In this document: piece by piece, positions 1-64,000 of the stretch | Position numbering within the stretch: the first letter of the stretch is position 1 | Layout: each line of letters begins with the position of its first letter | Assembly (NCBI GenBank): GCA_903834765.1 | Contig: CAILKE010000004.1 | Location: 310,001 to 374,000 of the forward strand | DNA: 64,000 nucleotides | Reading direction: 5' to 3' | From: an uncultured Bacteroidota bacterium | Lineage (GTDB): Bacteria; Bacteroidota; Bacteroidia; B-17B0; Aurantibacillaceae | Made by a program: the position numbers and the translations under genes | The notes under the pieces: generated by a model | The model's database searches: none | Seen by the model: only the letters and a program-made list of their open reading frames with translations | Told to the model about the DNA's origin: nothing

Positions 1-1561
1 CACTCTCCTGTGAACTTAAATCTTCGTGTGGACTTACCTCTCCCACTTGATTTTCGGTAAAAAAACGAGGATTAACTATTTTTCCTATATCGTGGTACAT
101 CGCGCCAGTTCTAACTAATAGAGCATTGCCTCCAATTTTATAGCAAGCTTCTTCTGCTAAATTAGCAACTTGCAAAGAATGCTGGAACGTGCCCGGTACC
201 TTTTGAGAGAGTTGTCTTAATAAAGGAGAATTTAAATCGCATAGTTCCAAGAGTGTAAAATCCGAAATAAATCCAAATAGCTTTTCGAATAAAAAAATAA
301 GAGGGAAAGCAAATAATACACATACAGCACTAATTACAAATGGTATGTAATTAGTAATATTTTGAATAGCCATTGTTGTATCCTTTACTAAATGATAGGT
401 TGTAAACGATATGGTATAAAATATGAGTGTTAAAAAGGCTGACACTAGTAATTTAGAACGCTTACCCATATCGGCTACACTAAAGATAGTGCCAATACCT
501 GCAATCAATTGAATAAATACGAATTCGAATTTATCGTTCGTGAAAAACGCGCAAAGCAATATAATAATGAGGAAACTAAATAAGGAAGTTCTACTATCAA
601 AAAATATACGAACTAAGATTGGTACTAAACAAAATGGAACGGCATATATATATAGTGGATTATATAAACAAACCGTATGCGATGCCAATACAAGTAATAC
701 GATAATTAAATAGATGAATGTCACATGCGAATTTTGACTAAAGATAGATTTCCGGAAGAAGGCTAAAAACAGCATCATTATCCCCAATATTAGTAGACAG
801 GCTAAAAACTTTCCAATCCAAATAGTTAGGTTTGATGATTGTTCTTCTTGCTCAAGTAATTCAGCATTATAATTTTCAATAATATTGCTTTGTTCGGAAT
901 TTATAACATCATTCTTGTGAATTAAAATATCTCCTTTATTTATTTTTGATTTATAAATATTAGATTCGTTATTTTTTGTAACTGAAATTTCTTTGTTAAA
1001 GTCCTCTCTATATTCAATATTCGACGGCAAACTCACGATCAATTTTTGAAGAAGTATGTTATCAGACAAACTATTTTTTAATATAGCTTCTAAAGCATCT
1101 TCTTGTATTAATTTTGCAAATGAGATTAAAGAAACTTCGTTTTCATCTACCAAATAAATAGAATCCGAATGTGCTGGTGTTCCTGTTAATTGGTAGTAAA
1201 GTCCAATTGTGTAAATGCTATCAAGAGTGTGTTTTAATTTTTCTTGAACTTTAATAGAAGCATCTTGCGCAAATTCATTAATTAAATCGGCGGTATTAGG
1301 AGTTGTTTTAGTGAAATATAGTTTAGCGTCTTGTTTTTGCTGTTCTTCAGCATTTAGTTCATTGTCTGTTTTCTTTATCAAGAAATCAAAGCTTGCAATG
1401 ACATCCTCATTTAACCATACATCACCTTCATGAATGGCTTTAGTTTGTTGATAGTTATGTTTAGGTAGCAGATAAGCGCATAAACATACACAGAATAAAA
1501 AGATTATACCTTTATACCATAACGCATGTTTATCTCTTATTTTTGTAAAAAGGCTATTCAT
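1..1561 (-). CDS. 7TM-HD domain membrane phosphodiesterase (PgpH-like), C-terminus cut off by window edge
   Basis: Partial gene read from the reverse complement; it starts at ATG (1561-1559) and stays open to base 1, giving about 520 residues. It has an N-terminal membrane segment, a large extracytoplasmic region (about residues 40-250) typical of 7TMR-HDED domains, then a run of seven hydrophobic helices, then the start of a cytoplasmic HD domain. The motif HDIGK is encoded at 80-94 and is preceded by RTGAMY. Known family members such as Listeria PgpH hydrolyse cyclic di-AMP, so this is probably a c-di-nucleotide phosphodiesterase; the substrate is inferred only. The gene is divergent from udk across 186 bp. 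The remaining HD residues lie outside the window. Confidence 0.88.
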   Translation of the reverse strand, partial: MNSLFTKIRDKHALWYKGIIFLFCVCLCAYLLPKHNYQQTKAIHEGDVWLNEDVIASFDFLIKKTDNELNAEEQQKQDAKLYFTKTTPNTADLINEFAQDASIKVQEKLKHTLDSIYTIGLYYQLTGTPAHSDSIYLVDENEVSLISFAKLIQEDALEAILKNSLSDNILLQKLIVSLPSNIEYREDFNKEISVTKNNESNIYKSKINKGDILIHKNDVINSEQSNIIENYNAELLEQEEQSSNLTIWIGKFLACLLILGIMMLFLAFFRKSIFSQNSHVTFIYLIIVLLVLASHTVCLYNPLYIYAVPFCLVPILVRIFFDSRTSLFSFLIIILLCAFFTNDKFEFVFIQLIAGIGTIFSVADMGKRSKLLVSAFLTLIFYTISFTTYHLVKDTTMAIQNITNYIPFVISAVCVLFAFPLIFLFEKLFGFISDFTLLELCDLNSPLLRQLSQKVPGTFQHSLQVANLAEEACYKIGGNALLVRTGAMYHDIGKIVNPRFFTENQVGEVSPHEDLSSQES

Positions 1562-1747
1562 TGAACAAAAGAAAGTATAATTTTTAAAATTTCACGACTA
1601 ACCAAAAGCGATTATGAACAACTGAATTTTAATTCGAATCAAGAAAATTTATTGAATTAGACTAATTTAGCAATAAATATTGTAATTCATACGAGGCAAT
1701 TATTTAAATTATTTAGTATTTTCACCGTGTAAAAATTCCATTCTATA

Positions 1748-2368
1748 ATGTTAATTATTGGTATATGCGGCGGTACAGGTTCAGGTAAAACAACCGTTGT
1801 AAATAAAATATTGGATATATTGCCTGCGAATCATGTAGCTATTCTTTCTCAAGATTCGTATTATAAAGACAACTCACATATTTCAATAGAGGAACGAAAA
1901 AACATCAATTTTGATCATCCAAATTCCATCGAGTTTGATTTACTATTAAATCAAATCAATGAATTAAAAAATGGTAATAATATCGAAATGCCTGTTTATT
2001 CATATATTACTTGCACTCGCTCTTCAGAAACGATTCAAATTCAAAGCAAAGAAGTAATTTTAATAGAAGGAATATTATTGTTTTCAGATGAACGAATTAG
2101 AAACATTTGCAACGTAAAAGTTTTTGTTGATGCGCCTCCTGATGAACGCTTGCTTAGAGTTATAAAACGAGATATAATTGAACGCGGAAGAAATGTGCAA
2201 CAAACTCTGGATAGATATATAGATACTGTAAAACCAATGCATGAACAATTTATTGAGCCAACAAAACGATTTGCTGATCTTATAGTTCCTTTAGGTGGAG
2301 AAAATACTGTAGCTATCAATATATTGGCATCAACTATTCGTCAAAAATTAGGTTTAAGTAAAGAATAA
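1748..2368 (+). CDS. udk: Uridine kinase
   Basis: 206 aa, the usual length for uridine/cytidine kinase, which phosphorylates uridine and cytidine to UMP and CMP in pyrimidine salvage in the cytoplasm. The P-loop GGTGSGKT is at residues 8-15, the DSYYKD nucleoside-binding segment at 36-41, and the FDHPNS motif at 55-60. The family motif RDIIERGR appears in the C-terminal half. It stands alone, divergent from the PgpH-like gene, and ends 32 bp before a clear rho-independent hairpin. The ATG at 1748 gives a start flush with the P-loop, as is normal for this family. No clear TAnnTTTG promoter was seen upstream. Confidence 0.95.
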   Translation: MLIIGICGGTGSGKTTVVNKILDILPANHVAILSQDSYYKDNSHISIEERKNINFDHPNSIEFDLLLNQINELKNGNNIEMPVYSYITCTRSSETIQIQSKEVILIEGILLFSDERIRNICNVKVFVDAPPDERLLRVIKRDIIERGRNVQQTLDRYIDTVKPMHEQFIEPTKRFADLIVPLGGENTVAINILASTIRQKLGLSKE

Positions 2369-2400
2369 GAAATTTTTTTATTTCCGTTAGATTCAAAATA

Positions 2401-2426
2401 AAAACTCCTGCTTAGCAGGAGTTTTT
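2401..2426 (+). terminator. Rho-independent terminator after udk, possibly bidirectional
   Basis: An inverted repeat AAAACTCCTGC-TTA-GCAGGAGTTTT is followed by a short T run. It lies between the convergent 3' ends of udk (stop 2368) and the ABC-F gene (stop 2466, minus strand). The A run on the left arm would act as the U tract for minus-strand transcripts, so it could serve both genes. Confidence 0.85.
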
Positions 2427-2465
2427 AGTATTGTAAAATTAGTAATTGACACCTATTTAAATTTT

Positions 2466-4394
2466 CTAAACTAACTTAGAACTCAAATCTTCCCATTTAG
2501 CCATTGCTAATTCTAACTCTTTTTTTAATTTATTATAGGAGTTAAAAAAGTTTGGGTCTTTGCTTAATTCATCATACGTAGCAGGAACAGCCAGTTTAGC
2601 ATCTAAGTTTTTTATTTCTAATTCTAAACGTTCAATTTCCTCTTCTGATTTTTTAATTTGTGAAGTTAATTGTGTTTGTATTTTTTTTTGTTCTTGTGCT
2701 TCAAAATCAGAAGCAACTGCTTGTTTTTTCTCTGCAACCGGAACTGCTTTCACACCCGATTTATCAAGATCTAATTCATTCAATCGCTGTACTTTTCGTA
2801 TCTCCATGAATTCTTTAATGTCGCATAAATATTCTTTTACATTCCCATCTCTAAATTCAAACAAACGATCACACATTCCTGTCATGAAATCTCTATCGTG
2901 ACTAACCATCACCAATGTTCCTTCATAATCTATCAACGATTGTTTTAGTACTTCTTTTGATTTAATATCTAAGTGATTGGTAGGTTCATCGAGCAATAAT
3001 AAATTATAAGGCTCTAACAATAGTTTGCAAAGGGCTAATCTACCGCGTTCCCCTCCACTTAATACTTTTACTTTTTTATCGATATCATCTCCACCAAATA
3101 AAAATGACCCTAATAAACTTCGTACTTGTCTTCGCACATCACCAACTGCTAATTCATCAATGGTTTCAAATACTGTTTTGTCTAAGTCTATTTTTTCTTC
3201 TTGATCTTGTTCAAAATAGCCCATTAAAATATTATGACCTAATTGTATGGTGCCATCGTATTTAATTTTATCAGCAATCATTTTCATCATGGTTGATTTA
3301 CCTTCGCCATTACGGCCAACTAAACCAATTTTTTCTCCTTTGGTAATGATAAAGTTTGCACCAGAGAAAATGTGTTTGTCTCCATAAGTTTTTCCGGCAT
3401 TTTCAGCAGTAATGACTATTTTACCGCTATGCGCCGGAGGTGGGAAGCGAAAACGAACAGAAGCTGTATCCATATCGTCCACTTCTACGCGGTCTAATCT
3501 ATCTAATTTTTTAATCAACGATTGAGCCATGGCTGATTTACTTGCCTTTGCTCTAAATTTATCAATCAACATTTCTGTTTGATCAATCATCTTTTGTTGA
3601 TTTTTCTGAGCGTTTTCTTGTTGTTGTTTACGTTCTTGACGTAACACTAAATAATGCGAGTAATTTGTTTTATAATCGTAAATTTTTTGATTTACAATTT
3701 CAATGGTACGTTTTGTAACAGTATCCAAGAAGGTTTTATCATGGCTAATTAATACAACTGCACCTGGAAATACTTCCATTACCTCTTCTAACCATTGAAT
3801 AGCCTCAATATCTAAGTGATTGGTAGGCTCATCCAGCATTAATACATCTGGTTTTTGTAATAATAATTTGGCTAATTCAATACGCATTCGCCATCCACCG
3901 CTAAACTCAGAGGTTTGCATATGAAATTGATTGCGATTAAATCCCAAACCTATTAATACTTTTTCAATCTCTTCTTCTGTATTATCAACACCAATCATGT
4001 TTAGACGCTCATTAATATCAGTTAAGTCCTGAATTAATTGCATATAAGCATCAGTTTCGTAATCTGTACGAGTCTCCAATTGGTGATTAATACCAGCTAG
4101 TTTTGCTTGTAATTGTTTAATTTCTTCAAAAGCCGATTCTGTTTCTTCATACACAGTTCGCCCATGTTGATGAGTCATATCTTGAGGTAAATAGCCAATT
4201 TTACAATCTTTTGGACGAGACACTTCTCCCTTTGTAGGTATTTGAAAACCAGCTAAGATCTTAAGCATGGTACTTTTTCCAGCACCATTTTTTCCTGCTA
4301 AACCAATTCTATCTTTTGGGTTTATTAAAAAAGAAACATTATCAAACAAATCATACCCGCCAAACGAAACCGTAACACCATTAATCGAAACCAT
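2466..4394 (-). CDS. ABC-F family ATPase (ribosome-associated, Uup/YheS-like)
   Basis: 642 aa with two ATP-binding cassettes and no membrane segments, the ABC-F layout of translation factors that act on the ribosomal E site. Cassette 1 has Walker A GKNGAGKS (34-41), signature FSGG (164-167) and Walker B LDEPTNHLD (187-195). A charged linker follows (about 240-300). Cassette 2 has Walker A GRNGEGKS (360-367) and signature LSGGERGR. The C-terminal ~90 residues are a charged coiled coil, as in Uup-like members. A second ABC-F gene (ettA) lies 3 kb away, so this is a different subfamily. A TAnnTTTG box lies just upstream. The exact subfamily is not resolved, and a role in antibiotic resistance is possible but unsupported. 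Confidence 0.9.
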   Translation of the reverse strand: MVSINGVTVSFGGYDLFDNVSFLINPKDRIGLAGKNGAGKSTMLKILAGFQIPTKGEVSRPKDCKIGYLPQDMTHQHGRTVYEETESAFEEIKQLQAKLAGINHQLETRTDYETDAYMQLIQDLTDINERLNMIGVDNTEEEIEKVLIGLGFNRNQFHMQTSEFSGGWRMRIELAKLLLQKPDVLMLDEPTNHLDIEAIQWLEEVMEVFPGAVVLISHDKTFLDTVTKRTIEIVNQKIYDYKTNYSHYLVLRQERKQQQENAQKNQQKMIDQTEMLIDKFRAKASKSAMAQSLIKKLDRLDRVEVDDMDTASVRFRFPPPAHSGKIVITAENAGKTYGDKHIFSGANFIITKGEKIGLVGRNGEGKSTMMKMIADKIKYDGTIQLGHNILMGYFEQDQEEKIDLDKTVFETIDELAVGDVRRQVRSLLGSFLFGGDDIDKKVKVLSGGERGRLALCKLLLEPYNLLLLDEPTNHLDIKSKEVLKQSLIDYEGTLVMVSHDRDFMTGMCDRLFEFRDGNVKEYLCDIKEFMEIRKVQRLNELDLDKSGVKAVPVAEKKQAVASDFEAQEQKKIQTQLTSQIKKSEEEIERLELEIKNLDAKLAVPATYDELSKDPNFFNSYNKLKKELELAMAKWEDLSSKLV

Positions 4395-4786
4395 TTTTAT
4401 TTTTTTTTAAGGTGGCAAAGGTAACAAAACTAAGGGGAAAATGGAAATGTATTAGACTGTTTATATTATTAATACTTAGCTTAACTATTTCTTCACATAA
4501 TTTTGGTTTTAATGCCCAATTTTAAGCCTTTATATGTATAATAAAGATTTTAGTTCTATGTCCTGTTAGGATTTTAGATAAAAAATGAAAACCTAATAGC
4601 TATTAAAGAATTTATTTTTCAGTTCGAAAAAATCATTTAGCTCAATAAGAAATGAAGCCTATAGTTAGAAAAATAATTTATCAAAAATTGCTTTTTCGGA
4701 GTGGGGATCAACTTTAGAGAATAGGATGAAAAAAACAGATAAGCTGAAATGGACTTAATTAATTTTTATTTAAGGATAACAATAAT
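4395..4786. other. 392-bp AT-rich intergenic stretch
   Basis: This lies between the start of the ABC-F gene and the 3' end of mlaD, both minus strand. Apart from the -7 box near 4416 no gene, hairpin terminator, repeat or tRNA was recognised on either strand. It is unusually long for this compact region, and an undetected small RNA cannot be excluded. Confidence 0.5.
4416..4423 (-). promoter_or_regulatory. Bacteroidota -7 box (TACCTTTG) for the ABC-F gene
   Basis: The reverse complement reads TACCTTTG, matching TAnnTTTG, the known -7 consensus of the Bacteroidota primary sigma factor. It lies about 22 bp upstream of the ATG at 4394. No TTG at the usual -33 distance was seen. Confidence 0.5.
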
Positions 4787-5752
4787 TTATTTTTTATCAG
4801 TTTCTTTTTTCTTAAAGTATTTTCTTAAAAGTATATTGTGCTTTAGGGCTTCCATATTTACTTTAAATCCTTCTGCACCGCCATCGATGTTTTTCATAGC
4901 ACTTTTTAAATCCCTTACAAAGGTTGTATCCATTACTAACATGCCTAAAGTTCCCTCTCCTTTATTTATTTTACCAGTTAAATTTCCTAAATCGCCAGTA
5001 ACGATCGCTAATTTATCTCCAGCAATATTTAATTTTACGATAGTATGTTCAAATTTCCCCGAAAGCGTAGTGTCCATTAATAAAGCTCCAACCAACCCTT
5101 TTCCAGATTTCATCTGACCCGAAATATCTTCAAAATCGCCAGTAACAATTGCCATTCTATTACCGGCCAACTTAATACTGACGATAGCTTGTTTGACGTT
5201 GTCTGCTACTACAGTGTCTTGCAATATACTCCATAACGTATTCCGGCTATTTAATTTTTTAGCCATTGTTTTTAGGTCAGTTGTAATATCTTTAATATTT
5301 TCGTTAGTTGCATTGAGTGTACGTAACATCTCATCCGTTTCAATCGCTTTAACGGTTTTGATTACATCCCCATCTACTACATGCGCTAAATCCCCATCTT
5401 TTACAGAATTAATATTTACTAATTTATTTCCCATTAAACCATCAGTTCCTATAGTGGCTAATGAATTTCTTTTTATGTAATTTTTTGCTTTTTCTTCAAT
5501 AAGCATCACCACATTAATAGATGAATCTGTTGCAATTTCAATGCTTTCCACGGTTCCAACATTAATGCCCGCATAGCGTACATTATGACCAACCATTAAG
5601 CCATTGACATTATAAAAAGGCGCACTAATTTTAAAAGTAGAACCAAATAAACTTCTTTTTGCTCCTATCATATAAAGCACCCAAATTAGAAAGACTATTC
5701 CTGCTATGACAAAGGCACCTAAACGTAAATTTTTTGATATTTCTGTTTTCAT
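4787..5752 (-). CDS. mlaD: MlaD-family (MCE domain) substrate-binding protein
   Basis: 321 aa. There is one N-terminal membrane helix (about residues 11-30), then an MCE domain (about 38-115) with the family segment YAGINVGTVESI, then a long helical, repeat-like tail (residues ~135-300) in which a segment of the type KLAGNRMAIVTGDFEDISGQ recurs about three times. MCE proteins form rings in the periplasm that carry phospholipids between the membranes for the Mla ABC importer. It is the third gene of mlaE-mlaF-mlaD but is separated from mlaF by 146 bp containing hairpin element copy D. mlaB and mlaC are not seen nearby, which I believe is common in this phylum. The gene symbol rests on domain and context. 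Confidence 0.85.
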   Translation of the reverse strand: MKTEISKNLRLGAFVIAGIVFLIWVLYMIGAKRSLFGSTFKISAPFYNVNGLMVGHNVRYAGINVGTVESIEIATDSSINVVMLIEEKAKNYIKRNSLATIGTDGLMGNKLVNINSVKDGDLAHVVDGDVIKTVKAIETDEMLRTLNATNENIKDITTDLKTMAKKLNSRNTLWSILQDTVVADNVKQAIVSIKLAGNRMAIVTGDFEDISGQMKSGKGLVGALLMDTTLSGKFEHTIVKLNIAGDKLAIVTGDLGNLTGKINKGEGTLGMLVMDTTFVRDLKSAMKNIDGGAEGFKVNMEALKHNILLRKYFKKKETDKK

Positions 5753-5773
5753 GTTTAAATATTTAATGTTTTT

Positions 5774-5848
5774 GTATTGGTCACATGGAATATGCCTATC
5801 TTCATTTATGTGCGTTTAAGCAAACCATTTGATAGTAGCTATTTCATA
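5774..5848 (-). repeat. Short hairpin element, copy D (in front of mlaD)
   Basis: Read on the minus strand it starts ATGAAATAGC (ATG at 5847-5845) and ends TATTCCATGTGACC, the same borders as copies at 9480, 36304 and 36393. AUAGC (5842-5838) can pair with GC(A)UAU (5795-5790) with one bulge, and CTATC (5835-5831) pairs with GATAG (5800-5796). The loop sequence is unlike the other copies. It ends about 20 bp before the mlaD start, in the gene's orientation. See findings. Confidence 0.65.
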
Positions 5849-5898
5849 GTTTAATAATATAAAATTTTATTTTCGGAGCTGTTGTATTAATTTAAAAT

Positions 5899-6672
5899 TT
5901 ATTCAAAAAATTGACTGATTCTGCTATCTTTTGATTTTTGTAATTCTTCATAAGTTCCTTCTGCATAATTCTTACCATCTATTAACATGATAACCCGATT
6001 GGCGGCAATCTTCACGCAATTCATATCATGTGAAATAATTAGAGAAGAGGTATTGTATTTTTTTTGCACGTCTATCATTAAATTACTGATTTCCCTTCCT
6101 GTTATAGGATCTAGCCCTGTTGTTGGCTCATCATATAATATAATGTTGGGTTTTAAAATCAATGTACGCGCTATGCTAATGCGCTTTCTCATACCACCGG
6201 ATAATTCCGAAGGCATCATATCTATAGCGTGTTTTAGTCCGACATTATCAAGTGCTTCTATCACTAACTGATCCACCTTTTGTTTATCTTTTTCTACCCA
6301 ATGTCTGCGAAGTGGGAACTCTAAATTTTCTCTAACGGTCATCGAATCATAAAGAGCATTGCTTTGAAATAAAAAGCCAATTTTTATTCTCATGTCATCT
6401 AATTCATCTTGATTCAATTCAGGAATACTTTTATCAAAGACCTTAAGGTTTCCTGAATCAGGAGTCATCAATCCAATAATACATTTTATTAAAACAGATT
6501 TCCCAGAGCCTGATTTTCCTAATACAGCAACGCTTTCTCCTTCAGACAGCGTAAGGTCAAAATTCTTCAGCACATGATTATCGCCAAAGGATTTACAAAG
6601 ACTTTTTATTTCAATAACCTGTTTCTTATTGACAATATTATTGATGGTATGTTGATGTGCTTCTTGTAACAT
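5899..6672 (-). CDS. mlaF: MlaF-like ABC transporter ATPase
   Basis: 257 aa, a single ABC cassette. Walker A GKSGSGKS (52-59), a Q-loop (FLFQSNAL), signature LSGGMRKR and Walker B with DEPTTGLDP are all present, as is the switch His in LIISHD. The MlaF-type FQSNALYDSMTV segment and the pairing with mlaE (one base between the genes) identify it as the energy-supplying subunit of the Mla lipid-asymmetry system at the inner membrane. The N-terminal ~15 residues before the cassette are poorly conserved, so a slightly later start is possible. Confidence 0.9.
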   Translation of the reverse strand: MLQEAHQHTINNIVNKKQVIEIKSLCKSFGDNHVLKNFDLTLSEGESVAVLGKSGSGKSVLIKCIIGLMTPDSGNLKVFDKSIPELNQDELDDMRIKIGFLFQSNALYDSMTVRENLEFPLRRHWVEKDKQKVDQLVIEALDNVGLKHAIDMMPSELSGGMRKRISIARTLILKPNIILYDEPTTGLDPITGREISNLMIDVQKKYNTSSLIISHDMNCVKIAANRVIMLIDGKNYAEGTYEELQKSKDSRISQFFE

Positions 6673-6673
6673 G

Positions 6674-7444
6674 TTATGTAATCCCTAATACATCTGCAAT
6701 TTGAACGGCTACTAAATCAATGATAAATACTAATAAAGATGAAACAACTACAGCTGAATTAGCAGAGCGCCCTACGCCTTCGGTACCTTTCTTTGAATAA
6801 TAACCTTTAAAGCAACCAATAATGCCTATATCTAATCCGAAAAAAAATGTTTTGATAATTGCAGGAACTAAATCAGAATAATCATTTGTTTCAAAAACTT
6901 GAGTCCAATATAAGTCCCAGGTCACAACACCTCTAATATTACAGCCTAAATAACCACCATACAATGAAATGGCATCTGCTAAAATCGCTAATAAAGGAAT
7001 CATTAAAATACATGCTAACACTCTAGTAACGACTAAATATTTAAAGGGATTTGTTCCTGATACTTCCATTGCATCAATTTGTTCGGTAACACGCATAGAG
7101 CCTAATTCGGCGCCAATGCCAGATCCAATTTTACCAGCGCATATCAATGCTGTAATAACTGGTGCAATTTCTCTTATCAAGGATATAGATACCATTTTAG
7201 GTAACCATGATTCAGCACCAAATTCAGTTAAAGTGGGTCGAGATTGTATGGTAATAACCAAGCCCATAATAAAGGCAGTTAGCCCAACAAGTGGTAATGA
7301 TTTATATCCTATAAAAAAGCATTGATTAAAAAATTCAGCAAATTCATAACGCGGTTTAAATACCTCTTTGAAAAACTTCACTGTGAAGCGAAAAATCTCA
7401 CCAGCTTCTATAAAAAAATGTTTCCAAGAGACATCCATTTCCAT
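6674..7444 (-). CDS. mlaE: MlaE-family permease
   Basis: 256 aa with about five to six hydrophobic helices and the MlaE family core: a REIAPVITAL segment followed by GKIGSGIGAELGSMRVTEQIDA, which forms the coupling region to MlaF. It is the membrane subunit of the Mla phospholipid transporter. It is the first gene of the operon, one base before mlaF. A second in-frame Met at codon 3 is an equally good start. No TAnnTTTG box was found in the 100 bp upstream. Confidence 0.9.
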   Translation of the reverse strand: MEMDVSWKHFFIEAGEIFRFTVKFFKEVFKPRYEFAEFFNQCFFIGYKSLPLVGLTAFIMGLVITIQSRPTLTEFGAESWLPKMVSISLIREIAPVITALICAGKIGSGIGAELGSMRVTEQIDAMEVSGTNPFKYLVVTRVLACILMIPLLAILADAISLYGGYLGCNIRGVVTWDLYWTQVFETNDYSDLVPAIIKTFFFGLDIGIIGCFKGYYSKKGTEGVGRSANSAVVVSSLLVFIIDLVAVQIADVLGIT

Positions 7445-7557
7445 AGCGCTAAGGTTTATTTATTTTATTACGGATGTTATGAATAAAATCATTACTACGG
7501 ATGATAATACTCATATTTAAATCAACTTAATATTTAAATATTTTAAATCTTAAATGA

Positions 7558-7589
7558 AAAGATGGAAGTGTAATTACACTTCCATCTTT
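7558..7589 (-). terminator. Rho-independent terminator of ettA
   Basis: A fully symmetric 32-bp hairpin with arms AAAGATGGAAGTGTAA and TTACACTTCCATCTTT. It lies 31 bp beyond the ettA stop (7621, minus strand) and before the mlaE promoter region. A weak T run follows on either strand. Confidence 0.8.
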
Positions 7590-7620
7590 GTTGATTATAA
7601 TAATAGAACTAACTTAATAG

Positions 7621-9309
7621 TTATACGGTAAGTTTTTTATAACGTGGTCTTTTTGGTTCTACATTACCTAAACGTTTCTTTTTATTTTCTTCGTATTCGC
7701 TGTAGCCGCCTTCAAACCAATATACGCTGCTATCGCCTTCAAAAGCTAAAATATGAGTACATACACGATCTAAAAACCATCTATCGTGACTAATAATAAC
7801 CGCACAGCCTGCAAAGTTTTCTAAACCTTCTTCTAAGGCACGTAAGGTATTTACGTCTAAATCATTTGTAGGCTCATCGAGTAACAAAACGTTACCTTCA
7901 TTTTTTAAAGCCATCGCTAAGTGTAAACGGTTTCGTTCTCCGCCTGATAATACGGATACTTTTTTACCCTGATCGCTACCAGCAAAATTAAAACGAGAAA
8001 TATATGCGCGTGCATTCATCGGTTTACCACCAAGAATAATATTATCAAGTCCTCCGCTTAAAACATCATACACGGTTTTATTAGGATCTAATTCTGCGTG
8101 TGATTGATCGACATAAGAAATTTTTACTGTAGGCCCAACTTTAAACTCACCGCTATTTGGTTTTTCTTCGCCCATAATCATGCGAAACAACGTTGTTTTA
8201 CCAGCACCATTTGGCCCAATAATACCAACGATTCCAGCGGGAGGTAATTTAAAATTTAAGTGTTCGTATAATAATCTATCTCCAAAACCTTTTGATACAT
8301 CAATGGCTTCAATAACTTCATTACCTAAACGAGGACCATTAGGAATGAAGATCTCTAATCGTTCTTCTTTATCCTTAATATCTTCGCTCATCATTTTATC
8401 ATAGTTATTCAAACGTGCTTTTTGTTTCACGCCACGTCCTTTCACTCCTTGACGAACCCAGTCTAACTCACGCGCTAATGTTTTTTGACGCTTGCTTTCT
8501 GTTTTCTCTTCTTGTTTTAAACGATTCCCTTTTTGCTCTAGCCACGATGAATAGTTGCCTTTCCAAGGAATACCTTCTCCACGATCTAATTCTAATATCC
8601 ATCCTGCAACGTTATCAAGAAAATAACGATCATGCGTTACAGCAATAACAGTTCCTTTATATTGTTGTAAATGTTGTTCTAACCAATCAACGCTTTCAGC
8701 ATCCAAGTGATTGGTAGGCTCATCTAATAATAAAATATCAGGCTCTTGTAATAATAAACGGCATAAAGCAACACGACGGCGCTCACCACCCGATAAAATA
8801 TTAATTGGAGTATTACTTTCCGGGCAACGAAGCGCATCCATTGCTAACTCTAAACGTGTATCTAAATTCCATAGATCATGTTGGTCAATTAAATCTTGTA
8901 ATTGCGCCTGACGATTAATGAGTTTATCCATTTTGTCGGGATCATTCAAAATTTCTTCGTCCATAAACTTATTGTTTACCTCCTCAAATTCATTTAAAAT
9001 ATCCACATGTTTTTGAGCACCTTCACGAACGATTTCAATTACGGTTTTATTTTCATCTAACTCTGGTTCTTGTTCTAATAAGCCTATCGAATAACCTGGA
9101 GATTGATGAATTTCACCTAAATAATCCTTGTCTATACCCGCCATGATGCGCAATAAAGATGATTTACCTGAACCGTTTAAACCTAATACACCTATTTTTG
9201 CGCCATAATAAAACGAAATATAAATATCTTTTAATACTTGTTTTTGTGGTGGATGTATCTTGGATACATTAACCATACTATAAATGATTTGTCTTCCTAC
9301 TTCTGACAT
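7621..9309 (-). CDS. ettA: Energy-dependent translational throttle protein EttA (ABC-F)
   Basis: 562 aa (E. coli EttA is about 555). Two ABC cassettes: Walker A GLNGSGKS (43-50) and a second GPNGAGKTT near residue 340, with LSGGERRR and LSGGERNR signatures and two LDEPTN Walker B motifs. Between them is the EttA-specific P-site tRNA interaction linker, recognisable by ELDWVRQGVKGR and KARLNNYD. EttA binds the ribosomal E site and gates the first elongation step according to ATP level. Monocistronic: the terminator at 7558 follows it, and the upstream region contains a near-consensus box (TATCTTTA). Confidence 0.95.
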   Translation of the reverse strand: MSEVGRQIIYSMVNVSKIHPPQKQVLKDIYISFYYGAKIGVLGLNGSGKSSLLRIMAGIDKDYLGEIHQSPGYSIGLLEQEPELDENKTVIEIVREGAQKHVDILNEFEEVNNKFMDEEILNDPDKMDKLINRQAQLQDLIDQHDLWNLDTRLELAMDALRCPESNTPINILSGGERRRVALCRLLLQEPDILLLDEPTNHLDAESVDWLEQHLQQYKGTVIAVTHDRYFLDNVAGWILELDRGEGIPWKGNYSSWLEQKGNRLKQEEKTESKRQKTLARELDWVRQGVKGRGVKQKARLNNYDKMMSEDIKDKEERLEIFIPNGPRLGNEVIEAIDVSKGFGDRLLYEHLNFKLPPAGIVGIIGPNGAGKTTLFRMIMGEEKPNSGEFKVGPTVKISYVDQSHAELDPNKTVYDVLSGGLDNIILGGKPMNARAYISRFNFAGSDQGKKVSVLSGGERNRLHLAMALKNEGNVLLLDEPTNDLDVNTLRALEEGLENFAGCAVIISHDRWFLDRVCTHILAFEGDSSVYWFEGGYSEYEENKKKRLGNVEPKRPRYKKLTV

Positions 9310-9450
9310 AATATTGATTTTTTTTGAGGCTTTAAAGATAGCAGAAAATTTGAGTTAATTGATGCGTAATTTTATAATAATTAGGTTAAGAATCCAATTT
9401 AGTTATACTATTATTGTACTTTTATTCGCTAACAAATAACTCTAAATCCT

Positions 9451-9458
9451 TATATTTG
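9451..9458 (+). promoter_or_regulatory. Bacteroidota -7 box (TATATTTG) for the TlpA-like gene
   Basis: A perfect TAnnTTTG match. The predicted transcription start (about 9463-9466) lies just before hairpin element copy A (9480-9551), so copy A would be in the 5' leader of the mRNA. No TTG was found at the -33 distance. Confidence 0.6.
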
Positions 9459-9479
9459 CTAAAGCTAAAATTAATTCAA

Positions 9480-9551
9480 ATGAAATAGCCTTGTGTCGAA
9501 TATCGCTGCACGAATTAAGAAACAAGGCTATTCCATGTGACAAATAAAAAA
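9480..9551 (+). repeat. Short hairpin element, copy A (5' leader of TlpA-like gene)
   Basis: Begins ATGAAATAGCC and ends GGCTATTCCATGTGACAAATA. ATAGCCTTGT (9485-9494) and ACAAGGCTAT (9522-9531) form a perfect 10-bp stem. The pairing continues outward as ATGAA/TTCCAT with one A-C mismatch. The loop is 27 nt. It ends 12 bp before the ATG of the next gene. Confidence 0.75.
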
Positions 9552-9562
9552 AACTTCTACAA

Positions 9563-10078
9563 ATGAAATCAGCATTTATTTTATCTTCAGCAATTATCCT
9601 CTTGTTCTCTGCGTTTACAAAATTTGACGGAGGGAAGTTGCCTTCAGCTACTATTAAGAAATTAGACGGATCATCGATCAATTCAAATACCATTTCGAAT
9701 AATGGAAAGCCAATGATTATTAGCTTTTGGGCTACTTGGTGCAAACCATGCAAAAAAGAATTAGATGCAATAAATGAAGAATATGCCGAATTAGTAAAAG
9801 AAACTGGCGTTAAATTAATTGCTATTTCTATAGATGATGCGCGTAGCTCTGGAAAGGTTGTGACAGACGTTAAATCTAAAGGCTGGGAATATGAGGTTTA
9901 TATAGATGAAAATCAAGATTTTAAAAGAGCGATGAATGTCAATAATGTGCCTCATACATTTTTAATTGATGGTAATGGTCAAATTGTATGGAGCCATAAT
10001 TCTTATGCAGAAGGCGATGAAGATAAATTATTTGAAAATGTACGAAAGCTTGCTAAAGGCGAAAAGTTGATACATTAA
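9563..10078 (+). CDS. TlpA-like thioredoxin-family protein
   Basis: 171 aa. A hydrophobic N-terminus (residues 1-18) acts as signal peptide or anchor. A TlpA/ResA-type thioredoxin domain follows, with the active site WCKPC (Cys60, Cys63), the FWATWC lead-in, and the cis-Pro region VPHTFLIDG (Pro130). It is expected to work as a thiol-disulfide reductase in the periplasm. It heads a co-directional set with a DUF6029 barrel and an Omp28-like lipoprotein that itself carries CxxC, so a role in handling disulfides of those envelope proteins is plausible. Hairpin copy A lies immediately upstream. Cytochrome c maturation is another possible role, but the ccm genes are 30 kb away. Confidence 0.85.
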   Translation: MKSAFILSSAIILLFSAFTKFDGGKLPSATIKKLDGSSINSNTISNNGKPMIISFWATWCKPCKKELDAINEEYAELVKETGVKLIAISIDDARSSGKVVTDVKSKGWEYEVYIDENQDFKRAMNVNNVPHTFLIDGNGQIVWSHNSYAEGDEDKLFENVRKLAKGEKLIH

Positions 10079-10133
10079 TTTATTTCAATTAAAAAATTCC
10101 ACATTATTTATTCCGTTTCTGTTAAAAATTTAT

Positions 10134-11864
10134 ATGCAATTAAAATTAAACATACCCTTAATATTTACAGTATTCATTCTTATCATTACTCAAAAATCTT
10201 TTAGTCAAGTCGAAGAGACGCCCGCAAAAGATTTTGGATCTATTAATGGTAATTTTCAAGTAGATGCTGCTAACTACGCTATTGATACCATTATTGGGGC
10301 GGACCCTGGAAGCGAAAAATTTAGATACAATGCCTTTGGTAATATAAATTACACACGTGGCGGCTTTAGTGCAGGTGCTCGTTTCGAAAGTTATAATCCA
10401 CCCTTATTAGGTTATTTAGTGGGAAATAAAGGTAGTGGAGTTCCTTATCGCTTTGCGCGATATAAACATAAAGATATTGATGTAACCATTGGTAATTTTT
10501 ACGAGCAATTTGGAAGTGGCCTTACACTGAGGAGCTACGAAAATAGAGGGTTGTTATATGATAATGCACTAGATGGAATTCGTGCTATTTTTACCCCAAA
10601 AAATGGTATCACTATAAAAGGATTAGTAGCCAGGCAACGCTTGTTTTTTGGCTATTCTCAAGGCATCGTAAGAGGCATTGATGCTGAAGTAAACTTAATG
10701 GATTTATTTGACTCAACATTAGGGAAATATAAAACAAAAATTATTATTGGTGGAAGTTTTGTAAGTAAGTATCAAACAGATCAAGATCCTAACTTAGTAC
10801 TCCCAGAAAACGTTGGTAATAGCGCTGCACGATTAACGGTTATAAGAGGTGGATTTAATTTTAATGCAGAGTATGCAACTAAAATAAATGATCCGTCCTA
10901 TCAAAATCAATATTCTTACAGAGCTGGGCAAGCCCTCATCGCCTCTACCTCCTACGCTACAAAGGGTTTTTCTATGATGTTTTCAGGAAAAATGTTAGAT
11001 AATATGAGCTTTAGAAGTGATCGAGATCAAACCGTTACTAATTGTTTAATAAATTATATACCTGATTTCAGTAAGTTTCATACCTACTCATTAATGGCTT
11101 ACTATCCTTACGCAACCCAAGCTAATGGAGAGGTTGGTGGCAGCACAGAAATACAATATAAAGTAAAAAAAGGAAGTGTATTAGGTGGCAAATACGGTAT
11201 GGATATTGTTTTAAATGGCTCCGTTTTTTATGCTTTAGATACAACTGGCATTGCGTCAAAAACGGATTCAATACAACATGCTAAATACATTACCAACTAT
11301 AGTAAAGTCGGTAATGAGTTTTACCACGATGCGAATATAGAAATCACGAAAAAATTTAGTAAAAAACTAAAAGCTACAATTATGTATGCTTATCAATTTT
11401 TAAATCAATCTATTGTGCAATTTGGCACAAGGGATAAAGCGGTACACCCCGATGTTACCTCACATATTGGCGTAGTTGACATTACTTATAAATACAAATC
11501 TAATTCGGCTATTCGTTTTGAAACACAAGGATATTTTGGAAAATATGATTATAAAAACGCTAAGTATGAAACAAACGGCGACTTAAATATCACCAACAAT
11601 ACGGGCTCTTGGATATCCGAATTAATAGAGTGGACGCCAACTTCGCACTGGAGTATTACCATTGCCGATCAATATAATTATAATAATCCTTTAGTTGAGA
11701 AACGCGTTCATTATTATTACGGAATGATAGGCTATACAAATGGCCCTACACGTATTTCTTTAAGCTATGGTCGTCAACGCCAAGGGATTTTTTGTGCAGG
11801 AGGAGTTTGCCGCTTTGTGCCATCATCAAGCGGTTTAACCGTTAGTATCTCAACAAGTTTTTAA
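10134..11864 (+). CDS. DUF6029-family outer-membrane barrel protein
   Basis: 576 aa. A signal peptide ends near residue 25 (...SFSQVEE). The rest is rich in alternating aromatic/polar strands and ends in Phe (VSISTSF), typical of outer-membrane beta-barrels. The segments GNFYEQFGSGLTLRSYENR and the following GIRAIFTP match what I recognise as DUF6029, a Bacteroidota family of unknown function. It sits 55 bp after the TlpA-like gene and 32 bp before the Omp28-like gene; this triad recurs in the phylum. The function is not known. Confidence 0.75.
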   Translation: MQLKLNIPLIFTVFILIITQKSFSQVEETPAKDFGSINGNFQVDAANYAIDTIIGADPGSEKFRYNAFGNINYTRGGFSAGARFESYNPPLLGYLVGNKGSGVPYRFARYKHKDIDVTIGNFYEQFGSGLTLRSYENRGLLYDNALDGIRAIFTPKNGITIKGLVARQRLFFGYSQGIVRGIDAEVNLMDLFDSTLGKYKTKIIIGGSFVSKYQTDQDPNLVLPENVGNSAARLTVIRGGFNFNAEYATKINDPSYQNQYSYRAGQALIASTSYATKGFSMMFSGKMLDNMSFRSDRDQTVTNCLINYIPDFSKFHTYSLMAYYPYATQANGEVGGSTEIQYKVKKGSVLGGKYGMDIVLNGSVFYALDTTGIASKTDSIQHAKYITNYSKVGNEFYHDANIEITKKFSKKLKATIMYAYQFLNQSIVQFGTRDKAVHPDVTSHIGVVDITYKYKSNSAIRFETQGYFGKYDYKNAKYETNGDLNITNNTGSWISELIEWTPTSHWSITIADQYNYNNPLVEKRVHYYYGMIGYTNGPTRISLSYGRQRQGIFCAGGVCRFVPSSSGLTVSISTSF

Positions 11865-11896
11865 TATTTAAAAATAAATTTTACTATTATTTAATC

Positions 11897-12799
11897 ATGA
11901 AAAATAAAATACCTCAACTAATTACACTTATTATATTGGGCAGTTTCATTGCTAGTTGTGATTATGTTAAAAATGTCAATCCGCCTGCAGAGCCTACCAA
12001 TGGTGGAGGTACCGCTACAAATGTTTTTGTAACAGACTCTACAATCGGTTCAAATCCCTTACAACAAAAAGTGTTAATTGAAGATTATACAGGCCATAAG
12101 TGTGCTAATTGCCCTGCAGCGGCCGATGAGTTAGTAGCTATAGAAATAGCCCACCCTGGCAACATAGTTCCTGTAGCGGTTCACGCAGGTTTTTTTGCAA
12201 AAACAAACTTAACCTATCCCACAAGTTTTACTACTACGGTTGGTAACACGTTTGACGGTACTTTTGGAAACTCAGCAGCTGGAAATCCAAACGGGCTAAT
12301 AAATAGAATTGGGGTTCCAACTACAACTCAAATTAAATTATATACAGCTTGGAGTACTGAGGTTACACAACTATTAGCACATACTCCAAAATTTCAAATA
12401 CTTATTAAATACAAATATGAAACTGGCACGCTTAAATTAGACGCTAACGTTACTGTAAAATCATTAGCAAATAATACTGGCACATATAAATTGGTTTTAT
12501 TATTAACTCAAGATAGCATCATTGCTGAACAAGATGACAATAGAGCTACTCCATCATTTATTTCTAATTATAAATTTGACCATGTGCTAAGAGGTGCCAT
12601 TAATAGCGATTGGGGAGACGCTGTTTTTACAACAGGCGCACCTATAAACGCAATTGAATTAAAATCATTTACAAATTATCAAATTAATGCAAGTTTTAAG
12701 CCTTCAAAATGTCACATTGTTGCTTATGTATACGATGCTGATGTTGCAAGCCCAACGCATTACGAAGTGCTACAAGTGGAAGAAATAAAATTAAAATAA
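11897..12799 (+). CDS. Omp28-related outer-membrane lipoprotein
   Basis: 300 aa. A lipoprotein signal peptide has its lipobox Cys at residue 21 (FIASC). A thioredoxin-fold-like domain starts with the Omp28 hallmark VLIEDYTGHKCANCP, with a CxxC at Cys69/Cys72. This is followed by HAGFFA and a GLINRIG segment and then a beta-rich C-terminal domain. Omp28 was first described in Porphyromonas gingivalis as a surface protein and possible adhesin. Here the CxxC and the neighbouring TlpA-like protein suggest a redox link, which is inferred only. Confidence 0.82.
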   Translation: MKNKIPQLITLIILGSFIASCDYVKNVNPPAEPTNGGGTATNVFVTDSTIGSNPLQQKVLIEDYTGHKCANCPAAADELVAIEIAHPGNIVPVAVHAGFFAKTNLTYPTSFTTTVGNTFDGTFGNSAAGNPNGLINRIGVPTTTQIKLYTAWSTEVTQLLAHTPKFQILIKYKYETGTLKLDANVTVKSLANNTGTYKLVLLLTQDSIIAEQDDNRATPSFISNYKFDHVLRGAINSDWGDAVFTTGAPINAIELKSFTNYQINASFKPSKCHIVAYVYDADVASPTHYEVLQVEEIKLK

Positions 12800-12839
12800 T
12801 TAATTAGAGATGTGTATTTTTACGGTTTTATAAATACAT

Positions 12840-14228
12840 ATGAAACCATCTATTCCAAGAGGCACACGCGATTTCGGTCCTGCAGAAATGCAGAAACGCC
12901 AATATATTTTCAATATCCTTAAAACTAATTTTCAATTATTTGGCTATGCTCCCATTGAAACGCCTACAATGGAAAACATTAATACATTAACTGGCAAATA
13001 CGGTGAAGAAGGTGATCAGCTTATTTTTAAAGTGTTGAATTCACGCATACATGAAAGTAAAGAAGATAAAAAAGAAGTATTGAAAAAAGAATTTAATACG
13101 TCTCTTGAAAAATCATACAATTCAGAACTATTAACCGAAAAAGCATTACGTTACGATTTAACAGTTCCTTTTGCGCGTTATGTCGTAATGAATCACCACT
13201 CGTTAACCTATCCTTTTAAACGTTATCAAATACAGCCTGTTTGGCGTGCTGATAAACCTCAAAAAGGTCGTTACCGTGAATTTTATCAATGTGATGCGGA
13301 TGTGATTGGTTCTGATTCGTTGGTGAACGAATTGGAGTTAATAGCTATGATGGATAAATCATTTGCGGAATTAAATATTCCGGTTATTGTAAAATTTAAT
13401 AACCGAAAAATTTTAAGCGGCATCGCTGAAATTTTAAATGCAAGTGATAAAATAATTGACATCACTGTTGCTATTGATAAGCTTGATAAAATTGGGAAAG
13501 ACGGAGTTGTCAAAGAGTTGCAGTCAAAAGATATTTCTGAAGAAGCAATAACGAAGTTAGAGCCTCTAATCGATTTATCAGGAACTAATGAGGCAAAAGT
13601 AGCCGTATTAAAAACGTTTTTAGCAACTAGTGAAATTGGCAAAAAAGGTATCGAAGAAATTGAATTTTTACTAAATAATTTATCTACCATTAACATTAAA
13701 CATATCAATGTTGAATTAGATATTACATTAGCACGTGGATTAAATTATTACACAGGGACTATTTTTGAAGCAAAAGCTGATGCAGGAACCTTTACTCCTA
13801 GTATTTTAGGAGGTGGCCGTTATGATGATTTAACAGGCATCTTTGGATTAAAAGGATTATCGGGTGTTGGTATTTCTTTTGGCGTCGATCGTATTTATGA
13901 CGTGATGGAGGAACTCAATTTATTTCCTGAAGCCATCAATAAAAATTCTACTACTAAAATTTTATTAGTAAACTTTGGAGAAGCGGAGTTAATGTATTGT
14001 GTGGGCTTGGCTGCAAAATTAAGAGCTGCGGGTATTAATGCCGAAGTATATCCTGATGTTGTAAAGAAAGTTTCTAAGCAATTTGAATATGCCGATAAAA
14101 AGCAAATTCCTTATGTGGGCGTAGTTGGGTCAAATGAAATGACTAATAACACCGTTATGTTTAAAACAATGGCTACAGGCGAACAGCAAGAGCTTAGCTT
14201 TGAAAATTTGGTTAATGCACTAACGTAA
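12840..14228 (+). CDS. hisS: Histidine-tRNA ligase
   Basis: 462 aa class II aminoacyl-tRNA synthetase charging tRNA-His. The start is PRGTRDFGPAEMQKR, motif 2 is GRYREFYQCDADVIG, the histidine-specific segments are RYDLTVPFARY and LARGLNYYTGTIFEA, and motif 3 contains GGGRYDDLTG followed by GISFGVDRI. The C-terminal anticodon-binding domain covers about residues 365-462. Slightly longer than E. coli HisRS (424 aa) because of an insertion between motifs 1 and 2 (about residues 60-100). Its 3' end overlaps the convergent EamA gene by 9 bp. Confidence 0.95.
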   Translation: MKPSIPRGTRDFGPAEMQKRQYIFNILKTNFQLFGYAPIETPTMENINTLTGKYGEEGDQLIFKVLNSRIHESKEDKKEVLKKEFNTSLEKSYNSELLTEKALRYDLTVPFARYVVMNHHSLTYPFKRYQIQPVWRADKPQKGRYREFYQCDADVIGSDSLVNELELIAMMDKSFAELNIPVIVKFNNRKILSGIAEILNASDKIIDITVAIDKLDKIGKDGVVKELQSKDISEEAITKLEPLIDLSGTNEAKVAVLKTFLATSEIGKKGIEEIEFLLNNLSTINIKHINVELDITLARGLNYYTGTIFEAKADAGTFTPSILGGGRYDDLTGIFGLKGLSGVGISFGVDRIYDVMEELNLFPEAINKNSTTKILLVNFGEAELMYCVGLAAKLRAAGINAEVYPDVVKKVSKQFEYADKKQIPYVGVVGSNEMTNNTVMFKTMATGEQQELSFENLVNALT

Positions 14229-15119
14229 TTTATTATTTAAACGTTGTTTGATAAAAGCGTTTAAAAAAATGACAGCTAAAATAATTCCAAAACCTAAGTA
14301 AAAAGTGAGCGACAAATCTTTGTTCTCATGAAATAAAATACTAGCCAAAATAATACCATAAACGCCTTCTAAATTAACCGTAAGATTAATGGTATAAGGT
14401 GAAATGTATTTCATTAAATTCACACTTGCTATAAAGGGATATACCGTACAAACCCCTGCTAGTATTGATATGAGTAGTAAGTCCTGATTAGATAGACTAA
14501 AAAAGGTAGAAGAAAAGTTACCGTTGCATAATAAGAAAATACTTAAACCTACAAGTGCAGCTGTTAATTCTATAAAGGATAAAACGGGTGAGTTAATAGG
14601 TTCTTTTTCATCCTGAATCAATACGCCATTAAATACAGAAAAGATAGATGAGGTTAAGGCGGCAAGCATCCCTAATATCATACCGTAACCATATTTTATT
14701 TCGACTGAAAAAATTAATCCGATAGCACCAATAATAATAGTACCTATAATTAATTCATACCAAACAAATTTGCGTTTATAGATTAAAGGCTCTATGATGG
14801 CTGTAAATAGAGTGCCTGTGCTAAATGCGGCCATTGTTACAGATACATTGGAGACTTTAATAGCGCCGTAAAAACATAACCAATGCAAACAAATGATAAT
14901 TCCAACGGCACTTAATTGCATTAATTTTTTTAAGGAAATTTTTAGATTGGCTTTAATATAAATTAAATAAAGAGCCATCATCACAATGGTGATTGCTATT
15001 CGAAACCAGACTAATTGAAGGGCGCCTGCACTTATGCCTCTGCCTAATATAGGCGACCAGCCCCAAATGAAAACGATGAAGTGTAATAGTAAATGATGTT
15101 TGCTGACGTTTTTAAACAC
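14220..15119 (-). CDS. EamA/DMT-superfamily transporter
   Basis: 299 aa with about ten hydrophobic helices in two halves of five, the drug/metabolite transporter architecture. Small-residue helices such as SVTMAAFSTGTLFTAIIEPL and a similar position in the second half (TINLTVNLEGVYGIILA) fit EamA repeats. The substrate cannot be read from sequence. It starts at GTG (15119-15117), three bases after the stop of the upstream TPR gene, so the two are probably co-transcribed. Its end overlaps hisS by 9 bp. Confidence 0.85.
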   Translation of the reverse strand: MFKNVSKHHLLLHFIVFIWGWSPILGRGISAGALQLVWFRIAITIVMMALYLIYIKANLKISLKKLMQLSAVGIIICLHWLCFYGAIKVSNVSVTMAAFSTGTLFTAIIEPLIYKRKFVWYELIIGTIIIGAIGLIFSVEIKYGYGMILGMLAALTSSIFSVFNGVLIQDEKEPINSPVLSFIELTAALVGLSIFLLCNGNFSSTFFSLSNQDLLLISILAGVCTVYPFIASVNLMKYISPYTINLTVNLEGVYGIILASILFHENKDLSLTFYLGFGIILAVIFLNAFIKQRLNNKLR

Positions 15120-15122
15120 AAA

Positions 15123-16907
15123 TTATTTTTTAGGTAAGGACGAATTTAATTCATTAAGATAGCGTTTAAATTCAGTATTTGCAGGATCTAATTCACAGGC
15201 TTTCTTTAAATCTGCTAAGGCTTCTGCGCCTAAACGGTTATCAATAAAAAGTTTTGCTCTATTAACATACAATATAGGGTCTTTAGGATTGGCTTCTATT
15301 TCCTGATTAAGAACGATTGCTAATTGTTTATTGGTTTTAATGTTGGGATTAATATACTTGGCATTTGCTATTATCCACTTCTCTGTAATCTTCGCTTCCA
15401 ATTGAGGAGGAACACTTTTTATATTTATATTTTTTGCTTTTACTAAATCCATCATCGCTTTATCTGCATCACCAAAATATTCATAAGCTAAACATCTATT
15501 GATGTAGCTTGTTGCATTTGAATCGGAAATTGAAATGGCAGTATTAAAATCAGCTAAGGCATTTTCTTTGTCACCCATTGCTACATATACATTCCCTCGA
15601 TTATTAAGTAGTTGAATTTTTCTTGGTTGTTTAGCAAGTGCTTTATTATAATAAAATATAGCGTCTGAAAAATTTCGGCTATTATATAAATATTCTGCTT
15701 TTTTTGAATGAAAAAAGTAATTTTCTGGCGCTTCAATAATACCTGCGTCCACAAACGATTCAGGATTCTTATAAACATCCATTCGTATATACGTTTTTAT
15801 AGAGAATAAAATAAGAAAGAGTAGAATGGAATAATTAAAGAGTTTAGAGTGTATGTTGAAGTTTAATTGAGATACAAATAGAAATAGCCCTATCATTGAT
15901 AAATAAATACGATGCTCATAATGTTCATGCGATGTCCCAGATGCGCCATACCAAACTGGGATTGATAGCATAGCGAAAAATACAAATACCCCAAACCAAG
16001 CGATAAATTTGTCTTTTACGCCAAGTTTGATATATAAAAAAACAAATAATATTATTATTAACATGCCAGGTATTAATGAGGATGCTTGCAGAGTTGGGAA
16101 TACAGATTGTTGAAGAGGGAGAGTTGATTTACCTATGAATAATAAATAACCGAATATACTATTTGTAATACTTGCACCTAAACTTTGTCCGGTTGATAAA
16201 GAACTATTTACAACACTTGTTCTTATGAAGAACCAAGTAATTAAAAAAACAAACCAAGCAGCAATGAGTAATATATGACTCGTATTAACTTTAAAATTTT
16301 TGTAATAAAGGATTGAATATATTAAAGGTAAAAGAATAGCATTTTCTTTAGTTAAAAGGGCACAAACAAAAAATAAAAAATGCCATATTAATGAGCTTGC
16401 TTTTTTTTGTTTAATAAATTCATTTAAAAAAATAACTGAGGCTAATGTAAATACCGCAAGCATACTGTCATTTCTGCCAGGGATCCATGCTACCGAATGA
16501 AGTGCGATAGGGTGAACTGCAAATACCAAAGACAATAAAAATGCTAGCTTCGTATTAACATCAAATTGTTTGAGTAATTTAAATAATAATAAAACTGAAA
16601 GTATGTGTAGAATTAAATTTGTTAAATGGTAAATATAAGGAGATAGTTTTCCGATATGAAAATCAAGCATGAAGCTTGTAATGAGCATAGGGCGGAAATA
16701 TAATCCAGACAGTGATTTAGTAAATAATATAGGCAGATTCTTCCAATGCGATAATGTTTCCGTATTCTTTACGATAATCCATTGATCATCCATTGGAGAA
16801 AAATCGTAGAATAAACTTTTGAAATACAAACAAAAGGGCACTAAAATGAGCACTAAATAAAGTTTGTTTTTGTTATCGTAAAAAGTTGGTTGAAGCGCTT
16901 TTGCCAT
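15123..16907 (-). CDS. Multispanning membrane protein with C-terminal TPR repeats (GT-C/TMTC-like)
   Basis: 594 aa. The first ~370 residues hold about ten membrane helices. Near the N-terminus is a DFSPMDDQWIIVKN segment, the kind of acidic periplasmic loop found in GT-C glycosyltransferases of the mannosyltransferase type, followed by a HPIALHSVAWIPGR loop typical of the TMTC/PMT-like group. Residues ~390-590 hold about five TPR units (YNKALAKQPRKIQLLNNRGN and similar). A glycosyltransferase using a lipid-linked sugar is the best guess. Flanked by ftcD upstream (6 bp) and the EamA gene downstream (3 bp). Confidence 0.75.
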   Translation of the reverse strand: MAKALQPTFYDNKNKLYLVLILVPFCLYFKSLFYDFSPMDDQWIIVKNTETLSHWKNLPILFTKSLSGLYFRPMLITSFMLDFHIGKLSPYIYHLTNLILHILSVLLLFKLLKQFDVNTKLAFLLSLVFAVHPIALHSVAWIPGRNDSMLAVFTLASVIFLNEFIKQKKASSLIWHFLFFVCALLTKENAILLPLIYSILYYKNFKVNTSHILLIAAWFVFLITWFFIRTSVVNSSLSTGQSLGASITNSIFGYLLFIGKSTLPLQQSVFPTLQASSLIPGMLIIILFVFLYIKLGVKDKFIAWFGVFVFFAMLSIPVWYGASGTSHEHYEHRIYLSMIGLFLFVSQLNFNIHSKLFNYSILLFLILFSIKTYIRMDVYKNPESFVDAGIIEAPENYFFHSKKAEYLYNSRNFSDAIFYYNKALAKQPRKIQLLNNRGNVYVAMGDKENALADFNTAISISDSNATSYINRCLAYEYFGDADKAMMDLVKAKNINIKSVPPQLEAKITEKWIIANAKYINPNIKTNKQLAIVLNQEIEANPKDPILYVNRAKLFIDNRLGAEALADLKKACELDPANTEFKRYLNELNSSLPKK

Positions 16908-16913
16908 TAGGAA

Positions 16914-18602
16914 TTATACTCCAATTTTATCGTTAACTATTTTCAAAATTTCTGATTCTAATTCAATCGCTTTTAATTCAATGGTTTTTCCTTTCGAAAT
17001 AATTTCATTTACAATAGTTTTATCATCATAGCCACTGGCATTTATGCGTACATTCATAAATGCTCCCATTACTGCACTACGAGCGCATAGTGCGCCTACG
17101 CCAGCATCACTTACTGAGTTTGGATTTCCAATTTCGGCCATTGCTTTGATAAGAGTCATACTATCATAAGATAGTTCCATCACTTTAAATGGTATATCAA
17201 TAGCGAATTTAGTAGCATCTTGTATGGCTTGTTTGCGCGTCGTTTTTTCTTCGTCGGTAGATTTAGGTAAACCAAAAGCTGCCATAATTTTATTAAAGGC
17301 GGTTGTGTCGGCATCCACTAATTTAGTAAGCTCGTCTTTGTAATATTGCCCTTTTTCTGCCCAATTACTAAACTCTTCCCATCTATCGTCCCAGCCTTTT
17401 TTGTGAGAAGATAAATTCGCAACCATTGTTGCTAACGATACTCCTAATGCGCCAATGTATGCAGCTATAGAGCCACCACCCGGAGCCGGACTTTCACTGG
17501 CTGTTTCATCAGCAAACTCCGATAAGGTCATGTTTACTAATTTACTATCAGCTGTATCTTTTAGTAAATATTCGATAATACGCTCTTCTGGTTTAAATGG
17601 AGATAACTCATCCAAGCCCATTGATTTTACTGCTATTTTAATCAATTCTTTTTCTGATACACCTATAGAACGTTGTTGCTTTTGTAAAAAATATTTTCCA
17701 GCATCTAATAATGATTTTAAAGGAACTAAGCCAACTAGCTCAGAGCCTGTAACACGGATACCACGTTCAGTAGCCTTTTTGCAAACTTCATCAAAAGCTA
17801 TGTGCAATGGTGTAATATTAATATTAGTCAAATTCATGGATATTTGAGCAACTCCATATTCTTCAATATACCAACCAATCGCTTTTACTGACTTTAAACT
17901 TCCTGGAATAGATACTGGATTTCCGTTCGAATCATTTACAATTTTGCCATTAATAGAATCTCCTTCACGCTTTACACGACCAGCTTCGCGCACGTCAAAG
18001 GCTATTGAATTTGCACGACGAGTAGAAGTCGTGTTTAAGTTAACATTATAAGCTACTAAAAAATCGCGAGCACCAATAACAGTTGCGCCTCGCTTCGCAT
18101 CGTATTCTGAAGGGCCAAAATCTGGTTTCCACTCTGGTAATTTTATTTTTTTGAAAAAGCCTTCATACTCACCAGCTCTAATAACTGATAAGTTATTACG
18201 ATCTTTATTTGGTTGAGCGGCTTCGTATAAATATATTGGTAAATGTAATTCATTGCCAACTCTTGCTCCCAGCATAGTAGCCCATTTAGCAGTTTCTTCC
18301 ATACTAATATTAGCAATAGGAATTAATGGACAAACATCAGTAGCTCCCATGCGCGGATGTTCCCCTTTATGCTTGCTCATGTCTATTAATTCACCTGCTT
18401 TTTTGATAGCTAAAAAAGCTGCGTCAATTACAGCTTGAGGATTTCCAACAAAGGTTACAACAGTTCTATTTGTTGCCTTTCCTGGATCTACGTTTAGCAA
18501 TCGAACACCTTCAACGGATTCAATTTCATTTGTTATTAATTTAATGATAGATAAATCTAATCCTTCAGAAAAATTAGGAACACATTCAATTAATTGTTGC
18601 AT
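16914..18602 (-). CDS. ftcD: Bifunctional glutamate formimidoyltransferase / formimidoyl-THF cyclodeaminase
   Basis: 562 aa, the full fusion length as in animal FTCD. Residues 1-330 are the formiminotransferase: start ECVPNFSEG, and the catalytic-region motif KGEHPRMGATDVCPLIP with His82. Residues ~355-562 are the cyclodeaminase: SPAPGGGSIAAYIGALG and the VGALCARSAVMGA helix. It transfers the formimino group of formiminoglutamate (histidine breakdown) to tetrahydrofolate and then releases ammonia to give methenyl-THF. No other hut gene is in the window; hutHUI would be expected elsewhere. First gene of a minus-strand run with the TPR and EamA genes. Confidence 0.95.
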   Translation of the reverse strand: MQQLIECVPNFSEGLDLSIIKLITNEIESVEGVRLLNVDPGKATNRTVVTFVGNPQAVIDAAFLAIKKAGELIDMSKHKGEHPRMGATDVCPLIPIANISMEETAKWATMLGARVGNELHLPIYLYEAAQPNKDRNNLSVIRAGEYEGFFKKIKLPEWKPDFGPSEYDAKRGATVIGARDFLVAYNVNLNTTSTRRANSIAFDVREAGRVKREGDSINGKIVNDSNGNPVSIPGSLKSVKAIGWYIEEYGVAQISMNLTNINITPLHIAFDEVCKKATERGIRVTGSELVGLVPLKSLLDAGKYFLQKQQRSIGVSEKELIKIAVKSMGLDELSPFKPEERIIEYLLKDTADSKLVNMTLSEFADETASESPAPGGGSIAAYIGALGVSLATMVANLSSHKKGWDDRWEEFSNWAEKGQYYKDELTKLVDADTTAFNKIMAAFGLPKSTDEEKTTRKQAIQDATKFAIDIPFKVMELSYDSMTLIKAMAEIGNPNSVSDAGVGALCARSAVMGAFMNVRINASGYDDKTIVNEIISKGKTIELKAIELESEILKIVNDKIGV

Positions 18603-18670
18603 AAATATTTTTGTTTAGTATGGTATAAATTTAATAAAATAAATTTTATAGGAGTTTTATAATCTGATAT

Positions 18671-18700
18671 AAAAAAGGCTCACTATTTTTAGTGAGCCTC
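18671..18700 (-). terminator. Rho-independent terminator of the PKD-repeat gene
   Basis: The hairpin arms GGCTCACTA (18677-18685) and TAGTGAGCC (18690-18698) are followed on the minus strand by a T6 run (18676-18671). It is 23 bp beyond the stop codon at 18721. Confidence 0.88.
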
Positions 18701-18720
18701 CTTTTAGATAGGACTTATTA

Positions 18721-21700
18721 TTATCTAAGAACGGTTACGTGCCCTACATAATCATGTTTTTTACCTAAAACATCTTTTAATTTTACTTTCCAAGTATAAA
18801 CATCTTGTTGCACGATAGCATCTTTTCCTTGCACTTTTCCATCCCAGCCTTTGTGAATATCGTTAGAATAAAAAATATTAACTCCCCAGCGATCAAATAT
18901 CCACATTTCATACTCAGCTATGCCAACACCCATACCTGTAAAGTAATCATTTACATTATCTTCATTTCCTGGAGTAAACGCATTTGGAATATAGAAAATA
19001 TATTCGGGAGCAATTTCGACTTTTACATTAAAAGTGTCTCTACATCCGTATTGATTGGCTACAATTAAGTATGAATAATAATCAGCAGCACTAATGTCGT
19101 TATAAAAATGTAGAGGATTTATATTTGTTGAATCACTAATTGGTCCATCTCCAAAACACCACCAAAACTTAGTAAATCCTAATGATTGATTTGTAAACTG
19201 TTCTATAGGAGACAATATACTTCCTGGATTTGGATCAACTGTGTATTGAGCAATTGGCGATGGATATACTGTAATAAAGGCTGGTTTATTTAAGGAGTCT
19301 TTACAGCCTTTATTTGTTGTAACTATTAATTTCACATCAAATAATGCTGATTGGCTATAACTTGTATTATCATAACAGTGATTTTGACTTGCAGATGATG
19401 AAGATGTTATAGTAGCTCCATCTCCAAATACCCATTGCCAAGAACTATTTACACCTGGCGCAGTAAGCGCTGGTGTATTATCTGTAAACTTAACGCAATG
19501 TAAAGGGCATCCACTTGGTTTGTCAACTGTAAAGTTTGGTGTCGGTAAATAATCAACATATGGCTGAGATGTAAATGTATCAATACAACCATTAGTGGTT
19601 GATGCGACTAAATGCACTGTTTGACTTCCAGCTGTTGGAAAAACAAAACTTGGAAATTGGCCATAGCCTTCGAACGTGGCAATAGTATTGTTAAAATCCC
19701 AGCTCCAACTATTTACTGTTCCACTTCCCGCCATACTTAATGCAGTAAATGTCATAGAACTATTAAAACAAGCACTAGAAGCAATTATATTAATTATTGG
19801 TTTTTGATAAACTTCTACTTGTTTCACCATACTTGTTTGACATCCATTATCTGAAGTTACTGTTAAAGTTGTATTATAAATACCGGCGGCTACAAAGGTA
19901 TGAGTAGGTGTAATATTTGAAGTACTAGTAGATCCGTCTCCAAAAGCCCATGTGTAAGCTGTATTAGTGCCAACTGCAATTGTGCTAATCGATGCATCAT
20001 ATGTATTAGGTTGTGCATTAATACATTTATTGACAAAGGTAAAGTCTGGAACTGGCGAAGGATAAACATAAACTGTAATTGTACTTGTTATGTTTTGGCA
20101 TGTTAATCCCGCTACTGGAGATGTCGAAGCGGTGTAGGTTACTAAATTATTTCCTGCTGCCGGAAAAGTAAAGTTAGGATTTGAAACACCTGTTGCGTCT
20201 ATTGTTCCATTACTTAAAAAATCCCATACATAACCATTTATAGTGTTACCATTTCCATTACTAGCATCTAACATGTGCGATGGAGAACCTAAACAAACTG
20301 AATCTGATGTAAATGATGCTGAAGGAATAGCATAGATATGTACTGTTTTTGAAACAGTATCAATACAGTTATTAGAGGTGGTCGCAGTTAATGTTACGAT
20401 ATAGGTTGCATTAACATTTGTACCTAAATATGTATGTGATGGATTACCTGTTAATACTTGTACTCCGGATCCGTCAGCAAAATCCCAACTATAAGAAGGA
20501 GTAGTGCCTACATTAGCATTAGTTGTTGTATTAGTGTTGTTACTAAATAATGTAGCTGTTCCAAAACATACATTGCTAGGTGAAAAATTAGGAATAGCAT
20601 GCCCCCAAACGTTTACTGATGTTGTGAATGTATTTGTACACCCTGTAGTTGCTGAAACAGTTAATGCAGCTGTGAAATTGCCAGATAAAGGATAAGTGAA
20701 ACTTGGATTTTGCGTGGTATTATCCGTTGTCCCATCATTAGTATAATCCCAAGCCCAAGAATTGATAGCACCGGTTGTGGTATTACTCATATCCGTAAAT
20801 ATAGTAGCTGTAGATTGGCAAACAGCAGTTGTACTAAAATTAGCAACAGGTGATGGGTTAATGTTAACTGTATTGGTAATAGTAGCTGAACAGTTATTAT
20901 TGGTAGTCACCGTTAACGTAATTGTTTTAACTCCACTTGCATTATAAGTCAAACTTGGTGGATTTTGAGTAGAGCTAGTTGACGGTGTTGATCCCGCGCC
21001 AAACGACCAATTGGAACTAATAGTGCTTGGTAACGGAACGCTAGATGTATTATTTAATGAGACATTAGCATTTACACAAGCATTTACTGCATTAAAAGTT
21101 GCTGTAGGGTTGGAGTTTACAACAATGGGGACGACGAGACTATCACTGCAGCCATCAATACTAGTTGCTTTTAACTCTACATTATAAGTGCCTGCAAGTG
21201 CATATGTATTTGAAGGAGTTTGAGTTGTGTTATCAGTTGTGCCATTATTATCAAAATCCCATGCCCATGAATTGATAGAGCCAGGAGGCGTAATTGATGA
21301 AGTGTTTGTAAAGCTGGTTGCTGAATTTAAACAAACTGGATTTGCCGTAAATGTAATAGTAGGTTTAGTAGAAACTGCAACTGTCTGCGTAACAGAAACT
21401 GTGCAACCGCCTGCAGAAGCAGTAACTATTAATTTTACTGAATAAGTTCCGGCTGATGAATATGTATGACTAGGTGATGTACCAGACCCATTTGCTGTAC
21501 CATCGCCCCAAATCCATACTTGAGAGGCGATACCAGCCGAAGGAGTAGAGGTACTAGAGAAACTATTAGGTGTATTTAAGCAAGCGTTGGTTGAATTGAA
21601 ACTTGCAGTTGGGCCAGGAGCAAACGTAAACGTTTTTTGAATACTATCTTTGCAGCCATTGGTGGATTGTATAACTAATTTTATAGTTTGTGTTCCTGTT

Positions 21701-23124
21701 GTTGCGTAAGCGTGATTGTTTGAAGGTCCTGAACCATTAGCCGTTCCATCTCCCCAAACCCACGAATACGAAGAGAGCGGATCTCCGGGCACGGCAGTAG
21801 AGGTACTTACTACTGGGACCGAATTAGTTGCTGAGCAAGGAGTAACTGTATAATTGAAATTAACGGTTGGTGATGGAGCTATTGTTAATATTGTATCCAT
21901 AACCATTTTACAACTTGGGTTAGATGTTACAGACATTGTTACAGTATATACGCCCGGTAATGAAGGATTAACTGATGAAGTTGAACCTGTAAATCCACTA
22001 GGTCCTGCCCATTGATAAGAATATCCAGGAGTATTTGGAGCACTTAAATTAACCGTTGACCCATTACAAATTACACTCCCTGAAGCATTAAGTGCAACTG
22101 GATTACAACTGGCTTCGATATAGGCTCTGGCACCATGACCGCCTCCACCATTACATCTTGTAACTCTAAAGCTAATGGTTACATTTTGCCCAACATAATT
22201 ACCTAATGGAACTATGATAGGAGTCCAATTTAAATAATCATAAGAACCAAGTGTTTGAAACCCATTAAATACACTGCACGCTCCACCACTTGCGTCTGCG
22301 CCTAATAAAAGAACATTTGAACAAGGAATCACATTATTAGAAGCATCTCTCGCAGTTACTTCAAACTGTGCATTATCGGAACATGGAGTGTGACCAGGTC
22401 TGTCAATAATTACAGCGGTGTAAAATATAAAATCTTTATTTGAATTTGTTACAAGAAATGTTTGTTGAATTTGAACCCAATCCCTATTTCCTAATGAATT
22501 TAAGGCATCAATACATGCAGAATTATTACCAGCAAAAACTTGATTAATAGGAGCTACCAATGGGTCTGGGCCAGGAGTAGTAACGTAAGATGATCCAGCA
22601 CCGGATGTTGTAGTTGTCCATCCAGTTAGATTTCCAGTTTCGAAATCCATGTTTGTACAAGCACTTTGTGTAGAATTTTGGTTAGGAATTTTAAAGCCAG
22701 ATGTGTTACTTGATTCATTACTTGATTCACTTCTTTTTTTAAATTCAGCTCTCAAAACGGCTTCATTCCGAGTAAATAATTTTAAATAATCAGAAAACTC
22801 TTTGATGTGTTTTTTGTAAATATCAGCATAAACAGTACTCGGCTTTTCATCTTGGTATGCCTGAAATATATCATATAACAAGCTTGAATGTTTTATAATA
22901 TAAAAATTTTTCAAACAAGCATCTGATTTATAATCGTAGCCTTTTTGATTAACAATTAGTCCAAAATCAGTAATGAATTTTTTTAAATCGAATTTTGCTA
23001 AAGCTTCTTTTTCAATTAATGTTTTTCGATTATGGTTATGGTTTTCATGATTTTCAATCTGACTTATTCCATTAAATGATAAGATTGTGAAAGAAATTAA
23101 TAGTAGTGATTTAATATATTTCAT
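18721..23124 (-). CDS. Giant PKD-repeat secreted protein with T9SS type B sorting domain
   Basis: 1467 aa. A signal peptide ends near residue 21 (FNGISQ). The N-terminal ~150 residues are charged. A jelly-roll-like region follows (~160-350, TACTNMDFETGNLTGW start), then one Ig-like segment, then about 11 PKD-type domains of about 85-95 residues. Each begins with a strand ending in a Cys and contains a W-(D/G)-(F/W)-G-D-G or WDF core. The last ~95 residues (YIPNAFTPGNEDNVNDYF ... IFDRWG ... GWDGK) are the CHU_C / type B T9SS signal. It is expected to be secreted by T9SS and held on the surface as an adhesin or matrix protein. The repeated DNA is AT-rich with many near-identical codon strings, a likely site of repeat-number change. 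Confidence 0.88.
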   Translation of the reverse strand: MKYIKSLLLISFTILSFNGISQIENHENHNHNRKTLIEKEALAKFDLKKFITDFGLIVNQKGYDYKSDACLKNFYIIKHSSLLYDIFQAYQDEKPSTVYADIYKKHIKEFSDYLKLFTRNEAVLRAEFKKRSESSNESSNTSGFKIPNQNSTQSACTNMDFETGNLTGWTTTTSGAGSSYVTTPGPDPLVAPINQVFAGNNSACIDALNSLGNRDWVQIQQTFLVTNSNKDFIFYTAVIIDRPGHTPCSDNAQFEVTARDASNNVIPCSNVLLLGADASGGACSVFNGFQTLGSYDYLNWTPIIVPLGNYVGQNVTISFRVTRCNGGGGHGARAYIEASCNPVALNASGSVICNGSTVNLSAPNTPGYSYQWAGPSGFTGSTSSVNPSLPGVYTVTMSVTSNPSCKMVMDTILTIAPSPTVNFNYTVTPCSATNSVPVVSTSTAVPGDPLSSYSWVWGDGTANGSGPSNNHAYATTGTQTIKLVIQSTNGCKDSIQKTFTFAPGPTASFNSTNACLNTPNSFSSTSTPSAGIASQVWIWGDGTANGSGTSPSHTYSSAGTYSVKLIVTASAGGCTVSVTQTVAVSTKPTITFTANPVCLNSATSFTNTSSITPPGSINSWAWDFDNNGTTDNTTQTPSNTYALAGTYNVELKATSIDGCSDSLVVPIVVNSNPTATFNAVNACVNANVSLNNTSSVPLPSTISSNWSFGAGSTPSTSSTQNPPSLTYNASGVKTITLTVTTNNNCSATITNTVNINPSPVANFSTTAVCQSTATIFTDMSNTTTGAINSWAWDYTNDGTTDNTTQNPSFTYPLSGNFTAALTVSATTGCTNTFTTSVNVWGHAIPNFSPSNVCFGTATLFSNNTNTTTNANVGTTPSYSWDFADGSGVQVLTGNPSHTYLGTNVNATYIVTLTATTSNNCIDTVSKTVHIYAIPSASFTSDSVCLGSPSHMLDASNGNGNTINGYVWDFLSNGTIDATGVSNPNFTFPAAGNNLVTYTASTSPVAGLTCQNITSTITVYVYPSPVPDFTFVNKCINAQPNTYDASISTIAVGTNTAYTWAFGDGSTSTSNITPTHTFVAAGIYNTTLTVTSDNGCQTSMVKQVEVYQKPIINIIASSACFNSSMTFTALSMAGSGTVNSWSWDFNNTIATFEGYGQFPSFVFPTAGSQTVHLVASTTNGCIDTFTSQPYVDYLPTPNFTVDKPSGCPLHCVKFTDNTPALTAPGVNSSWQWVFGDGATITSSSSASQNHCYDNTSYSQSALFDVKLIVTTNKGCKDSLNKPAFITVYPSPIAQYTVDPNPGSILSPIEQFTNQSLGFTKFWWCFGDGPISDSTNINPLHFYNDISAADYYSYLIVANQYGCRDTFNVKVEIAPEYIFYIPNAFTPGNEDNVNDYFTGMGVGIAEYEMWIFDRWGVNIFYSNDIHKGWDGKVQGKDAIVQQDVYTWKVKLKDVLGKKHDYVGHVTVLR

Positions 23125-23348
23125 ATTGAGTAGTTTAGCAATACAATATTATGTACTTTTTATTAAAACATCAAACTCTTTAATAATGAAATTGGGCCTT
23201 TAACTAAATGATAATCAGATTTCACCCCCCGATGAATTTGTAGAGGATCTGAATAAAAAAGCTAAATTCAGTGCGCTAAGTACGGAATTTTATTTTTTTA
23301 TTCTAAAATACTGAAAACTAAGATGTTGCGAAACTAAAGAATACTTTA

Positions 23349-25232
23349 TTAAGAAAATGCTTTTTTCCAAACTGCTAAAGAATATAATCGTAATAGAAAG
23401 GCAGATTTATTAATTAATATAGTTTCGTAATTAGAAATTAAATGAGTGTGATTTATGAAATCTAATTGCTGGATTATTGTATCTAAAACTATCGTTTTGT
23501 GAGGCGCAAACCAATTAGCGACTGGTGTTTCAAAACCTATTTTATCTTTTCTATTATAAATTTGTTGAGGAATATATTTTTTGGTGGCTTCTCGCAATAA
23601 ATATTTAGATACGCCATTCTTTATTTTTTTGTTTCCATCTACTGAAAATATAAAATTTACTAATTCTATATCATCTGCAAAAGGAACTCTACTTTCTATG
23701 CCGAATGCCATACTACAGCGATCCTCGCATTTTAAAAATGATTTTAATCTACCAGTATAATCATCTTTTAGTTGCTGATTTAAGTTACTTGAAAATTTTA
23801 CTGATTCATAATCTGAAGATTTAAGAAGAGTTTTTTTAGAAAAATAAAACGAGTAGTCTGTTTTTAAATCAAAGGTTTCTTTTAAAAGTTGTTTAAAAAA
23901 CAATTGATAAGGATTTTTAATAGTTTGCTTAGCGTTGTTTAATTTTTTAAAACTAAAGTCTTCTTTCCATAATGAAATATAGTGATGGGCATAACCTCCA
24001 AATAACTCATCTGCACCTTGTCCATCGAGTACAACTTTAATATTATTTTCAGAGGCTAGTTGCATGACACGATGTTGAGAATAAGTACTGGTACTCCAAA
24101 TTGGAAGGTCCTGCGAATAATTCAGAGATTCTATATCTCTAAAAAACTCATCAGCGGTAGGCGTTACCGTTTTCCAATTCCCATCAACATTATCCGAAAC
24201 TAATTTTGCGTAAGCGCTTTCGTCAAAAGTTTCTGTAGGAAAAATAGCTGTAAATAATTTTAAGTGTTGTGTTGGTTCTAAATGTTTAATAATCCCTGCA
24301 ATGATAGAACTATCTAAACCTCCGCTTAAGCAAGAACCTACTTCAACGTCGCTTCTCAATCTTAATTTAACTGCGGTTACTAATTTCTCTTCAATCAAAT
24401 TAACAATTTCCGATTCACTTTTTTGCTGTAATGAAGTGTTTGGTAATTTGTAATATTGTTTAATTTCAAGATGATGCGAAGATAAATCATACACAAAATA
24501 ATGAGCAGGTTTTAATTCATAAATACCTTTAAATAAACTTTGCGCATTCGTTTCTAAATTGGCATTTAGTAAATAATCTAGCTGTTGCACTTCATTTACT
24601 TCAAAAGGAATTAAATTTGATTTAATAAAAGCCTTATATTCACTAGCAAAAGCAAAGACTTGATTTGTATTGCAATAATAAAATGGTTTTACGCCGGCTC
24701 GATCTCTTGCGCAAAATATTTGATTATTTTTTTTATCGAATAAGGAAAAAGAAAACATGCCATTGAAATGCTGAAGGCAATTTATGCCCCATTCTTTATA
24801 GGCTTCAATCAATACTTCTGAATCTGTTTGTGTAATAAATTGATGACCTTTATGCTTTAACTCTTCGCGCAATTCGATGTAATTATAAATTTCGCCATTA
24901 AATGTCAACCAGTAATTACTAGTTGTATCACACATGGGTTGGTGACCAGCTTCTGATAAATCAATAATAGATAAGCGGCGATGCGCTAAAGCGAAAGAAT
25001 AATTTTCATCTAGTTCATGTATAGAAACAGAAGGGTTATATATAAATGATTTACTTTCTGTATTTATGCGAGGTGTTTCATTGGAGTATGCAGGAACACT
25101 TTTTTCATTTGAAAAAAATGCAAAGCCCTCTCCATCTGGCCCACGATGTTTAATGCTTTGAGACATAGAAATAATAGCATCCCTAAGAGATACCGAATTA
25201 TTTTTAGATACAATGCCCGCTATGCCACACAT
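23349..25232 (-). CDS. asnB: Asparagine synthase (glutamine-hydrolysing)-like amidotransferase
   Basis: 627 aa. The N-terminal class II glutaminase domain has the nucleophile Cys2 (MCGIAGIVS), HRGPDGEG, and the RLSIIDLSEAGHQPM segment. The C-terminal synthetase domain has the PP-loop SGGLDSS and the downstream VLDGQGADELFGGY. It makes asparagine from aspartate and glutamine, or in polysaccharide clusters amidates a sugar-acid or other carboxylate. It lies 27 bp after two tandem polysaccharide deacetylases with one promoter upstream of the three, which favours a cell-surface glycan role over bulk asparagine synthesis (inference). The family is often found this way in exopolysaccharide loci. 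Confidence 0.88.
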   Translation of the reverse strand: MCGIAGIVSKNNSVSLRDAIISMSQSIKHRGPDGEGFAFFSNEKSVPAYSNETPRINTESKSFIYNPSVSIHELDENYSFALAHRRLSIIDLSEAGHQPMCDTTSNYWLTFNGEIYNYIELREELKHKGHQFITQTDSEVLIEAYKEWGINCLQHFNGMFSFSLFDKKNNQIFCARDRAGVKPFYYCNTNQVFAFASEYKAFIKSNLIPFEVNEVQQLDYLLNANLETNAQSLFKGIYELKPAHYFVYDLSSHHLEIKQYYKLPNTSLQQKSESEIVNLIEEKLVTAVKLRLRSDVEVGSCLSGGLDSSIIAGIIKHLEPTQHLKLFTAIFPTETFDESAYAKLVSDNVDGNWKTVTPTADEFFRDIESLNYSQDLPIWSTSTYSQHRVMQLASENNIKVVLDGQGADELFGGYAHHYISLWKEDFSFKKLNNAKQTIKNPYQLFFKQLLKETFDLKTDYSFYFSKKTLLKSSDYESVKFSSNLNQQLKDDYTGRLKSFLKCEDRCSMAFGIESRVPFADDIELVNFIFSVDGNKKIKNGVSKYLLREATKKYIPQQIYNRKDKIGFETPVANWFAPHKTIVLDTIIQQLDFINHTHLISNYETILINKSAFLLRLYSLAVWKKAFS

Positions 25233-25259
25233 ATTTTTAGTTATTTCAAATAACGATTT

Positions 25260-26570
25260 TTAACCAAGTTTATTGTCAAATAAAAGCTTGTGATAAACAT
25301 CAATCCATTCTTGTTGTCCTTTTACAAAGCTATCGTTATGCCAAATAGAAACAAATTCTCCACCATTATTTTTTACTTCTTCCATTAATTGGTTAATAAA
25401 CTCTGTCGCCTGAGCAGGTAAAAATTTATTATAATCTCTTAAAGTCCCCTCCATTACTATACTTGGATGAATCGTTAAGTTTGTTGCTTCGTTTTTTTGT
25501 AAATCAAACCATTTATAAGGAATGCATAAACCCGCTCTGAAACCTGATTGTGATGCATAAATCATTGTATAATCATCCGTAATACCAGCATTTATAAAAG
25601 CTCGATAAGTTTCCGTAAAATTAATTCGTAAAAAATGACAGCGGGCAGATGTTACCTTTTTTTCTATAATGTTTTCTAAACGTTGTTTTTCTATACTTAT
25701 TTTTTCAAGATGATTAAAAGATTCATAAGAAGGGTGTAAGCCAATAGAGTGCTTTAATGATAAGCTTTTCAGTAAAGATTGAAATCCTTTATTTTGAAAA
25801 TGTGGATTTTTATCGTAATAAGAATAATCGCCAATTAACACAAAATAATGCAATGCCGTTTTAGTCTCTTCACTTAATAAATTAATGAAATCAAAGGTGT
25901 TATATGGATCACTATTAGAGTTGATGTTGCTATTTATTCGTTTAAGAATCTGGTTAAATTTAAAATACATGATGTCTTTTAATAACCCACCGGCATTACG
26001 TTTTAAGCCTTTATTCGCATAAGCAAATGCATTATCAATGTCGATGGTAGATAAAAAATTAAATGCCCGTTGTTTAAATTCTAGTTGAGGAAATTGTTGC
26101 TTTAGCTTGGTTGCAAAATCTTGGATAAGAGTATTTAAAAATGGTTTATTTAAAATTTGATATTTAAATGATAACCCTTGCTCTGCTTCAAAACGTTGGT
26201 GTTTATCAACTACATGAGGCAAGTATTCTTCGTAGCGAGTTGCAAAGTAAAATACAGTTGCAAAAAGATCGTAGGGTAAAAATGAGCTGTTGTTCGTTGA
26301 AAAAAATTCAGGTAGGTTTAAATAAAAGGTATTTGAATTAGGTAATTCATTTTTTATATCTGATTCAAATAAAAGCGCATCTGATTTTAGAAATAGGCCG
26401 ATCCCATTATTTTCATTTGTATAAGCAATTTTCGGTAATGTTGATTCATTATACAATAACAAATCATCTGTTATTGTATATTGGCATTGTAATGCAGAAT
26501 TAAAAATTAAATTAATCGTATAATTAATACGAGGAGTAATATTATGTGTATAGATTAGGATCAAAATCAA
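25260..26570 (-). CDS. Polysaccharide deacetylase-like protein (DUF7033 type), paralogue 2
   Basis: 436 aa, starting at TTG (26570-26568). The N-terminal ~130 residues resemble the DUF7033 region: THNITPRINYTINLIF, then LPYDLFATVFYFATRYEEYLP and RFEAEQ. The C-terminal half has the deacetylase (NodB-like) features: metal-ligand-like TIDIDNA (about residue 172), GLHPSYES, and WHNDS near the end. It is clearly homologous to the next gene upstream along its whole length. Expected to remove N- or O-acyl groups from a cell-surface glycan; the substrate is unknown. It lies 7 bp after its paralogue and 27 bp before asnB. Confidence 0.8.
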   Translation of the reverse strand: MILILIYTHNITPRINYTINLIFNSALQCQYTITDDLLLYNESTLPKIAYTNENNGIGLFLKSDALLFESDIKNELPNSNTFYLNLPEFFSTNNSSFLPYDLFATVFYFATRYEEYLPHVVDKHQRFEAEQGLSFKYQILNKPFLNTLIQDFATKLKQQFPQLEFKQRAFNFLSTIDIDNAFAYANKGLKRNAGGLLKDIMYFKFNQILKRINSNINSNSDPYNTFDFINLLSEETKTALHYFVLIGDYSYYDKNPHFQNKGFQSLLKSLSLKHSIGLHPSYESFNHLEKISIEKQRLENIIEKKVTSARCHFLRINFTETYRAFINAGITDDYTMIYASQSGFRAGLCIPYKWFDLQKNEATNLTIHPSIVMEGTLRDYNKFLPAQATEFINQLMEEVKNNGGEFVSIWHNDSFVKGQQEWIDVYHKLLFDNKLG

Positions 26571-26577
26571 TTAATAA

Positions 26578-27894
26578 TTAAACACTTAATTTTACAATTT
26601 CTTCGTATGCTTTTTCCCAGCTTTTCCAATCATTAGCTGTTCCCATGGTGTCGTTGTGAAATATGGTAATTAATTCACCATTATATTTTTTCACTTCATC
26701 AATGATGATTTTAGCAATAGAGCCTATGTTTTCTAGAGTAGCATGATCTTTATAACGTAAAGATGTTTCACTTAAACAAAAAGAATGAATTTTTAATCCC
26801 GTTTCTAATTCATCATCTAAGTCGTACCAATAAAATGGGGAGCAAATACTGGCTCGAAACCCATTGTAATTGGCATATCCCATAGAGTAATCATCTGTAA
26901 TTCCAAGTTCTAATAAGGATGCGTAGGTGTCAGGGAATTTGAGCATAGAGTAATGTTGACGAGATAATATGATATCGCGATGTGTAATTTTCGCTAATCT
27001 ATTTATTTCAACTTTTAATTGATTCGTATTTTCATTTGAGCCAAAAGAGGGATGTATGCCTGGTTTTGAGTAATCTGATAAATGCTTAATTAATCGTTGA
27101 AAATTGGTATTGTTTGAAGGATGATTTTTATCGTTAATTCCATAATCGCCTAGTAAATAAAAATAAATAACTTTAAGTTCGTATTTTTTTTGAACTTCTA
27201 ATTGATAATGATACGAATCGAATGGATCTTTTTCTTTTTTTAATAAAACAGATGTTCTATTAATTAAATCATGTTTATTTAAAGTAGCTATAGCTTTTAA
27301 ATAACCACCTATAGTTCGCATAACTCCTTTTTGCTTGTATTTATAAGCGGTATCAATATCTATGGTTGATGTATAGGAATATTTTTTATGAGTTATATTT
27401 AAATTTTTAAATTTTTTCTTAAGTTCTATTTCAAATTCAGCAATCCATATATTAATTAATGGAATACGCAAAAAATCATACTGATATGCCAAACTATTTT
27501 CCGCTTCAAAACGGTTAAAGGCATCAGGTATAAATGGCAAATATTCTTCGTATCTGCTAACCAAATAAAACGCAGCCGCAAATAAATCAAAGGGTAAAGC
27601 AGAATGGTATGTTTTAAAAAAATATTTAAAATATTCATTATGATTTTGCATTTGTACAGTCTGTTCTTTTATTCCTGATTCGAATAACAATGTATGCGCT
27701 GCAATATGAAAATTAGATTCAATTTCCTGATTGGTATATGATAATTTATAACCCTCGTATGCCTTAAAATCTTCGATACTATTATTAATTGTAAAAGTAA
27801 GACCCAAGCTATCTTTAAAAACTAAATTAAAAATATATTTGATACGAGGCGTTATTTTGTGCACGTATATGAATATGTGGGCGTTTGGATTCAA
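26578..27894 (-). CDS. Polysaccharide deacetylase-like protein (DUF7033 type), paralogue 1
   Basis: 438 aa, first gene of the operon, starting at TTG (27894-27892) 16 bp after a TATATTTG box. Same architecture as its downstream paralogue: VHKITPRIKYIFNLVF, LPFDLFAAAFYLVSRYEEYLP, RFEAEN, TIDIDTAY, GIHPSFGSN and a C-terminal FHNDT. The two copies have diverged well beyond a recent duplication; by eye somewhat over a third of aligned residues agree. Both keep the paired Asp and the His motifs, so both are probably active. Confidence 0.8.
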   Translation of the reverse strand: MNPNAHIFIYVHKITPRIKYIFNLVFKDSLGLTFTINNSIEDFKAYEGYKLSYTNQEIESNFHIAAHTLLFESGIKEQTVQMQNHNEYFKYFFKTYHSALPFDLFAAAFYLVSRYEEYLPFIPDAFNRFEAENSLAYQYDFLRIPLINIWIAEFEIELKKKFKNLNITHKKYSYTSTIDIDTAYKYKQKGVMRTIGGYLKAIATLNKHDLINRTSVLLKKEKDPFDSYHYQLEVQKKYELKVIYFYLLGDYGINDKNHPSNNTNFQRLIKHLSDYSKPGIHPSFGSNENTNQLKVEINRLAKITHRDIILSRQHYSMLKFPDTYASLLELGITDDYSMGYANYNGFRASICSPFYWYDLDDELETGLKIHSFCLSETSLRYKDHATLENIGSIAKIIIDEVKKYNGELITIFHNDTMGTANDWKSWEKAYEEIVKLSV

Positions 27895-27910
27895 TGCTCT
27901 ATAGTATTAT

Positions 27911-27918
27911 CAAATATA
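27911..27918 (-). promoter_or_regulatory. Bacteroidota -7 box (TATATTTG) for the deacetylase-asnB operon
   Basis: Perfect TAnnTTTG on the minus strand, 16 bp before the TTG start at 27894, implying a leader of only about ten bases. It supports the TTG start and the three-gene operon. Confidence 0.6.
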
Positions 27919-27965
27919 GCTTAAAAGATATAAATGAAAACTCTTTATTTGAGTTTTATCTATTA

Positions 27966-27997
27966 AAAAAGGTATTGAAATATTTCAATACCTTTTT
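27966..27997 (-). terminator. Rho-independent terminator of the haem/copper protein gene
   Basis: A perfect 32-bp palindrome, AAAAAGGTATTGAAAT and its complement, 25 bp beyond the stop at 28022. On the minus strand the arm ends in a T5 run. Confidence 0.85.
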
Positions 27998-28021
27998 AAT
28001 GTGAAGTTTTTCTTTTGGATG

Positions 28022-29611
28022 TTAATTTTTAGGTTTTAAGATAATCTTGCCAGAATGAGTACTAGAACCAGTTTGAAGTTTGTACATATATACACCTGCT
28101 GCTACATAAGAGCCATTTGCGTTTTTTCCATCCCACTCGTAGCTATGTTTACCTGCACCTTCAATACTTGAATTTAACAACGCGATTTCTTGCCCCATAA
28201 TATTAGTAATAGAAAGTTTAGTATACTGAGTCGCTAGTAAATCATAACTTACAGTTATTTTATCAGAAAAAGGGTTAGGATATATTGATATTCCTTCAAC
28301 CGTACTTTGATAAGAATTGATATCTGTCGGTAATAATAAAGGATCGGCATTAAGCATTCCTGCAATATCTATTGTTTCATCACCTGGATAATAATAAGTC
28401 CACATTAATCCGTCAAAAATCATTTCATTAGTTGTTGATGTTCCTACTAAAACTGTAGCAGGTGTTGGGTTATTAGGATTGTTAGTGGTATTATCAAACA
28501 CATGCGTTCCATATAATTTATACCCAGCAGGTATTTTTAAAAAATTAGGATAAGTATAAAACCCTTGCCAATTAAAATCCCATTTATTAATTCGACTCAT
28601 TGGAATAGTAGTTGTGCCATTGCTTGCATAGTTTAAAATACTAGAGCAGATTTTATGCGAATGAGGAAAAATGGAATATGCTGAAATATCTAAAGGTAAA
28701 GTAGCTGTGCCTGTTGGATAGGCAGTAGTTATTGTTTTTGTAGTATTGGCAGCGATGAAAAAATTCCAATTTTGAATAGGAACTGTAGAATACATTTCTC
28801 TCACATTTGTTGTTCCAACTGGATAAAAGAATAAACGTATCTGAGTATTATCTACCTGTCCGGCTGAGCCAGCAGGGTAATGCATTTGTGCAACAAATTT
28901 TGAACCTGCTTTGATAGATACTCCAAATTTTAAAGTGGCAGAGCTTGGGAATACAATAGGAGCAGTTCCTGGAGCATAGTCACCTATATTAAAGTCACCA
29001 GGTTCTGTATAACAACTTCCACTTAAGTCGGATGTCGTTGTACCCATTGTGTCCACATTTATTACAGCATGATGAATGATTGATGGATTATTTGGAATTA
29101 TTTCATAAGCTTTTAAAATTCTATTTTGGGTTAATCCAGTTGGCAAAGAAAAACAAATGTATTTATCAGATGTAGTTGCTGTACTGGTATAAGATGGTAT
29201 TGTTAATATTAAATCAGGTGTTCCGTTTAACTTAGTATTTGGATAATAGGGGGCTGGAGGAGCCAAAGCTGTATCAGCTAAATTAGTTCCATAAGGTGCA
29301 CCTGCGCTTATCCAATTCAAAATTTTTGTTTTTTCGGAAAGCGTAATAATACGCTCGTGGTTAAAGCGCACATAGGTAGTATCCTCTGGCCAAGGTGGCA
29401 TTTTTCCTGTAGTTAAGTCGTTTTGAATTAATCCCAAATAGCCACTAATCGAGCTATAATAGTTCAAAGCTGGAGATTGGCTACCTGAGTGATGACAAGA
29501 TGAGCAACGATTGTAAAAAATAGGGGCAACATCTTTATAAATAACTTGAGCTTGAAGGGAATAACCCAGTGCTAAAAAGAGGATAACGATTACATGTAAT
29601 TTTTTCATCAT
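28022..29611 (-). CDS. Secreted haem-c / type II copper monooxygenase-like protein with T9SS type A tail
   Basis: 529 aa. A signal peptide ends near residue 22 (SLQAQ). A c-type haem motif CSSCH (Cys36, Cys39, His40) sits in a short cytochrome-like domain. A peptidylglycine-hydroxylating-monooxygenase-like region follows with candidate copper ligands HH (180-181), QMHY (242-245) and FPHSH (His317, His319). The last ~85 residues (ISIYPNPFSDKITVSY ... NGSYVAAGVYMYKL) are a T9SS type A sorting domain. It probably oxidises an extracellular substrate, with the haem passing electrons to copper (inference). The cytochrome c maturation operon at 37-43 kb would be needed to attach the haem. Confidence 0.78.
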   Translation of the reverse strand: MMKKLHVIVILFLALGYSLQAQVIYKDVAPIFYNRCSSCHHSGSQSPALNYYSSISGYLGLIQNDLTTGKMPPWPEDTTYVRFNHERIITLSEKTKILNWISAGAPYGTNLADTALAPPAPYYPNTKLNGTPDLILTIPSYTSTATTSDKYICFSLPTGLTQNRILKAYEIIPNNPSIIHHAVINVDTMGTTTSDLSGSCYTEPGDFNIGDYAPGTAPIVFPSSATLKFGVSIKAGSKFVAQMHYPAGSAGQVDNTQIRLFFYPVGTTNVREMYSTVPIQNWNFFIAANTTKTITTAYPTGTATLPLDISAYSIFPHSHKICSSILNYASNGTTTIPMSRINKWDFNWQGFYTYPNFLKIPAGYKLYGTHVFDNTTNNPNNPTPATVLVGTSTTNEMIFDGLMWTYYYPGDETIDIAGMLNADPLLLPTDINSYQSTVEGISIYPNPFSDKITVSYDLLATQYTKLSITNIMGQEIALLNSSIEGAGKHSYEWDGKNANGSYVAAGVYMYKLQTGSSTHSGKIILKPKN

Positions 29612-29642
29612 AATATTAATTTTTTATCTAAATTAATATTAT
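29610..29642 (-). promoter_or_regulatory. 13-bp inverted repeat overlapping the start codon of the haem/copper gene
   Basis: ATAATATTAATTT (29610-29622) and AAATTAATATTAT (29630-29642) are perfect complements around a 7-bp loop. One arm covers the first bases of the first ATG at 29611. It could be an operator or a start-masking RNA hairpin; AT-rich chance is possible. Confidence 0.35.
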
Positions 29643-29664
29643 TTATTGAAATAAAAAATTTTAA

Positions 29665-29826
29665 TTATGGCTTGATAACTAAAGCTGAATCAATAATTCG
29701 AGCGATAGAGTCAGAAACACGCTTAGCATTTTCGTGCATTTTAACACGATCTTCTGCTGCAGGACCACATTTTACAAAGGAAATAGCAGTTAAAAGGGCT
29801 ATGGAAGAAATCAATACTTTTTTCAT
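29665..29826 (-). CDS. Small lipoprotein, 53 aa, paralogue of the 80-aa lipoprotein upstream
   Basis: Found by reading the minus strand: ATG at 29826-29824 and TAA at 29667-29665. It encodes a lipoprotein signal with the lipobox Cys at residue 20 (SFVKCGP), then AAEDRVKMHENAKRVSDSI and a short tail. The neighbouring 80-aa protein has CGPSAEEKAKMEEAAKRAGDSI in the same place, so the two are paralogues sharing CGP-A-E-x-x-x-KM-E-AKR-DSI. It lacks the Ala/Thr-rich tail of the longer copy. Mature length is only about 34 residues. Function unknown. Confidence 0.72.
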   Translation of the reverse strand: MKKVLISSIALLTAISFVKCGPAAEDRVKMHENAKRVSDSIARIIDSALVIKP

Positions 29827-29916
29827 AATTCAGAATGCTTTTTTAAAAAGTTTATGCTTACGAATGTAAACAAAATAATGATTAAAGATATTTAGAATTA
29901 TTTAATAAAAAACAAA

Positions 29917-29945
29917 AAACCCACATATCCGAAGATATATGGGCT
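29917..29945 (-). terminator. Rho-independent terminator of the 80-aa lipoprotein gene
   Basis: On the minus strand CCCATATATC-TTCG-GATATGTGGG, a stable UUCG tetraloop hairpin with one G-U pair, followed by TTTTTTG. It begins about 25 bp after the stop codon at 29968. Confidence 0.88.
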
Positions 29946-29967
29946 TTTCCTAACTAAACACAAATTC

Positions 29968-30210
29968 TTAGTGTTTTGTAGCTGCTTCAGCAGCAGTAGT
30001 AGCAGTTTCAACAGCAGTAGTAGCTGTAGAATCAGTAGCAGTAGCTTCAGTCATAGCAGAGTTTAAGCTCTCAGATAAAGCAGCAGAGATAGAATCACCA
30101 GCACGTTTAGCTGCTTCTTCCATTTTAGCTTTTTCTTCAGCTGAAGGACCACAAGATACGAAAGTTGTAGCTAAAACTGCTACTGCAAGAATTGAAAATA
30201 ATTTTGTCAT
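29968..30210 (-). CDS. Small lipoprotein with Ala/Thr-rich tail
   Basis: 80 aa. The signal peptide has its lipobox Cys at residue 20 (TTFVSCGP). The mature part begins SAEEKAKMEEAAKRAGDS, a short amphipathic helix, and ends in a low-complexity Ala/Thr/Glu tail (about residues 53-78). It is paralogous to the 53-aa lipoprotein 140 bp downstream. A strong terminator separates the two, so they are probably separate transcripts. Function unknown; an abundant small outer-membrane lipoprotein is a reasonable guess only. Confidence 0.75.
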   Translation of the reverse strand: MTKLFSILAVAVLATTFVSCGPSAEEKAKMEEAAKRAGDSISAALSESLNSAMTEATATDSTATTAVETATTAAEAATKH

Positions 30211-30436
30211 TTTAAGTTTTTTAAATTGTTAATGTTGTTTAATTTAACATTTATACCAAACACTTTAAATAGTAACCCTATAAAATCACTTTATTTTAGA
30301 AAAAAATATAAACATTTGATTATCAGTAATTTAAAATTTAAATTAAAACAGGTTACTTCAATATTTTAAGAAAAAAACACATTATATAATAAGAATGCAT
30401 GTAAGTTGTGGTTGTTGAATTTGGTTCAAAATGAAA

Positions 30437-30464
30437 TTACCCGATATACATACATATCGGGTAA
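30437..30464 (-). terminator. Hairpin after the FAD oxidoreductase gene, possible terminator
   Basis: TTACCCGATAT (30437-30447) and ATATCGGGTAA (30454-30464) form a perfect 11-bp stem 27 bp after the stop at 30491. The following T run on the minus strand is weak (TTTCATTTT), so termination is uncertain. Confidence 0.55.
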
Positions 30465-30490
30465 AAAGTAAAATAAAAATAATAAATAAA

Positions 30491-31738
30491 TTAAACTATT
30501 TCAGAGGGATTATTCATTCTCAAAAATTCCGATAATGATTTAACAACTCTATCGTGTTTTTTTACAAACGGATTATCTGTATCCCAAACGTATCCTGCTA
30601 GTACAGAGCATATTTGTTTTTTGATTTCTGGATTTATATCTTTAGTAAAGAAGATGTCGTGCAAAGTGCCATCATACCAGCCCATTACATAAGTTCTAAA
30701 TACATCAACTCCTTGCATTGTCGGTTTTACAAATTCTTCATCCCAATTTACTGTATTGCCTTCTAATTGCTTGATAACTAAGTTTGCTGCTCGTTGGCTT
30801 GAAGCTGTTGCTAACGTAACACCACTCGAAAACATTGGGTCTAAGAACTCTGTTACATTTCCAGTTAAGACAAACCCATCACCAAAAAATTGTTCAGTTG
30901 TAATACTCCACCCCTCAAGGGTTTTGGGCTCAAACATAAAGGTTTCATTACCAAAACGTTCTTTTAAATGTGGTTCAGAATTTATTAAATAACGTAATTG
31001 TGCTTCGGGTGTTTTGTCTTTGTGTTCATTAAAAAATTCAGGACTACCAACAAAGCCAACGGATGTAACACCTGTAGAAAATGGAATTACCCAAATCCAT
31101 GTTTGTGGCTGATGAACCAAAATCATAATTCTATTTGGTTCATTATGTAAATCACGTTTGGGATCATTAACATGCGCAAATAAAGATTTGCGTGGAGGAA
31201 GATTACTTGGTTTGTCTAAATTAAATAAACGGGGAATGACGCGGCCATAACCACTACTATCAACTATAAACTTTGCTTTAATTTCTGAAATAGCTCCGTC
31301 CTTATCAATAATTGTTGTTGTTGAATTTGAGCCACTAAATTTAATATCAGTCACTGTTGTTTCAAAATGAATGTTAACTCCTTTGCGCTGAACTTCTTCT
31401 GCTAAAGTTTGGTCAAAATCTCCTCGTGGGACTTGCCATGTCCAAGAGAATCCTTCTGTAAACTGCTCATCAAAATTAAAATCACAAATATCATCCTTAC
31501 GTAAGAACTTAGCTCCAAATTTTTGTTGAAACCCTTTTGCTTTAACAGCATCTAACAAACCTGCTTCCTCTAAGGCTTCCATGCAACGAGGTAATAAACT
31601 TTCCCCTATTACAAATCGTGGAAATTTTTCTTTTTCAACCATGTGTACATTATAACCTGCTTTTTTAATAATACCAGCAGCAACAGAACCTGACGGACCA
31701 GCGCCAATCACCAAAACATCCACTTCTTGAGTTTGCAT
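30491..31738 (-). CDS. FAD-dependent oxidoreductase (halogenase / geranylgeranyl reductase-like)
   Basis: 415 aa. An N-terminal Rossmann FAD motif GAGPSG (12-17) is followed by the group motif FPRFVIGESLLPRC, the region that in flavin monooxygenases and tryptophan-halogenase-like enzymes contacts FAD. VPRGDFDQTL lies near residue 114 and GDGFVLTGNVTEFLDPMFSSGV later forms the second FAD-binding block. The halogenase motif WxWxIP appears as WIWVIPF. Relatives occur in flexirubin/aryl-polyene clusters, and a ketosynthase operon lies 20 kb away, but a functional link is speculative. A TTTG-N20-TAACTTTA promoter candidate precedes it. Confidence 0.8.
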   Translation of the reverse strand: MQTQEVDVLVIGAGPSGSVAAGIIKKAGYNVHMVEKEKFPRFVIGESLLPRCMEALEEAGLLDAVKAKGFQQKFGAKFLRKDDICDFNFDEQFTEGFSWTWQVPRGDFDQTLAEEVQRKGVNIHFETTVTDIKFSGSNSTTTIIDKDGAISEIKAKFIVDSSGYGRVIPRLFNLDKPSNLPPRKSLFAHVNDPKRDLHNEPNRIMILVHQPQTWIWVIPFSTGVTSVGFVGSPEFFNEHKDKTPEAQLRYLINSEPHLKERFGNETFMFEPKTLEGWSITTEQFFGDGFVLTGNVTEFLDPMFSSGVTLATASSQRAANLVIKQLEGNTVNWDEEFVKPTMQGVDVFRTYVMGWYDGTLHDIFFTKDINPEIKKQICSVLAGYVWDTDNPFVKKHDRVVKSLSEFLRMNNPSEIV

Positions 31739-31773
31739 AATTTTACGTTTTAGAACTATGAAATATAAACAGC

Positions 31774-31805
31774 TAAAGTTACGGCGATTTTACTTGCTAA
31801 GCAAA
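31774..31805 (-). promoter_or_regulatory. Candidate promoter for the FAD oxidoreductase
   Basis: On the minus strand TTTG, 20 bp, then TAACTTTA, one base off the TAnnTTTG consensus. It lies about 36 bp upstream of the ATG at 31738. Confidence 0.4.
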
Positions 31806-31866
31806 TAGTAAGCGTCATAAATCAATTTAACATTAATAGAATTAAACAAATATTTGGTTATATTGT

Positions 31867-32976
31867 TTAACGATTGATTTCATACATTTTTCCTGGCAAA
31901 GATTTTATCACATTAGAAAATTCTAATTGCAATAAACAAGAAGATGTTTTGGAAATTGGAAATTGTGTAGCATTGCAAATTTCATCAATATGCAATTGCG
32001 CTTTTTGCTCAAATACATTTACCATAATTTGTTCATCTGGTGAAAGGTTTAGCAGTAAAGGGATTTGTGTTGATTTTTTTTGTTTTACTTCTTGATTCCA
32101 ATTCATAATATAAAATAAATCAGCAACACTTTCTATTAAACTTGCTTTTGTAGTTTTTATTAATCCATTGCAACCCTCGCTCAATGCTTCACCTGCTCTT
32201 CCTGGAAACGCAAATACATCCTTATTATAAGCATTTGCAATAGTTGCTGTAATTAAACTCCCACCTTCTTTTTTAGATTCCACGACAATAAGAGCATCGC
32301 ACATGCCAGCTACAATACGATTTCGTTTAGGGAAATTTTCTCTATCAGGTATTGTTTCGCTCATAAATTCTGTAAGCAAACCACCTTGATGAAGCATTTT
32401 TTCAGCGTAATTAGAATGAACTGCTGGATATATTCGATCAAGTCCGTGTGCTAAAACACCAACAGTTTGTAAATCATTTTCTAATGCTGTTTTATGTGCC
32501 ATTATATCAATACCATAAGCTAAGCCACTTACAACTAAAATACCACTTGACTTTAAATCTTGAATTAAATTTTCTGTCATTAATTTACCGTAAGGGGACG
32601 GTGTGCGTGTGCCTACTACTGATATAATTTTTTGATTATTTAAATCAGCATTACCTTTATAATATAGCAATACTGGACTATCATAACAATTTTTTAACCG
32701 TGACGGATAATCTTTATCAGTAAAAAATAGAGCTTGAATTTTATTTTTTTCTATGTACGTAAGTTCTTTTTCGGCTCTATTTAAAACATCTTTACTTTGC
32801 GATATAGACTTAGCGAGAACAAATCCGATACCTGGAATTTTTTCGAGTTGAGCTTTATTAGTTTTGAAAATTTGCTCGGCACTACCGCAATAAGCAATCA
32901 AATTTTTCGCTAATACATCTCCGATCCCATCTAATAAAGTTAATCCAATTTGATAAATTAATTTGGTAGACTGCAT
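31867..32976 (-). CDS. dprA: DNA-processing protein DprA
   Basis: 369 aa. The N-terminal helix-hairpin-helix region (LTLLDGIGDVLAKNLI, then IPGIGFVLAKSI) is followed by the Rossmann-like DNA-binding domain with SVVGTRTPSPYG, SGLAYGIDIMAHKTAL, the GLDRIYP segment and FPKRNRIVAGM. A winged-helix-like C-terminal domain (about 305-369) is present. DprA protects incoming single-stranded DNA and loads RecA during natural transformation. No other competence gene is in the window. It is divergent from the TonB receptor gene with about 50 bp between the starts. Confidence 0.93.
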   Translation of the reverse strand: MQSTKLIYQIGLTLLDGIGDVLAKNLIAYCGSAEQIFKTNKAQLEKIPGIGFVLAKSISQSKDVLNRAEKELTYIEKNKIQALFFTDKDYPSRLKNCYDSPVLLYYKGNADLNNQKIISVVGTRTPSPYGKLMTENLIQDLKSSGILVVSGLAYGIDIMAHKTALENDLQTVGVLAHGLDRIYPAVHSNYAEKMLHQGGLLTEFMSETIPDRENFPKRNRIVAGMCDALIVVESKKEGGSLITATIANAYNKDVFAFPGRAGEALSEGCNGLIKTTKASLIESVADLFYIMNWNQEVKQKKSTQIPLLLNLSPDEQIMVNVFEQKAQLHIDEICNATQFPISKTSSCLLQLEFSNVIKSLPGKMYEINR

Positions 32977-33025
32977 TTATTTTTAATTAAAAAATTATTA
33001 TATTGTGTTCGTAAAATTAAAGATT

Positions 33026-35398
33026 ATGATAAAATTAATTAAATATATTTTAATTGGATTATTTTTTTATGCATCCAATAGTTATGCTCAATCATTTGGT
33101 TATGTCAAGGGCACAGTGACTGATAAATCGAATGACGAAACCTTGCCTGGTGCTCTAGTTACACTTAATAAAACAAAAGGCGTTGCTGCCGACATTAACG
33201 GCGTATTTGTAATTAGCGCCGTAGCCGGAGAATACAATTTAGCTTGTGATCTTTTGGGTTATACTAAATTTACATCAAACATTATGGTGAAAGCATTTGA
33301 TACTGTTTTTGTAAATATTCAATTGGGCAACGGCAATCAGTTATTAGATGAGGTTGTTGTATCTGCAGGTAAATTTGAACAAAAATTATCGGATGTTACT
33401 GTCAGTATGGACGTTATTAAGCCATCCTTAGTGCAAAATAAAGGCATTACGAATTTAGATGCAATTATTAATCAAGTTCCTGGCGTAGTTGTTTCCGATG
33501 GACAGGCTAGCATTAGAGGCGGGAGCGGCTATAGTTATGGAGCAGGTACTCGCGTATTAATGTTGGTAGATGAAATGCCTATGATTACAGCTGATGCAGC
33601 TGATATCAAATGGAATTATTTACCAATAGAAAATATGGAACAGATTGAAGTCATTAAGGGTGCATCATCCGCATTATTTGGTTCCTCAGCTCTTAATGGT
33701 GTTATTAATATGCGAACAGCTTATGCTAAAGATAAACCTCAGACTATGGTCACTTTATTTGGAGCATCTTATGATGCGCCACAACGCGCTAATTTAAAAT
33801 GGTGGAAAGGAACATCGCAGACACAACGTGGGGTTAATTTTTCTCATTCCGAAAAAATTAAAAACTTAGACATAGTATTAGGTGGGCATGTATACGATGA
33901 TGATGGATATCGTTATTTAGAAACAGAAAAGAGAGTACGATTCAATACGAACTTGCGGTATTCATTTAAAAAAATTCAAGGGTTACAAATAGGACTAAAT
34001 ACCAATATGATGCAGACAACAGGTGGATTGTTTTTTTTATGGCAAAATGCTGACTCGGCTTATATTCCAACAGGATATACTATTCAAACATTTAAGAATA
34101 TTCGATTTAATATTGACCCTTATGTGACATATTTTTCTAAAAAAGGCGGTAAATTTAGTTTACGAACACGTTATTTTTTAAGTAATAATGTTAACAGTAC
34201 AAATCAGGGATCACGTTCAGAATTATATTATAATGAATTGCAGTATCAAAAAAAATTCAAAAACAACTTAACTACAACTTTTGGTTTTGTTTATACTGAA
34301 CAACAAGTTATGGCAGATTCACTTTACGGAAGACACACAGGGAACAATTACGCAGGTTATGCGCAGTTTGATTATAAGTATAAAAAGCTAACTGTTTCTG
34401 TTGGTTTAAGAGGTGAGTATAATAAAGTAGACACATCCTACACACGCGGATATATTAGCAATTCTATTAAAAATTTACCTTTTCAACCTGTATTAAGAGC
34501 GGGCTTAAATTATCAATTAATGGAATATACATTTTTGCGTGCTTCGTTTGGACAAGGTTATCGTTTCCCTTCTGTTGCTGAAAAATATATTAGCACAGGC
34601 TTAAGTGCTATTAAAATTTTACCAAATCCTGGTTTACAGCCAGAACGAGGTTGGGCGGCTGAAATTGGCGTAAAACAAGGATTTAAGCTTCTTAATTTTA
34701 AAGGGTATTTAGATGTAGCAGGATTTTGGACTGAATATCAAAGCATGACTGAATTTATTTTTGATATTTATGGTACTAAAACTGGCAATTGGGTAGCTGA
34801 TCATAATAAAGCTGGTTTTAAATCTCAAAATGTGGGACGCGCTCGTATTACGGGAATTGATTTATCCCTTACAGGCTCAGGAAAAATGGGCCCAATTAAT
34901 GTTTCTACCCTAATGGGATATACTTATATCAATCCTATTAATCCTGATTTTGATCCTGCTAAAGATACATTAGGATCTTTGCTTAACTCTAATTTATTGA
35001 AGTATAGAAATAGGCATTTAGTAAAAGGTGATTTGCAATTAGATTACAAAAAAGTATCGATTGGTTGGAGTGTTCGTTATTATAGCTTTATGGAAAATAT
35101 TGATAGACGCTTTGTGCAAAGTATATATCATGAATATAACAATCCAGGCACAGGGCCTGGAACAGAGTTAAATTTTGATGCAATAGATGTAACTTATATT
35201 TTACCTGGTTTACCTAAGTATAGAGAAGAGCATAAAAATGGCGATTGGATTCATGATGCAAGATGTTCTTTTCAGATATCTAAAGCATTAAAAGCATCTT
35301 TTATAGTTAATAATGTATTTAACAGAGAATACACTCTTCGCCCTGGAGATGTTCGTCCGCCGCGCATGTTTATGCTACAATTGATGATTAAAATTTAA
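33026..35398 (+). CDS. TonB-dependent outer-membrane receptor
   Basis: 790 aa from ATG 33026. A GTG at 33005 would add seven residues in front of the signal peptide, so the ATG is preferred. Signal peptide to about residue 22 (SNSYAQS). A carboxypeptidase-regulatory-like domain (~25-100, GYVKGTVTDKSNDETLPGA), a TonB-box-like DEVVVSAG (108-115), a plug domain with RGGSGYSYGAG and VIKGASSALFGSSALNGV, and a C-terminal 22-strand barrel ending LMIKI. It imports an unknown substrate such as a siderophore, cobalamin or peptide. No SusD partner follows, which argues against a polysaccharide-uptake locus. Confidence 0.9.
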   Translation: MIKLIKYILIGLFFYASNSYAQSFGYVKGTVTDKSNDETLPGALVTLNKTKGVAADINGVFVISAVAGEYNLACDLLGYTKFTSNIMVKAFDTVFVNIQLGNGNQLLDEVVVSAGKFEQKLSDVTVSMDVIKPSLVQNKGITNLDAIINQVPGVVVSDGQASIRGGSGYSYGAGTRVLMLVDEMPMITADAADIKWNYLPIENMEQIEVIKGASSALFGSSALNGVINMRTAYAKDKPQTMVTLFGASYDAPQRANLKWWKGTSQTQRGVNFSHSEKIKNLDIVLGGHVYDDDGYRYLETEKRVRFNTNLRYSFKKIQGLQIGLNTNMMQTTGGLFFLWQNADSAYIPTGYTIQTFKNIRFNIDPYVTYFSKKGGKFSLRTRYFLSNNVNSTNQGSRSELYYNELQYQKKFKNNLTTTFGFVYTEQQVMADSLYGRHTGNNYAGYAQFDYKYKKLTVSVGLRGEYNKVDTSYTRGYISNSIKNLPFQPVLRAGLNYQLMEYTFLRASFGQGYRFPSVAEKYISTGLSAIKILPNPGLQPERGWAAEIGVKQGFKLLNFKGYLDVAGFWTEYQSMTEFIFDIYGTKTGNWVADHNKAGFKSQNVGRARITGIDLSLTGSGKMGPINVSTLMGYTYINPINPDFDPAKDTLGSLLNSNLLKYRNRHLVKGDLQLDYKKVSIGWSVRYYSFMENIDRRFVQSIYHEYNNPGTGPGTELNFDAIDVTYILPGLPKYREEHKNGDWIHDARCSFQISKALKASFIVNNVFNREYTLRPGDVRPPRMFMLQLMIKI

Positions 35399-35451
35399 TT
35401 ACTGAGAGTTAATTTAGCAATTTTTCACAAAAGAAAAGGTTATAAATGTCG

Positions 35452-35459
35452 TATATTTG
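35452..35459 (+). promoter_or_regulatory. Bacteroidota -7 box (TATATTTG) for the BI-1 family gene
   Basis: Perfect TAnnTTTG, 22 bp before the ATG at 35482. No TTG at the -33 distance. Confidence 0.55.
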
Positions 35460-35481
35460 TAACTTAAAAATAATATAAAAA

Positions 35482-36216
35482 ATGGAAACAAATTCTAGAA
35501 ATACAAACCTTGATAATATTGAAAGCGCTACTATCGTTGGGCGTAAAAATGCTTTAGCTTCAGTTTTTGGCTGGATGTTTATAGGTATGATTCTTACAAC
35601 TATAGCGTCTTTAAGTTTTGCTTTTGTTCCAAGTCTATTGTCGTTAATGGTAACTACCGAGAATGGATTTATAACTGGTAAAAGTATTTTAGGTCATGTT
35701 ATTACTTTTGCACCTTTGCTTTTATTAATTGGCATGGGAGCTGGTTATCGTAAATTACCATTTATAGGATTGGCTGCTTTGTTTATGGCATTCTCAACTT
35801 TATTTGGTATTAGCATCAGCTATATATTTATCATTTATGAAGTTGGCTCAATAGTCAATGTATTTTTATCAACCTGTGCTTTATTTGGTATCATGGCTGG
35901 TGTGGGATATTTCACAAAAACGGATTTGACCAAAATGGGAAATATATTAATGATTGGTGTTATTGGAATATTCGTAGCGTCTTTAATTAATTATTTCGTT
36001 GGAAGTAGTCAAATGGGTTATATCATCAGCGTAATTGCAGTGATTATTTTTACAGGTTTAACTGCTTACGACATGCAAAAAATTAAAAACATGTTGCAAG
36101 ATAATGATGGATCTGAAAGCTATAAAAAACTAGCACTTTGGGGTGCATTAGATTTATATTTAGATTTTATCAATTTATTTTTATCTCTGCTTCGTATTTT
36201 CGGATCAAGAAAATAA
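35482..36216 (+). CDS. Bax inhibitor-1 / YccA family membrane protein
   Basis: 244 aa with seven hydrophobic helices, the BI-1/YccA fold. The C-terminal FTGLTAYDMQKIKNML segment followed by WGALDLYLDFINLFLSLL is the diagnostic motif, including the Asp residues that in BsYetJ control a pH-dependent calcium leak. In E. coli YccA binds and protects against FtsH proteolysis. Either a calcium-leak or a protease-modulating role is possible here. Monocistronic: it has its own promoter box and a strong terminator at 36233. Confidence 0.9.
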   Translation: METNSRNTNLDNIESATIVGRKNALASVFGWMFIGMILTTIASLSFAFVPSLLSLMVTTENGFITGKSILGHVITFAPLLLLIGMGAGYRKLPFIGLAALFMAFSTLFGISISYIFIIYEVGSIVNVFLSTCALFGIMAGVGYFTKTDLTKMGNILMIGVIGIFVASLINYFVGSSQMGYIISVIAVIIFTGLTAYDMQKIKNMLQDNDGSESYKKLALWGALDLYLDFINLFLSLLRIFGSRK

Positions 36217-36232
36217 TTGAATTAATTCGAAC

Positions 36233-36276
36233 AAAAAAGCCACACGTTTTCAGAAATGAAAGCTTGTGGCTTTTTT
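36233..36276 (+). terminator. Rho-independent terminator of the BI-1 family gene
   Basis: AAAAAAGCCACA (36233-36244) pairs with TGTGGCTTTTTT (36265-36276). It is 17 bp beyond the stop and ends transcription before the two tandem hairpin elements. Confidence 0.85.
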
Positions 36277-36300
36277 ATTTAATAAAAATAAATAAATTTA

Positions 36301-36385
36301 CAAATGAAATAGCTATGTGCTGAATTGTAAAAATGCGAAAGAATATTACATAGCGTATTCCGTATAACAACTTAAAATAAATAAA
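36301..36385 (+). repeat. Short hairpin element, copy B
   Basis: Starts ATGAAATAGC (ATG at 36304) and ends TATTCCGTATAAC. ATA-GCTATGT (36309-36318) pairs with ACATAGC-G-TAT (36348-36358) with one bulged G. The stem sequence differs from copy A but pairing is kept. It lies just upstream of copy C in the same orientation. Confidence 0.65.
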
Positions 36386-36390
36386 ATAAT

Positions 36391-36482
36391 ATATGAAATA
36401 GCCATGTTTGCCGAAACACAAACACATCCCGATAGCTATCGGGAGAAGATAAACTGGCTATACCATATGGTAAATAAAAAAC
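36391..36482 (+). repeat. Short hairpin element, copy C, with a 30-bp palindromic insertion
   Basis: Starts ATGAAATAGCC (ATG at 36393) and ends GGCTATACCATATGGTAAATA. ATAGCCATGTTTG (36398-36410) would pair perfectly with CAAACA (36419-36424) joined to TGGCTAT (36455-36461). The 30 bp between these two pieces (36425-36454) contain the 16-bp palindrome CCCGATAGCTATCGGG (36428-36443). The element ends about 15 bp before the lipoprotein start at 36497. Confidence 0.72.
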
Positions 36483-36496
36483 AATAATTTAGACAT

Positions 36497-37018
36497 ATGA
36501 AAAAATTAGCTTTAGTAATCTTAACTGTTGCGTCATTTTATAGTTGCGATCGTATTAATCAAAAAATTGCCATTAAACATAATGATGCTGTTATAGAAGC
36601 AAGCGATAAAGTTGTGTTTGCTTTTGATAAATTAAATAATTCTTTGGCAACGTTCAACCCTGACAGTATTGACCTAGCTTTAGCAGCTTACAATTTGCAA
36701 ATAAATAATTCTATACTAGAACTTAATCAAGCAGTTTCAATCAATGATACTTCATTAAAAGTAGGAACACGTGAAATGCTTTATGTTTTTAAATCGGTTG
36801 GAAGTAATGAGTTTAAACAAATAAGAACCATTTATCAAATTCCTGATTCTTTATATACCGAAAAAGAAGAGAAAGAAGTAACTGATATTGCTTCGGCTAT
36901 TGACGAAAAAATAGAAGCAGCTCAATTAAAGCAACAAAATATTCAAAAAGCGTTTGCTAAAAGATTCAACTTTGAATTGATGTTTAATAAAGATTCGCTG
37001 AAGAATAAAGCGCATTAA
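36497..37018 (+). CDS. Hypothetical lipoprotein
   Basis: 173 aa. The signal peptide has a lipobox at residues 14-17 (FYSC, Cys17). The mature protein is almost entirely alpha-helical by composition, with long polar helices and no recognisable enzyme motif. I do not recognise a family with confidence; small helical lipoproteins of this kind are common in Bacteroidota. It is preceded by two tandem copies of the hairpin element (B and C), which is the most notable thing about it. Its 3' end is 30 bp from the convergent hemW gene, with no obvious terminator between. Confidence 0.7.
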   Translation: MKKLALVILTVASFYSCDRINQKIAIKHNDAVIEASDKVVFAFDKLNNSLATFNPDSIDLALAAYNLQINNSILELNQAVSINDTSLKVGTREMLYVFKSVGSNEFKQIRTIYQIPDSLYTEKEEKEVTDIASAIDEKIEAAQLKQQNIQKAFAKRFNFELMFNKDSLKNKAH

Positions 37019-37047
37019 ATTTAACTTGAACTATTATTTCTAATATT

Positions 37048-38175
37048 CTAAACAAACAAATCGCTCGCAATTTTATCGGCCAGCAATTTCCCTTTATTAG
37101 TGAGGATGTAAGCATTATCTTTTAAAATAATTGTTTCATCTTTGATAAATGCAATCACTTCCTTTTTAAAAGTAGAAATAAAATCTGCATTGAAATGAGT
37201 GTTTAAGTAATCTATGTTAATGCCCCATATTGTTCTTAAAGAAGTCAAAATGTATTCGTTAAAACGATTATTTTCTGTAAGAATTTCTTTCTCAAAATAA
37301 CTAGTATCGTTTGCTGATAGTTTTTCAATATAACTATTGTTATTGGCTACATTCCATTGCCTAGATTCGCCATCAAAGGAATGTGCTGATGGTCCGAGGC
37401 CTAAGTAATATCTTCCTTTCCAGTAATTCGAGTTATGTTTGCTGAAAAAATGCTCTTTGCCAAAATTAGAAATTTCATAATGAATAAAATTATTTTTTTG
37501 TAAACGTTCTACCATTTCTATAAACAACTCCGCACTTTTTTCATCATCAATTACTAGTTCTTTTTTCTTTGTGACATCATGCCCTAATTTTGTTTTTTCT
37601 TCAACCGTTAAATTGTAACTTGAAATATGTTTAATATCTAAGTCAATTGCTTTATTAAGGGTTGTTTTCCAATTGCTGAGGTTCGAAAATTTGGAACCAT
37701 AAATGAGATCAATAGTGATATTTTCAAAACCTTTATCTTGCGCTCGTTTAACACTAGCTTCGCTTTCGGATGCAGTGTGAGCTCGATTCATCCATTTTAA
37801 TTCTTCTTCGTCAAAGCTTTGTAATCCTATACTCAAGCGATTAATATGTAATGATCTTAACTCTTCCAGTTTAGTTGCAGATAAGTCGTCTGGATTGCAC
37901 TCTAATGTTATTTCTGCCGAAGAACTTACATCGTATAGTTTGTAAATTTTTTCTAAAATAAGATGCGTTTCTTTTTCAGATAATAAACTTGGAGTTCCGC
38001 CGCCAAAATATATGGTTTCAATTTTTTTATCAGGTAAATAATTAATGCGATAATCCAATTCTTTGATGATGCTTGATACTAAACTTGCTTTGTTATTTAG
38101 TGAAGTTGAAAAATGGAAATCACAATAGTTGCATGCTTGTTTGCAAAAGGGAATATGGATGTAGATACCACTCAT
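37048..38175 (-). CDS. hemW: Radical SAM haem chaperone HemW (coproporphyrinogen III oxidase-like)
   Basis: 375 aa. The radical-SAM motif CxxxCxxC is at Cys11, Cys15 and Cys18 within YIHIPFCKQACNYCDFHF. The next blocks, IYFGGGTPSLL, LECNPDDL and RLSIGLQSFDEEELKWMNRAH, are the HemW/HemN group signature. HemW has lost the coproporphyrinogen oxidase activity of HemN and acts as a haem chaperone delivering haem to respiratory proteins; a short N-terminus before the first Cys fits HemW. It follows ccmF by 27 bp, so haem trafficking and cytochrome c maturation are probably co-expressed. Confidence 0.88.
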   Translation of the reverse strand: MSGIYIHIPFCKQACNYCDFHFSTSLNNKASLVSSIIKELDYRINYLPDKKIETIYFGGGTPSLLSEKETHLILEKIYKLYDVSSSAEITLECNPDDLSATKLEELRSLHINRLSIGLQSFDEEELKWMNRAHTASESEASVKRAQDKGFENITIDLIYGSKFSNLSNWKTTLNKAIDLDIKHISSYNLTVEEKTKLGHDVTKKKELVIDDEKSAELFIEMVERLQKNNFIHYEISNFGKEHFFSKHNSNYWKGRYYLGLGPSAHSFDGESRQWNVANNNSYIEKLSANDTSYFEKEILTENNRFNEYILTSLRTIWGINIDYLNTHFNADFISTFKKEVIAFIKDETIILKDNAYILTNKGKLLADKIASDLFV

Positions 38176-38202
38176 GAAAAATAATTGAAAAAAGTGATAT
38201 TC

Positions 38203-40797
38203 TTAATGATGTGTTGTTAGCTTGTTTAAACGGCGACGTTCTATGATAGCGATAACAGTTCCTATAACCATAATTAAACAGCCTAACCATAAAACATTAA
38301 TGAAAGGGAACATATAGGCTTCTAGCACGATAAAGTCCTTGCTATTATTAACCTTTTCGCTCATTTGAATTTCAATGCTTCCTTCATTTGGATTTATTTT
38401 CCAGAAAATAAATTTCAAACCTAATTCATTTATCTCAGCATTATCCGGTAAAACAACATTTTCTTTTAAAATGTATTTTGGTTTTGCGTAAAACACCTTC
38501 CCATTAATATCAGTAGCTTTTAAAACAGCAGTTACTTCAAGTAGACTATCGTTTTTAGCAAATTGTTCTTCATTGACATTTGTTGTAATATTTTCAATTA
38601 GGATAATGGCATTGTCTGCAAAAATGGTGTCGCCTATATGTCCCACAAAATTAGTTGGTTCCTTATAAGCATCGTTTTTAATTTCTTTAGGATCGCTTAA
38701 AAGCCCATAAGCAATATGCGTGTAAATATCATTGCTTAAGAAGTGTTTTGTATCAGGATTTGATGCTGTGCCCATTCGCGGATTATCTTGAATCATTGGA
38801 GTTAAAGAAAATGCTTTTTCTAATTGACCATTTTTTCCTTTAGTAAAATAATCTGTGTTAAAATACACATCAATTCCTTTACGTTCTCTACCTGTGTAGG
38901 TTACCATGTAATTACCCATTGGTAGAGTATCTCCAAGAGTTAATAATAAACTTTTTTGCGCTGAAAAACTTTTGCCTAAACTTTCTACATTTTTGTTAGA
39001 TGTATTAATGGACAAGGTTTGCCGCTTAGATGTTGAAATTAATGCACCTAGTAAAATAAATGCAAATCCAATATGAGCGATGGATGAACCTGCGTGACGA
39101 ATTTTTCCTTTTAAGATACGTAACCAATATTCAAAGTTGGCAAATACGGCAAATAAACCAACAATAAATAAAATGGCGTAAGATATCAATGTCCATTTTT
39201 CGTTGCCTTTAGCAACTTCGTAATCGCGCAAAAAGTATAAGGGAATAACGCAAGCTAAACCAAATACTACTGATAATAAAATTGAAATACGGATGTGTTT
39301 GAAAAACACTTTGCCATCTGTTTTTTTATATTTAAAAAATTGAGTGATACCAACTAATATTAAAATAATAATTGTGAAGGGAATCATCCACATATTATAA
39401 TCGGCTATTTTAATAGGTGCTTTTTCGGTGTTGAATAATTTATTCATTACTGGGATAGACGTAAAATACGTTATTACTAAAGCAGATAATAAAAACACTA
39501 ATGAACCTACAAACATCCAAAACTCTCGAGAGTAAAGGCTTTCCTCTTCTTCCTCTTTCGGAAAAAATTTAATGTAAGCGTAAATGGTTGTTATAAAACT
39601 AATAGCTATCCATGACAATAACACAACCGTTTTGTATCCGTATACGACACCAAATGCTAACATTACAAGCGATAACATGATATAAGAAACACGTAAAAGC
39701 TTATCGTGAATTAATAAAATGACACATAAGAAAATAAACGTAAGTACGTAAATCACTAATTGTCCTTGCATTCCCAAATCAGTGAATGCGTGAACTGAGC
39801 TAGTGCCAAGTACTCCGCTACGTGTTAAAAATGTAGAGTAAAGCACCAACATAAAAGAAGCAATGGATAATAAGTGCGTCATAAATAAAGAACCACCTTT
39901 ATTTTTATTGATGATCATCACATGGCCTGCACCTACCATTACAAGCCAAGGAACAAGCGAAGAGTTTTCTACTGGATCCCAAGCCCAAAAGCCGTTAAAG
40001 CTTAATGCTTCGTAAGCCCATGCGCCACCCATTAAAATCCCTGTTCCTAAAATGGCAATAGAGAAATAAGTCCATGTCAATGCTGGTTTTTGCCAAGAGG
40101 TAAAATCTCGTTTCCATAAGCCTGAAATTGCAAAGGTGAATGGCACAAGGGTAGAGGCGAATCCTAAAAATAAGGTTGGGGGATGAATCGTCATCCAATA
40201 GTTCATTAATAAGGGATTTAAGCCACGTCCATCAAGCTTGGCTAAATAATTAGGCATTTGTAAAAACGGTGCGTTTGCTAATTCAGGATTTTCTCGCAAT
40301 AGCATAAATGGATTTGTACCCAACTTGTAGTCACCAATAAATACTCCTAGTAACATGGATGCTAAAAAAATTTGCACTAATGAAAACATTACCATAGTTG
40401 GTGCTTCCCATTTTGCATCAATTGTTTTACGAAGTATATTACCTAATACAACATTCCAAAATGTCCATAATAAAAAACTTCCTTCTTGTCCTTCCCAAAA
40501 GCAAGACATAATGTATTGCATAGGCATACTATTATTACTATGTTGATGTATGTATGCATATTCGTAAAAATGATTGAATAAGCCATAAAACAAAGTACCT
40601 GCAATGCCAATTACTGCAAAGGAATGCATCGTAAAACACCAACCTGCAAATTTCTTCCATTCAGATGTAAGTGTCTCTTTGCTATAATAAAAATAGGCTA
40701 CTGTGGAGGCTAATGCGGTAATAAGTGAAAGAACAACAAAGGCATTTCCTAAATTTCCTAACCATAAATGTTCGCCGATGTAAGTTATTTTTTCCAA
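38203..40797 (-). CDS. ccmF: Cytochrome c biogenesis protein CcmF
   Basis: 864 aa, longer than E. coli CcmF (about 647). It has about 14-16 membrane helices. The haem-handling tryptophan-rich (WWD-type) segment reads NGFWAWDPVENSSLVPWL and is preceded by conserved histidine loops (TIHPPTLFLGFA). A large periplasmic domain (about residues 610-830) lies before the final helix. CcmF ligates haem from CcmE onto apocytochrome CxxCH motifs. The start is TTG at 40797. It is followed by hemW and preceded by ccmE 107 bp upstream. Confidence 0.9.
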   Translation of the reverse strand: MEKITYIGEHLWLGNLGNAFVVLSLITALASTVAYFYYSKETLTSEWKKFAGWCFTMHSFAVIGIAGTLFYGLFNHFYEYAYIHQHSNNSMPMQYIMSCFWEGQEGSFLLWTFWNVVLGNILRKTIDAKWEAPTMVMFSLVQIFLASMLLGVFIGDYKLGTNPFMLLRENPELANAPFLQMPNYLAKLDGRGLNPLLMNYWMTIHPPTLFLGFASTLVPFTFAISGLWKRDFTSWQKPALTWTYFSIAILGTGILMGGAWAYEALSFNGFWAWDPVENSSLVPWLVMVGAGHVMIINKNKGGSLFMTHLLSIASFMLVLYSTFLTRSGVLGTSSVHAFTDLGMQGQLVIYVLTFIFLCVILLIHDKLLRVSYIMLSLVMLAFGVVYGYKTVVLLSWIAISFITTIYAYIKFFPKEEEEESLYSREFWMFVGSLVFLLSALVITYFTSIPVMNKLFNTEKAPIKIADYNMWMIPFTIIILILVGITQFFKYKKTDGKVFFKHIRISILLSVVFGLACVIPLYFLRDYEVAKGNEKWTLISYAILFIVGLFAVFANFEYWLRILKGKIRHAGSSIAHIGFAFILLGALISTSKRQTLSINTSNKNVESLGKSFSAQKSLLLTLGDTLPMGNYMVTYTGRERKGIDVYFNTDYFTKGKNGQLEKAFSLTPMIQDNPRMGTASNPDTKHFLSNDIYTHIAYGLLSDPKEIKNDAYKEPTNFVGHIGDTIFADNAIILIENITTNVNEEQFAKNDSLLEVTAVLKATDINGKVFYAKPKYILKENVVLPDNAEINELGLKFIFWKINPNEGSIEIQMSEKVNNSKDFIVLEAYMFPFINVLWLGCLIMVIGTVIAIIERRRLNKLTTHH

Positions 40798-40904
40798 TTA
40801 TCTTATTTGTTTAAACACAGAGAAACAAAGTGTATACATTTCGCTGAGTAGTTTATTAATTATTTTATATCCAAATATTTTTTTATGAGAAAAAAATGAA
40901 GATT

Positions 40905-41291
40905 TTAAATTTGCGGTTTTACAGGATCATTATATTTACTTGGGCATTTCATTAAAATATCATTTGCATGAAATTCATCTCCTTGCATTTTTCCAATTAA
41001 CACAATTTGTTCTGATTTTTGAAAATCTTGAGGAACGCTTTTATGAAGTATCACACGCTTTTCAAGGCCTTTGTTATCAATCACCATAAAAGAACATTCA
41101 TCAGCATTAATTTTTGGATCATATTGTACCGGGATTGTTTTATCAAGTTTGCCTACCACGTGGTATTCTGTATCTTGATTAGCAAGTGCTTCTGAGAAAT
41201 TTGCGTAAGAATCATTTTGACCTAGAGTGTATATAATAACGCCAATGGCCACTGCTATAACAACTATTCCAAGTATGTGAATTTTTTTCAT
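40905..41291 (-). CDS. ccmE: Cytochrome c-type biogenesis haem chaperone CcmE, CxxxY variant
   Basis: 128 aa. An N-terminal membrane anchor (about residues 4-23) precedes an OB-fold periplasmic domain. In classic CcmE the haem-binding His sits in a HxxxY motif; here the motif is CPSKY (Cys116 to Tyr120), the CxxxY form described in archaea and some bacteria. It receives haem from CcmC and passes it to CcmF. It lies between ccmD (169 bp upstream) and ccmF. The variant is considered in the findings. Confidence 0.9.
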   Translation of the reverse strand: MKKIHILGIVVIAVAIGVIIYTLGQNDSYANFSEALANQDTEYHVVGKLDKTIPVQYDPKINADECSFMVIDNKGLEKRVILHKSVPQDFQKSEQIVLIGKMQGDEFHANDILMKCPSKYNDPVKPQI

Positions 41292-41309
41292 TTCGTTTTT
41301 AGTTTTAAC

Positions 41310-41351
41310 CGCAAAGTTCGCAAAGGATAACGCGGAGTTCGCAGAGTATTT
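41310..41351. repeat. Two-unit 21-bp degenerate direct repeat in the ccmD-ccmE gap
   Basis: CGCAAAGTTCGCAAAGG (41310-41326, unit to 41330) is followed by CGCGGAGTTCGCAGAG (41331-41346, unit to 41351). Similar CGCAAAG/CGCAGAG tracts occur as dispersed intergenic junk in many bacteria, from general memory. A pyrimidine-rich stretch (41396-41460) follows up to the end of ccmD. It separates two ccm genes that are otherwise tightly packed. Confidence 0.45.
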
Positions 41352-41460
41352 ATATGCTATTTGTTTTTAATGTTGAAGTATTGTTGTTTTCTATCCTTTA
41401 TCATTCATCCTGTGTCCTTCCTCCCTTCTATCTCTACAATCCCCTCGTCCCTAGAGCCCC

Positions 41461-41679
41461 TTATTTCCTATTCTCTAATTTTTTTAATTTCACATCGATG
41501 TAAATCAAGTAACTAATTAGGCAAATAAATACAATAGCTAATACGGAGATGACTACATATATTTTTCCTTCGCTTCTAAAGGTGTCTGCCATTTGAGGTT
41601 CAGTAATCATAGTTTGTGCATGTCCTAATAAAGAAGAGAACAGTAAGGCTACTAATAGGATCAATTTATGCTTCATCAT
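41461..41679 (-). CDS. ccmD: CcmD-family small membrane protein
   Basis: 72 aa. It has an N-terminal signal-like helix (1-21, ending GHAQT), a short periplasmic part, then one membrane helix (about 42-62) and a basic cytoplasmic tail (KLKKLENRK). CcmD stabilises the CcmC-CcmE-haem complex and helps release haem-loaded CcmE. Most CcmD proteins lack a cleavable signal, so the N-terminal one is a Bacteroidota-type trait. The gene overlaps ccmC by 14 bp, which supports the call despite the low sequence conservation. Confidence 0.8.
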   Translation of the reverse strand: MMKHKLILLVALLFSSLLGHAQTMITEPQMADTFRSEGKIYVVISVLAIVFICLISYLIYIDVKLKKLENRK

Positions 41680-42337
41680 ATTTTTGTGTTAATTGTGCTA
41701 AACGTGTTTTAATATCTAAGATCCAAAGGCTCAATAAAACCCAACCAATAACAGCCGGATAAAATACCATACGCATATTACTATCTAAATCATATTTTCC
41801 AAAGGCAGGATTGCCGCCATTTCCGGGGTGCAACGAATCTGTTAAACGAGGTAAAATCATAATAAATACAAACATCATTACAAACGCAAATATATTGTAG
41901 ACTGACGAAATACGAGCGCGTTTCAATTCGTCATCAATAGAACTTCTTAAAATAAAATAAGCTAAGTAAATTAAAATGGCAATAGCTACACCGTTTAGTT
42001 TCGGATCTTGAAATGTCCACCAAGTACCCCAGGTAAACTTAGCCCACATCGAGCCTGTCAATAATCCAGGGAAACTAAAAAATAAACCAACTTGCGCCGC
42101 TTGATTACTTTTTAAATCTAATTGTAAATTGTTTTTACTTAATTGTTGGATGGCATAAACAACTGATAGTCCCATTTGAAAAATCATAGCGAACCAAATT
42201 GGCACGTGGAAATACACATTTCTTATGGTTTCATTTAGAATATCTAAATGCGGAACAGGATTCAGCATCCCCCACACCAAGGTGTAAAGAATGATGAACG
42301 CACTGAGTATTTTCCACCATTTTATCATTCGCGCCAA
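41666..42337 (-). CDS. ccmC: Cytochrome c biogenesis protein CcmC (haem exporter subunit)
   Basis: 223 aa with six hydrophobic helices. The haem-handling segment is KFTWGTWWTFQDPKLNG, matching the CcmC tryptophan-rich loop, and conserved histidines flank it (YFHVPIWFAM and SLHPG). CcmC loads haem onto CcmE. It overlaps ccmB by 13 bp upstream and ccmD by 14 bp downstream, indicating translational coupling. Confidence 0.9.
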   Translation of the reverse strand: MARMIKWWKILSAFIILYTLVWGMLNPVPHLDILNETIRNVYFHVPIWFAMIFQMGLSVVYAIQQLSKNNLQLDLKSNQAAQVGLFFSFPGLLTGSMWAKFTWGTWWTFQDPKLNGVAIAILIYLAYFILRSSIDDELKRARISSVYNIFAFVMMFVFIMILPRLTDSLHPGNGGNPAFGKYDLDSNMRMVFYPAVIGWVLLSLWILDIKTRLAQLTQKYDEA

Positions 42338-42984
42338 AGATAGTTAAATAAAATAGTAGCTAAGGCAATTACAACAAAATTTAGCATTACTAAAATCAAT
42401 AAATAATTATAGCTAACACTCCATGCTAAGCCATCAATGGCGTTTTTACTTAGTTTAACCGAAACCATTAGAAGAGGCATCAAAACAGGGAAACTCAAAA
42501 TAGCCATTAAGCTCATGTTGTTGTTGGCTTTAGATGCAATGGCGCTCATTAAGCTTAAAACTCCTGAAAAGGCTGTAGAACTAAATAACAAGGCTAATAA
42601 AAACATACCCATATCCTGCACCATACTACCTACAAACCATGAATAAAAAAAGAAGGTCAGTAAGCTTAAAACAGCCATTAACAGCATGTTATACATGATT
42701 TTACTAAAAATAAACTGTCGCGGATTGTAGTATAAATAATTATACAAGCCTTTGCCTTTAGTTTCCTGCATAAAGCTTTTGCTAGATACATTAACGGCTA
42801 TAAACAAAAATATAGTCCAAAATAAGGAGTTCCATACGGTTGGTTGAATGATTTTTTTGAAACTTAAGGCCGAAATAAAAACGGTAGAAATAATATAAAC
42901 AGCTATTCCTGCAAGGGTTGATTTTTGCCTGAATTCCAATAAAAACTCTTTTTTAAGGAGCTGTGTTAATTGCTGTTTTGACAT
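42325..42984 (-). CDS. ccmB: Haem exporter protein CcmB
   Basis: 219 aa with six membrane helices. The N-terminal LLKKEFLLEFRQKSTLAGI and the SKSFMQETKGKGLYNYLYY loop are CcmB features. CcmB is the membrane partner of the ATPase CcmA; the pair energises haem release from CcmE. First gene of the operon, with a good promoter directly upstream. No ccmA lies in the window, so it must be encoded elsewhere or replaced. Confidence 0.87.
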   Translation of the reverse strand: MSKQQLTQLLKKEFLLEFRQKSTLAGIAVYIISTVFISALSFKKIIQPTVWNSLFWTIFLFIAVNVSSKSFMQETKGKGLYNYLYYNPRQFIFSKIMYNMLLMAVLSLLTFFFYSWFVGSMVQDMGMFLLALLFSSTAFSGVLSLMSAIASKANNNMSLMAILSFPVLMPLLMVSVKLSKNAIDGLAWSVSYNYLLILVMLNFVVIALATILFNYLWRE

Positions 42985-42991
42985 GAGTGAG

Positions 42992-43022
42992 CAAATTTAC
43001 ACTGTAATAATTATAATAGCAA
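42992..43022 (-). promoter_or_regulatory. Promoter of the ccm operon, TTG-N20-TAAATTTG
   Basis: On the minus strand TTG, 20 bp, TAAATTTG, a full match to the Bacteroidota promoter. Only 7 bp separate the box from the ccmB ATG, so the transcript would be leaderless or nearly so. Confidence 0.7.
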
Positions 43023-43029
43023 TTTTAGG

Positions 43030-43596
43030 CTATTTATTTCGGTAAAGGTCTTTTTCTACACTTTTCATCAAACCCTCAATATCCAATCCTATACCTAAAA
43101 ATGAGGCGATAGATTCTGCCTGTTCTAAAGGAGATTCGATGACATCTTTATAATGAACCGTTAAAACTTCCATATTTGGCTGAGAAGCGATGAATTGTTC
43201 CGTTTGTTGCAATTGCTTGGTAAATATCTCTGATAAAGTAAAAGGAATAACGGCTGCATCTTTGCCTAACATTTTTTGCTGAGAGGTTAGTATTTCCTTG
43301 ATATCACGATGCATCATGATAATCTTGTAGTTAAATTGTTTAGGTAAAAATGGTACTAATTGTGCAATCACTTTCACCACTTTACCTTCTGCTAAACTTA
43401 ACCATTCAGCATCTTGCGCTAAAGATTTAACTTTTTCGTATTCGAAATAGCCCCTTGGATTACTAATATCTTGAGTCCTCACGTCGTCGGTTAATGCTTT
43501 TAAACCACCATTACTGAGCATTTGCATCATCATAGATGTTCCAGAACGAGGCAAGCCCGATACAATAACGATCGTGTTTTTGTTTTGTAAAGTCAT
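43030..43596 (-). CDS. Sulfotransferase-family protein
   Basis: 188 aa. The N-terminal PAPS-binding-like loop GLPRSGTS (14-21) is the sulfotransferase 5'-phosphosulfate motif. A second element, IIMMHRDIKEILTSQQKML, fits the 3'-phosphate region (RD...S). The C-terminal part carries VLTVHYKDVIESP as in aryl/heparan sulfotransferase-like proteins of bacteria. It is shorter than typical sulfotransferases (about 250-300 aa), so the substrate pocket may be reduced. The acceptor is unknown. A TATATTTG box lies 13 bp upstream. Confidence 0.75.
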   Translation of the reverse strand: MTLQNKNTIVIVSGLPRSGTSMMMQMLSNGGLKALTDDVRTQDISNPRGYFEYEKVKSLAQDAEWLSLAEGKVVKVIAQLVPFLPKQFNYKIIMMHRDIKEILTSQQKMLGKDAAVIPFTLSEIFTKQLQQTEQFIASQPNMEVLTVHYKDVIESPLEQAESIASFLGIGLDIEGLMKSVEKDLYRNK

Positions 43597-43609
43597 AGTT
43601 TTATTGATT

Positions 43610-43617
43610 CAAATATA
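43610..43617 (-). promoter_or_regulatory. Bacteroidota -7 box (TATATTTG) for the sulfotransferase gene
   Basis: Perfect TAnnTTTG on the minus strand, 13 bp from the ATG at 43596, in the 46-bp gap shared with the divergent DUF5686 gene. Confidence 0.5.
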
Positions 43618-43642
43618 TAAGTATTTTTATAGAATATAATCT

Positions 43643-46111
43643 GTGAGAAACTTTAGCATATTCAACATACTTTTATCGTTAACAATTTTTACTAATTATT
43701 GTTTCGGACAAAAAACAACCGTTACGGGAACTATCGTTGATAAGATCACTAAAGACAGCATCCCGTTTGTATCCATTATTTTTAAGAATACCACCGCCGG
43801 CACAACTTCCAATGAGTTTGGACGATATACATTGGAAACATCCAAAAAAACAGACTCTATCGTTGTTTTGTATTTAGGTTATAAAACACAAACAATTGCC
43901 ATCAAGCGTAATAAAAGCCAACTCATAGATATAGCATTAGAGCCCGATAATTATAATTTAGCTGAGGTTACCATCAAACCAAAACGTAATCCTGCTTTTC
44001 GGATATTAGACAATGTGGTAAGCCATAAAGATCAAAATAAATCATCTTTTGTCAATAGCTCTCAATGCGAAGAGTATGAGAAGTTTCAGATTTACTTCGG
44101 GAATTATTCCGAAAAGTTAACGAAACGAAAGCAATTCAAAAATTTTGAGTTTATGTTTCAAAATGCCGATAGCACGGCAGATGGCAAGCCTTTATTGCCA
44201 ATTTATATGTCGGAAACGATTCGTCAAAACTTTAACTGCAATAACCCCAGTTTACATGACGCTATTTTGACGGCAGAAAAAACTACCGGAGAAAGCTATG
44301 AGCAGCTAACGGCCATTACCAATAAAATGGTTGAAAACACCTCTATTTATGATAATTTCTTTTTAATCTTAGATAAAAGTTTTATCTCGCCCATTACGGA
44401 TAATTACCAATTGTATTATAAATATTATTTGGAAGACAGTATTATGATTGATAATAATCGCTGCTATCAAATACGTTTTGTGCCTAAATGGAAAGAGGAT
44501 CTGGCTTTTTCGGGAACTATGTATATTCACGATACGACGTGGGCAGTAAAAAAAATATCGTACAAAATTAATAATGAAATCAATTTAAACTTTGTGAAAG
44601 ATTTTTCAGTGAATCAAGAGTTTGAAAAAGTGCAAGATACGTGGATGCAGAAAAAGATGGAAACTACAGCAACCATAAGCCCCTTAAAGCGCAAGAAGAG
44701 TCAGGAGTTTATGATACACCGTGTAACGTCTTATAAAGATTTCATTGTCAATCAAACTGAAAGCATTGTTAAAAATCACGACGTTTTACAAAAAGACAAA
44801 TCGATTGTTCTTCAAAAAGACGTTGCGTTTTGGCAAACAGCTAGACATGATTCGTTAAGTAAAAAGGAAAAAAACAATTATGTTATTGCCGACACGTTGA
44901 ATTATGTGCCGGTTATTAAAAAAATTAAAAAGGCTGTTATTGCTTTTGCATCGGGCTATTTGGAGTTAGGTAAAATTAGTATTGGTCAAATTCATACCTT
45001 TTATAGTTTCAATCCTATTGAGCAAGACCGTTTTAAGTTTGGATTAAAAACCAATAAATATTTTAACAAAAAATTCCAAATGGAAGGCTATGTGGCTTAT
45101 GGTTCAAAGGATAAAAACTTTCAATATAAAGCATCTGCTATGTATGTATTTAATAAAGATAAAAACCGTACAACGCTTGGTGCAAGCTACTTGTATGATT
45201 TGGCTCAACTTGGCGTGAGCCCTAATTTAATTCAATTCGATAATATTTTAACTTCCTTAACGCGCACCAATCCATTTTCAAAACTGACATTAAACCGCGA
45301 CTTAAAAGTATATGTTGAAAAACAATGGACCGATAACATTACTAATAAGCTTATGTTATCTACTACTCAAATTAATGCTTTGGGAGAATTAGCATTTCAT
45401 AAAAAACTGAATCAAACAGATACAGCCTATCAGAATTTACCGAATATCACTACTTCCGAAATAGCTTTAAACACAAGATTTTCATTTAAAGAAGACGTGG
45501 TGAATAGCGAATTTAAACAAACCTCCTTAGGTTCAAAATATCCTATTATAAATTTGAATGTCGTGTTTGGATTAAAGGATGTGTTTCATTCAAATTATGA
45601 CTATCAAAAAATAAAATTAAATGTAAAAGGCACATTACGTTTGAATCCAATTGGGCACACTCAATACACCATTGAGGGCGGTAAATTATTTGGAACTGTT
45701 CCTTACCCTTTATTGGAGCTTCATCCAGGGAATCAAACCTTAATTTACGATCCTGAATCTTTTAACTTAATGACTTATTTTGAGTTTGCCAGTAATCAGT
45801 ATGCAAGCCTGTATTTAGATCATCATTTTGATGGCTTTATCCTAAATAAAATTCCTTTAGTTAAGAAAGCAAAGTTACGTGAAGTGTTTTCGATGCATGG
45901 TGTTGTGGGAAATTTACAAGATGCATATAAGCAGGAAATGATACTGCCTAAAGGTTTATCCGATGTATCAAAACCTTATATAGAATGTAGTGTTGGTTTA
46001 GAAAATATTTTTAAAGTGGTGCGGATCGATTATATTTGGCGAGTGACTCATTTCGCTGAAAACCCCAATAATAATTGGAGTATCAAGGCTAAACTGTATT
46101 TCTCTTTTTAG
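43643..46111 (+). CDS. DUF5686 / carboxypeptidase-regulatory-like outer-membrane protein
   Basis: 822 aa starting at GTG (43643). The signal peptide ends near residue 22 (NYCFGQ). A CarboxypepD_reg-like domain follows (~24-110, VTGTIVDKITKDSIPFVSI and TSNEFGRYTLET), then a long region matching DUF5686, which is predicted to end in an outer-membrane barrel (last residues LYFSF). Members are widespread in Bacteroidota with no defined function. It looks like a TonB-receptor relative without the plug. Hairpin-bearing 193-bp repeat copy 1 follows it. The gene has its own unit: the divergent neighbour is the sulfotransferase. Confidence 0.78.
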   Translation: MRNFSIFNILLSLTIFTNYCFGQKTTVTGTIVDKITKDSIPFVSIIFKNTTAGTTSNEFGRYTLETSKKTDSIVVLYLGYKTQTIAIKRNKSQLIDIALEPDNYNLAEVTIKPKRNPAFRILDNVVSHKDQNKSSFVNSSQCEEYEKFQIYFGNYSEKLTKRKQFKNFEFMFQNADSTADGKPLLPIYMSETIRQNFNCNNPSLHDAILTAEKTTGESYEQLTAITNKMVENTSIYDNFFLILDKSFISPITDNYQLYYKYYLEDSIMIDNNRCYQIRFVPKWKEDLAFSGTMYIHDTTWAVKKISYKINNEINLNFVKDFSVNQEFEKVQDTWMQKKMETTATISPLKRKKSQEFMIHRVTSYKDFIVNQTESIVKNHDVLQKDKSIVLQKDVAFWQTARHDSLSKKEKNNYVIADTLNYVPVIKKIKKAVIAFASGYLELGKISIGQIHTFYSFNPIEQDRFKFGLKTNKYFNKKFQMEGYVAYGSKDKNFQYKASAMYVFNKDKNRTTLGASYLYDLAQLGVSPNLIQFDNILTSLTRTNPFSKLTLNRDLKVYVEKQWTDNITNKLMLSTTQINALGELAFHKKLNQTDTAYQNLPNITTSEIALNTRFSFKEDVVNSEFKQTSLGSKYPIINLNVVFGLKDVFHSNYDYQKIKLNVKGTLRLNPIGHTQYTIEGGKLFGTVPYPLLELHPGNQTLIYDPESFNLMTYFEFASNQYASLYLDHHFDGFILNKIPLVKKAKLREVFSMHGVVGNLQDAYKQEMILPKGLSDVSKPYIECSVGLENIFKVVRIDYIWRVTHFAENPNNNWSIKAKLYFSF

Positions 46112-46419
46112 TTAAAATTTAAGGCACTTTGATGTTTTTAGTAGACTTAAGCTATATGCGCCATAGCATGCGTTGGTAAGGGTGCGGTAGGCGTGAACGA
46201 ACGGTGTGAACTGCAATTTTTTCGGTGGTATTGCGAAGAGATTTGTGCGAGAAAAGAATTGGAGTTGGTGTTCGTTCTTGTCACGCCAAGGCGTGATTCT
46301 TTCTTTTGGTCAAGCAAAAGAAAATAAAAAAATAAAATCCAGTGTTTTTATTAAAGAGTCAAATTAAATTTTAAACTCAAACTTAAAATTGTAAATTAGC
46401 TCTCTTAAAAAAATACATT
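46112..46419. other. 308-bp intergenic region containing repeat copy 1
   Basis: The 193-bp repeat at 46166-46358 occupies most of it. The remainder is AT-rich with no gene seen on either strand. Confidence 0.7.
46166..46358 (+). repeat. 193-bp dispersed repeat, copy 1
   Basis: Aligns to 49082-49273 in the same orientation with about 22 differences and one indel by hand (roughly 88% identity). It contains the palindrome CACGCCAAGGCGTG (46282-46295) and an inverted repeat TTTCTTTTG/CAAAAGAAA around GTCAAG near 46300-46323. GC content is clearly above the flanks. It carries no transposase and no conserved ORF on either strand. Confidence 0.8.
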
Positions 46420-47838
46420 TTGCAAAACATCAAAGATTATTTTAATACGCTTGCCTCTAAAAGAAAAGGACGTGGTTTATCCAATTATTATTGGAAAGAA
46501 ATAACTAACTATTGTAATTATTTTTCGCACGACGATAGTTCGGTGCTTGAAGTTGGTTGTGGAAGTGGCGACTTATTAGCTGGGATTGCTGGATCTAAAA
46601 AAGTAGGTATTGATTTTAGTGATTCGCAAATTGTCTGGGCTAAGGAGAAACATAAAGATAAGAACATAGATTTTTTAGTGATGGATGCTAATGACATTCA
46701 ACTCTCTGAAACCTTTGATTTTATTATCATTAGTAACGTCATTGGATTTTTGGATGATGTGCAAGTGGTATTCGAACAACTGAAAAAAGTATCACATCCC
46801 AATACAAAAATTATTGTACAATATTATAATTCGTTATGGGAACCTGCATTAAAATTTGCAGAAGTCATAGGCTTAAAAACAAAGACGCCAACGCAAAATT
46901 GGTTGAATAGCAAAGACGTGAATAACCTTTTATTTATTGCTGGTTTTGATGTTTACAGAAATACGAAGCGCTTTATTTTTCCTTTTTATATTCCTTTATT
47001 GGCTGAGTTATTTAACTTGGTATTAGCGAAGTTTCCTATTTTTAGATTCTTCAGTTTAAATACTTACTCCTTTGCAAAGCCCTTACCAGTAAGCAACGAA
47101 GCGGATTATAAAACTAAATATTCGACAACGGTTGTTATTCCGGCTCGTAACGAAAGTGGTAATATTGAAAATGCCATTACACGTTTGCCTAAATTTGGTA
47201 AGCATGTAGAAATTATTTTTATTGAAGGAAATAGTACAGATGACACCTGGGAAAAAATTCAGGAGATTCAACAAAAATATGCCTCAACGCATGATATTAA
47301 AATTGGTCAGCAAAAAGGAAAAGGCAAAGGAGATGCGGTAAGAGAAGGCTACAAGATAGCAACTGGCGATATCTTAATGATCTTAGATGCAGATTTAACT
47401 GTTCCGCCGGAAGACATTCCTAAATTTTATGATGCGATTGCAGGAAGCAAAGGTGATTTCATTAATGGGACTCGCTTGGTATATCCTATGGATAAAGAAG
47501 CCATGCGCTTTTTGAATTTATTAGGTAATCATTTCTTTAGTTGGGCATTTACATGGTTATTAGAACAACGCTTTAAAGACACGCTTTGTGGTACGAAGGT
47601 GATGTTTAGAAAAGATTATGTGAAGCTGACAAAAAACAGAAAATACTTTGGTGAATTTGATCCCTTTGGTGATTTTGATTTATTATTTGGAGCACATAAA
47701 TTGAATCTTAAAATAGTAGAGATTCCCATTCGTTACCGAGAAAGAACCTACGGAAGCACCAATATTTCCCGCTTCAAACATGGATTGATCTTGTTACGTA
47801 TGTGTGCTTTCGCTAGTAGAAAATGTAAATTTATTTAA
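46420..47838 (+). CDS. SAM-methyltransferase / family 2 glycosyltransferase fusion
   Basis: 472 aa from a TTG start. Residues 1-190 are a class I SAM-dependent methyltransferase (motif I EVGCGSG, 44-50; DFSDSQ after strand 2). A linker with a hydrophobic stretch (188-212) joins it to a GT2 domain (236-460): VVIPARNESGNIE, then DAD at 323-325 with LTVPPEDIP, and KVMFRKDY plus FGDFDLLF and RYRERTYGSTN near the end, as in dolichol-phosphate mannosyltransferase/DPM1-like enzymes. It may build and methylate a lipid-linked sugar. The next gene starts 9 bp later. Confidence 0.85.
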   Translation: MQNIKDYFNTLASKRKGRGLSNYYWKEITNYCNYFSHDDSSVLEVGCGSGDLLAGIAGSKKVGIDFSDSQIVWAKEKHKDKNIDFLVMDANDIQLSETFDFIIISNVIGFLDDVQVVFEQLKKVSHPNTKIIVQYYNSLWEPALKFAEVIGLKTKTPTQNWLNSKDVNNLLFIAGFDVYRNTKRFIFPFYIPLLAELFNLVLAKFPIFRFFSLNTYSFAKPLPVSNEADYKTKYSTTVVIPARNESGNIENAITRLPKFGKHVEIIFIEGNSTDDTWEKIQEIQQKYASTHDIKIGQQKGKGKGDAVREGYKIATGDILMILDADLTVPPEDIPKFYDAIAGSKGDFINGTRLVYPMDKEAMRFLNLLGNHFFSWAFTWLLEQRFKDTLCGTKVMFRKDYVKLTKNRKYFGEFDPFGDFDLLFGAHKLNLKIVEIPIRYRERTYGSTNISRFKHGLILLRMCAFASRKCKFI

Positions 47839-47846
47839 TCATTAGT

Positions 47847-48302
47847 ATGCAAAAGATTTGGATATATACACTAAGCAAGCAATTAGCAGCTGAACAAGAA
47901 CAGGAATTAAAAACTGCTTGCCAAAATTTTGTAAGCACTTGGACAGCCCACGATGTGAGCCTTGATGCATCTTACGAATTATATAAACACCGTTTATTGA
48001 TATTTAAAGTGGATGAAGCAAATTATAATGCCAGTGGTTGCAGTATTGACAAGCAATTACGCTTAGTAAAAGAATTGGAACAGAAATTTGACATCGAATT
48101 ATTAAATCGGTTGTTGGTAGCCTATGAAACCAACGATGAAATCAATGTGGTAAAAAACACACGCATTGCCGAATTGATAGTAAATGGGCTTGTTACAGAG
48201 CATACCTTGGTTTTTGACAATACCATCACGGATGCAAAAGATTTAGTATCGAATTGGAAAAAACCTTTAGGTCAAACTTACTTAGCGAAGTATTTGGTTT
48301 AA
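47847..48302 (+). CDS. Conserved hypothetical protein
   Basis: 151 aa, a soluble small alpha/beta protein with no signal peptide or membrane helix. I recognise it only as a conserved Bacteroidota protein sometimes labelled ABC transporter ATPase in databases, but it has no Walker A or ABC signature, so that label is wrong for this sequence. It has a WTAHDVSLDASYELYKHR segment and a central VDEANYNASGCSIDKQLRL loop. Co-transcribed with the fusion gene upstream (8 bp gap) and overlaps the convergent deacetylase gene by 4 bp. Confidence 0.75.
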   Translation: MQKIWIYTLSKQLAAEQEQELKTACQNFVSTWTAHDVSLDASYELYKHRLLIFKVDEANYNASGCSIDKQLRLVKELEQKFDIELLNRLLVAYETNDEINVVKNTRIAELIVNGLVTEHTLVFDNTITDAKDLVSNWKKPLGQTYLAKYLV

Positions 48303-49051
48303 GTAATAGAATTGCTAAACGCATAGCCCTTCTCTTTTATAGCAGGAATAAGCTTTTCAAGCAATTGAGGCATAAACTCTAAGCGATCGTGTAACAAAAT
48401 AATTGCGCCGGGTTTTAATTGTGATAAAACGCGTTGTTTTATTTTTTCTATATCATTGGTAGAAGTATCATAGCTTCTGATATTCCAACCAACAGATTGC
48501 AACTTTAATTTTTTTATAGCCTTCGCAATATTAGGATTGGTAACGCCATACGGCGGTCTAAATAATTGAGGACTTGCTTGATAAGCATTAATTAATTGCT
48601 GACAATTAGCTATATCATTCGTTACTTTTTTCGTGCTCCATACATCAAACCAAAACGCATGAGAGTAACTGTGATTTGCCAATTGATGACCATCATCTAC
48701 TATTTGTTTTAAAATAATTTCGTTACCTACTATGTTTTTTCCGATGACACAAAACAATGCCTTCACATCATGTTTTTTCAAAACTTCTAAAACCTTTGCC
48801 GTATGTGGGTTATGCGGACCATCATCAAAGGTTAATAGTACTTTTTTTTCAGTTGTAGCTAAGGAGTTGATGGATGTTAAATGGAAATTGAATTGGATAA
48901 AATAAGCGCCAATAGATTGAATTAGAAGGAATATAAAAAGTAATCCCGACAGATACCAATAACTCAAATGATGGCTGTCTTTAAAAATAAAAAAGGCAAT
49001 GACGCCAATGAAAAAAACAACTGTTGTGGGTATAAATTGGTTCTTTAACAT
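48299..49051 (-). CDS. Membrane-anchored polysaccharide deacetylase (NodB family)
   Basis: 250 aa. Two hydrophobic segments (about 8-24 and 31-53) anchor the protein. The NodB domain has motif 1 TFDDGP (74-79, with catalytic and metal Asp), motif 2 HSYSH (127-131), motif 3 RPPYG and motif 5 LLHD. All key ligands are present, so it should deacetylate peptidoglycan or another N-acetylated glycan in the envelope. Unlike the two DUF7033-type deacetylases at 25-28 kb, this is a canonical family member. The 193-bp repeat copy 2 lies between it and the ketosynthase operon. Confidence 0.9.
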   Translation of the reverse strand: MLKNQFIPTTVVFFIGVIAFFIFKDSHHLSYWYLSGLLFIFLLIQSIGAYFIQFNFHLTSINSLATTEKKVLLTFDDGPHNPHTAKVLEVLKKHDVKALFCVIGKNIVGNEIILKQIVDDGHQLANHSYSHAFWFDVWSTKKVTNDIANCQQLINAYQASPQLFRPPYGVTNPNIAKAIKKLKLQSVGWNIRSYDTSTNDIEKIKQRVLSQLKPGAIILLHDRLEFMPQLLEKLIPAIKEKGYAFSNSIT

Positions 49052-49081
49052 TTTCAGTGAAATTGAGTTAAATAAACTAAC

Positions 49082-49273
49082 GCATACGTTAGTAATGGTG
49101 CGGTAGGCGTGGACGAACGGAGCGAACTACAATTTTTTCGGTGGCATTGCGAAGGGCTCTTTGCGAGAAAAGAATTGGAGTTGGCGTTTGTCCTTGTCAC
49201 GCCAAGGCGTGATTGTTTCTTTTGGTCAAGCAAAAGAAAATAAAAAATAAATTCCAATGTCTTTGTTGAAGAG
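49082..49273 (+). repeat. 193-bp dispersed repeat, copy 2
   Basis: Matches copy 1 at 46166-46358 in the same orientation. Contains CACGCCAAGGCGTG (49198-49211) and the TTTCTTTTG/CAAAAGAAA inverted repeat. At its left edge an extra hairpin ACTAACG/CGTTAGT (49076-49093) is present that copy 1 lacks in intact form. It fills the gap between the 3' end of the ketosynthase operon and the deacetylase start. Confidence 0.8.
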
Positions 49274-49283
49274 CTTAAAAATT

Positions 49284-50345
49284 TTAACATTGACTCACTA
49301 ACATAAACGAATAATTAACGCCGCCATATTGATTAATGACTAGCACGTGCTTAATGTGTTTAGGTTCAGAACCAGCAATAACAATAGATTGAGGCAATTG
49401 TTGTTTTTGAATTAATTTAGTAGCTACCCACATCGCAAATGCAGATGCGGTATAAAATTCGCCACACAAATTTTTAAAACTAGCAATGGCTGTGTTGGTG
49501 GTTAGTTTGGGGAGTAATTCATTAAGATATTTATCAAAATGTTGATTGCCGCAAAAGCCCATCAACGTGACATCTATATCGGAAAGTGTTAAGTTGTATA
49601 GTTTTAAAAATACAATTAACTTTTCAAAAATATCTTCTGAGGTCTTTGGTTTATAAAGTGTTTTAATGCCATCAATAGCCGCAATACTTTTATCTGATTT
49701 ATGTTTTGATAATAAAAAGAAAGTAGATCCTTCGCTCAATTGCACACCATTAGAGGTTGATTGATGAATTGGCATTGTCGTATCTTGAATTTGTAACTTA
49801 AGAGCGCGTCTGTTAAGCGTTACAAAATTTGGGGTATGCTCTTCTATACCGCCAACTAAAATAGTTTCCTTACCTTCTTCAAAAAGCATTAACGCATCAA
49901 GCACACAGCTTTCAAAAGAAAAGCCTCTATGAACATAAGTAAAATTGTAATCATGGCATTTCATGATTAAGGCTATTTGTGAGCCTACTGTATTATGTGT
50001 GGATTGAATAAATGAAGTTGGTGTTAAAAACTGTTCGTTGTTATCTAGCATTGCTAATAAAAAACGTTCACTATCTTCAAAACAACCCAAACCAGTCCCC
50101 GTAATAATTGCATCTACTTTTTGAGCATCCGCATCTATAATAGCCAAATTAGCGGTCGTAACGCCCATCTTAATGGCTCGCCCCATACGACGAATTAAGT
50201 TGGGAGCAATATGATCTTTATAGGATGGTTCTATCGCAGAGAAATAATCGCCATTAGCAGGCGTAATCGTATCAAAATACCATGAATCATCAATGGTGTT
50301 TTGAGCAGATATACAACTGATGCCGTTTATGTATGCTTTAGTCAT
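49284..50345 (-). CDS. Ketosynthase-like protein with degenerate active site (chain-length-factor type)
   Basis: 353 aa from ATG 50345. An upstream in-frame start at 50399 would overlap the previous gene by 47 bp, while 50345 leaves 7 bp, so 50345 is chosen. It has a thiolase-fold KS layout, but the nucleophile position reads RGFSFES, with no Cys where the partner KS has TACSSA. The first active-site His motif HGT is replaced by LMGFCGN, and the second GHT by GEF. This is the pattern of chain-length factors that pair with an active KS (as ApeC pairs with ApeO in aryl-polyene synthesis). It lies next to the active KS upstream and is the last gene of the operon. Confidence 0.8.
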   Translation of the reverse strand: MTKAYINGISCISAQNTIDDSWYFDTITPANGDYFSAIEPSYKDHIAPNLIRRMGRAIKMGVTTANLAIIDADAQKVDAIITGTGLGCFEDSERFLLAMLDNNEQFLTPTSFIQSTHNTVGSQIALIMKCHDYNFTYVHRGFSFESCVLDALMLFEEGKETILVGGIEEHTPNFVTLNRRALKLQIQDTTMPIHQSTSNGVQLSEGSTFFLLSKHKSDKSIAAIDGIKTLYKPKTSEDIFEKLIVFLKLYNLTLSDIDVTLMGFCGNQHFDKYLNELLPKLTTNTAIASFKNLCGEFYTASAFAMWVATKLIQKQQLPQSIVIAGSEPKHIKHVLVINQYGGVNYSFMLVSQC

Positions 50346-50352
50346 GCGTGTA

Positions 50353-51546
50353 TTATACTTTTTTAAATAAGAGTGATGAACAATTTCCTCCAAAACCAAA
50401 AGAGTTTGAAAGCACTATATTAATAGGTGTTTTCAGTAATTCGTGAATAGGAGTTAAATTTAAAGAAGCGATGGGTGTTGTGAAATTTAAGTTCGGAAAT
50501 ATCGTTTGATGTTGTAAAGATAAAACAGAAATAACCGCTTCAATACTTGCTGCTGCCGCTAATGTATGCCCTGTATAGGCTTTCGTGGAGCTGAATTTAG
50601 GAATTTGATTACCAAATACAGCAACTGTAGCCATTCCCTCCGATAGATCATTGTTTGGTGTGCCAGTGCCATGCATATTGATATAATCAACTTGTGATGG
50701 ATTTAGTCCACTCATTGCTAACGCTTGCTGAATAGCTAAGGTAGCGCCATAACCTTCAGGCGAGGATGCTGTTTGATGGTAAGCATCATTGGCATTCGCA
50801 TAGCCTATAATTTCGGTTAATGGTTTTCCTTGTCTTTTATTTAAAGCCTCTTCCCCTTCAATTACTAGGAACGCAGCGCCTTCACCTAAATTTAATCCTT
50901 TACGATTTTCATCAAAAGGCTTACACCATTCTCTGTCTAAAATCATTAAAGTATTAAATCCATTGAAGGTAAATTTTGATAAAGCATCAACGCCTCCTAC
51001 AACTACTCTGTCTAATTGCCCGTGCTTAATCATTCTACAGCCTAGCATAATGGCATTGGCAGCAGATGAACATGCGGTAGATATGGTTGTGACATAATCC
51101 ACATTACCAATGTAATCAGCAATGCGTTCTGTGCTATAACCACAATCATGAGTATCGATCACACTTAAGTGGTCTGTTTTTTCAAATAATTCTTTGTAAT
51201 ACAACTCAGTTATGCCCATCCCGGCAACGGTTGTAGAGGATATCAATCCTGTACGTAAGCCATCTTTGGTATCAATCCCTGAATGAATAACCGCTTCTTT
51301 AGCTGCTATCATTGCGAGGTAAGTATTTCGGTTGTATTCAGGATTTGAATCTTTTACTAAATCAGCTAAGTCTTTATTAGATAAATTAATTTCACCTGCT
51401 AAAAATTCTTCTTTATAGCGAGTGGTTAAATGATTAATTTTTCCAATGCCGGTTTTTGATTGAGATAGAGATAAAAAGCCTTCGGACACCGTGTTACCAA
51501 GTGCCGAAATCATTCCTAATCCTGTAATATAAACCCGCTGCGACAA
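50353..51546 (-). CDS. Beta-ketoacyl-ACP synthase (FabF-like)
   Basis: 397 aa, starting at TTG (51546-51544). Catalytic triad present: Cys159 in STACSSA, His292 in HGTGTPNND and His327 in YTGHTLAAAAS, with Lys322. It performs decarboxylative Claisen condensation to extend acyl-ACP chains. It is neighboured by an ACP (6 bp upstream) and a chain-length-factor-like partner (7 bp downstream), the order expected for an aryl-polyene or flexirubin-like polyene synthase rather than housekeeping fatty-acid synthesis. Confidence 0.9.
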   Translation of the reverse strand: MSQRVYITGLGMISALGNTVSEGFLSLSQSKTGIGKINHLTTRYKEEFLAGEINLSNKDLADLVKDSNPEYNRNTYLAMIAAKEAVIHSGIDTKDGLRTGLISSTTVAGMGITELYYKELFEKTDHLSVIDTHDCGYSTERIADYIGNVDYVTTISTACSSAANAIMLGCRMIKHGQLDRVVVGGVDALSKFTFNGFNTLMILDREWCKPFDENRKGLNLGEGAAFLVIEGEEALNKRQGKPLTEIIGYANANDAYHQTASSPEGYGATLAIQQALAMSGLNPSQVDYINMHGTGTPNNDLSEGMATVAVFGNQIPKFSSTKAYTGHTLAAAASIEAVISVLSLQHQTIFPNLNFTTPIASLNLTPIHELLKTPINIVLSNSFGFGGNCSSLLFKKV

Positions 51547-51552
51547 AATAGA

Positions 51553-51810
51553 TTATCCTTTTCCTTGTGCTTTAATATATTCAGCCATTGTACGTAAAGA
51601 TTGGAAAATAACTTTACCATCTTTCGGATCTTCTATTTTAATACCATAATGTTTTTCCAATAATACAATAAGCTCTAAAGCATCAATAGAATCAAGGCCT
51701 AAACCTTCGCCAAATAATGGAGAATCGGCACTTACTTCATCAGGATTAACCTCTGCTAAATTAAGTTGTTCGATAATTTGTTTTTTTAATTTTTCGATTA
51801 ATGCGTCCAT
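51553..51810 (-). CDS. Acyl carrier protein
   Basis: 85 aa. The phosphopantetheine attachment motif is DSID (Ser41) within GEGLGLDSIDALELIVLLEK. Acidic and helical, the usual ACP size. It carries the growing acyl chain for the ketosynthases beside it. Its start overlaps the upstream half-ketosynthase gene by 13 bp. Confidence 0.92.
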   Translation of the reverse strand: MDALIEKLKKQIIEQLNLAEVNPDEVSADSPLFGEGLGLDSIDALELIVLLEKHYGIKIEDPKDGKVIFQSLRTMAEYIKAQGKG

Positions 51811-52445
51811 AATGTTTGATTATATAATTGGTTAACAGTTGATTGATTAAGAGGTTTAAAAATAACATTTTTATTTAAATATTCTCCGTTTTCCACTAAA
51901 AAAATAAAGGCTTCATAGCTATCACCATCTACTTCAATCCAACCAATAATAGCAGCTTCAGCATATTGACCGAGGAGTATATCCGCATAGTTTACTAAGA
52001 GCTGAGCGTCCATTTTTTCAGTCACAAAAAAAGCATTCTCTCCGGTTAGCTTATGTTTAATGGCTATTTCACCAATAACAATATTTGGCAAGGTATACAC
52101 AAATACAGTTGGCGATGGAAAATAATTTGATTTATCAGCAATTGATGCTTGATATTGCCTGTCTGTTTCCAAGCTAGATGCGGAATTAGAAAGTACGATA
52201 GCTGTTTTAGTTAGCGATGAGTTTGTTAAAAATGAACTGTTTTGTAATGCAAATTCAGTGCATAATAATCCTAATTTGCATTGTGCATCCATTTTGTGAA
52301 ACTTGGGATAGATTATCCCCATTGACTTGTAGGCTTCTGATAAAAATTCTGACAAGCTGTGTGTAGGTTCAGTTTTGAAAATAAGTTCACCATTAACAGC
52401 TACCTGATGATGTTTGATATGGGCGTATGAAGTGATGATATACAT
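51798..52445 (-). CDS. Half-ketosynthase protein (KS N-terminal-domain type)
   Basis: 215 aa, about half the length of a full KS. The block PSPTVFVYTLPNIVIGEIAIK (108-130; about the first 20 residues are the diagnostic part) and GIIYPKFHKMD match what I know as the beta-ketoacyl synthase N-terminal-like family (PF13723), common in aryl-polyene and flexirubin clusters and usually labelled 3-oxoacyl-ACP synthase. No obvious Cys-His-His triad. Its exact role is unknown. It starts 4 bp after the Fic gene and overlaps the ACP gene by 13 bp. Confidence 0.72.
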   Translation of the reverse strand: MYIITSYAHIKHHQVAVNGELIFKTEPTHSLSEFLSEAYKSMGIIYPKFHKMDAQCKLGLLCTEFALQNSSFLTNSSLTKTAIVLSNSASSLETDRQYQASIADKSNYFPSPTVFVYTLPNIVIGEIAIKHKLTGENAFFVTEKMDAQLLVNYADILLGQYAEAAIIGWIEVDGDSYEAFIFLVENGEYLNKNVIFKPLNQSTVNQLYNQTLWTH

Positions 52446-52449
52446 GCTT

Positions 52450-53241
52450 TCAGTTCTTAGACATATTTAATGAATTAGCCAACATGAGTAAAAAGGATAA
52501 CGCTTTGGAATAATCAAGTTCATTATATTCTAATCCCAATTCCCTTATATTATTATAATAGGTTTGATGTTGTAGGTAGTAGTTTTTTTCGCTTTGAATA
52601 AACCAAGCTTTAGGCCCAAGTTTTTGAGCTAAAAACCATTTTTCAATTAATCGTGCGCATCTGCCATTACCATCATTCCAAGGGTGTATTTTTACAAATA
52701 CAAGATGAATCATTGCTGCGAAATAAAATACCTCTTCTATTAATAGATTCTGGTTTAACAACACATCAATGTCATCATAAAATTTCTCCATTTCATTAGT
52801 CACAGCATAAGGACTTGGGGCAACATACTCTATTTTGCCATCCGATGTGGAAACATACATGTTTTGAGTTCGAATTTTTCCTTGATAATGTTTTGCTACG
52901 ATATGTTTGCTTAATAATTCATGAGCTGTTGAAATAGTATTCTTGTTTATTGTGTTTTCTTTTGCAAAAGAATAAGCGTTGTATAAATCGTCAATTTTTT
53001 TTGTGTAATCTGGTAAAAATTCAATTCCAAATTTTTTATGTTTAATGTAACTATCTAATTCAATATCCTCTCCTTCTATTTTGCTAGAAAATACGGAAGA
53101 TACGGAAGTATAAAAACTGAAAGTATCTGTTGAAATTTCAGCATCTTTTAATTCATCAAAAGCAGCCTTCATATTTTTAGGCACCTGCTCTTTGAATGCT
53201 TCTAACAATTCTGCTGATACTATCTGTAATTTATCTTTCAT
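52450..53241 (-). CDS. Fic-domain protein with N-terminal inhibitory motif
   Basis: 263 aa. The Fic core motif is HPWNDGNGR (186-194), matching HPFx(D/E)GNGR with Trp in place of Phe, so the catalytic His186 and nucleotide loop are intact. The N-terminal part has SSKIEG (52-57), matching the (S/T)xxxE(G/N) auto-inhibition motif, placing it in the class II (N-terminal inhibitor) group. Fic enzymes usually transfer AMP to a Ser/Thr/Tyr hydroxyl of a target protein. It lies between a ketosynthase (17 bp) and a half-ketosynthase (4 bp), an unusual setting. No antitoxin gene is adjacent. Confidence 0.88.
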   Translation of the reverse strand: MKDKLQIVSAELLEAFKEQVPKNMKAAFDELKDAEISTDTFSFYTSVSSVFSSKIEGEDIELDSYIKHKKFGIEFLPDYTKKIDDLYNAYSFAKENTINKNTISTAHELLSKHIVAKHYQGKIRTQNMYVSTSDGKIEYVAPSPYAVTNEMEKFYDDIDVLLNQNLLIEEVFYFAAMIHLVFVKIHPWNDGNGRCARLIEKWFLAQKLGPKAWFIQSEKNYYLQHQTYYNNIRELGLEYNELDYSKALSFLLMLANSLNMSKN

Positions 53242-53258
53242 TGATCAAAATTCTTGAG

Positions 53259-54389
53259 TTATATTTTTCTAAATAGAGCAGCGGCATTGCAGCCACCAAA
53301 GCCAGAAGCTGTTTTTATAAATGATGAAAATACACTAGGTTGATGAGTTTGTATGATGTTAATGTTACCACTCACACCCTTTTTTTCAAAGCCTTCAGAC
53401 TTAATCAGTTGTTGATTTTTCAAAGACTCTAAAGATAAGATAGTTTCTAAAACACCACCTGCGCCTAATGTGTGTCCATAATATCCTTTTAAACTATTTA
53501 CAGGAATTGCATTTAATCCTGCTCTATCAAAGGCAATGGATTCCATTTCATCATTAAAAAGTGTAGCTGTTCCATGCGCTGAAATAAATCCTAATTTTTC
53601 AGGATGATAGTTTAATACCTCTCGAACACATTGGTATAAGCCGTCTCCCGAGCGTGATGGACCCGAAATATGATTCGCATCATTAGCAGAAGCGCCACCA
53701 ACTATTTCTGTATGATATGGCCCCGCTAACGTTTTGTTATTGGTAAGTAGAATGGTAGAAACAGCTTCTCCTAAATTAATACCAGTTCTATTAGCATCAA
53801 AAGGCTTGCTGGGCTCAGAACTCATCGCGTTAAAAGATTTAAAGCCACTTACCGTAAATTCAGAAATAATATCACCGCCACAAACTAAGACGTTATCATA
53901 TTGCCCTTTTTCAATAAAACGTTGTGCAATGATAATTGCTAAAACCCCTGATATACAAGCGTTAGAAAGCACTAGTGGAGTATGCTTAAAATTAAAATAT
54001 GATTGTAAATGATAAGTAAACGCGTGTAAATAAGCTCGTTTAGGATCTATGTTTTTGTATGCATTTTCCAGTATATCAATATTTCCTTTAGTAGTAGAAA
54101 AAATCAATAATGTTCTATCATCTTGAGGATTGATGCCGCTTTGAGTCAGCACGTCTTGTATAGAAATAATGCTTAATTGTTCTAGTTTAGTATGATGGTA
54201 AGGATTTCCGTATTTAGTAAATTCTTGAATGATTAATTCATCATCTATCTTTGCTAAACAAAAGGGTTCTTTTGAAAAGGGAAGCTTGATTTTTTTAACA
54301 GCAATCTTGGATTGACAAACAGCACTATAGTTTTGATCGGTTTTAAACCCTAAAGGGCTTATGATATTATTGTTAGAGGCGAAAACCAT
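53259..54389 (-). CDS. Beta-ketoacyl synthase, first gene of the ketosynthase operon
   Basis: 376 aa. Active-site residues are Cys145 in SNACISG, His272 in SAHGTATLFND, Lys301 and His306 in KGYYGHTLGAGG, so it should be active. It is divergent from FabF-type housekeeping enzymes at the N-terminus (it lacks the usual VVITGxG start, having VFASNNNIISPLG). It is preceded by a perfect TATATTTG box only 8 bp from the ATG and by the rpmF terminator, so it begins a new operon: KS, Fic, half-KS, ACP, KS, CLF-like. Confidence 0.87.
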   Translation of the reverse strand: MVFASNNNIISPLGFKTDQNYSAVCQSKIAVKKIKLPFSKEPFCLAKIDDELIIQEFTKYGNPYHHTKLEQLSIISIQDVLTQSGINPQDDRTLLIFSTTKGNIDILENAYKNIDPKRAYLHAFTYHLQSYFNFKHTPLVLSNACISGVLAIIIAQRFIEKGQYDNVLVCGGDIISEFTVSGFKSFNAMSSEPSKPFDANRTGINLGEAVSTILLTNNKTLAGPYHTEIVGGASANDANHISGPSRSGDGLYQCVREVLNYHPEKLGFISAHGTATLFNDEMESIAFDRAGLNAIPVNSLKGYYGHTLGAGGVLETILSLESLKNQQLIKSEGFEKKGVSGNINIIQTHQPSVFSSFIKTASGFGGCNAAALFRKI

Positions 54390-54397
54390 TTGTATAT

Positions 54398-54405
54398 CAA
54401 ATATA
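54398..54405 (-). promoter_or_regulatory. Bacteroidota -7 box (TATATTTG) of the ketosynthase operon
   Basis: Perfect TAnnTTTG on the minus strand, 8 bp before the ATG at 54389, with a TTG 22 bp further upstream (54428-54430). This predicts a leaderless or nearly leaderless mRNA. Confidence 0.6.
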
Positions 54406-54431
54406 GAAAATTATTTACAGTTGATTTCAAT

Positions 54432-54468
54432 AAAAAAACCTTCTCGGTTAGCCGAGAAGGTTTTTTTT
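54432..54468 (-). terminator. Rho-independent terminator of yceD-rpmF
   Basis: AAAAAAACCTTCTCGG-TTAG-CCGAGAAGGTTTTTTTT, a strong GC-capped stem with A/T tracts on both sides, between rpmF (stop 54491) and the ketosynthase operon promoter. Confidence 0.92.
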
Positions 54469-54490
54469 ACATATCGTAATTGTTATAAAA

Positions 54491-54682
54491 TTAAGCTTTG
54501 ATTGCTTTTTCCATTACTACTTTTCCTTTGTAGTATAATTTTCCTTCAAACCAGTGTGCGCGGTGATACAAGTGAGCTTCGCCAGTTGTTGTATCTTTAG
54601 CAATAGTGTTAGTTGGTGCTTTGTATGTTGCACGACGAGAGTCTCTACGGGATCTGGATAGTTTTCGTTTTGGATTAGGCAT
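54491..54682 (-). CDS. rpmF: 50S ribosomal protein L32
   Basis: 63 aa. The family start [18 protein letters not shown] is present, followed by the short [10 protein letters not shown] region. It has no Cys pairs, so it is the zinc-free form. It lies 11 bp after yceD, the conserved order, and is followed by a strong terminator instead of the plsX-fabH genes seen in many bacteria. Confidence 0.96.
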
Positions 54683-54693
54683 GGTATTTAATT

Positions 54694-55221
54694 TTAATTA
54701 TTGTTAAACTTTATATTCTTTAATTTATCCCAATTTTCATTAGGCGTTGGTTCCTCATCTATTTTTAATTCGTTGAATTTCTTTAAGGTTTCTTCATCAC
54801 AAGTAACTCCTAAATCATCTTCTTCTTCGCAAGGTACTTTTCTGCTAGGAATAGATAATTCGATGTACTCGAATAAATATTGTGAAATCTCAGCCTCGTC
54901 CAATCCTTCGTGAAGTACTAATAATTCATCATTACTTTCTTCAGGATTACCATGTTTTACAATCAATTTTTCATGACCACTAATGGGGCAATCATAATCA
55001 ATTAAACAGCGGTCGCAACTAAGATTAACGGTTCCTTCAAAATCAAACAAAAATTGCAATAGGCTATTTTGTTTGATTACAGTTACATCAACCTTAATAT
55101 TGGCTTTAGTTATTTCACTATCATCAAATTGTTCAAAGAACTTCTCACTTACTTCAAATTCAAATTGGTGTTCACCCATTGGTAAACCGCCAAACTGTAT
55201 TACATACTGACTTTTACCCAT
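54694..55221 (-). CDS. yceD: YceD/DUF177 family protein
   Basis: 175 aa, acidic. The central block [18 protein letters not shown] (a Cys-containing strand) is the DUF177 signature; in E. coli and plants the family takes part in 23S rRNA processing or ribosome assembly. Its placement directly before rpmF confirms the call. It is first in the operon behind a full TTG-N18-TATATTTG promoter. Confidence 0.9.
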
Positions 55222-55243
55222 AACTTAATTCCAAAATGGACGG

Positions 55244-55272
55244 CAAATATACACTTTTTTTATACTTATCAA
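55244..55272 (-). promoter_or_regulatory. Promoter of yceD-rpmF, TTG-N18-TATATTTG
   Basis: On the minus strand TTG (55272-55270), 18 bp, TATATTTG (55251-55244). Full match to the Bacteroidota consensus, 22 bp from the ATG. The best promoter in the window along with that of the ccm operon. Confidence 0.75.
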
Positions 55273-55319
55273 CAATTATTTTTTAAATAAATAGTCAAAA
55301 TAAGATAATTTGATGCAAA

Positions 55320-55370
55320 ATAAGGATTTACTAGCTAGTCATAATATCGAAATAGCGCTTAAATCCTTAT
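55320..55370 (+). promoter_or_regulatory. Inverted repeat upstream of metF
   Basis: ATAAGGATTTA (55320-55330) and TAAATCCTTAT (55360-55370) are perfect 11-bp complements 29 bp apart. The repeat lies upstream of the metF promoter box, so it is not part of the predicted mRNA and would be an operator rather than a riboswitch. It could also be the remains of an old element. Confidence 0.35.
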
Positions 55371-55401
55371 GATTTAAAAACTAAGTTTAGTATAGTTTTA
55401 G

Positions 55402-55409
55402 TAAATTTG
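55402..55409 (+). promoter_or_regulatory. Bacteroidota -7 box (TAAATTTG) for metF
   Basis: Perfect TAnnTTTG, 29 bp before the ATG at 55439. No TTG at the expected -33 distance. Confidence 0.55.
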
Positions 55410-55438
55410 CGACTTTATTTACAATATTAGGCTAAATT

Positions 55439-56392
55439 ATGAAGATTACTGAACATTTAAAAGCATCTAAAGATACTTTATTCTCAATAGAAATTTTACC
55501 GCCATTAAAGGGTAAGAGCATACAATCTATTTTTGACGGTATAGATCCTTTGATGGAATTTAAACCTGCTTTTGTGGACGTGACGTATCATCGTGAGGAA
55601 TATATTTATAAAAAACGTGATGGCGGTTATTTAGAAAAAGTGAGTATCCGTAAACGTCCCGGCACTGTTGGTATTTGCGCGGCTATTATGAACCGTTATA
55701 ATGTAGAAGCAGTTCCACATATTATTTGTGGTGGTTTTACACGTGAAGAAACGGAAAATGCGTTAATCGATTTACAGTTTTTAGGAATTGATAATGTATT
55801 GGCATTGCGCGGCGATAGTATCAAAACAGAATCTCAATTTGTTCCAGAGCCAGGTGGACATGATTATGCAATTGATTTGGTAAAACAAATCAAAGACATG
55901 AATAATGGCTTGTATTTAGATGATGAAATGAAAGACGCATCACCTACTAATTTTTGTATGGGTATTGCGGGTTATCCCGAAAAACATTTTGAAGCACCTA
56001 ATTTATACAGCGATATGAAATGGCTGAAAGCTAAGGTGGATGCGGGTGCAGACTATATTGTGACTCAAATGTTTTTTGATAATAAAAAATATTTTGAGTT
56101 CGTAGATCTGTGTCGTAAAAATGACATCAACGTGCCGATTATTCCGGGATTAAAAATATTGAGTTCACGTTCCCAATTAATTGCTTTACCTAAAATTTTT
56201 CACATCGATTTACCACAAGATTTATTTGTGGAGTTGGAAAAATGTAAAGACGATAAAGCAGTAAAAGAAATTGGGATTAATTGGTGTATTCAACAAAGTA
56301 AGGAATTAAAAAAAGCTGGGGCGCCTTGCTTGCATTACTATACAATGGGAACATCAGATAGCACCAAGCGTGTAGCGAAAGAGGTGTTTTAG
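55439..56392 (+). CDS. metF: 5,10-methylenetetrahydrofolate reductase
   Basis: 317 aa, the normal MetF length. The family start LFSIEILPPLKGKS carries the catalytic Glu, followed by VDVTYHREEY, HIICGGFT, the folate/FAD block NVLALRGDS, GIAGYPEKH and QMFFDNKKYFEFVD, all as in MetF TIM barrels. It reduces methylene-THF to methyl-THF for methionine synthesis using FADH2. The gene stands alone with its own promoter box; an inverted repeat upstream may be a regulatory site. Confidence 0.95.
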   Translation: MKITEHLKASKDTLFSIEILPPLKGKSIQSIFDGIDPLMEFKPAFVDVTYHREEYIYKKRDGGYLEKVSIRKRPGTVGICAAIMNRYNVEAVPHIICGGFTREETENALIDLQFLGIDNVLALRGDSIKTESQFVPEPGGHDYAIDLVKQIKDMNNGLYLDDEMKDASPTNFCMGIAGYPEKHFEAPNLYSDMKWLKAKVDAGADYIVTQMFFDNKKYFEFVDLCRKNDINVPIIPGLKILSSRSQLIALPKIFHIDLPQDLFVELEKCKDDKAVKEIGINWCIQQSKELKKAGAPCLHYYTMGTSDSTKRVAKEVF

Positions 56393-56405
56393 TTTACTAT
56401 GCTAT

Positions 56406-56819
56406 TTAATTCACAGGCTCTGCTTTATCAATAAAATAAGGCGTTTCCGATTGCCAAAAAAAGTGATGTATAACTTCTTTATAATGTAAACGCATTTGTT
56501 TTCCTTCGGAGCGAGTGATGGAATTATAAATAGCTGTGTCGTTTCTTTGTATAGAAAAATTCCAAATGTTTTTTACCATTATAGTTCCTTCTCCCTGCGA
56601 AAAACCACCTAAATTAAGCTCGCCTTCATAGGTTTTAAATACATATCCTTTTTGAGAAACTTTAATAACTATGCCTGTTCGCGTGCCACTACTATATGTT
56701 ATTCCACAAATAAAAACGTAAGCAAATAAGAGAATAATGATGGTGAGTATGCCGATAAAAATGCGTTTTGGCCATTTGCTTTTTTTTGGTAATGAAGCAT
56801 TCGAGTTTGTAGATTCCAT
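56406..56819 (-). CDS. Hypothetical membrane protein
   Basis: 137 aa. One membrane helix (about residues 20-42) after a short basic cytoplasmic start (PKKSKWPKR), then an extracytoplasmic domain with TRTGIVIKVSQKGYVFKTYEGELN. This resembles conserved Bacteroidota proteins that are sometimes misannotated as 6-phosphogluconate dehydrogenase; nothing here supports that enzyme. It forms a pair with the small gene 14 bp upstream. Function unknown. Confidence 0.65.
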   Translation of the reverse strand: MESTNSNASLPKKSKWPKRIFIGILTIIILLFAYVFICGITYSSGTRTGIVIKVSQKGYVFKTYEGELNLGGFSQGEGTIMVKNIWNFSIQRNDTAIYNSITRSEGKQMRLHYKEVIHHFFWQSETPYFIDKAEPVN

Positions 56820-56833
56820 AGTATATGTATTAC

Positions 56834-57064
56834 TTATTTCAATGTTAAAATTCGATGGTATTCGTCTTCTGTTGCTATTTCTGCTGTATTTCCAATATCA
56901 AGCAGTAAATCCGAAATAAAATTTCGATCGGGTAGTATGGTGGCTTGATGTAAGGTAATAATTAATTTTTTGCCAATAAAAGAAAGCTCTTCAAATTCAT
57001 TCATACTCATGATTTTAAAAAAATGTTTATTGTTTTTATATTTTCTATAAATAGGAAATTCCAT
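56834..57064 (-). CDS. Small hypothetical protein
   Basis: 76 aa, soluble, mixed alpha/beta composition with KHFFKIMSMNEFEELSFIG at the N-terminus. I do not recognise a family. It is supported by its clean position 14 bp before the membrane-protein gene on the same strand and by plausible codon use. The function is unknown. Confidence 0.6.
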   Translation of the reverse strand: MEFPIYRKYKNNKHFFKIMSMNEFEELSFIGKKLIITLHQATILPDRNFISDLLLDIGNTAEIATEDEYHRILTLK

Positions 57065-57198
57065 GAGGTTACTTGTTATTAGTATTGTAAAGATAAGTAA
57101 TGCAAACGCTATTAAATGGGTTAATTTTAGATGTTTTTAGTAAAATAGTGTTGTTAATAAAATATGCTATGAACGTTTTTAGCAGACTCAAATAAAGA

Positions 57199-57206
57199 TA
57201 AATTTG
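57199..57206 (+). promoter_or_regulatory. Bacteroidota -7 box (TAAATTTG) for the OmpA-family gene
   Basis: Perfect TAnnTTTG. Its predicted transcription start (about 57211-57214) lies after the alternative TTG start at 57204, which shows that the true start is the ATG at 57225. Confidence 0.6.
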
Positions 57207-57224
57207 TTACATAACATATCTAAG

Positions 57225-58226
57225 ATGAAAAATATATATTTCCCTGCATTAGTTGCAGTATTGGCTATTACGGCCTGCGTGCCTCAACGAGTGATGGAAG
57301 AAACAAAAGCCAAGTTAACAACCTGCGAAACAGAGTCGGCCACAGCTAAAAAAGCTGCACAAGACGCAGAAGCTCAAGCCGCTGAACTTAAAGAGAAAAT
57401 GGTTAAAGCAGAAAAAGAGTTAGCTGGTTTGCAACGAGATACTTCCATATTAGCAACAAATTTACATATGCTTCAAAACAAATATGATAAATTAAATTTA
57501 ATAAATGATCAGTTGCTCGACAAGTACAACAAAATGTTGGCAGGCTCTGAAAAAGATAATGCTAAATTAAGTGGACAATTACAATTAACGCAAGAACAAT
57601 TACTTAAAAAAGAAGATGAATTAAGGGCATTGGAATCAAGGTTAAATAAGCAACAACAAGATTTGGACGCATTGTCAGCTCAGTTGAAATTGCGTGAAGC
57701 TCGCGTAAATGAATTAGAAGATGTTTTAAAGAAAAAAGACCAAGCAACTGCAGATTTGAAAAAGAAATTACAAGATGCGTTATTTAATTTCGAAAATAAA
57801 GGCTTAACCATTACTCAAAAAAACGGAAAGGTTTATGTGAGTATGGACGAATCTTTATTGTTTGCTAGTGGTAAAACAGCAGTAGAACCTAAGGGGGTAG
57901 AGGCTTTGAAAAATGTAGCCAAGGTATTGGAGCAAAATGCAGATATTAATATTTTAGTAGAAGGTCATACGGATGATGTGCCTATGAAAGGTGCTGGAGA
58001 AATAAAAGATAACTGGGATCTTAGTGTGATGCGCGCTACATCAGTAACCAAAATATTATTACAAGGAGCTAATATTAATCCAACTCGTATTACGTCGGCT
58101 GGTAGAGGTGAGTTTTTTCCTATTGATGCTGCTAAAACCCCTGAAGCCCGCAAAAAAAACAGAAGAACAGAAATTATTTTAACACCTAAGTTGGATGAAT
58201 TATTGAAAGTATTAGGAAATAATTAG
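57225..58226 (+). CDS. OmpA-family lipoprotein with long coiled coil
   Basis: 333 aa from ATG 57225; a TTG at 57204 would extend it by seven residues but lies within the promoter box, so it is rejected. The lipobox Cys is at residue 18 (LAITACVP). Residues ~25-190 are a long coiled coil rich in Glu, Lys, Leu and Gln. The C-terminal OmpA domain (about 200-325) has VEGHTDDVPM and the peptidoglycan-binding NWDLSVMRATSV plus RRTEIIL. It should tether the outer membrane to peptidoglycan, with the coiled coil spanning the periplasm. A cell-wall spacer role is inferred. Confidence 0.88.
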   Translation: MKNIYFPALVAVLAITACVPQRVMEETKAKLTTCETESATAKKAAQDAEAQAAELKEKMVKAEKELAGLQRDTSILATNLHMLQNKYDKLNLINDQLLDKYNKMLAGSEKDNAKLSGQLQLTQEQLLKKEDELRALESRLNKQQQDLDALSAQLKLREARVNELEDVLKKKDQATADLKKKLQDALFNFENKGLTITQKNGKVYVSMDESLLFASGKTAVEPKGVEALKNVAKVLEQNADINILVEGHTDDVPMKGAGEIKDNWDLSVMRATSVTKILLQGANINPTRITSAGRGEFFPIDAAKTPEARKKNRRTEIILTPKLDELLKVLGNN

Positions 58227-58278
58227 ATTTTCTAAAAAAAATATTAAATTAGCGTTATAAACTTAAAAACTAAAAAAA

Positions 58279-58650
58279 ATGGGAATGATTAAGGAATTCA
58301 AAGAATTTGTAATGAGAGGTAATGTAGTTGATTTGGCTGTCGGTGTTATTATTGGTGGTGCTTTCAATAAAATAGTTTCTTCTTTAATAGAAGATGTTAT
58401 TACTCCTTTAATGCTTAAGCCTGTATTAGATGCTGCACATGTTTCTACCTTACAAGATTATGTTTGGCATGGTTCAAAAATAGGATTGTTTATCAGTTCG
58501 GTAATTACCTTTATTCTTACCGCATTTGTTTTATTTTTAATTATAAAAGCAATGAATACAGCTAAGAAAAAAGAAGAGGCTGCAGCTCCTGCAGAGCCAA
58601 GTAATCAAGAAAAATTATTAATGGAAATTAGAGATGCTTTGAAAAAATAA
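58279..58650 (+). CDS. mscL: Large-conductance mechanosensitive channel
   Basis: 123 aa. The N-terminal EFKEFVMRGNVVDLAVGVII and the following GGAFNKIVSSLIEDVITPL form TM1 and its gate, TM2 lies at about 72-92, and a charged helical tail closes the protein. MscL opens under membrane tension to release solutes on osmotic downshock. It follows the OmpA gene by 52 bp and is followed by a strong terminator. Confidence 0.95.
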   Translation: MGMIKEFKEFVMRGNVVDLAVGVIIGGAFNKIVSSLIEDVITPLMLKPVLDAAHVSTLQDYVWHGSKIGLFISSVITFILTAFVLFLIIKAMNTAKKKEEAAAPAEPSNQEKLLMEIRDALKK

Positions 58651-58663
58651 CTCATCATTATTT

Positions 58664-58702
58664 AAACAAAAAAACCATCTAGCATAGATGGTTTTTTTGT
58701 TT
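58664..58702 (+). terminator. Rho-independent terminator of mscL, probably bidirectional
   Basis: A perfect 18-bp stem (58664-58681 with 58685-58702) around CCATCTA-GCA-TAGATGG with A/T tracts, beginning 14 bp after the mscL stop. Confidence 0.92.
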
Positions 58703-58726
58703 TATAAATTATACATTTATTTTACC

Positions 58727-60109
58727 TTGAAACAAAAACTTACTTATTTCATAACCTTTCCATCAATAAGTGTTATTGTACTTATTTGTTTAACCATTTT
58801 ACAAATACATTTAAATCAATCGAGGTGGAATAGCAAAACAGTGCTAACATGGGATGTATTGGGTTATTATAGTTATTTACCTGCTGTATTTATTGATAAA
58901 GATGTGAGACTTAGTTTTATCAATGAGAGCAATACAAAACAGTATAATGGTGTCAAATATGTTTCTATAAGAAATTCGAACGGGTTCAACGTTATGAAAT
59001 TTCCTATAGGTATGGCCATTTTGTATTCGCCATTTTTTTTGGCTGCACATTTACTAGCAAAACCCTTAGGCTATGATCAAAATGGTTATTCTGAGATTTA
59101 TCATTGCTTTATCGAATTTTCAGGCCTATTTTATTTATTGTTTGGGTTGTTATTTTTACGAAAAACACTCCTTTTTTTTTATTCCGAAAAAATAACAGCG
59201 CTTAGTTTATTCTTTATTTTTTTTGGGACTAACTTGCTTTGCTACTCTGCTATAGATTCTGCAATGTCGCACGCTTTTACGTTTTCAATATTTTCTGTTT
59301 TTATTTATTATACAATTACCTTTTTAAAATCGCCAAATATAAAATATACGATCTATTTAGGAATCTTGTTTGTATTAATTGTATTGATAAGGCCAATTAA
59401 TGTGCTTTTGATAATCATTATTTTTTTAATTGGTATTACCTCTTTCGAGGATTTTAAAAACAGATTAAGACTAATGATAAATCACTATAAATTAGTCATG
59501 TTATTTATTGCAATTGCTGGTCTTATTACCTTACCTCAATTAGTATATTGGAAATATGTAACAGGTAATTTCTTCTATTTTTCATATGGCAAAGAACATT
59601 TTTATTTTAATAATCCTCATATATTTGAGATTTTATTAGGTTTTAGGAAGGGCTGGTTTATTTATACACCTTTAATTGTATTTGCATTATTGGGCGTTTG
59701 GTTTATGCGAAAACAACAAACGTCTATGTTTTTTTATTTTATTATCATCTTGTTGCCTTTATATATATATATTATTAGTTGTTGGTGGTGTTGGTGGTAT
59801 GGGGGGTCATATAGTCAACGAACACTTATTGATTTATACCCATTATTATGCATAGGCTTTGCAACATTATTTTATAAAATATCGATGACATCAATCTTTA
59901 AAAAAAGAATGATTTACGGAACAATGACTTTATTATTATTACTCAATCTATTTCAGACAGCTCAATACAAATACAATATCATACATTACGACTCAATGAC
60001 TTTTAAAGCTTATCTCCACGTGTTTGGTTCATTAGACTCTGACCGGATAGATGAATCTCTGTTAAACCATCCGGATTACGAACGAGCAGTTGTTGGGTTA
60101 AATGATTAG
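58727..60109 (+). CDS. Multispanning membrane protein, GT-C glycosyltransferase-like
   Basis: 460 aa from the TTG at 58727. An ATG at 58688 lies inside the mscL terminator hairpin and is rejected. About 11 hydrophobic helices. The first periplasmic loop WDVLGYYSYLPAVFIDKDV, with a conserved Asp soon after helix 1, fits GT-C lipid-linked sugar transferases (GT39/ArnT-like), and a WWCWWYGGSYSQRT segment occurs in the second half. Substrate and product are unknown. It is followed 57 bp later by an ABC permease gene on the same strand. Confidence 0.68.
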   Translation: MKQKLTYFITFPSISVIVLICLTILQIHLNQSRWNSKTVLTWDVLGYYSYLPAVFIDKDVRLSFINESNTKQYNGVKYVSIRNSNGFNVMKFPIGMAILYSPFFLAAHLLAKPLGYDQNGYSEIYHCFIEFSGLFYLLFGLLFLRKTLLFFYSEKITALSLFFIFFGTNLLCYSAIDSAMSHAFTFSIFSVFIYYTITFLKSPNIKYTIYLGILFVLIVLIRPINVLLIIIIFLIGITSFEDFKNRLRLMINHYKLVMLFIAIAGLITLPQLVYWKYVTGNFFYFSYGKEHFYFNNPHIFEILLGFRKGWFIYTPLIVFALLGVWFMRKQQTSMFFYFIIILLPLYIYIISCWWCWWYGGSYSQRTLIDLYPLLCIGFATLFYKISMTSIFKKRMIYGTMTLLLLLNLFQTAQYKYNIIHYDSMTFKAYLHVFGSLDSDRIDESLLNHPDYERAVVGLND

Positions 60110-60165
60110 AGAAATCCTACACAAACGGTAAATTGTATGTTGCTTAGAATCCCTATTTTTACGAT

Positions 60166-61407
60166 ATGGCATTATTACTTAGAGAAAATATTAAAGTAGC
60201 AACTGATTCTATTAAAGGAAATAAATTACGTGCTTTTTTAACGATGCTTATTATCTTTTTTGGCATTACGGCTTTGGTTGGAATATCGTCGGCAATAGAT
60301 GCGATGAAAGGTTCTATCAATAGTAATTTCACAAGCATGGGCGCAAACTCATTCACTATTAGAAATAGAGCAACAGCCATTCGTATTGGTAAACGCGGTA
60401 AAAAAGCAAAACACTACCAAGCAATTACCTATAAAGAAGCCTTTCGTTTTAAAAATGAATTTACCTTTCCTGTAACAACGGCTGTTTCAACGATGGCTTC
60501 ATTTAATGCTCGAGTAAAATATGAAGCTGAAAAAACAAATCCAAACATTCAGGTTTTTGGAGCTGATGAAAACTACTTAGCTACCAGTGGTTATGATTTA
60601 GAAATGGGACGAAATTTTTCACCTCAAGAATTGATCAGTGGTTCCAGTATGGTTATTATTGGTAAGGATGTCGAGTTTGATCTGTTCAAAGGAAAGCAAA
60701 CAGCCATTGATAAAACGATTACGGTTGGAAGCGCCAAATACAAGGTGATTGGCGTGCTTGCCAGTAAGGGGAATAGCATGGGTTTTGGAGGGGATAAAAT
60801 TTGTATTATACCTTTAACCAATGCGCGACAATATTTTAGTAAACCCGACATGAGTTTTACAATTAATGTGATGGCGAAAAATTCTGCATTACTTGCCATG
60901 GCCTTAAGTGAAGCTTCTGGATTATTCAGAAAAATAAGAAGTGTGCCTTTAGGCGAAGATGATAATTTTGAAATTACCAAATCGGACAGTTTAGCTGCCA
61001 TGCTGATTGGCTTAACCAGCAAGGCTTCTATGGGATTTATTATCATTGGAATTATTACCTTACTTGGTGCCGCTATAGGATTAATGAATATCATGCTCGT
61101 ATCAGTTACTGAGCGTACCAAAGAAATAGGCCTTCGCAAGGCGTTAGGCGCAACATCTGATACCATTAAAATGCAATTTTTAATTGAGAGTGTCTTTATT
61201 TGCTTTATTGGCGGTGTATTTGGGATACTTATGGGAATCATTATGGCAAACGCCATCTCCCTTTATTTGAGTTCCGATTTTTTCATGCCTTGGTTTTGGG
61301 TTATTTTTGGCTTCATTATTTGCTTAATCGTTGGTTTAATAAGCGGTTATATCCCTGCCAAACGTGCATCTCAGCTCGATCCCATCGAGAGCTTGAGGTT
61401 TGAGTAG
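60166..61407 (+). CDS. ABC transporter permease (MacB/FtsX-type)
   Basis: 413 aa. One N-terminal membrane helix (about 23-43, starting SIKGNKLRAFLTMLIIFFGI), a large extracytoplasmic MacB-PCD-like domain (about 45-270), then three helices in the FtsX domain (LMNIMLVSVTERTKEIGLRKALGA is the family motif). It transports or transmits force as a dimer with a LolD/MacB ATPase. No ATPase gene adjoins it, so its partner is elsewhere. Possible substrates include lipoproteins or peptides; none can be assigned. It ends close to the convergent S15 hydrolase gene (16 bp). Confidence 0.87.
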   Translation: MALLLRENIKVATDSIKGNKLRAFLTMLIIFFGITALVGISSAIDAMKGSINSNFTSMGANSFTIRNRATAIRIGKRGKKAKHYQAITYKEAFRFKNEFTFPVTTAVSTMASFNARVKYEAEKTNPNIQVFGADENYLATSGYDLEMGRNFSPQELISGSSMVIIGKDVEFDLFKGKQTAIDKTITVGSAKYKVIGVLASKGNSMGFGGDKICIIPLTNARQYFSKPDMSFTINVMAKNSALLAMALSEASGLFRKIRSVPLGEDDNFEITKSDSLAAMLIGLTSKASMGFIIIGIITLLGAAIGLMNIMLVSVTERTKEIGLRKALGATSDTIKMQFLIESVFICFIGGVFGILMGIIMANAISLYLSSDFFMPWFWVIFGFIICLIVGLISGYIPAKRASQLDPIESLRFE

Positions 61408-61423
61408 AAAAGAATAGAGAGTA

Positions 61424-63304
61424 TTATCTTTTCAAAATCGGTAATATCACGATTGAAGCATTATTTGCATTGTGATATAATGTAATATCTGATTTTATAA
61501 AATCTTTATCCGTGCAATGATAGATGTCTATGAACTGTTGAGGATTTCTATCTGCTAAAGGAAACCATGAGCTTTGAACTTGTATCATCAAACGATGTCC
61601 TTTCTTAAATGTATGTGCGATATCAGGCAAATCAAATTTAACCGTTGTTAATTTGTTAGGTTCAAATGCTTCTGGTTTTTCAAAAGAATTTCGGTATCTG
61701 CCTCGCATGATTTCACCACGCACCAACATTTCATAACCATCCATTAAATAAAGTTTACCATTTCCTTTTCCGTCAACAAGTGTATCATATTCAAAGCCAT
61801 CAGGAAATACATCAATAATTTTTACAACAAAATCCGCATCAGTTGTAGATATTGCTACTTTTAAATCTGCTGATAAAGTGCCTGCTAGCGTTAAATCATT
61901 TTCTAAGACGGTTGTTTTAAAAGTTAGGACATCTGTTCGTCTGCTTGCAAAACGTTGGTCATCTGTCATATATTCTCTTGTTCTGTTTGTTAAAACATCT
62001 TCTGTATACGGCACAGGTTTAGAAGGATCACTCATATAAAATGAATAACCGGTATCTGTTTTTGGTTTGTCAAAGGATAGTTGGTTATGATTATTAAAAT
62101 AAATTGGTGTTAAGACGACACCTTTTGGTGGCCATGAATCAAGGTTTTTCCAAGCGTTTTCTCCCGTAAAAAAAATGGTCGCTTCTGCTAATTGATCAAC
62201 AGAACCTTTTCCTTTTAAGTAATAATTGAAAAAAGGAAACTCAATGTTTTCTTGAAAGTATTTGGAAGTTTTACTTCCGAAACGGGCATTACCTAAATAG
62301 CTACCATCTCCTTTCGACCAGCCACCGTGAAACCAAGGGCCCATCACAATTTTATTGTTGGTAGCTGGACTTTGTTTTTCAATAGCTTCATATAAACGCC
62401 ATGCGCCATAACAATCTTCAGCATCAAATAAACCACCAACAGTAAGCATCGCAGGCTTTATGTTTTTACAACCAACTCGTGCATCTCTTTCTTGCCACCA
62501 AGCATCATAATTTGGATGATTCATTAATTCTTTCCAAAACAAAATACTATCACCCATTAATTTACTGAAATTAGAAAGCGCGCCAGTTTCTAAATAAAAC
62601 TTATAATTGTCTTTTGTGTAATAAGTAAACTCTTTAGGGCCAATAATAGTTGGCTTAGGTCGCGGTTGCCCGAAACCTGAATAAAAATTAAAAGCATCAT
62701 TCAACATAAATGCACCATTGTGATGGAAGTCGTCACCCTTAAACCACTCTGTTACTGGCGCTTGCGGACTAACAGCTTTAATAGAAGGGTGCCCACTTAA
62801 AGCAGCCATCGTTGAATAAAAACCGGGATAAGATGTTCCGAAAACGCCTACATTACCATTGTTATTTGGAATATTTTTCACTAACCAATCTACTGCATCG
62901 TAGGTATCACTTGCTTCATCAATATCAGTTTTCTTTTTTTTGTTTGGATTAAAAGGGCGCACATCCATAAAGGTACCTTCACTCATCCAGCGTCCACGCA
63001 CATCTTGAAAGACAAAAATATACCCTTCTTTTAAAAATTCTTTCCAGTGGAATTCATATAAACGAGGTTGGATTTTGTCTTCTCCATAGGGAGAGCAAGA
63101 GTATGGTGTGCGCATCAATAAAAATGGATGCTTTTCTTTGGTGTCTTTTGGAGCATATACCGATGTAAATAATTTCACGCCATCACGCATTACTATGGTG
63201 CACTCTTTTTTGGTATAGTTATCTTTTACCCATTGTTCATTAATAATTTGAGCGCTTAAAATAAAATGAGAGCAGATGATAATTAGTAAAATAAGATTTT
63301 TCAT
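61424..63304 (-). CDS. CocE/NonD-family hydrolase (peptidase S15 type), secreted
   Basis: 626 aa. Signal peptide to about residue 19 (FILSAQ). Alpha/beta-hydrolase fold with the nucleophile Ser158 in GTSYPG, DVRGRWMSEG (oxyanion-region motif of the family) and a C-terminal jelly-roll (about 400-620). The group includes X-Pro dipeptidyl-peptidases, cocaine esterase and glutaryl-7-ACA acylase; which substrate is used here is unknown. It is probably periplasmic and takes part in peptide or ester breakdown. Its gene is divergent from the Kelch-repeat gene (about 87 bp). Confidence 0.88.
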   Translation of the reverse strand: MKNLILLIIICSHFILSAQIINEQWVKDNYTKKECTIVMRDGVKLFTSVYAPKDTKEKHPFLLMRTPYSCSPYGEDKIQPRLYEFHWKEFLKEGYIFVFQDVRGRWMSEGTFMDVRPFNPNKKKKTDIDEASDTYDAVDWLVKNIPNNNGNVGVFGTSYPGFYSTMAALSGHPSIKAVSPQAPVTEWFKGDDFHHNGAFMLNDAFNFYSGFGQPRPKPTIIGPKEFTYYTKDNYKFYLETGALSNFSKLMGDSILFWKELMNHPNYDAWWQERDARVGCKNIKPAMLTVGGLFDAEDCYGAWRLYEAIEKQSPATNNKIVMGPWFHGGWSKGDGSYLGNARFGSKTSKYFQENIEFPFFNYYLKGKGSVDQLAEATIFFTGENAWKNLDSWPPKGVVLTPIYFNNHNQLSFDKPKTDTGYSFYMSDPSKPVPYTEDVLTNRTREYMTDDQRFASRRTDVLTFKTTVLENDLTLAGTLSADLKVAISTTDADFVVKIIDVFPDGFEYDTLVDGKGNGKLYLMDGYEMLVRGEIMRGRYRNSFEKPEAFEPNKLTTVKFDLPDIAHTFKKGHRLMIQVQSSWFPLADRNPQQFIDIYHCTDKDFIKSDITLYHNANNASIVILPILKR

Positions 63305-63391
63305 AAAGTTTAAAATTGAACTTTAAATGTATTAAAAATAAATAAACAATATTATTACTATCTTAACGTTTTATCAATTCTAGAAGAAACA

Positions 63392-64000
63392 ATGAAATTA
63401 ATGCTCATCTTGTTTTTTATGTCTCATGTTTTGTTTTCTCAAACATGGTCTAAAATCATTGATTTTCCCAGTGAAGCTCGTGACGATGGGGCACGTTTTG
63501 TAATTGGTAATAAAGTATACTGCGGTCTTGGTTCGCAAGCAATAGGCGGATGCGCCAACGATTTTTATAGTTTTGATTTAACAAATGAAACGTGGAGCGT
63601 ATCTGCATCTATGCCCTTTGGCTTGCAACGCCAATACTCTAGTGGATTTTCTGTAAATGGGAAAGGATATATTTTTGGTGGCGTTAATTGTAGTGGCGTT
63701 TTATTTAATGATTTGTGGGAATACAATTCACTAACAAATGTATGGCTTCAAAAAACAAGTATGCCAGCATTAGAAAGATATGGTTGCGTTAGTTTTGTGA
63801 TTAATAATATTGCATATATCGTAGGTGGTAAAACAGCAGTAAGTAATGGTATTCCAGATGTATGGGCTTACGACCCTTTAGCAGATAATTGGATTCAAAA
63901 AACAAATATGCCTACAAATGGCATGTGGCGAGGCGTATCTTATCAGTATAATAATTTAGGAATTGTAGGCTTGGGATTAAATGGACTTAATCAATACAAT
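63392..64000 (+). CDS. Secreted Kelch-repeat protein, 3' end beyond window
   Basis: Partial: ATG at 63392, open to the window edge (203 codons visible). Signal peptide to about residue 17 (SHVLFSQ). The following sequence has about four Kelch-type blades with paired Gly residues (IFGGVN, YIVGGK) and the Kelch W/Y spacing (NVWLQKTSMP and NWIQKTNMP). Kelch propellers in this phylum are usually secreted and often end in a T9SS sorting domain, but the C-terminus is not visible. The function is unknown. Confidence 0.75.
   Translation, partial: MKLMLILFFMSHVLFSQTWSKIIDFPSEARDDGARFVIGNKVYCGLGSQAIGGCANDFYSFDLTNETWSVSASMPFGLQRQYSSGFSVNGKGYIFGGVNCSGVLFNDLWEYNSLTNVWLQKTSMPALERYGCVSFVINNIAYIVGGKTAVSNGIPDVWAYDPLADNWIQKTNMPTNGMWRGVSYQYNNLGIVGLGLNGLNQYN

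Follow-up and report, generated by a model that had tools for sequence, protein, structure and literature searches.

The 146 bp that separate mlaF from mlaD in this uncultured member of the Bacteroidota contain what we take, with a probability of roughly 0.8, to be an old, resident copy of a mobile hairpin element of this phylum, small and non-coding, that inserted at the ATGAA start of mlaD (copy D; Table 1). The window, by which we mean the whole 64,000-nucleotide stretch of DNA that was analysed, also carries the copies A, B and C of the same element, and further copies are dispersed over the genome and over other Bacteroidota.

Table 1. Coordinates of the mla genes and of the element copies in the window.
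Feature	Position	Strand	Remark
mlaD (MCE protein; Pfam MlaD PF02470)	4787-5752	-	starts ATGAAA at the right end of the element
Copy D, right-hand ATGAA = mlaD start	5748-5752	-	
Copy D, AACATG, stem III partner	5750-5755	-	includes the mlaD start codon
Copy D, 95 bp	5753-5847	-	left-end ATGAAATAG at 5847; last base directly precedes the mlaD start codon
Copy D, CATGTG, arm of alternative stem III	5782-5787	-	5/6 pairs
Copy D, internal core TATTCCAT, stem I 3' arm	5785-5792	-	A.C mismatch
Copy D, left end ATGAAATA, stem I 5' arm	5840-5847	-	
Non-element remainder of the mlaF-mlaD spacer, 51 bp	5848-5898	-	presumably the older mlaD leader
mlaF (Pfam ABC_tran PF00005)	5899-6672	-	
mlaE (Pfam MlaE PF02405)	6674-7444	-	
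Copy A	9480-9562	+	right end abuts the ATGAAA start (9563) of a thioredoxin-like gene
Copy B, tandem with copy C	36304-36392	+	
Copy C, nested CCCGATAGCTATCGGG palindrome	36393-36496	+	directly followed by a gene that starts ATGAAA at 36497

The element in the mlaF-mlaD spacer

The original prediction, made from the sequence of the window, placed a hairpin element in a long gap within the mla operon. The lengths of both gaps were confirmed (146 bp between mlaF and mlaD, as against 1 bp between mlaE and mlaF), and the hairpin element inside the operon is real, with sister copies present in the same genome. When the gap was compared with its own genome by blastn, further places were matched at E = 3e-9 and 1e-7. 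By folding energy alone the hairpin of the gap is not significant (z = -0.45 on the - strand and -0.36 on the + strand); it stands above chance because it is repeated in the genome, not because of its folding energy.

Alignment of the copies gives a common layout, in which ATGAAATA(G/T/C) is followed by a hairpin loop that varies between copies, TATTCCATxTGACAA (or a close variant), ~20 nt of A-rich tail, ACAy and then ATGAA; the element is about 76-110 bp long and non-coding. The left ATGAAATA pairs with TATTCCAT to form stem I, which has an A.C mismatch inside and, in 33 of 81 distinct copies (from the first 80 of at least 113 public stretches), one bulged base. The final ATGAA is usually a gene start and, within tandem arrays, the left end of the next copy. 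The palindrome nested in copy C (36428-36443 of the window) is also present in the loop of many element copies of this genome, and Sphingobacterium copies possess another palindrome (CCGCCAGCTGGCGG-like) nested at a comparable place in the loop, making these repeats inside repeats. An upstream AUG-AAA-UAG mini-ORF was considered as a conserved feature and rejected: among the public matches listed, 28 of 124 copies have T or C as the last base of the third codon and one has A, and T and C at this base usually accompany a matching partner base (first 81 distinct copies).

Copy D shares 69% identity with its nearest sister, keeps five of the six pairs of the alternative stem III described below and all seven foot pairs of stem I, and is classed as old. 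The earlier suggestion that it may be a decayed copy is supported. Relatives that share the long gap without the element were not encountered: in the 16 related MlaD loci with an identifiable mlaF stop the two genes lie 0-22 bp apart, and a covariance model search found the element in none of the 17 loci of the set (the additional one, L103, is a partial match without an identifiable mlaF stop). Because the MlaD proteins of these relatives are at most 57% identical, the exact empty mlaD site can only be inferred; the 51-bp spacer next to copy D is also missing there. Probably a single insertion took place long ago at the ATGAA start of mlaD and gave this gene the leader of the element.

It had also been proposed that the element could set the relative amount of the MCE protein, through mRNA processing or control of translation. 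TAnnTTTG, the -7 promoter motif of the Bacteroidota, is found on neither strand of the mlaF-mlaD gap, and a new mlaD promoter is therefore not evident. A dedicated regulator of MlaD is not supported, since copy D is one insertion of a dispersed family that precedes unrelated genes. Any change in MlaD output would be a by-product, the leader having been altered and the start codon being able to pair weakly with CATGTG.

Distribution of the family and placement of its copies

A covariance model built from seven seeds, copy D included (seeds match by construction), finds 49 places in this genome at E <= 1, of which 43 fall below 1e-3, and rescanning of the loci gives 50 distinct copies. Four copies lie at contig ends (C64:18, C67:10, C61:66 and C21:108425), which suggests that assembly was interrupted at the repeats and that there may be more copies than were counted. 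A plain search for repeats in the window failed to detect the family at 25 nt; at 16 nt just the B/C pair was visible among the 20 largest families. Two direct repeats of 205 nt that are 84% identical were also noted in the window (46127-46331 and 49043-49247).

Among genomes selected from genus to class level, 20 of 41, representing 4 of 22 genera, have matches; the relatives G011 and G015 hold 48 and 15 copies, respectively. In an even sample of the phylum at least 22 of 247 genomes match, this genome included, a figure that is a lower bound with 16 candidates scored per genome. At least 113 stretches from named genomes contain matches, with 124 copies in the 113 listed, and tandem arrays are frequent, five copies standing in a row in one relative (L060). 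All of the listed stretches are titled Bacteroidota except L154, a contig titled Candidatus Atribacteria, which is possibly a misbinned Bacteroidota contig. One exact-pattern query against viral contigs gave 0 matches, and one multi-copy query gave no match in plasmids and phages. Judged from these matches, the family is patchily spread over the Bacteroidota. No paper describing such an element was found in a literature search of open-access papers; there is reportedly published work on MITEs of Porphyromonas gingivalis and, separately, a published REP survey. Rfam 15 gave 0 matches in the window and none at gathering score in eight loci with copies.

Ten of the 50 copies in this genome are directly followed by another copy. 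Among the remaining 40, 31 lie directly against an ORF that is 60 aa or longer or that runs off the stretch. The nine others are C22 (ORF start away from the junction), C4:224622 (no ATG), C67 (contig end), C43:16713 (a diverged copy comes next) and five whose ORFs have 4-51 aa. The 124 public copies in the 113 listed stretches comprise two without a right-hand ATG, 14 that are followed by another copy and 108 others; among these matches, a long ORF starts at 90 of the 108 (a count that takes in ORFs running off the locus), and 18 do not directly abut one. Read from their sequences, the genes downstream of the copies look unrelated in function. As a background, 11 of the 52 non-coding ATGAA sites in the window are gene starts and 41 are not, as determined with simple gene calls and with the window's own copies included.

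One may ask whether the start codon itself is sought out. That the element inserts at any ATGAA, with selection leaving mostly the insertions at start codons, is a serious possibility to which we give slightly less than even odds. Insertions inside genes would be harmful, and the 18 listed public copies that do not directly abut a long ORF are in line with such indiscriminate insertion. Against it, non-coding sites that are not starts outnumber starts by about 4 to 1 in the window, yet most copies sit at starts. Insertion at any ATGAA is a variant of our best explanation for copy D, and the odds of the two are not exclusive.

The base at position -3 of the right ends is C in 119 of 122 public copies among the matches listed, and the base at -3 in the left flanks is A in 30 of 60 non-tandem copies (first 80 of at least 113 stretches), as would be expected if the left side were the old native leader. 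Copy D is an exception, with A at -3. In Flavobacterium johnsoniae, according to passages of PMC6847099, an A at -3 favours initiation, the change from A to C costing ~15% in a reporter, and adenines at -14 to -11 favour initiation as well. A-rich sequence at those positions is supplied by the tail of the element.

Filled and empty sites can be set side by side in Sphingobacterium. The ABC gene of S. tabacisoli is empty, ...AATTGAAAATCGAACAGAT being directly followed by ATGAATAATCC, and no copy is found at this locus by the model; in S. faecale that flank of the ABC gene continues with ATGAAATACTC... and, later, has ...TACAT joined to ATGAATAATCC (L264 against L263: flank and ATGAAT as against the same flank, tandem copies and ATGAAT). 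The insert consists of two tandem copies, the second of which is clear by the model; the first is diverged, interrupted by a palindrome and recognised by eye, with no model match at E <= 0.1. On this comparison, the pair shows an insertion. Upstream of tgt, four of the seven Sphingobacterium loci have a copy by the model, that of S. nematocida being weak (E = 0.047), and the loci of S. olei, S. faecale and S. pedocola are without one; ...TTGATTTAATAGTAGT stands before ATGAAC in S. olei, as against ...GTGATTTAGATAGAT before ATGAAATATTG in S. nematocida. The tgt leader of S. faecale is shorter, and loss is therefore possible there. In the tgt leader of S. pedocola (L262, upstream of 1500) a long unrelated extra stretch is found where other species carry elements.

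For psd, the element is present in S. pedocola and absent from five species of the genus. This gene is not a clean case: S. olei has an apparent element tail without the hairpin, the product of a probable deletion. An element directly precedes psd both in S. pedocola (L131 2652-2742) and in the genome studied here (L011 1501-1595), and the two element sequences differ; the copies in the two genera would represent either independent insertions on one gene or a hotspot.

Pairing of the internal core with both ends

The core CCATxTG has two possible pairing partners, the left ATG and the right CAyATG, and pairing with the latter forms stem III. Among the public matches listed, x and y form a Watson-Crick pair in 95 of 106 distinct elements and a G.U pair in four more, the first 81 elements having given 74 and three, as compared with 46.7 on average and at most 60 in 2000 shuffles, and all four pair types occur; this set was chosen by a pattern that fixes much of the element, though neither x nor y, and covariation counts are inflated by relatedness, related copies not being independent. 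In an alignment of 59 rows (A4), 98.6% of the stem III cells pair and 20 cells change on both sides, all of them at x/y; one of the six pairs of the stem thus varies on both sides, and three never vary. Forced folding of nine copies gave an equal or lower energy for stem III in five and for stem I in four.

Stem III is complete in 22 of the 24 recent copies of this genome, which have a near-identical sister, as against 8 of the 23 old, diverged ones. Recent copies have not kept stem I better: none of the 24 has all seven of its foot pairs, as against 5 of the 23 old ones; three of the 50 copies are unscored in these counts, and near-identical sisters are not independent. That stem III is complete mainly in recent copies suggests that it serves mobility; it would be needed for movement of the element and not for control of the gene at which a copy resides.

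The same pairing could be given a purely regulatory meaning, the family then being a cis-regulatory RNA leader in which CCAUxUG pairs alternately with the upstream AUGAAAUA and with the real start codon, turning translation off or on. Such a leader would account for the sense orientation directly before start codons, for the inclusion of the start codon in stem III, for the energies of the nine folded copies given above and for the presence of a copy before psd in two genera. We nevertheless regard it as distinctly improbable: the downstream genes look unrelated in function, several orthologues are without the element, 15 of the 23 old copies have an incomplete stem III, and Rfam gave no match at gathering score in the window or in the eight loci searched. 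A side effect of the element on translation is possible.

We favour a mobile element that would move as a folded single strand and would be handled in trans by a recombinase. Its core TATTCCATxTG would pair in turn with the left-end ATGAAATA and with the right-end CAyATGAA, and would so set both ends and the target. Each insertion would supply the gene with a new start codon and an A-rich initiation region of the Bacteroidota type, and it would thereby be tolerable. We tentatively propose, as one possible form of this explanation, a start-codon-homing miniature element driven by a recombinase, in which ends and target alike are selected, by base pairing, through one internal stretch with complementarity to ATG(A)AATA and CAyATG; each jump would land on a translation start and rebuild it with the element's own initiation region, and the same pairing could mask the new start codon in the mRNA.

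Neither an autonomous copy nor a mobilising enzyme was found. Orphan right ends, considered as the trace of a gene-carrying version, were rejected: with CCATATGACAAN{1,5}AAAAA as the sole search pattern, 15 of 15 places in this genome are known copies, and in G011 all but one place of the same pattern lie in known copies, the exception (C1:55922) being a full copy too.

Relation to known mobile elements

The element resembles IS200/IS605 (TnpA Y1, single-strand transposition) in its hairpin, which here contains a mismatch, in its unequal ends, in its precise insertion at a short specific sequence and in an internal sequence that pairs with both end sites. The insertion site is a short fixed sequence, ATGAA being present at both junctions, and the empty site is matched exactly in the Sphingobacterium ABC pair (L264 against L263). 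These properties would be expected if the element were of the REP/RAYT or IS200/IS605 type and a Y1 HUH transposase moved it, and they recall the guide and cleavage-site logic described in parts of PMC6006769, which also report a Y1 subclass of the Bacteroidetes with atypical secondary structures at its flanks.

Such an origin is nonetheless rather unlikely in view of the distribution of the enzyme. No Y1_Tnp match at E <= 1 is found in G011 and G015, with their many copies, nor in G041, and G044 and G232 have weak matches only, below the cut-off. The element is present at 0 of 29 Y1 loci of relatives and at 2 of 32 in a second, partly overlapping set; at one of these (L325) two copies lie in the spacer from 114 bp past the gene and at the other (L319) one copy lies ~1 kb away, which we read as coincidence. 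The single Y1_Tnp (RAYT-like) gene of this genome (L009 1200-2100; G000:C53:35955) is located among ACCTGACAGGT palindromes, which form a separate repeat family. RAYT was rejected as the mobiliser on account of these palindromes adjoining the genome's own Y1 gene and of the two surveys without a consistent link. No Y1 gene was found in or linked to the element, whose copies are too short to hold one; a diverged Y1 enzyme may act from elsewhere. A guide tetranucleotide 5' of the hairpin foot is also absent, the pairing core of the element being on the 3' arm. In contrast to IS200/IS605, the element uses the same core for its two ends and has a start codon as its target.

With REP/RAYT systems (TnpA-REP) the element shares small dispersed palindromic repeats in tens of copies, single or in tandem. 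It differs from REPs in its conserved A-rich 3' tail, in its placement at start codons and in being recognisable across the phylum, whereas REPs are not conserved between species according to parts of PMC6006769. The 5' GT[AG]G foot of REPs, whose absence further argues against a Y1 origin, is missing from the consensus, which begins ATGAAATA (as required by the selecting pattern), and from the variants found by the model.

Bacterial MITEs, Correia and RUP among them, are short, non-coding and presumably moved in trans. The element is likewise short, non-coding and presumably moved in trans, and the ATGAA at both of its junctions, which looks like a 5-bp duplication, may be either a duplicated target or a part of the element; its ends, ATGAAATAGCC and TACATATGAA in the alignment, lack the terminal inverted repeats of MITEs, and its junction, unlike theirs, is a start codon. 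The attC sites of integrons are imperfect hairpins with a bulged base, a variable loop and an R box GTTRRRY. The imperfect hairpin of the element, its bulged base and its variable loop are similar, and no GTTRRRY box is present in the element consensus (alignment A4).

If the proposed explanation is true, landing on a start codon while keeping the gene readable would be an unusual way for a selfish repeat to spare its host, and the leaders and initiation regions of genes would have been rewritten in many Bacteroidota. The same gene with and without the element would offer natural experiments on translation initiation in this phylum, and the family would provide a lead towards a start-site-specific insertion enzyme. 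It also serves as a warning that leader hairpins of this type need not be gene-specific regulators.

Follow-up and report, generated by a model that had tools for sequence, protein, structure and literature searches.

The window, that is, the whole stretch of 64,000 nucleotides analysed from an uncultured Bacteroidota bacterium, contains four copies of a short hairpin unit. Each unit ends at the base before a start codon, at 5752 (minus strand), 9563 or 36497, or before the next copy, as listed here.

4787-5752, minus strand: gene with copy 1 at its start codon, MlaD family (Pfam MlaD, E 7.5e-16)
5753-5847, minus strand: copy 1, a hairpin unit located with the covariance model, directly 5' of the ATGAAA start of the MlaD-family gene
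9480-9562, plus strand: copy 2, a hairpin unit (stem 9480-9494 with 9522-9536), directly 5' of an ATGAAA start
9563-10078, plus strand: gene with copy 2 at its start codon, AhpC/TSA-thioredoxin-like (Pfam)
36304-36392, plus strand: copy 3, an older unit, head-to-tail with copy 4; the sister species G010 has a diverged ortholog
36393-36496, plus strand: copy 4, a young unit between AATAATAT and ATGAAAAAATTAG; G010 has the empty site
36434-36451, no strand assigned: CCCGATAGCTATCGGG-type palindrome in the loop of copy 4, common to one subfamily
36497-37018, plus strand: gene with copies 3 and 4 at its start codon, 173 aa, lipoprotein-like N-terminus by eye

A covariance model run over the whole window recovered the four loci named in a previous sequence-only reading (E<0.001) and no others. 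The loci were thus correctly placed, while the borders given there were too narrow, as the full unit continues through an A-rich tail; the main feature, namely that the right end of the unit lies exactly at a start codon, was absent from that reading. Over the 91 bases covered by the model, copy 4 matches copies at three further loci exactly, and the palindrome in its loop is probably a separate REP-like repeat. A Pfam search with the product of the gene at 36497-37018 yielded no match.

Architecture and pairing of the unit

The unit spans approximately 83-104 bp. It begins with ATGAAATAGCC, continues with an imperfect hairpin and closes with an A-rich tail ending in ACAT, which is directly followed by ATGA(A) belonging to the next gene or the next copy. 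In the consensus of the 3' part the hairpin closes with GGC(g)TATACCAT or TATTCCAT, followed by ATGACAAnTAAAAAACAATAAATATCTACAT (or ...AATTTAGACAT). The tail is rich in A at positions -10, -11, -14 and -17 to -21 relative to the start codon; its base at -3 is C instead of the favoured A, and the tail therefore does not constitute an ideal initiation leader. A built-in promoter of the type TAnnTTTG was present in only 2 of the 127 distinct copies of our catalogue, and no intrinsic terminator in gene direction was found in the scanned stretch of the window.

To assess the pairing we used an alignment of 67 distinct copies, in which 90.9% of the cells of the outer hairpin are paired. Both sides have changed in 5 of 10 pairs and in 18 cells, where shuffles give 1.4 and 1.8 and none of 500 attains this level; as the alignment was fitted to the model these counts lean towards it, and the result is backed by the plain sequences and by the loss of the covariation when the pairing partners are slid by 1-3 columns. 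At stem position 9 alone, G-C, A-U, C-G and U-A all occur. The excess of compensatory changes expected from the earlier proposal, that the stems differ with pairing kept under selection on structure, is thus present: the stem pairing is under selection, and the covariation fits RNA and folded single-stranded DNA alike. Likewise, the A4.C mismatch noted before in the window copies is retained across the 67 copies, and position 5 is unpaired in most of them, as would follow from a left arm tied to ATGAAA and a right arm under a different constraint. When folding was compared with shuffled sequences, three of six sequences, including two of the four window copies, were clearly better (z -4.5, -5.3 and -4.4), and the remainder gave values from -0.5 to -1.1; several copies thus fold weakly.

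In contrast to the earlier impression that the loops are unrelated, the motif GCACAAACACAAATGAAGATA recurs in the loops across copies and genera. Such a large conserved loop would be unusual for a purely transposition-related hairpin, and counts against that description.

Distribution of the family

The sequence-only reading had proposed a search for further copies and a comparison with Rfam, including Flavo-1. A first covariance model built from eight copies revealed about 46-52 copies in the own genome (G000), with 52 places at E<5 and 48 at E<0.01. Comparable numbers were obtained for G013 (about 43) and G016 (about 50-52; 99% complete), and 16-19 copies for G009. In the genus, 17 of 20 genomes contained matches at E<=0.1; G012, G018 and G019 are free of copies. 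In the order, which as sampled consists of one family only, 55 of 87 genomes and 7 of 10 genera were positive under stricter scoring, and a second model, built from 68 diverse copies, was positive in 53 of the 87. The family is therefore not confined to one genome. Beyond the order, the wider phyla were covered by a strict pattern only, which, when run over 84,980 species genomes, yielded 46 stretches, all from MAGs of Bacteroidota, one of them labelled Chitinophaga. As matches also occur in the one- and two-contig assemblies G022 and G023, they do not represent an assembly artefact. No real match was found in phage, plasmid and viral-contig collections.

With regard to Rfam, no family scored above the gathering score, and Flavo-1 was absent even at E<=10. 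The units share with Flavo-1 and other Rfam leaders a structured, leader-like position in Bacteroidota, but differ from them in the lack of any match at the gathering score.

Movement and junctions with start codons

The sister species G010, the closest relative, shares 81-97% identity with the own genome over most matched gene fragments. At seven loci, comprising the PSD gene, the genes at L061, L051, L059 and L113 and the window genes starting at 9563 and 36497, G000 has one or two units at the start codon where G010 has none and the flanks are joined directly. The continuity of these flanks indicates clean insertions. At the 36497 start G010 contains the diverged copy 3 without copy 4, which makes copy 3 the older one. 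Moreover, identical copies occur at different genes, in up to five places in G000 and in some cases between species, indicating recent movement. Precise excision in G010 would look alike at single loci; the identical copies argue for insertion.

Two further loci deserve mention. At L009 and L035 (G000:C22 and G010:C562) an orthologous old copy is present in both species and ends at a degenerate ATGTGAAATAG; it seems to provide the upstream gene with its stop codon (..TCAGT ATG AAA TAG). In addition, thioredoxin-like genes in two genera are each preceded by a copy (9480-9562 in the window, and L256 in G047). Since the sister G010 has no copy there, the two seem to have inserted independently at one and the same start codon.

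At L113 the target reads ATGAAT and the left end of the unit still reads ATGAAATAG, so that bases 5-6 there are part of the element. This observation bears on a terminal-inverted-repeat MITE derived from a DDE transposon, for which the ATGA present at both ends would represent a 4-bp target duplication. Any duplication comprises at most 4 bp (ATGA), and its left copy is element-like; bases 5-6 on the left stay element-like with differing targets (ATGAAT, ATGACT). As the ends are not inverted repeats (ATGAAATAGCC versus ATGTAGATATT or ATGTCTAAATT) and no long relative was present among the right ends examined, we regard this origin as very improbable.

Of the 127 distinct copies, 38 stand in front of a further copy in tandem arrays, and 89 are array-terminal. 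In 76 of the latter the unit abuts the ATG of an open reading frame, in gene orientation, where the frame had to comprise at least 50 aa or to run past the stretch read. The 88 ATG junctions read ATGAAA (70), ATGAAT (9), ATGAAG (3), ATGTGA (3) and ATGACA, ATGACT and ATGCAT (1 each). ATGAA is thus found at 82 of 88 ATG junctions versus 13 of 50 called gene starts in the window (p ~ 1e-40), and the 76 of 89 frame starts compare with 13 of 39 non-coding ATGAA sites in the window (13 starts and 26 others, that is, an expectation of about one third; p ~ 4e-24, and still 2e-7 with 60% expected), although these p values overstate the strength because related copies were treated as independent and the gene calls are crude. 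Taken together, the insertions of the element are clean, place its right end immediately 5' of ATGA (in most cases ATGAA) and occur overwhelmingly at start codons.

In a few copies (L056, L066, L079, L082 and L098) the adjoining ATGAAA is not the start of a gene, which indicates that the motif itself is a target. The excess of start codons relative to other non-coding ATGAA sites may stem from survival, with insertions elsewhere being lost, from a targeting preference that reads beyond ATGAA, or from both. Most of the identical, and hence young, array-terminal copies in G000 are also located at starts, the numbers being small. An insertion actively directed to translation starts, beyond survival there, by way of the mRNA, the ribosome, the transcription bubble or an enzyme reading TATGAA plus context, is in our view conceivable but rather unlikely.

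The location of the units could alternatively be read as that of a cis-regulatory RNA, such as a riboswitch, a thermometer or a protein-binding leader, which would have been spread or conserved for regulation, with mobility being secondary. The position in the 5' leader in gene orientation, the conserved unpaired loop, the covarying stems, which would serve RNA and single-stranded DNA equally, and the mini-ORF ATG AAA TAG (MK-stop), conserved in 113 of 127 copies, are consistent with such a function. The leader position is explained, however, by insertion occurring at start codons. The genes behind the copies are functionally mixed (MlaD and thioredoxin-like by Pfam; PSD, lepA, sufE, gcvP and thymidylate synthase by eye), the sister species has the same genes without the unit, several of the copies are not followed by a gene, Rfam provides no match, and the loop can hold a nested palindrome. 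Thus, regulation would seem an unlikely primary role.

Proposed mechanism and relation to known elements

We consider it very probable that the units constitute a family of non-autonomous mobile hairpin elements of approximately 83-104 bp that insert at ATGA(A), mostly at start codons, and bring along an A-rich leader. As the unit begins with ATGAAA, a further unit can insert at its left end, and this accounts for the head-to-tail arrays. A trans-acting enzyme would recognise the hairpin, probably in folded single-stranded form. On its bottom strand the element follows the target TTCAT and has TTTCAT as its own end, corresponding to an insertion geometry of the IS200/IS605 type, and ATGGTATA at the hairpin foot could pair with TATTTCAT as a possible guide. 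It is this likeness to the IS200/IS605 target and guide logic as described in PMC6006769 that favours such a mode of recognition. With respect to the bottom strand the empty sites agree with TTCAT|element, but ATGA is also present at the left end. With derivatives of IS200/IS605 the element would share insertion next to a short fixed motif with no clear duplication, and it shares an end resembling the target and the guide-like pairing at the hairpin foot; it differs in having one hairpin instead of two subterminal ones, and no Y1 transposase was detected in G016.

The same geometry, together with the short imperfect palindrome, the high copy number, the mobility and the presence of RAYT-type genes in some of the genomes, would also fit a REP/REPIN-like element moved by a RAYT or another Y1 transposase. 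Both are short, palindromic, extragenic and non-autonomous, and hairpin-based mobility of a single strand is plausible for both. REP/REPIN sequences are defined by a GT[AG]G or CGTC tetranucleotide at the hairpin foot (PMC6006769, PMC3733652), whereas the element carries no such tag, its left end being ATGAAATAGCC and its right foot CCATATGAC. Furthermore, it inserts exactly before start codons and has a long A-rich tail inside the unit. In a family search over the genus, neither G016 nor G009, both rich in copies, yielded a match to Y1_Tnp (PF01797). Apart from one sub-threshold match, no copy was located near the retrieved Y1 genes, and the RAYT of the own genome is flanked by a different palindrome. 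A RAYT-driven origin therefore appears doubtful. The earlier suggestion of a mobile, REP-like hairpin holds with respect to mobility, given the empty sites, the identical copies, the arrays and the seven genera, and fails with respect to the features of RAYT-linked REPs. The RAYT-like gene lies at L012 (G000:C53, 1260-2100) between CCTGTCAGGTTTT/AAACCTGACAGG palindromes and represents a separate REP system.

A miniature integron-like cassette, with a folded attC-like hairpin as the substrate of a mobilising tyrosine recombinase, would likewise account for one imperfect hairpin per unit with a conserved mismatch and optional bulge, for the head-to-tail arrays and for the short shared core, and integron-type integrases do occur in the genus. 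Unlike attC sites, the element has no GTTRRRY core and no R/L boxes, its boundaries being ATGA and ACAT; it contains no cassette gene and is dispersed at many gene starts. Moreover, the integrase (TIGR02249 searched over the genus) does not track the copies: G012 has one and zero copies, G009 and G015 show only weaker, Xer-like matches, and no copies were found near ten integrase loci. We therefore judge a cassette to be improbable. The integron-type tyrosine recombinases at L300-L303 measure about 380-540 aa, and three carry long N-terminal extensions; downstream of L301 and L302, repeats of the GTGTTAG/GTGTTATG type may mark a Bacteroidota integron.

A crude motif scan of 63 ORFs around seven dense clusters revealed no recombinase or transposase, and inspection of right ends without a hairpin in four genomes revealed no longer autonomous versions; the few unexplained right ends in G000 are diverged elements or elements with nested inserts. 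Three copies that differ in their tails (L272, L128 and L297) contain a REP-like CCCGAATCAAGTTCGGGACAAGTT palindrome precisely at CCAT|ATGAC or CCAT|ATGG; it is itself an insertion directly before ATG, nested in the element.

As to the host, the original promoter would stay upstream, and the element would provide the unchanged start codon with a new A-rich leader, while the original leader would now face the two-codon ORF ATG AAA TAG; this may be why insertions persist at start codons. In F. johnsoniae, A at -12/-13 and A-rich, weakly structured leaders favour initiation (PMC6847099). The tail agrees with this preference from -10 to -21, though not at -3. The predicted accessibility around the start was higher at five of seven filled sites, equal at one and lower at one, with no overall reduction. 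Insertion at start codons that is nearly neutral is thus plausible from these predictions.

The nearest precedent for repeats ending at start codons is provided by the TAACTGA repeats (PMC4679880), which also end within a few bases of start codons, are gene-oriented and are patchy in Bacteroidetes and other phyla, with some relatives lacking them. They differ in being heptamer direct repeats without a hairpin or insertion units, and their mobility was not shown. The element lacks defining features of a RAYT-linked REP, a two-hairpin IS200/IS605 derivative, an integron cassette and a terminal-inverted-repeat MITE, and by analogy it behaves like a member of the REP or MITE class. A hairpin element inserting at start codons is not described in Rfam or in the open-access papers searched. 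The units appear to form a family of tiny mobile elements, so far undescribed, whose landing site is very unusual and which occurs in a single, little-known order of Bacteroidota.

As a rule, small mobile elements come to rest at sites where they cause the least damage. By inserting between the leader and the start codon of housekeeping genes and bringing a ready-made leader, the present element in effect rewrites the 5'-UTR of dozens of genes per genome. Leader turnover thus becomes a datable and testable process, and the landing at start codons raises the question of an enzyme that finds them. Such an activity might offer a precise tool for swapping 5' leaders in Bacteroidota.

Follow-up and report, generated by a model that had tools for sequence, protein, structure and literature searches.

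A short hairpin repeat that probably lands after start codons and regenerates them in an uncultured Bacteroidota genome

Introduction

The REP of REP/RAYT systems is described as a small palindrome, 20-40 bp in length, one end of which carries a GTAG or CGTC tag (PMC3733652), and the Bacteroidetes are described as possessing a RAYT subclass of their own, whose flanking hairpins are unusual (PMC6006769). The repeat analysed here resembles REP/BIME sequences and their RAYT (TnpA-REP) in being a short hairpin that is present in many copies and would be spread in trans. It was followed from one copy, copy C, in a window of 64,000 nucleotides (the whole stretch of DNA that was analysed) to the host genome (G000; 3.63 Mb, 79 contigs) and its relatives. 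The open-access literature searched yielded no account of a repeat whose targets are start codons that it then regenerates; within the reach of these searches, this targeting mode is apparently undescribed for a short mobile repeat.

Results

Copy C and its fold

Copy C is a member of a dispersed repeat family, and the letters and coordinates that the earlier note gave for it were all correct. The features that the text needs are the following.

9483..9565, + strand: unit A (probably the earlier note's copy A), 83 bp, with the stem TAGCCTTGT/ACAAGGCTA
36307..36395, + strand: unit B (copy B), 89 bp, older and of another subfamily, in tandem upstream of unit C; also present in the related genome G010
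36393..36395, + strand: ATG preceding unit C and at the same time the final triplet of unit B; from here G010 continues straight into the gene
36396..36499, + strand: unit C (copy C), 104 bp, AAATAGCC...CATATG, the probable mobile unit, identified by its repeat family and its precise absence in G010 (L128/L131)
36398..36410, + strand: ATAGCCATGTTTG, 5′ arm of the unit C hairpin (letters and fold)
36419..36424, + strand: CAAACA, proximal half-arm, confined to some subfamilies
36425..36454, + strand: loop/junction region of unit C, 30 bases, the "insertion" of the earlier note
36427..36444, + strand: TCCCGATAGCTATCGGGA, REP-like palindrome nested in the unit C loop
36428-36443, + strand: CCCGATAGCTATCGGG, 16-bp palindrome (letters checked)
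36451..36461, + strand: AAACTGGCTAT, distal 3′ arm, of the form usual for the copy C stem type
36455-36461, + strand: TGGCTAT (letters checked)
36462..36496, + strand: AT-rich segment containing TAAAAAACAATAATTTAGACAT, which becomes the new leader before the start codon
36497..37018, + strand: target gene, which starts at the last ATG of unit C and encodes a 173-aa predicted lipoprotein-like protein (MKKLALVILTVASFYSC...)

The ATG at 36393..36395 and the next six bases read ATG AAA TAG (Met-Lys-stop). The 173-aa product of 36497..37018 had no match in Pfam. As a single strand, unit C folded at -13.5 kcal/mol (z -6.7), and the fold is not a matter of chance, since none of 200 shuffles equalled it. 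The two half-stems named in the earlier note are exactly those that fold, together with the palindrome hairpin. We also observed that AAAC at 36451-36454, just 5′ of TGGCTAT, can pair as well with GTTT of the left arm, with one bulged T, and that the same split occurs in palindrome-free sister copies; both points were absent from the earlier account. A scan for sigma-70-type promoters gave none on the strand of the unit, a result of little weight because Bacteroidetes promoters are of a type other than sigma-70.

The repeat family

With 111 bp around copy C as the query, a graded family was retrieved across the whole of G000, in which the left end ATGAAATAGCYATG had 35 exact sites. The units follow the plan AAATAGCC - hairpin - AT-rich leader - CATATG, most of them being 80-105 bp long, and the aligned consensus of most copies reads ATG / AAATAGCCATGTTTG - loop - AAACTGGCTATACCATATG - AT-rich - ACATATG / gene. 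Unit A has the same architecture as unit C and adjoins the second codon of a 171-codon ORF (MKSAFILSS...); its stem differs from that of copy C by a paired change. The stems of copies A and B in the window are preserved by paired changes (CCTTGT/ACAAGG, CTATGT/ACATAG), a covariation whose support is thin because few variants exist. Other subfamilies carry uninterrupted stems of 7-10 bp (TAGCCATGTT/AACATGGCTA) or, with a bulged G, TAGCCATGT/ACATGGCGTA.

The loops and arms vary further. Units at L006, L033 and L039 have an extra loop stretch of ~60 bp containing ACTCAAC...GTTGAGT, and long loops resembling this type were seen in other genomes (L149, L296). At the JAMPYA loci (e.g. L155, L165, L168) a further piece, AAACGTTAGTTCGTGAATACCAAAAAGAAAATAAATAAGGAATGAACAATT, is nested in the right arm of the unit and itself ends in an A-rich leader and ATGAAC.

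The left-end 16-mer was found in 25 of 87 genomes of the family, representing four of its ten genera, and among the matches listed the named carriers of the full structure were mostly uncultured Flavobacteriaceae and Bacteroidia MAGs. One carrier, G016, has its own near-identical subfamily, which suggests independent bursts. A class-wide search gave 3 of 395, with a pattern that covers one subtype only, excludes the commonest right arm and has no match in G000. A viral source was rejected (an 18-mer had seven matches in viral contigs, and the other viral search gave none), as was carriage by phages or plasmids, for which all matches were weak and partial, with E 0.06 or worse.

Empty sites in a related genome

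In G010, a genome of the same genus, the ortholog of the window gene is 87% identical. Its locus (L128 and L131) has a copy-B-like unit that runs into ...AATATATG/AAAAAATTAGC, and the 104 bp of copy C are entirely missing. The arms, the "insert" and the new start therefore arrived together. For ten further G000 sites, the flanks were joined and searched against the genus. G010 gave strong matches to six of the ten queries, and four of these (L003, L013, L017, L034) span the junction without a unit; at L027 and L033 the upstream flank was not conserved, and both were left out of the empty-site count. The cleanest empty site is L013, where G010 has AAAACTACATATGAAA and G000 has AAAACTACAAATGAAA-units-ACATATGAAA.

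We conclude that copy C is very probably one copy of a non-autonomous mobile repeat that lands after start codons and regenerates them. An immobile unit, inherited with its genes as a conserved cis-acting leader RNA of the attenuator or riboswitch kind, would explain the sense orientation just before a start codon and the stable hairpin, and the ATG-AAA-TAG frame may couple or block translation. Such a leader is very unlikely given that the downstream genes are unrelated, the empty sites are clean, units form tandem arrays, and copies are near-identical within a genome and belong to different subfamilies between genomes. In addition, a scan of 35800-37100 of the window against Rfam gave 18 matches, all below the gathering score and none within unit C.

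The nested palindrome

The earlier note had proposed that this locus first held an intact hairpin with a perfect 13-bp stem, into which a 30-bp element carrying the palindrome CCCGATAGCTATCGGG was inserted afterwards, and had suggested a genome search for the palindrome. In the window the palindrome is present a single time (0 expected from shuffles), and it is found at 37 places in G000, against none for the reversed control; it is a separate, over-represented repeat, and its nesting inside the hairpin element was borne out. The contexts, 31 distinct ones listed, comprised 17 outside units, 12 in units and two in units missed by the rule. Within the units of G000 it takes two positions, the loop and a place just right of the stem, and a one-base variant lies in the loop of a unit from another genome of the genus (L099).

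The kind of element that the earlier note described was thus right; its time and place were not. The exact complementarity of the half-arms, which fold together, and the independence of the palindrome as a repeat both speak for an invaded stem. Nevertheless, this history is highly improbable. The comparison of orthologs, which was to show the 30 bp as always or sometimes present, instead gave a locus in G010 that lacks the whole element and keeps copy B. Moreover, all 11 palindrome-free sister units in G000 have 13 bases, CCAATTATTAAAC, between CAAACA and TGGCTA, whereas palindrome units of the copy C kind have a spacer of 30 bases, with ATCCCGATAGCTATCGGGAGAAGAT in place of CAATTATT. The net gain of copy C over its sisters is accordingly 17 bases, not 30. 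Among the matches listed, 84 distinct units have the copy C stem type and 28 of them have CAAACA, with spacers of 13 (13 units), 15 (7), 21, 24 and 30 (6) bases. The perfect 13-bp stem, with a spacer of 0, is not an observed state, as it occurs in none of the 84.

The palindrome is a passenger that one subfamily acquired before its spread: a REP-like palindrome entered the loop in an ancestor of that subfamily, which then spread carrying it.

Several other palindromes and repeats were noted. A different nested palindrome, TCCCGAATCAAGTTCGGGACAAGTTATG, follows ACCAT at L030, L039 and L049, and it is at a small number of positions within the unit that nested palindromes are found again and again. 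At two contig ends (L088, the end of G000:C52, and L090, the start of G000:C75) there is a ~78-bp tandem array with the palindrome (CCCAGCTGGCGGTCCCGATAGCTATCGGGAGG...); the two are probably one array divided by the assembly. At L091, palindrome copies at 714-729 and 906-921 lie 192 bp apart in similar surroundings and look like repeats in a coding region.

Position at start codons

Units lie immediately 3′ of an ATG, which is nearly always a gene's start codon and in most cases one that reads ATGAAA. With a unit in place, the old start reads ATG AAA TAG, and the last ATG of the unit is in frame into the same gene. This final ATG joins the second codon of the gene, so the protein is unchanged and the leader is new. 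For counting, we took the terminal unit (the last of each array) from G000, from other genomes of its genus and family and from records of named Bacteroidia. Before the count of 117 units, the control on unit-free ATGAAA at Bacteroidia loci and the comparison of stems, 20 loci were removed that were chance matches in unrelated bacteria or had no unit structure. Right ends were parsed without a preference for ATGAA in one count (117 units) and with it in another (113 units).

Among the matches listed, the frame from the last ATG of the unit was at least 80 codons long in 96 of the 117 terminal units, 50-79 codons in 2 and shorter than 50 codons in 17, while in 2 the locus ended first; about five of the 17 units, which by our rule have no downstream gene, were misparsed or read into a degenerate tandem unit. 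The second codon was AAA in 101 of the 117 (among the matches listed), versus 93 of 363 predicted genes in the G000 stretches. The genes downstream of units are unrelated to each other; to judge by their protein starts, some may encode GAPDH, a sugar nucleotidyltransferase, a LytTR-type regulator, GcvT and a DEAD-box helicase. The bases before the left ATG resemble a normal leader, A-rich at about -10 to -13 and with T at -1 in 73%.

As a control, 119 of 253 unit-free ATGAAA sites outside genes at the unit-bearing Bacteroidia loci were gene starts, as were 48 of 74 of those with T before the ATG (TATGAAA) (both among the matches listed); in the G000 stretches the figure for ATGAAA was 74 of 170. 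By comparison, 92 of 108 units were at starts (among the matches listed; the 113-unit count minus 5 cut units), which gives p 2e-16 against 119/253 and p 2e-6 against 48/74. In G000 alone, 18 of 25 units were at starts (p 0.004-0.008). The excess at start codons is clear against the ATGAAA control and modest against the TATGAAA control. Units hardly ever lie within genes, frequent as ATGAAA is in them (583 in 464 kb of the G000 stretches): a long upstream in-frame open stretch (at least 60 codons) preceded only 3 of the 113 terminal units among the matches listed, one of them a parse artefact.

Three readings of this bias were weighed. Selection alone, acting on an enzyme that inserts at any TATGAAA, with the survivors being those insertions that do not break genes, comes close to an even chance. 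It draws on the frequency of ATGAAA as a start (93/363 genes), on its regeneration by the unit and on the truncation that in-gene insertions would cause. Against it, an intergenic ATGAAA that is not a start should be equally harmless and is yet under-used, as the proportions of 92/108 and 119/253 (or 48/74) indicate. In the reading that we favour, a TATGAAA-like target and selection against in-gene insertions together would produce the bias, leaving over some preference for starts. The third reading, which we put forward tentatively and as decidedly short of even, is a dedicated start-codon-seeking system, in which an enzyme would recognise start regions (TATGAAA, unstructured DNA) and insert a hairpin cassette, with the result of swapped 5′ leaders in many genes across the Bacteroidia. 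The cassette would close the old start with a stop and bring a ready-made leader and ATG, the protein being kept. Bacteroidetes are described as generally lacking Shine-Dalgarno sequences (PMC3155529), so a tail that is AT-rich and unstructured may be enough for a leader to work.

Junctions and the search for the enzyme

Where the second codon of the gene is AAT (L105), AAC (L086), AGA (L157), AGT (L279) or GAA (L290), the left copy is still ATG-AAA; the left junction is constant, ATG/AAATAGCC. As the left ATG-AAA is invariant, the simplest reading is a single join right after ATG, AAA being the first three bases of the unit. The regenerated ATGAAA is a target in its own right, which is why tandem arrays form.

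The same junctions bear on site-specific recombination, in which a tyrosine-recombinase-like enzyme, rather than a single-strand transposase, would exchange a circular intermediate at an ATGAAA core. ATG(AAA) is identical at both ends and common to tandem units, and the bulged hairpin with its variable loop may recall folded integron sites. We consider this route unlikely, though well short of negligible: at genes with a non-AAA second codon, the left copy stays AAA and the right is the gene's own, which fits one cut after ATG better than the exchange of a 6-bp core.

Returning to a single-strand transposase, a trans-acting enzyme would recognise the hairpin of the unit, most likely as single-stranded DNA. 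An enzyme of the HUH type is a plausible candidate, at somewhat less than even chances. A Y1-type HUH enzyme fits units that lack terminal inverted repeats and have a hairpin beside the end, a fixed target beyond the left end and a copy of that target at the right end.

The mobilising enzyme was not found, and neither Y1 nor Y2 transposases follow the distribution of the units. Y1_Tnp was present in 12 of 20 genomes of the genus, including unit-free ones. G016, which is 99% complete and has 12 left ends, lacked it, as did the unit carriers G009, G003 and G017; as a simple explanation, Y1 was rejected because its presence and absence do not track the units. For the preference for the lagging-strand template that is expected of Y1 transposition, 12 of 19 stretches had the predicted sense, the skew signal being weak. 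Y2_Tnp (PF04986) was likewise rejected, with a partial match in one of the 20 genomes, a unit-free one, and none in G000. Among the matches listed, none of the units enclosed a gene, and a motif scan of the unit loci gave no Y1-like ORF.

The one Y1 gene of G000 (RAYT-like, 191 aa; L095 1180-2080, G000:C53) has ACCTGTCAGGTTTT-AAAACCTGACAGGT palindromes on both sides, presumably its own REP; the flanking palindrome is ACCTGTCAGGT, and no units are there. At L143 and L145, tandem hairpin arrays (AAGCCYGMAGGGCTTGAACATGAATAGA) lie upstream of single Y1 genes, and their ATGAATAG piece is reminiscent of ATGAAATAG in the unit.

Discussion

If the proposed targeting is true, the repeat can insert at the start codon of nearly any gene that begins with ATGAAA and leave the gene intact, thereby escaping the usual cost of insertion. 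New 5′ leaders, and with them changes in expression, would also arise naturally in this way. Annotation could be misled by the ATG-AAA-TAG mini-frames and by wrong starts, and the units offer a natural leader-swap series with occupied and empty alleles.

In comparison with known systems, the units resemble MITEs of DDE transposons in being short, non-autonomous and high in copy number. They differ from them in that the ends AAATAGCC and ACATATG are, by inspection, not complementary, so that there are no terminal inverted repeats, and in that the shared bases are always ATG(AAA) and not a variable target duplication. The imperfect bulged hairpin, the very variable loop and the tandem arrays are like those of integron attC sites; unlike in integron cassettes, we saw no cassette gene and no known attC core in the units.

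The units share several traits with MITEs of the IS200/IS605 type: they insert 3′ of a short fixed sequence, have no terminal inverted repeats, carry a hairpin close to the end and finish in a copy of the target ((T)ATG). The left ATG lies outside the unit and the right ATG inside it, as the empty sites confirm, an arrangement that does not single out IS200/IS605, since a 3-6 bp duplication would look identical. Unlike these MITEs, the units have no linked cognate Y1 and no autonomous partner among the matches listed; their hairpin begins at most 2-3 bases from the left end, and their target is a start codon that the unit rebuilds.

Unlike the REP of a REP/RAYT system, the units do not flank the RAYT-like gene of G000, and G016, which bears units, has no Y1 match. 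They begin with AAATAG before the stem, and their size and ends differ from the REP palindrome and its tag. Compared with a REP, the unit is an 80-105 bp element with one hairpin and a translation leader, placed after start codons.
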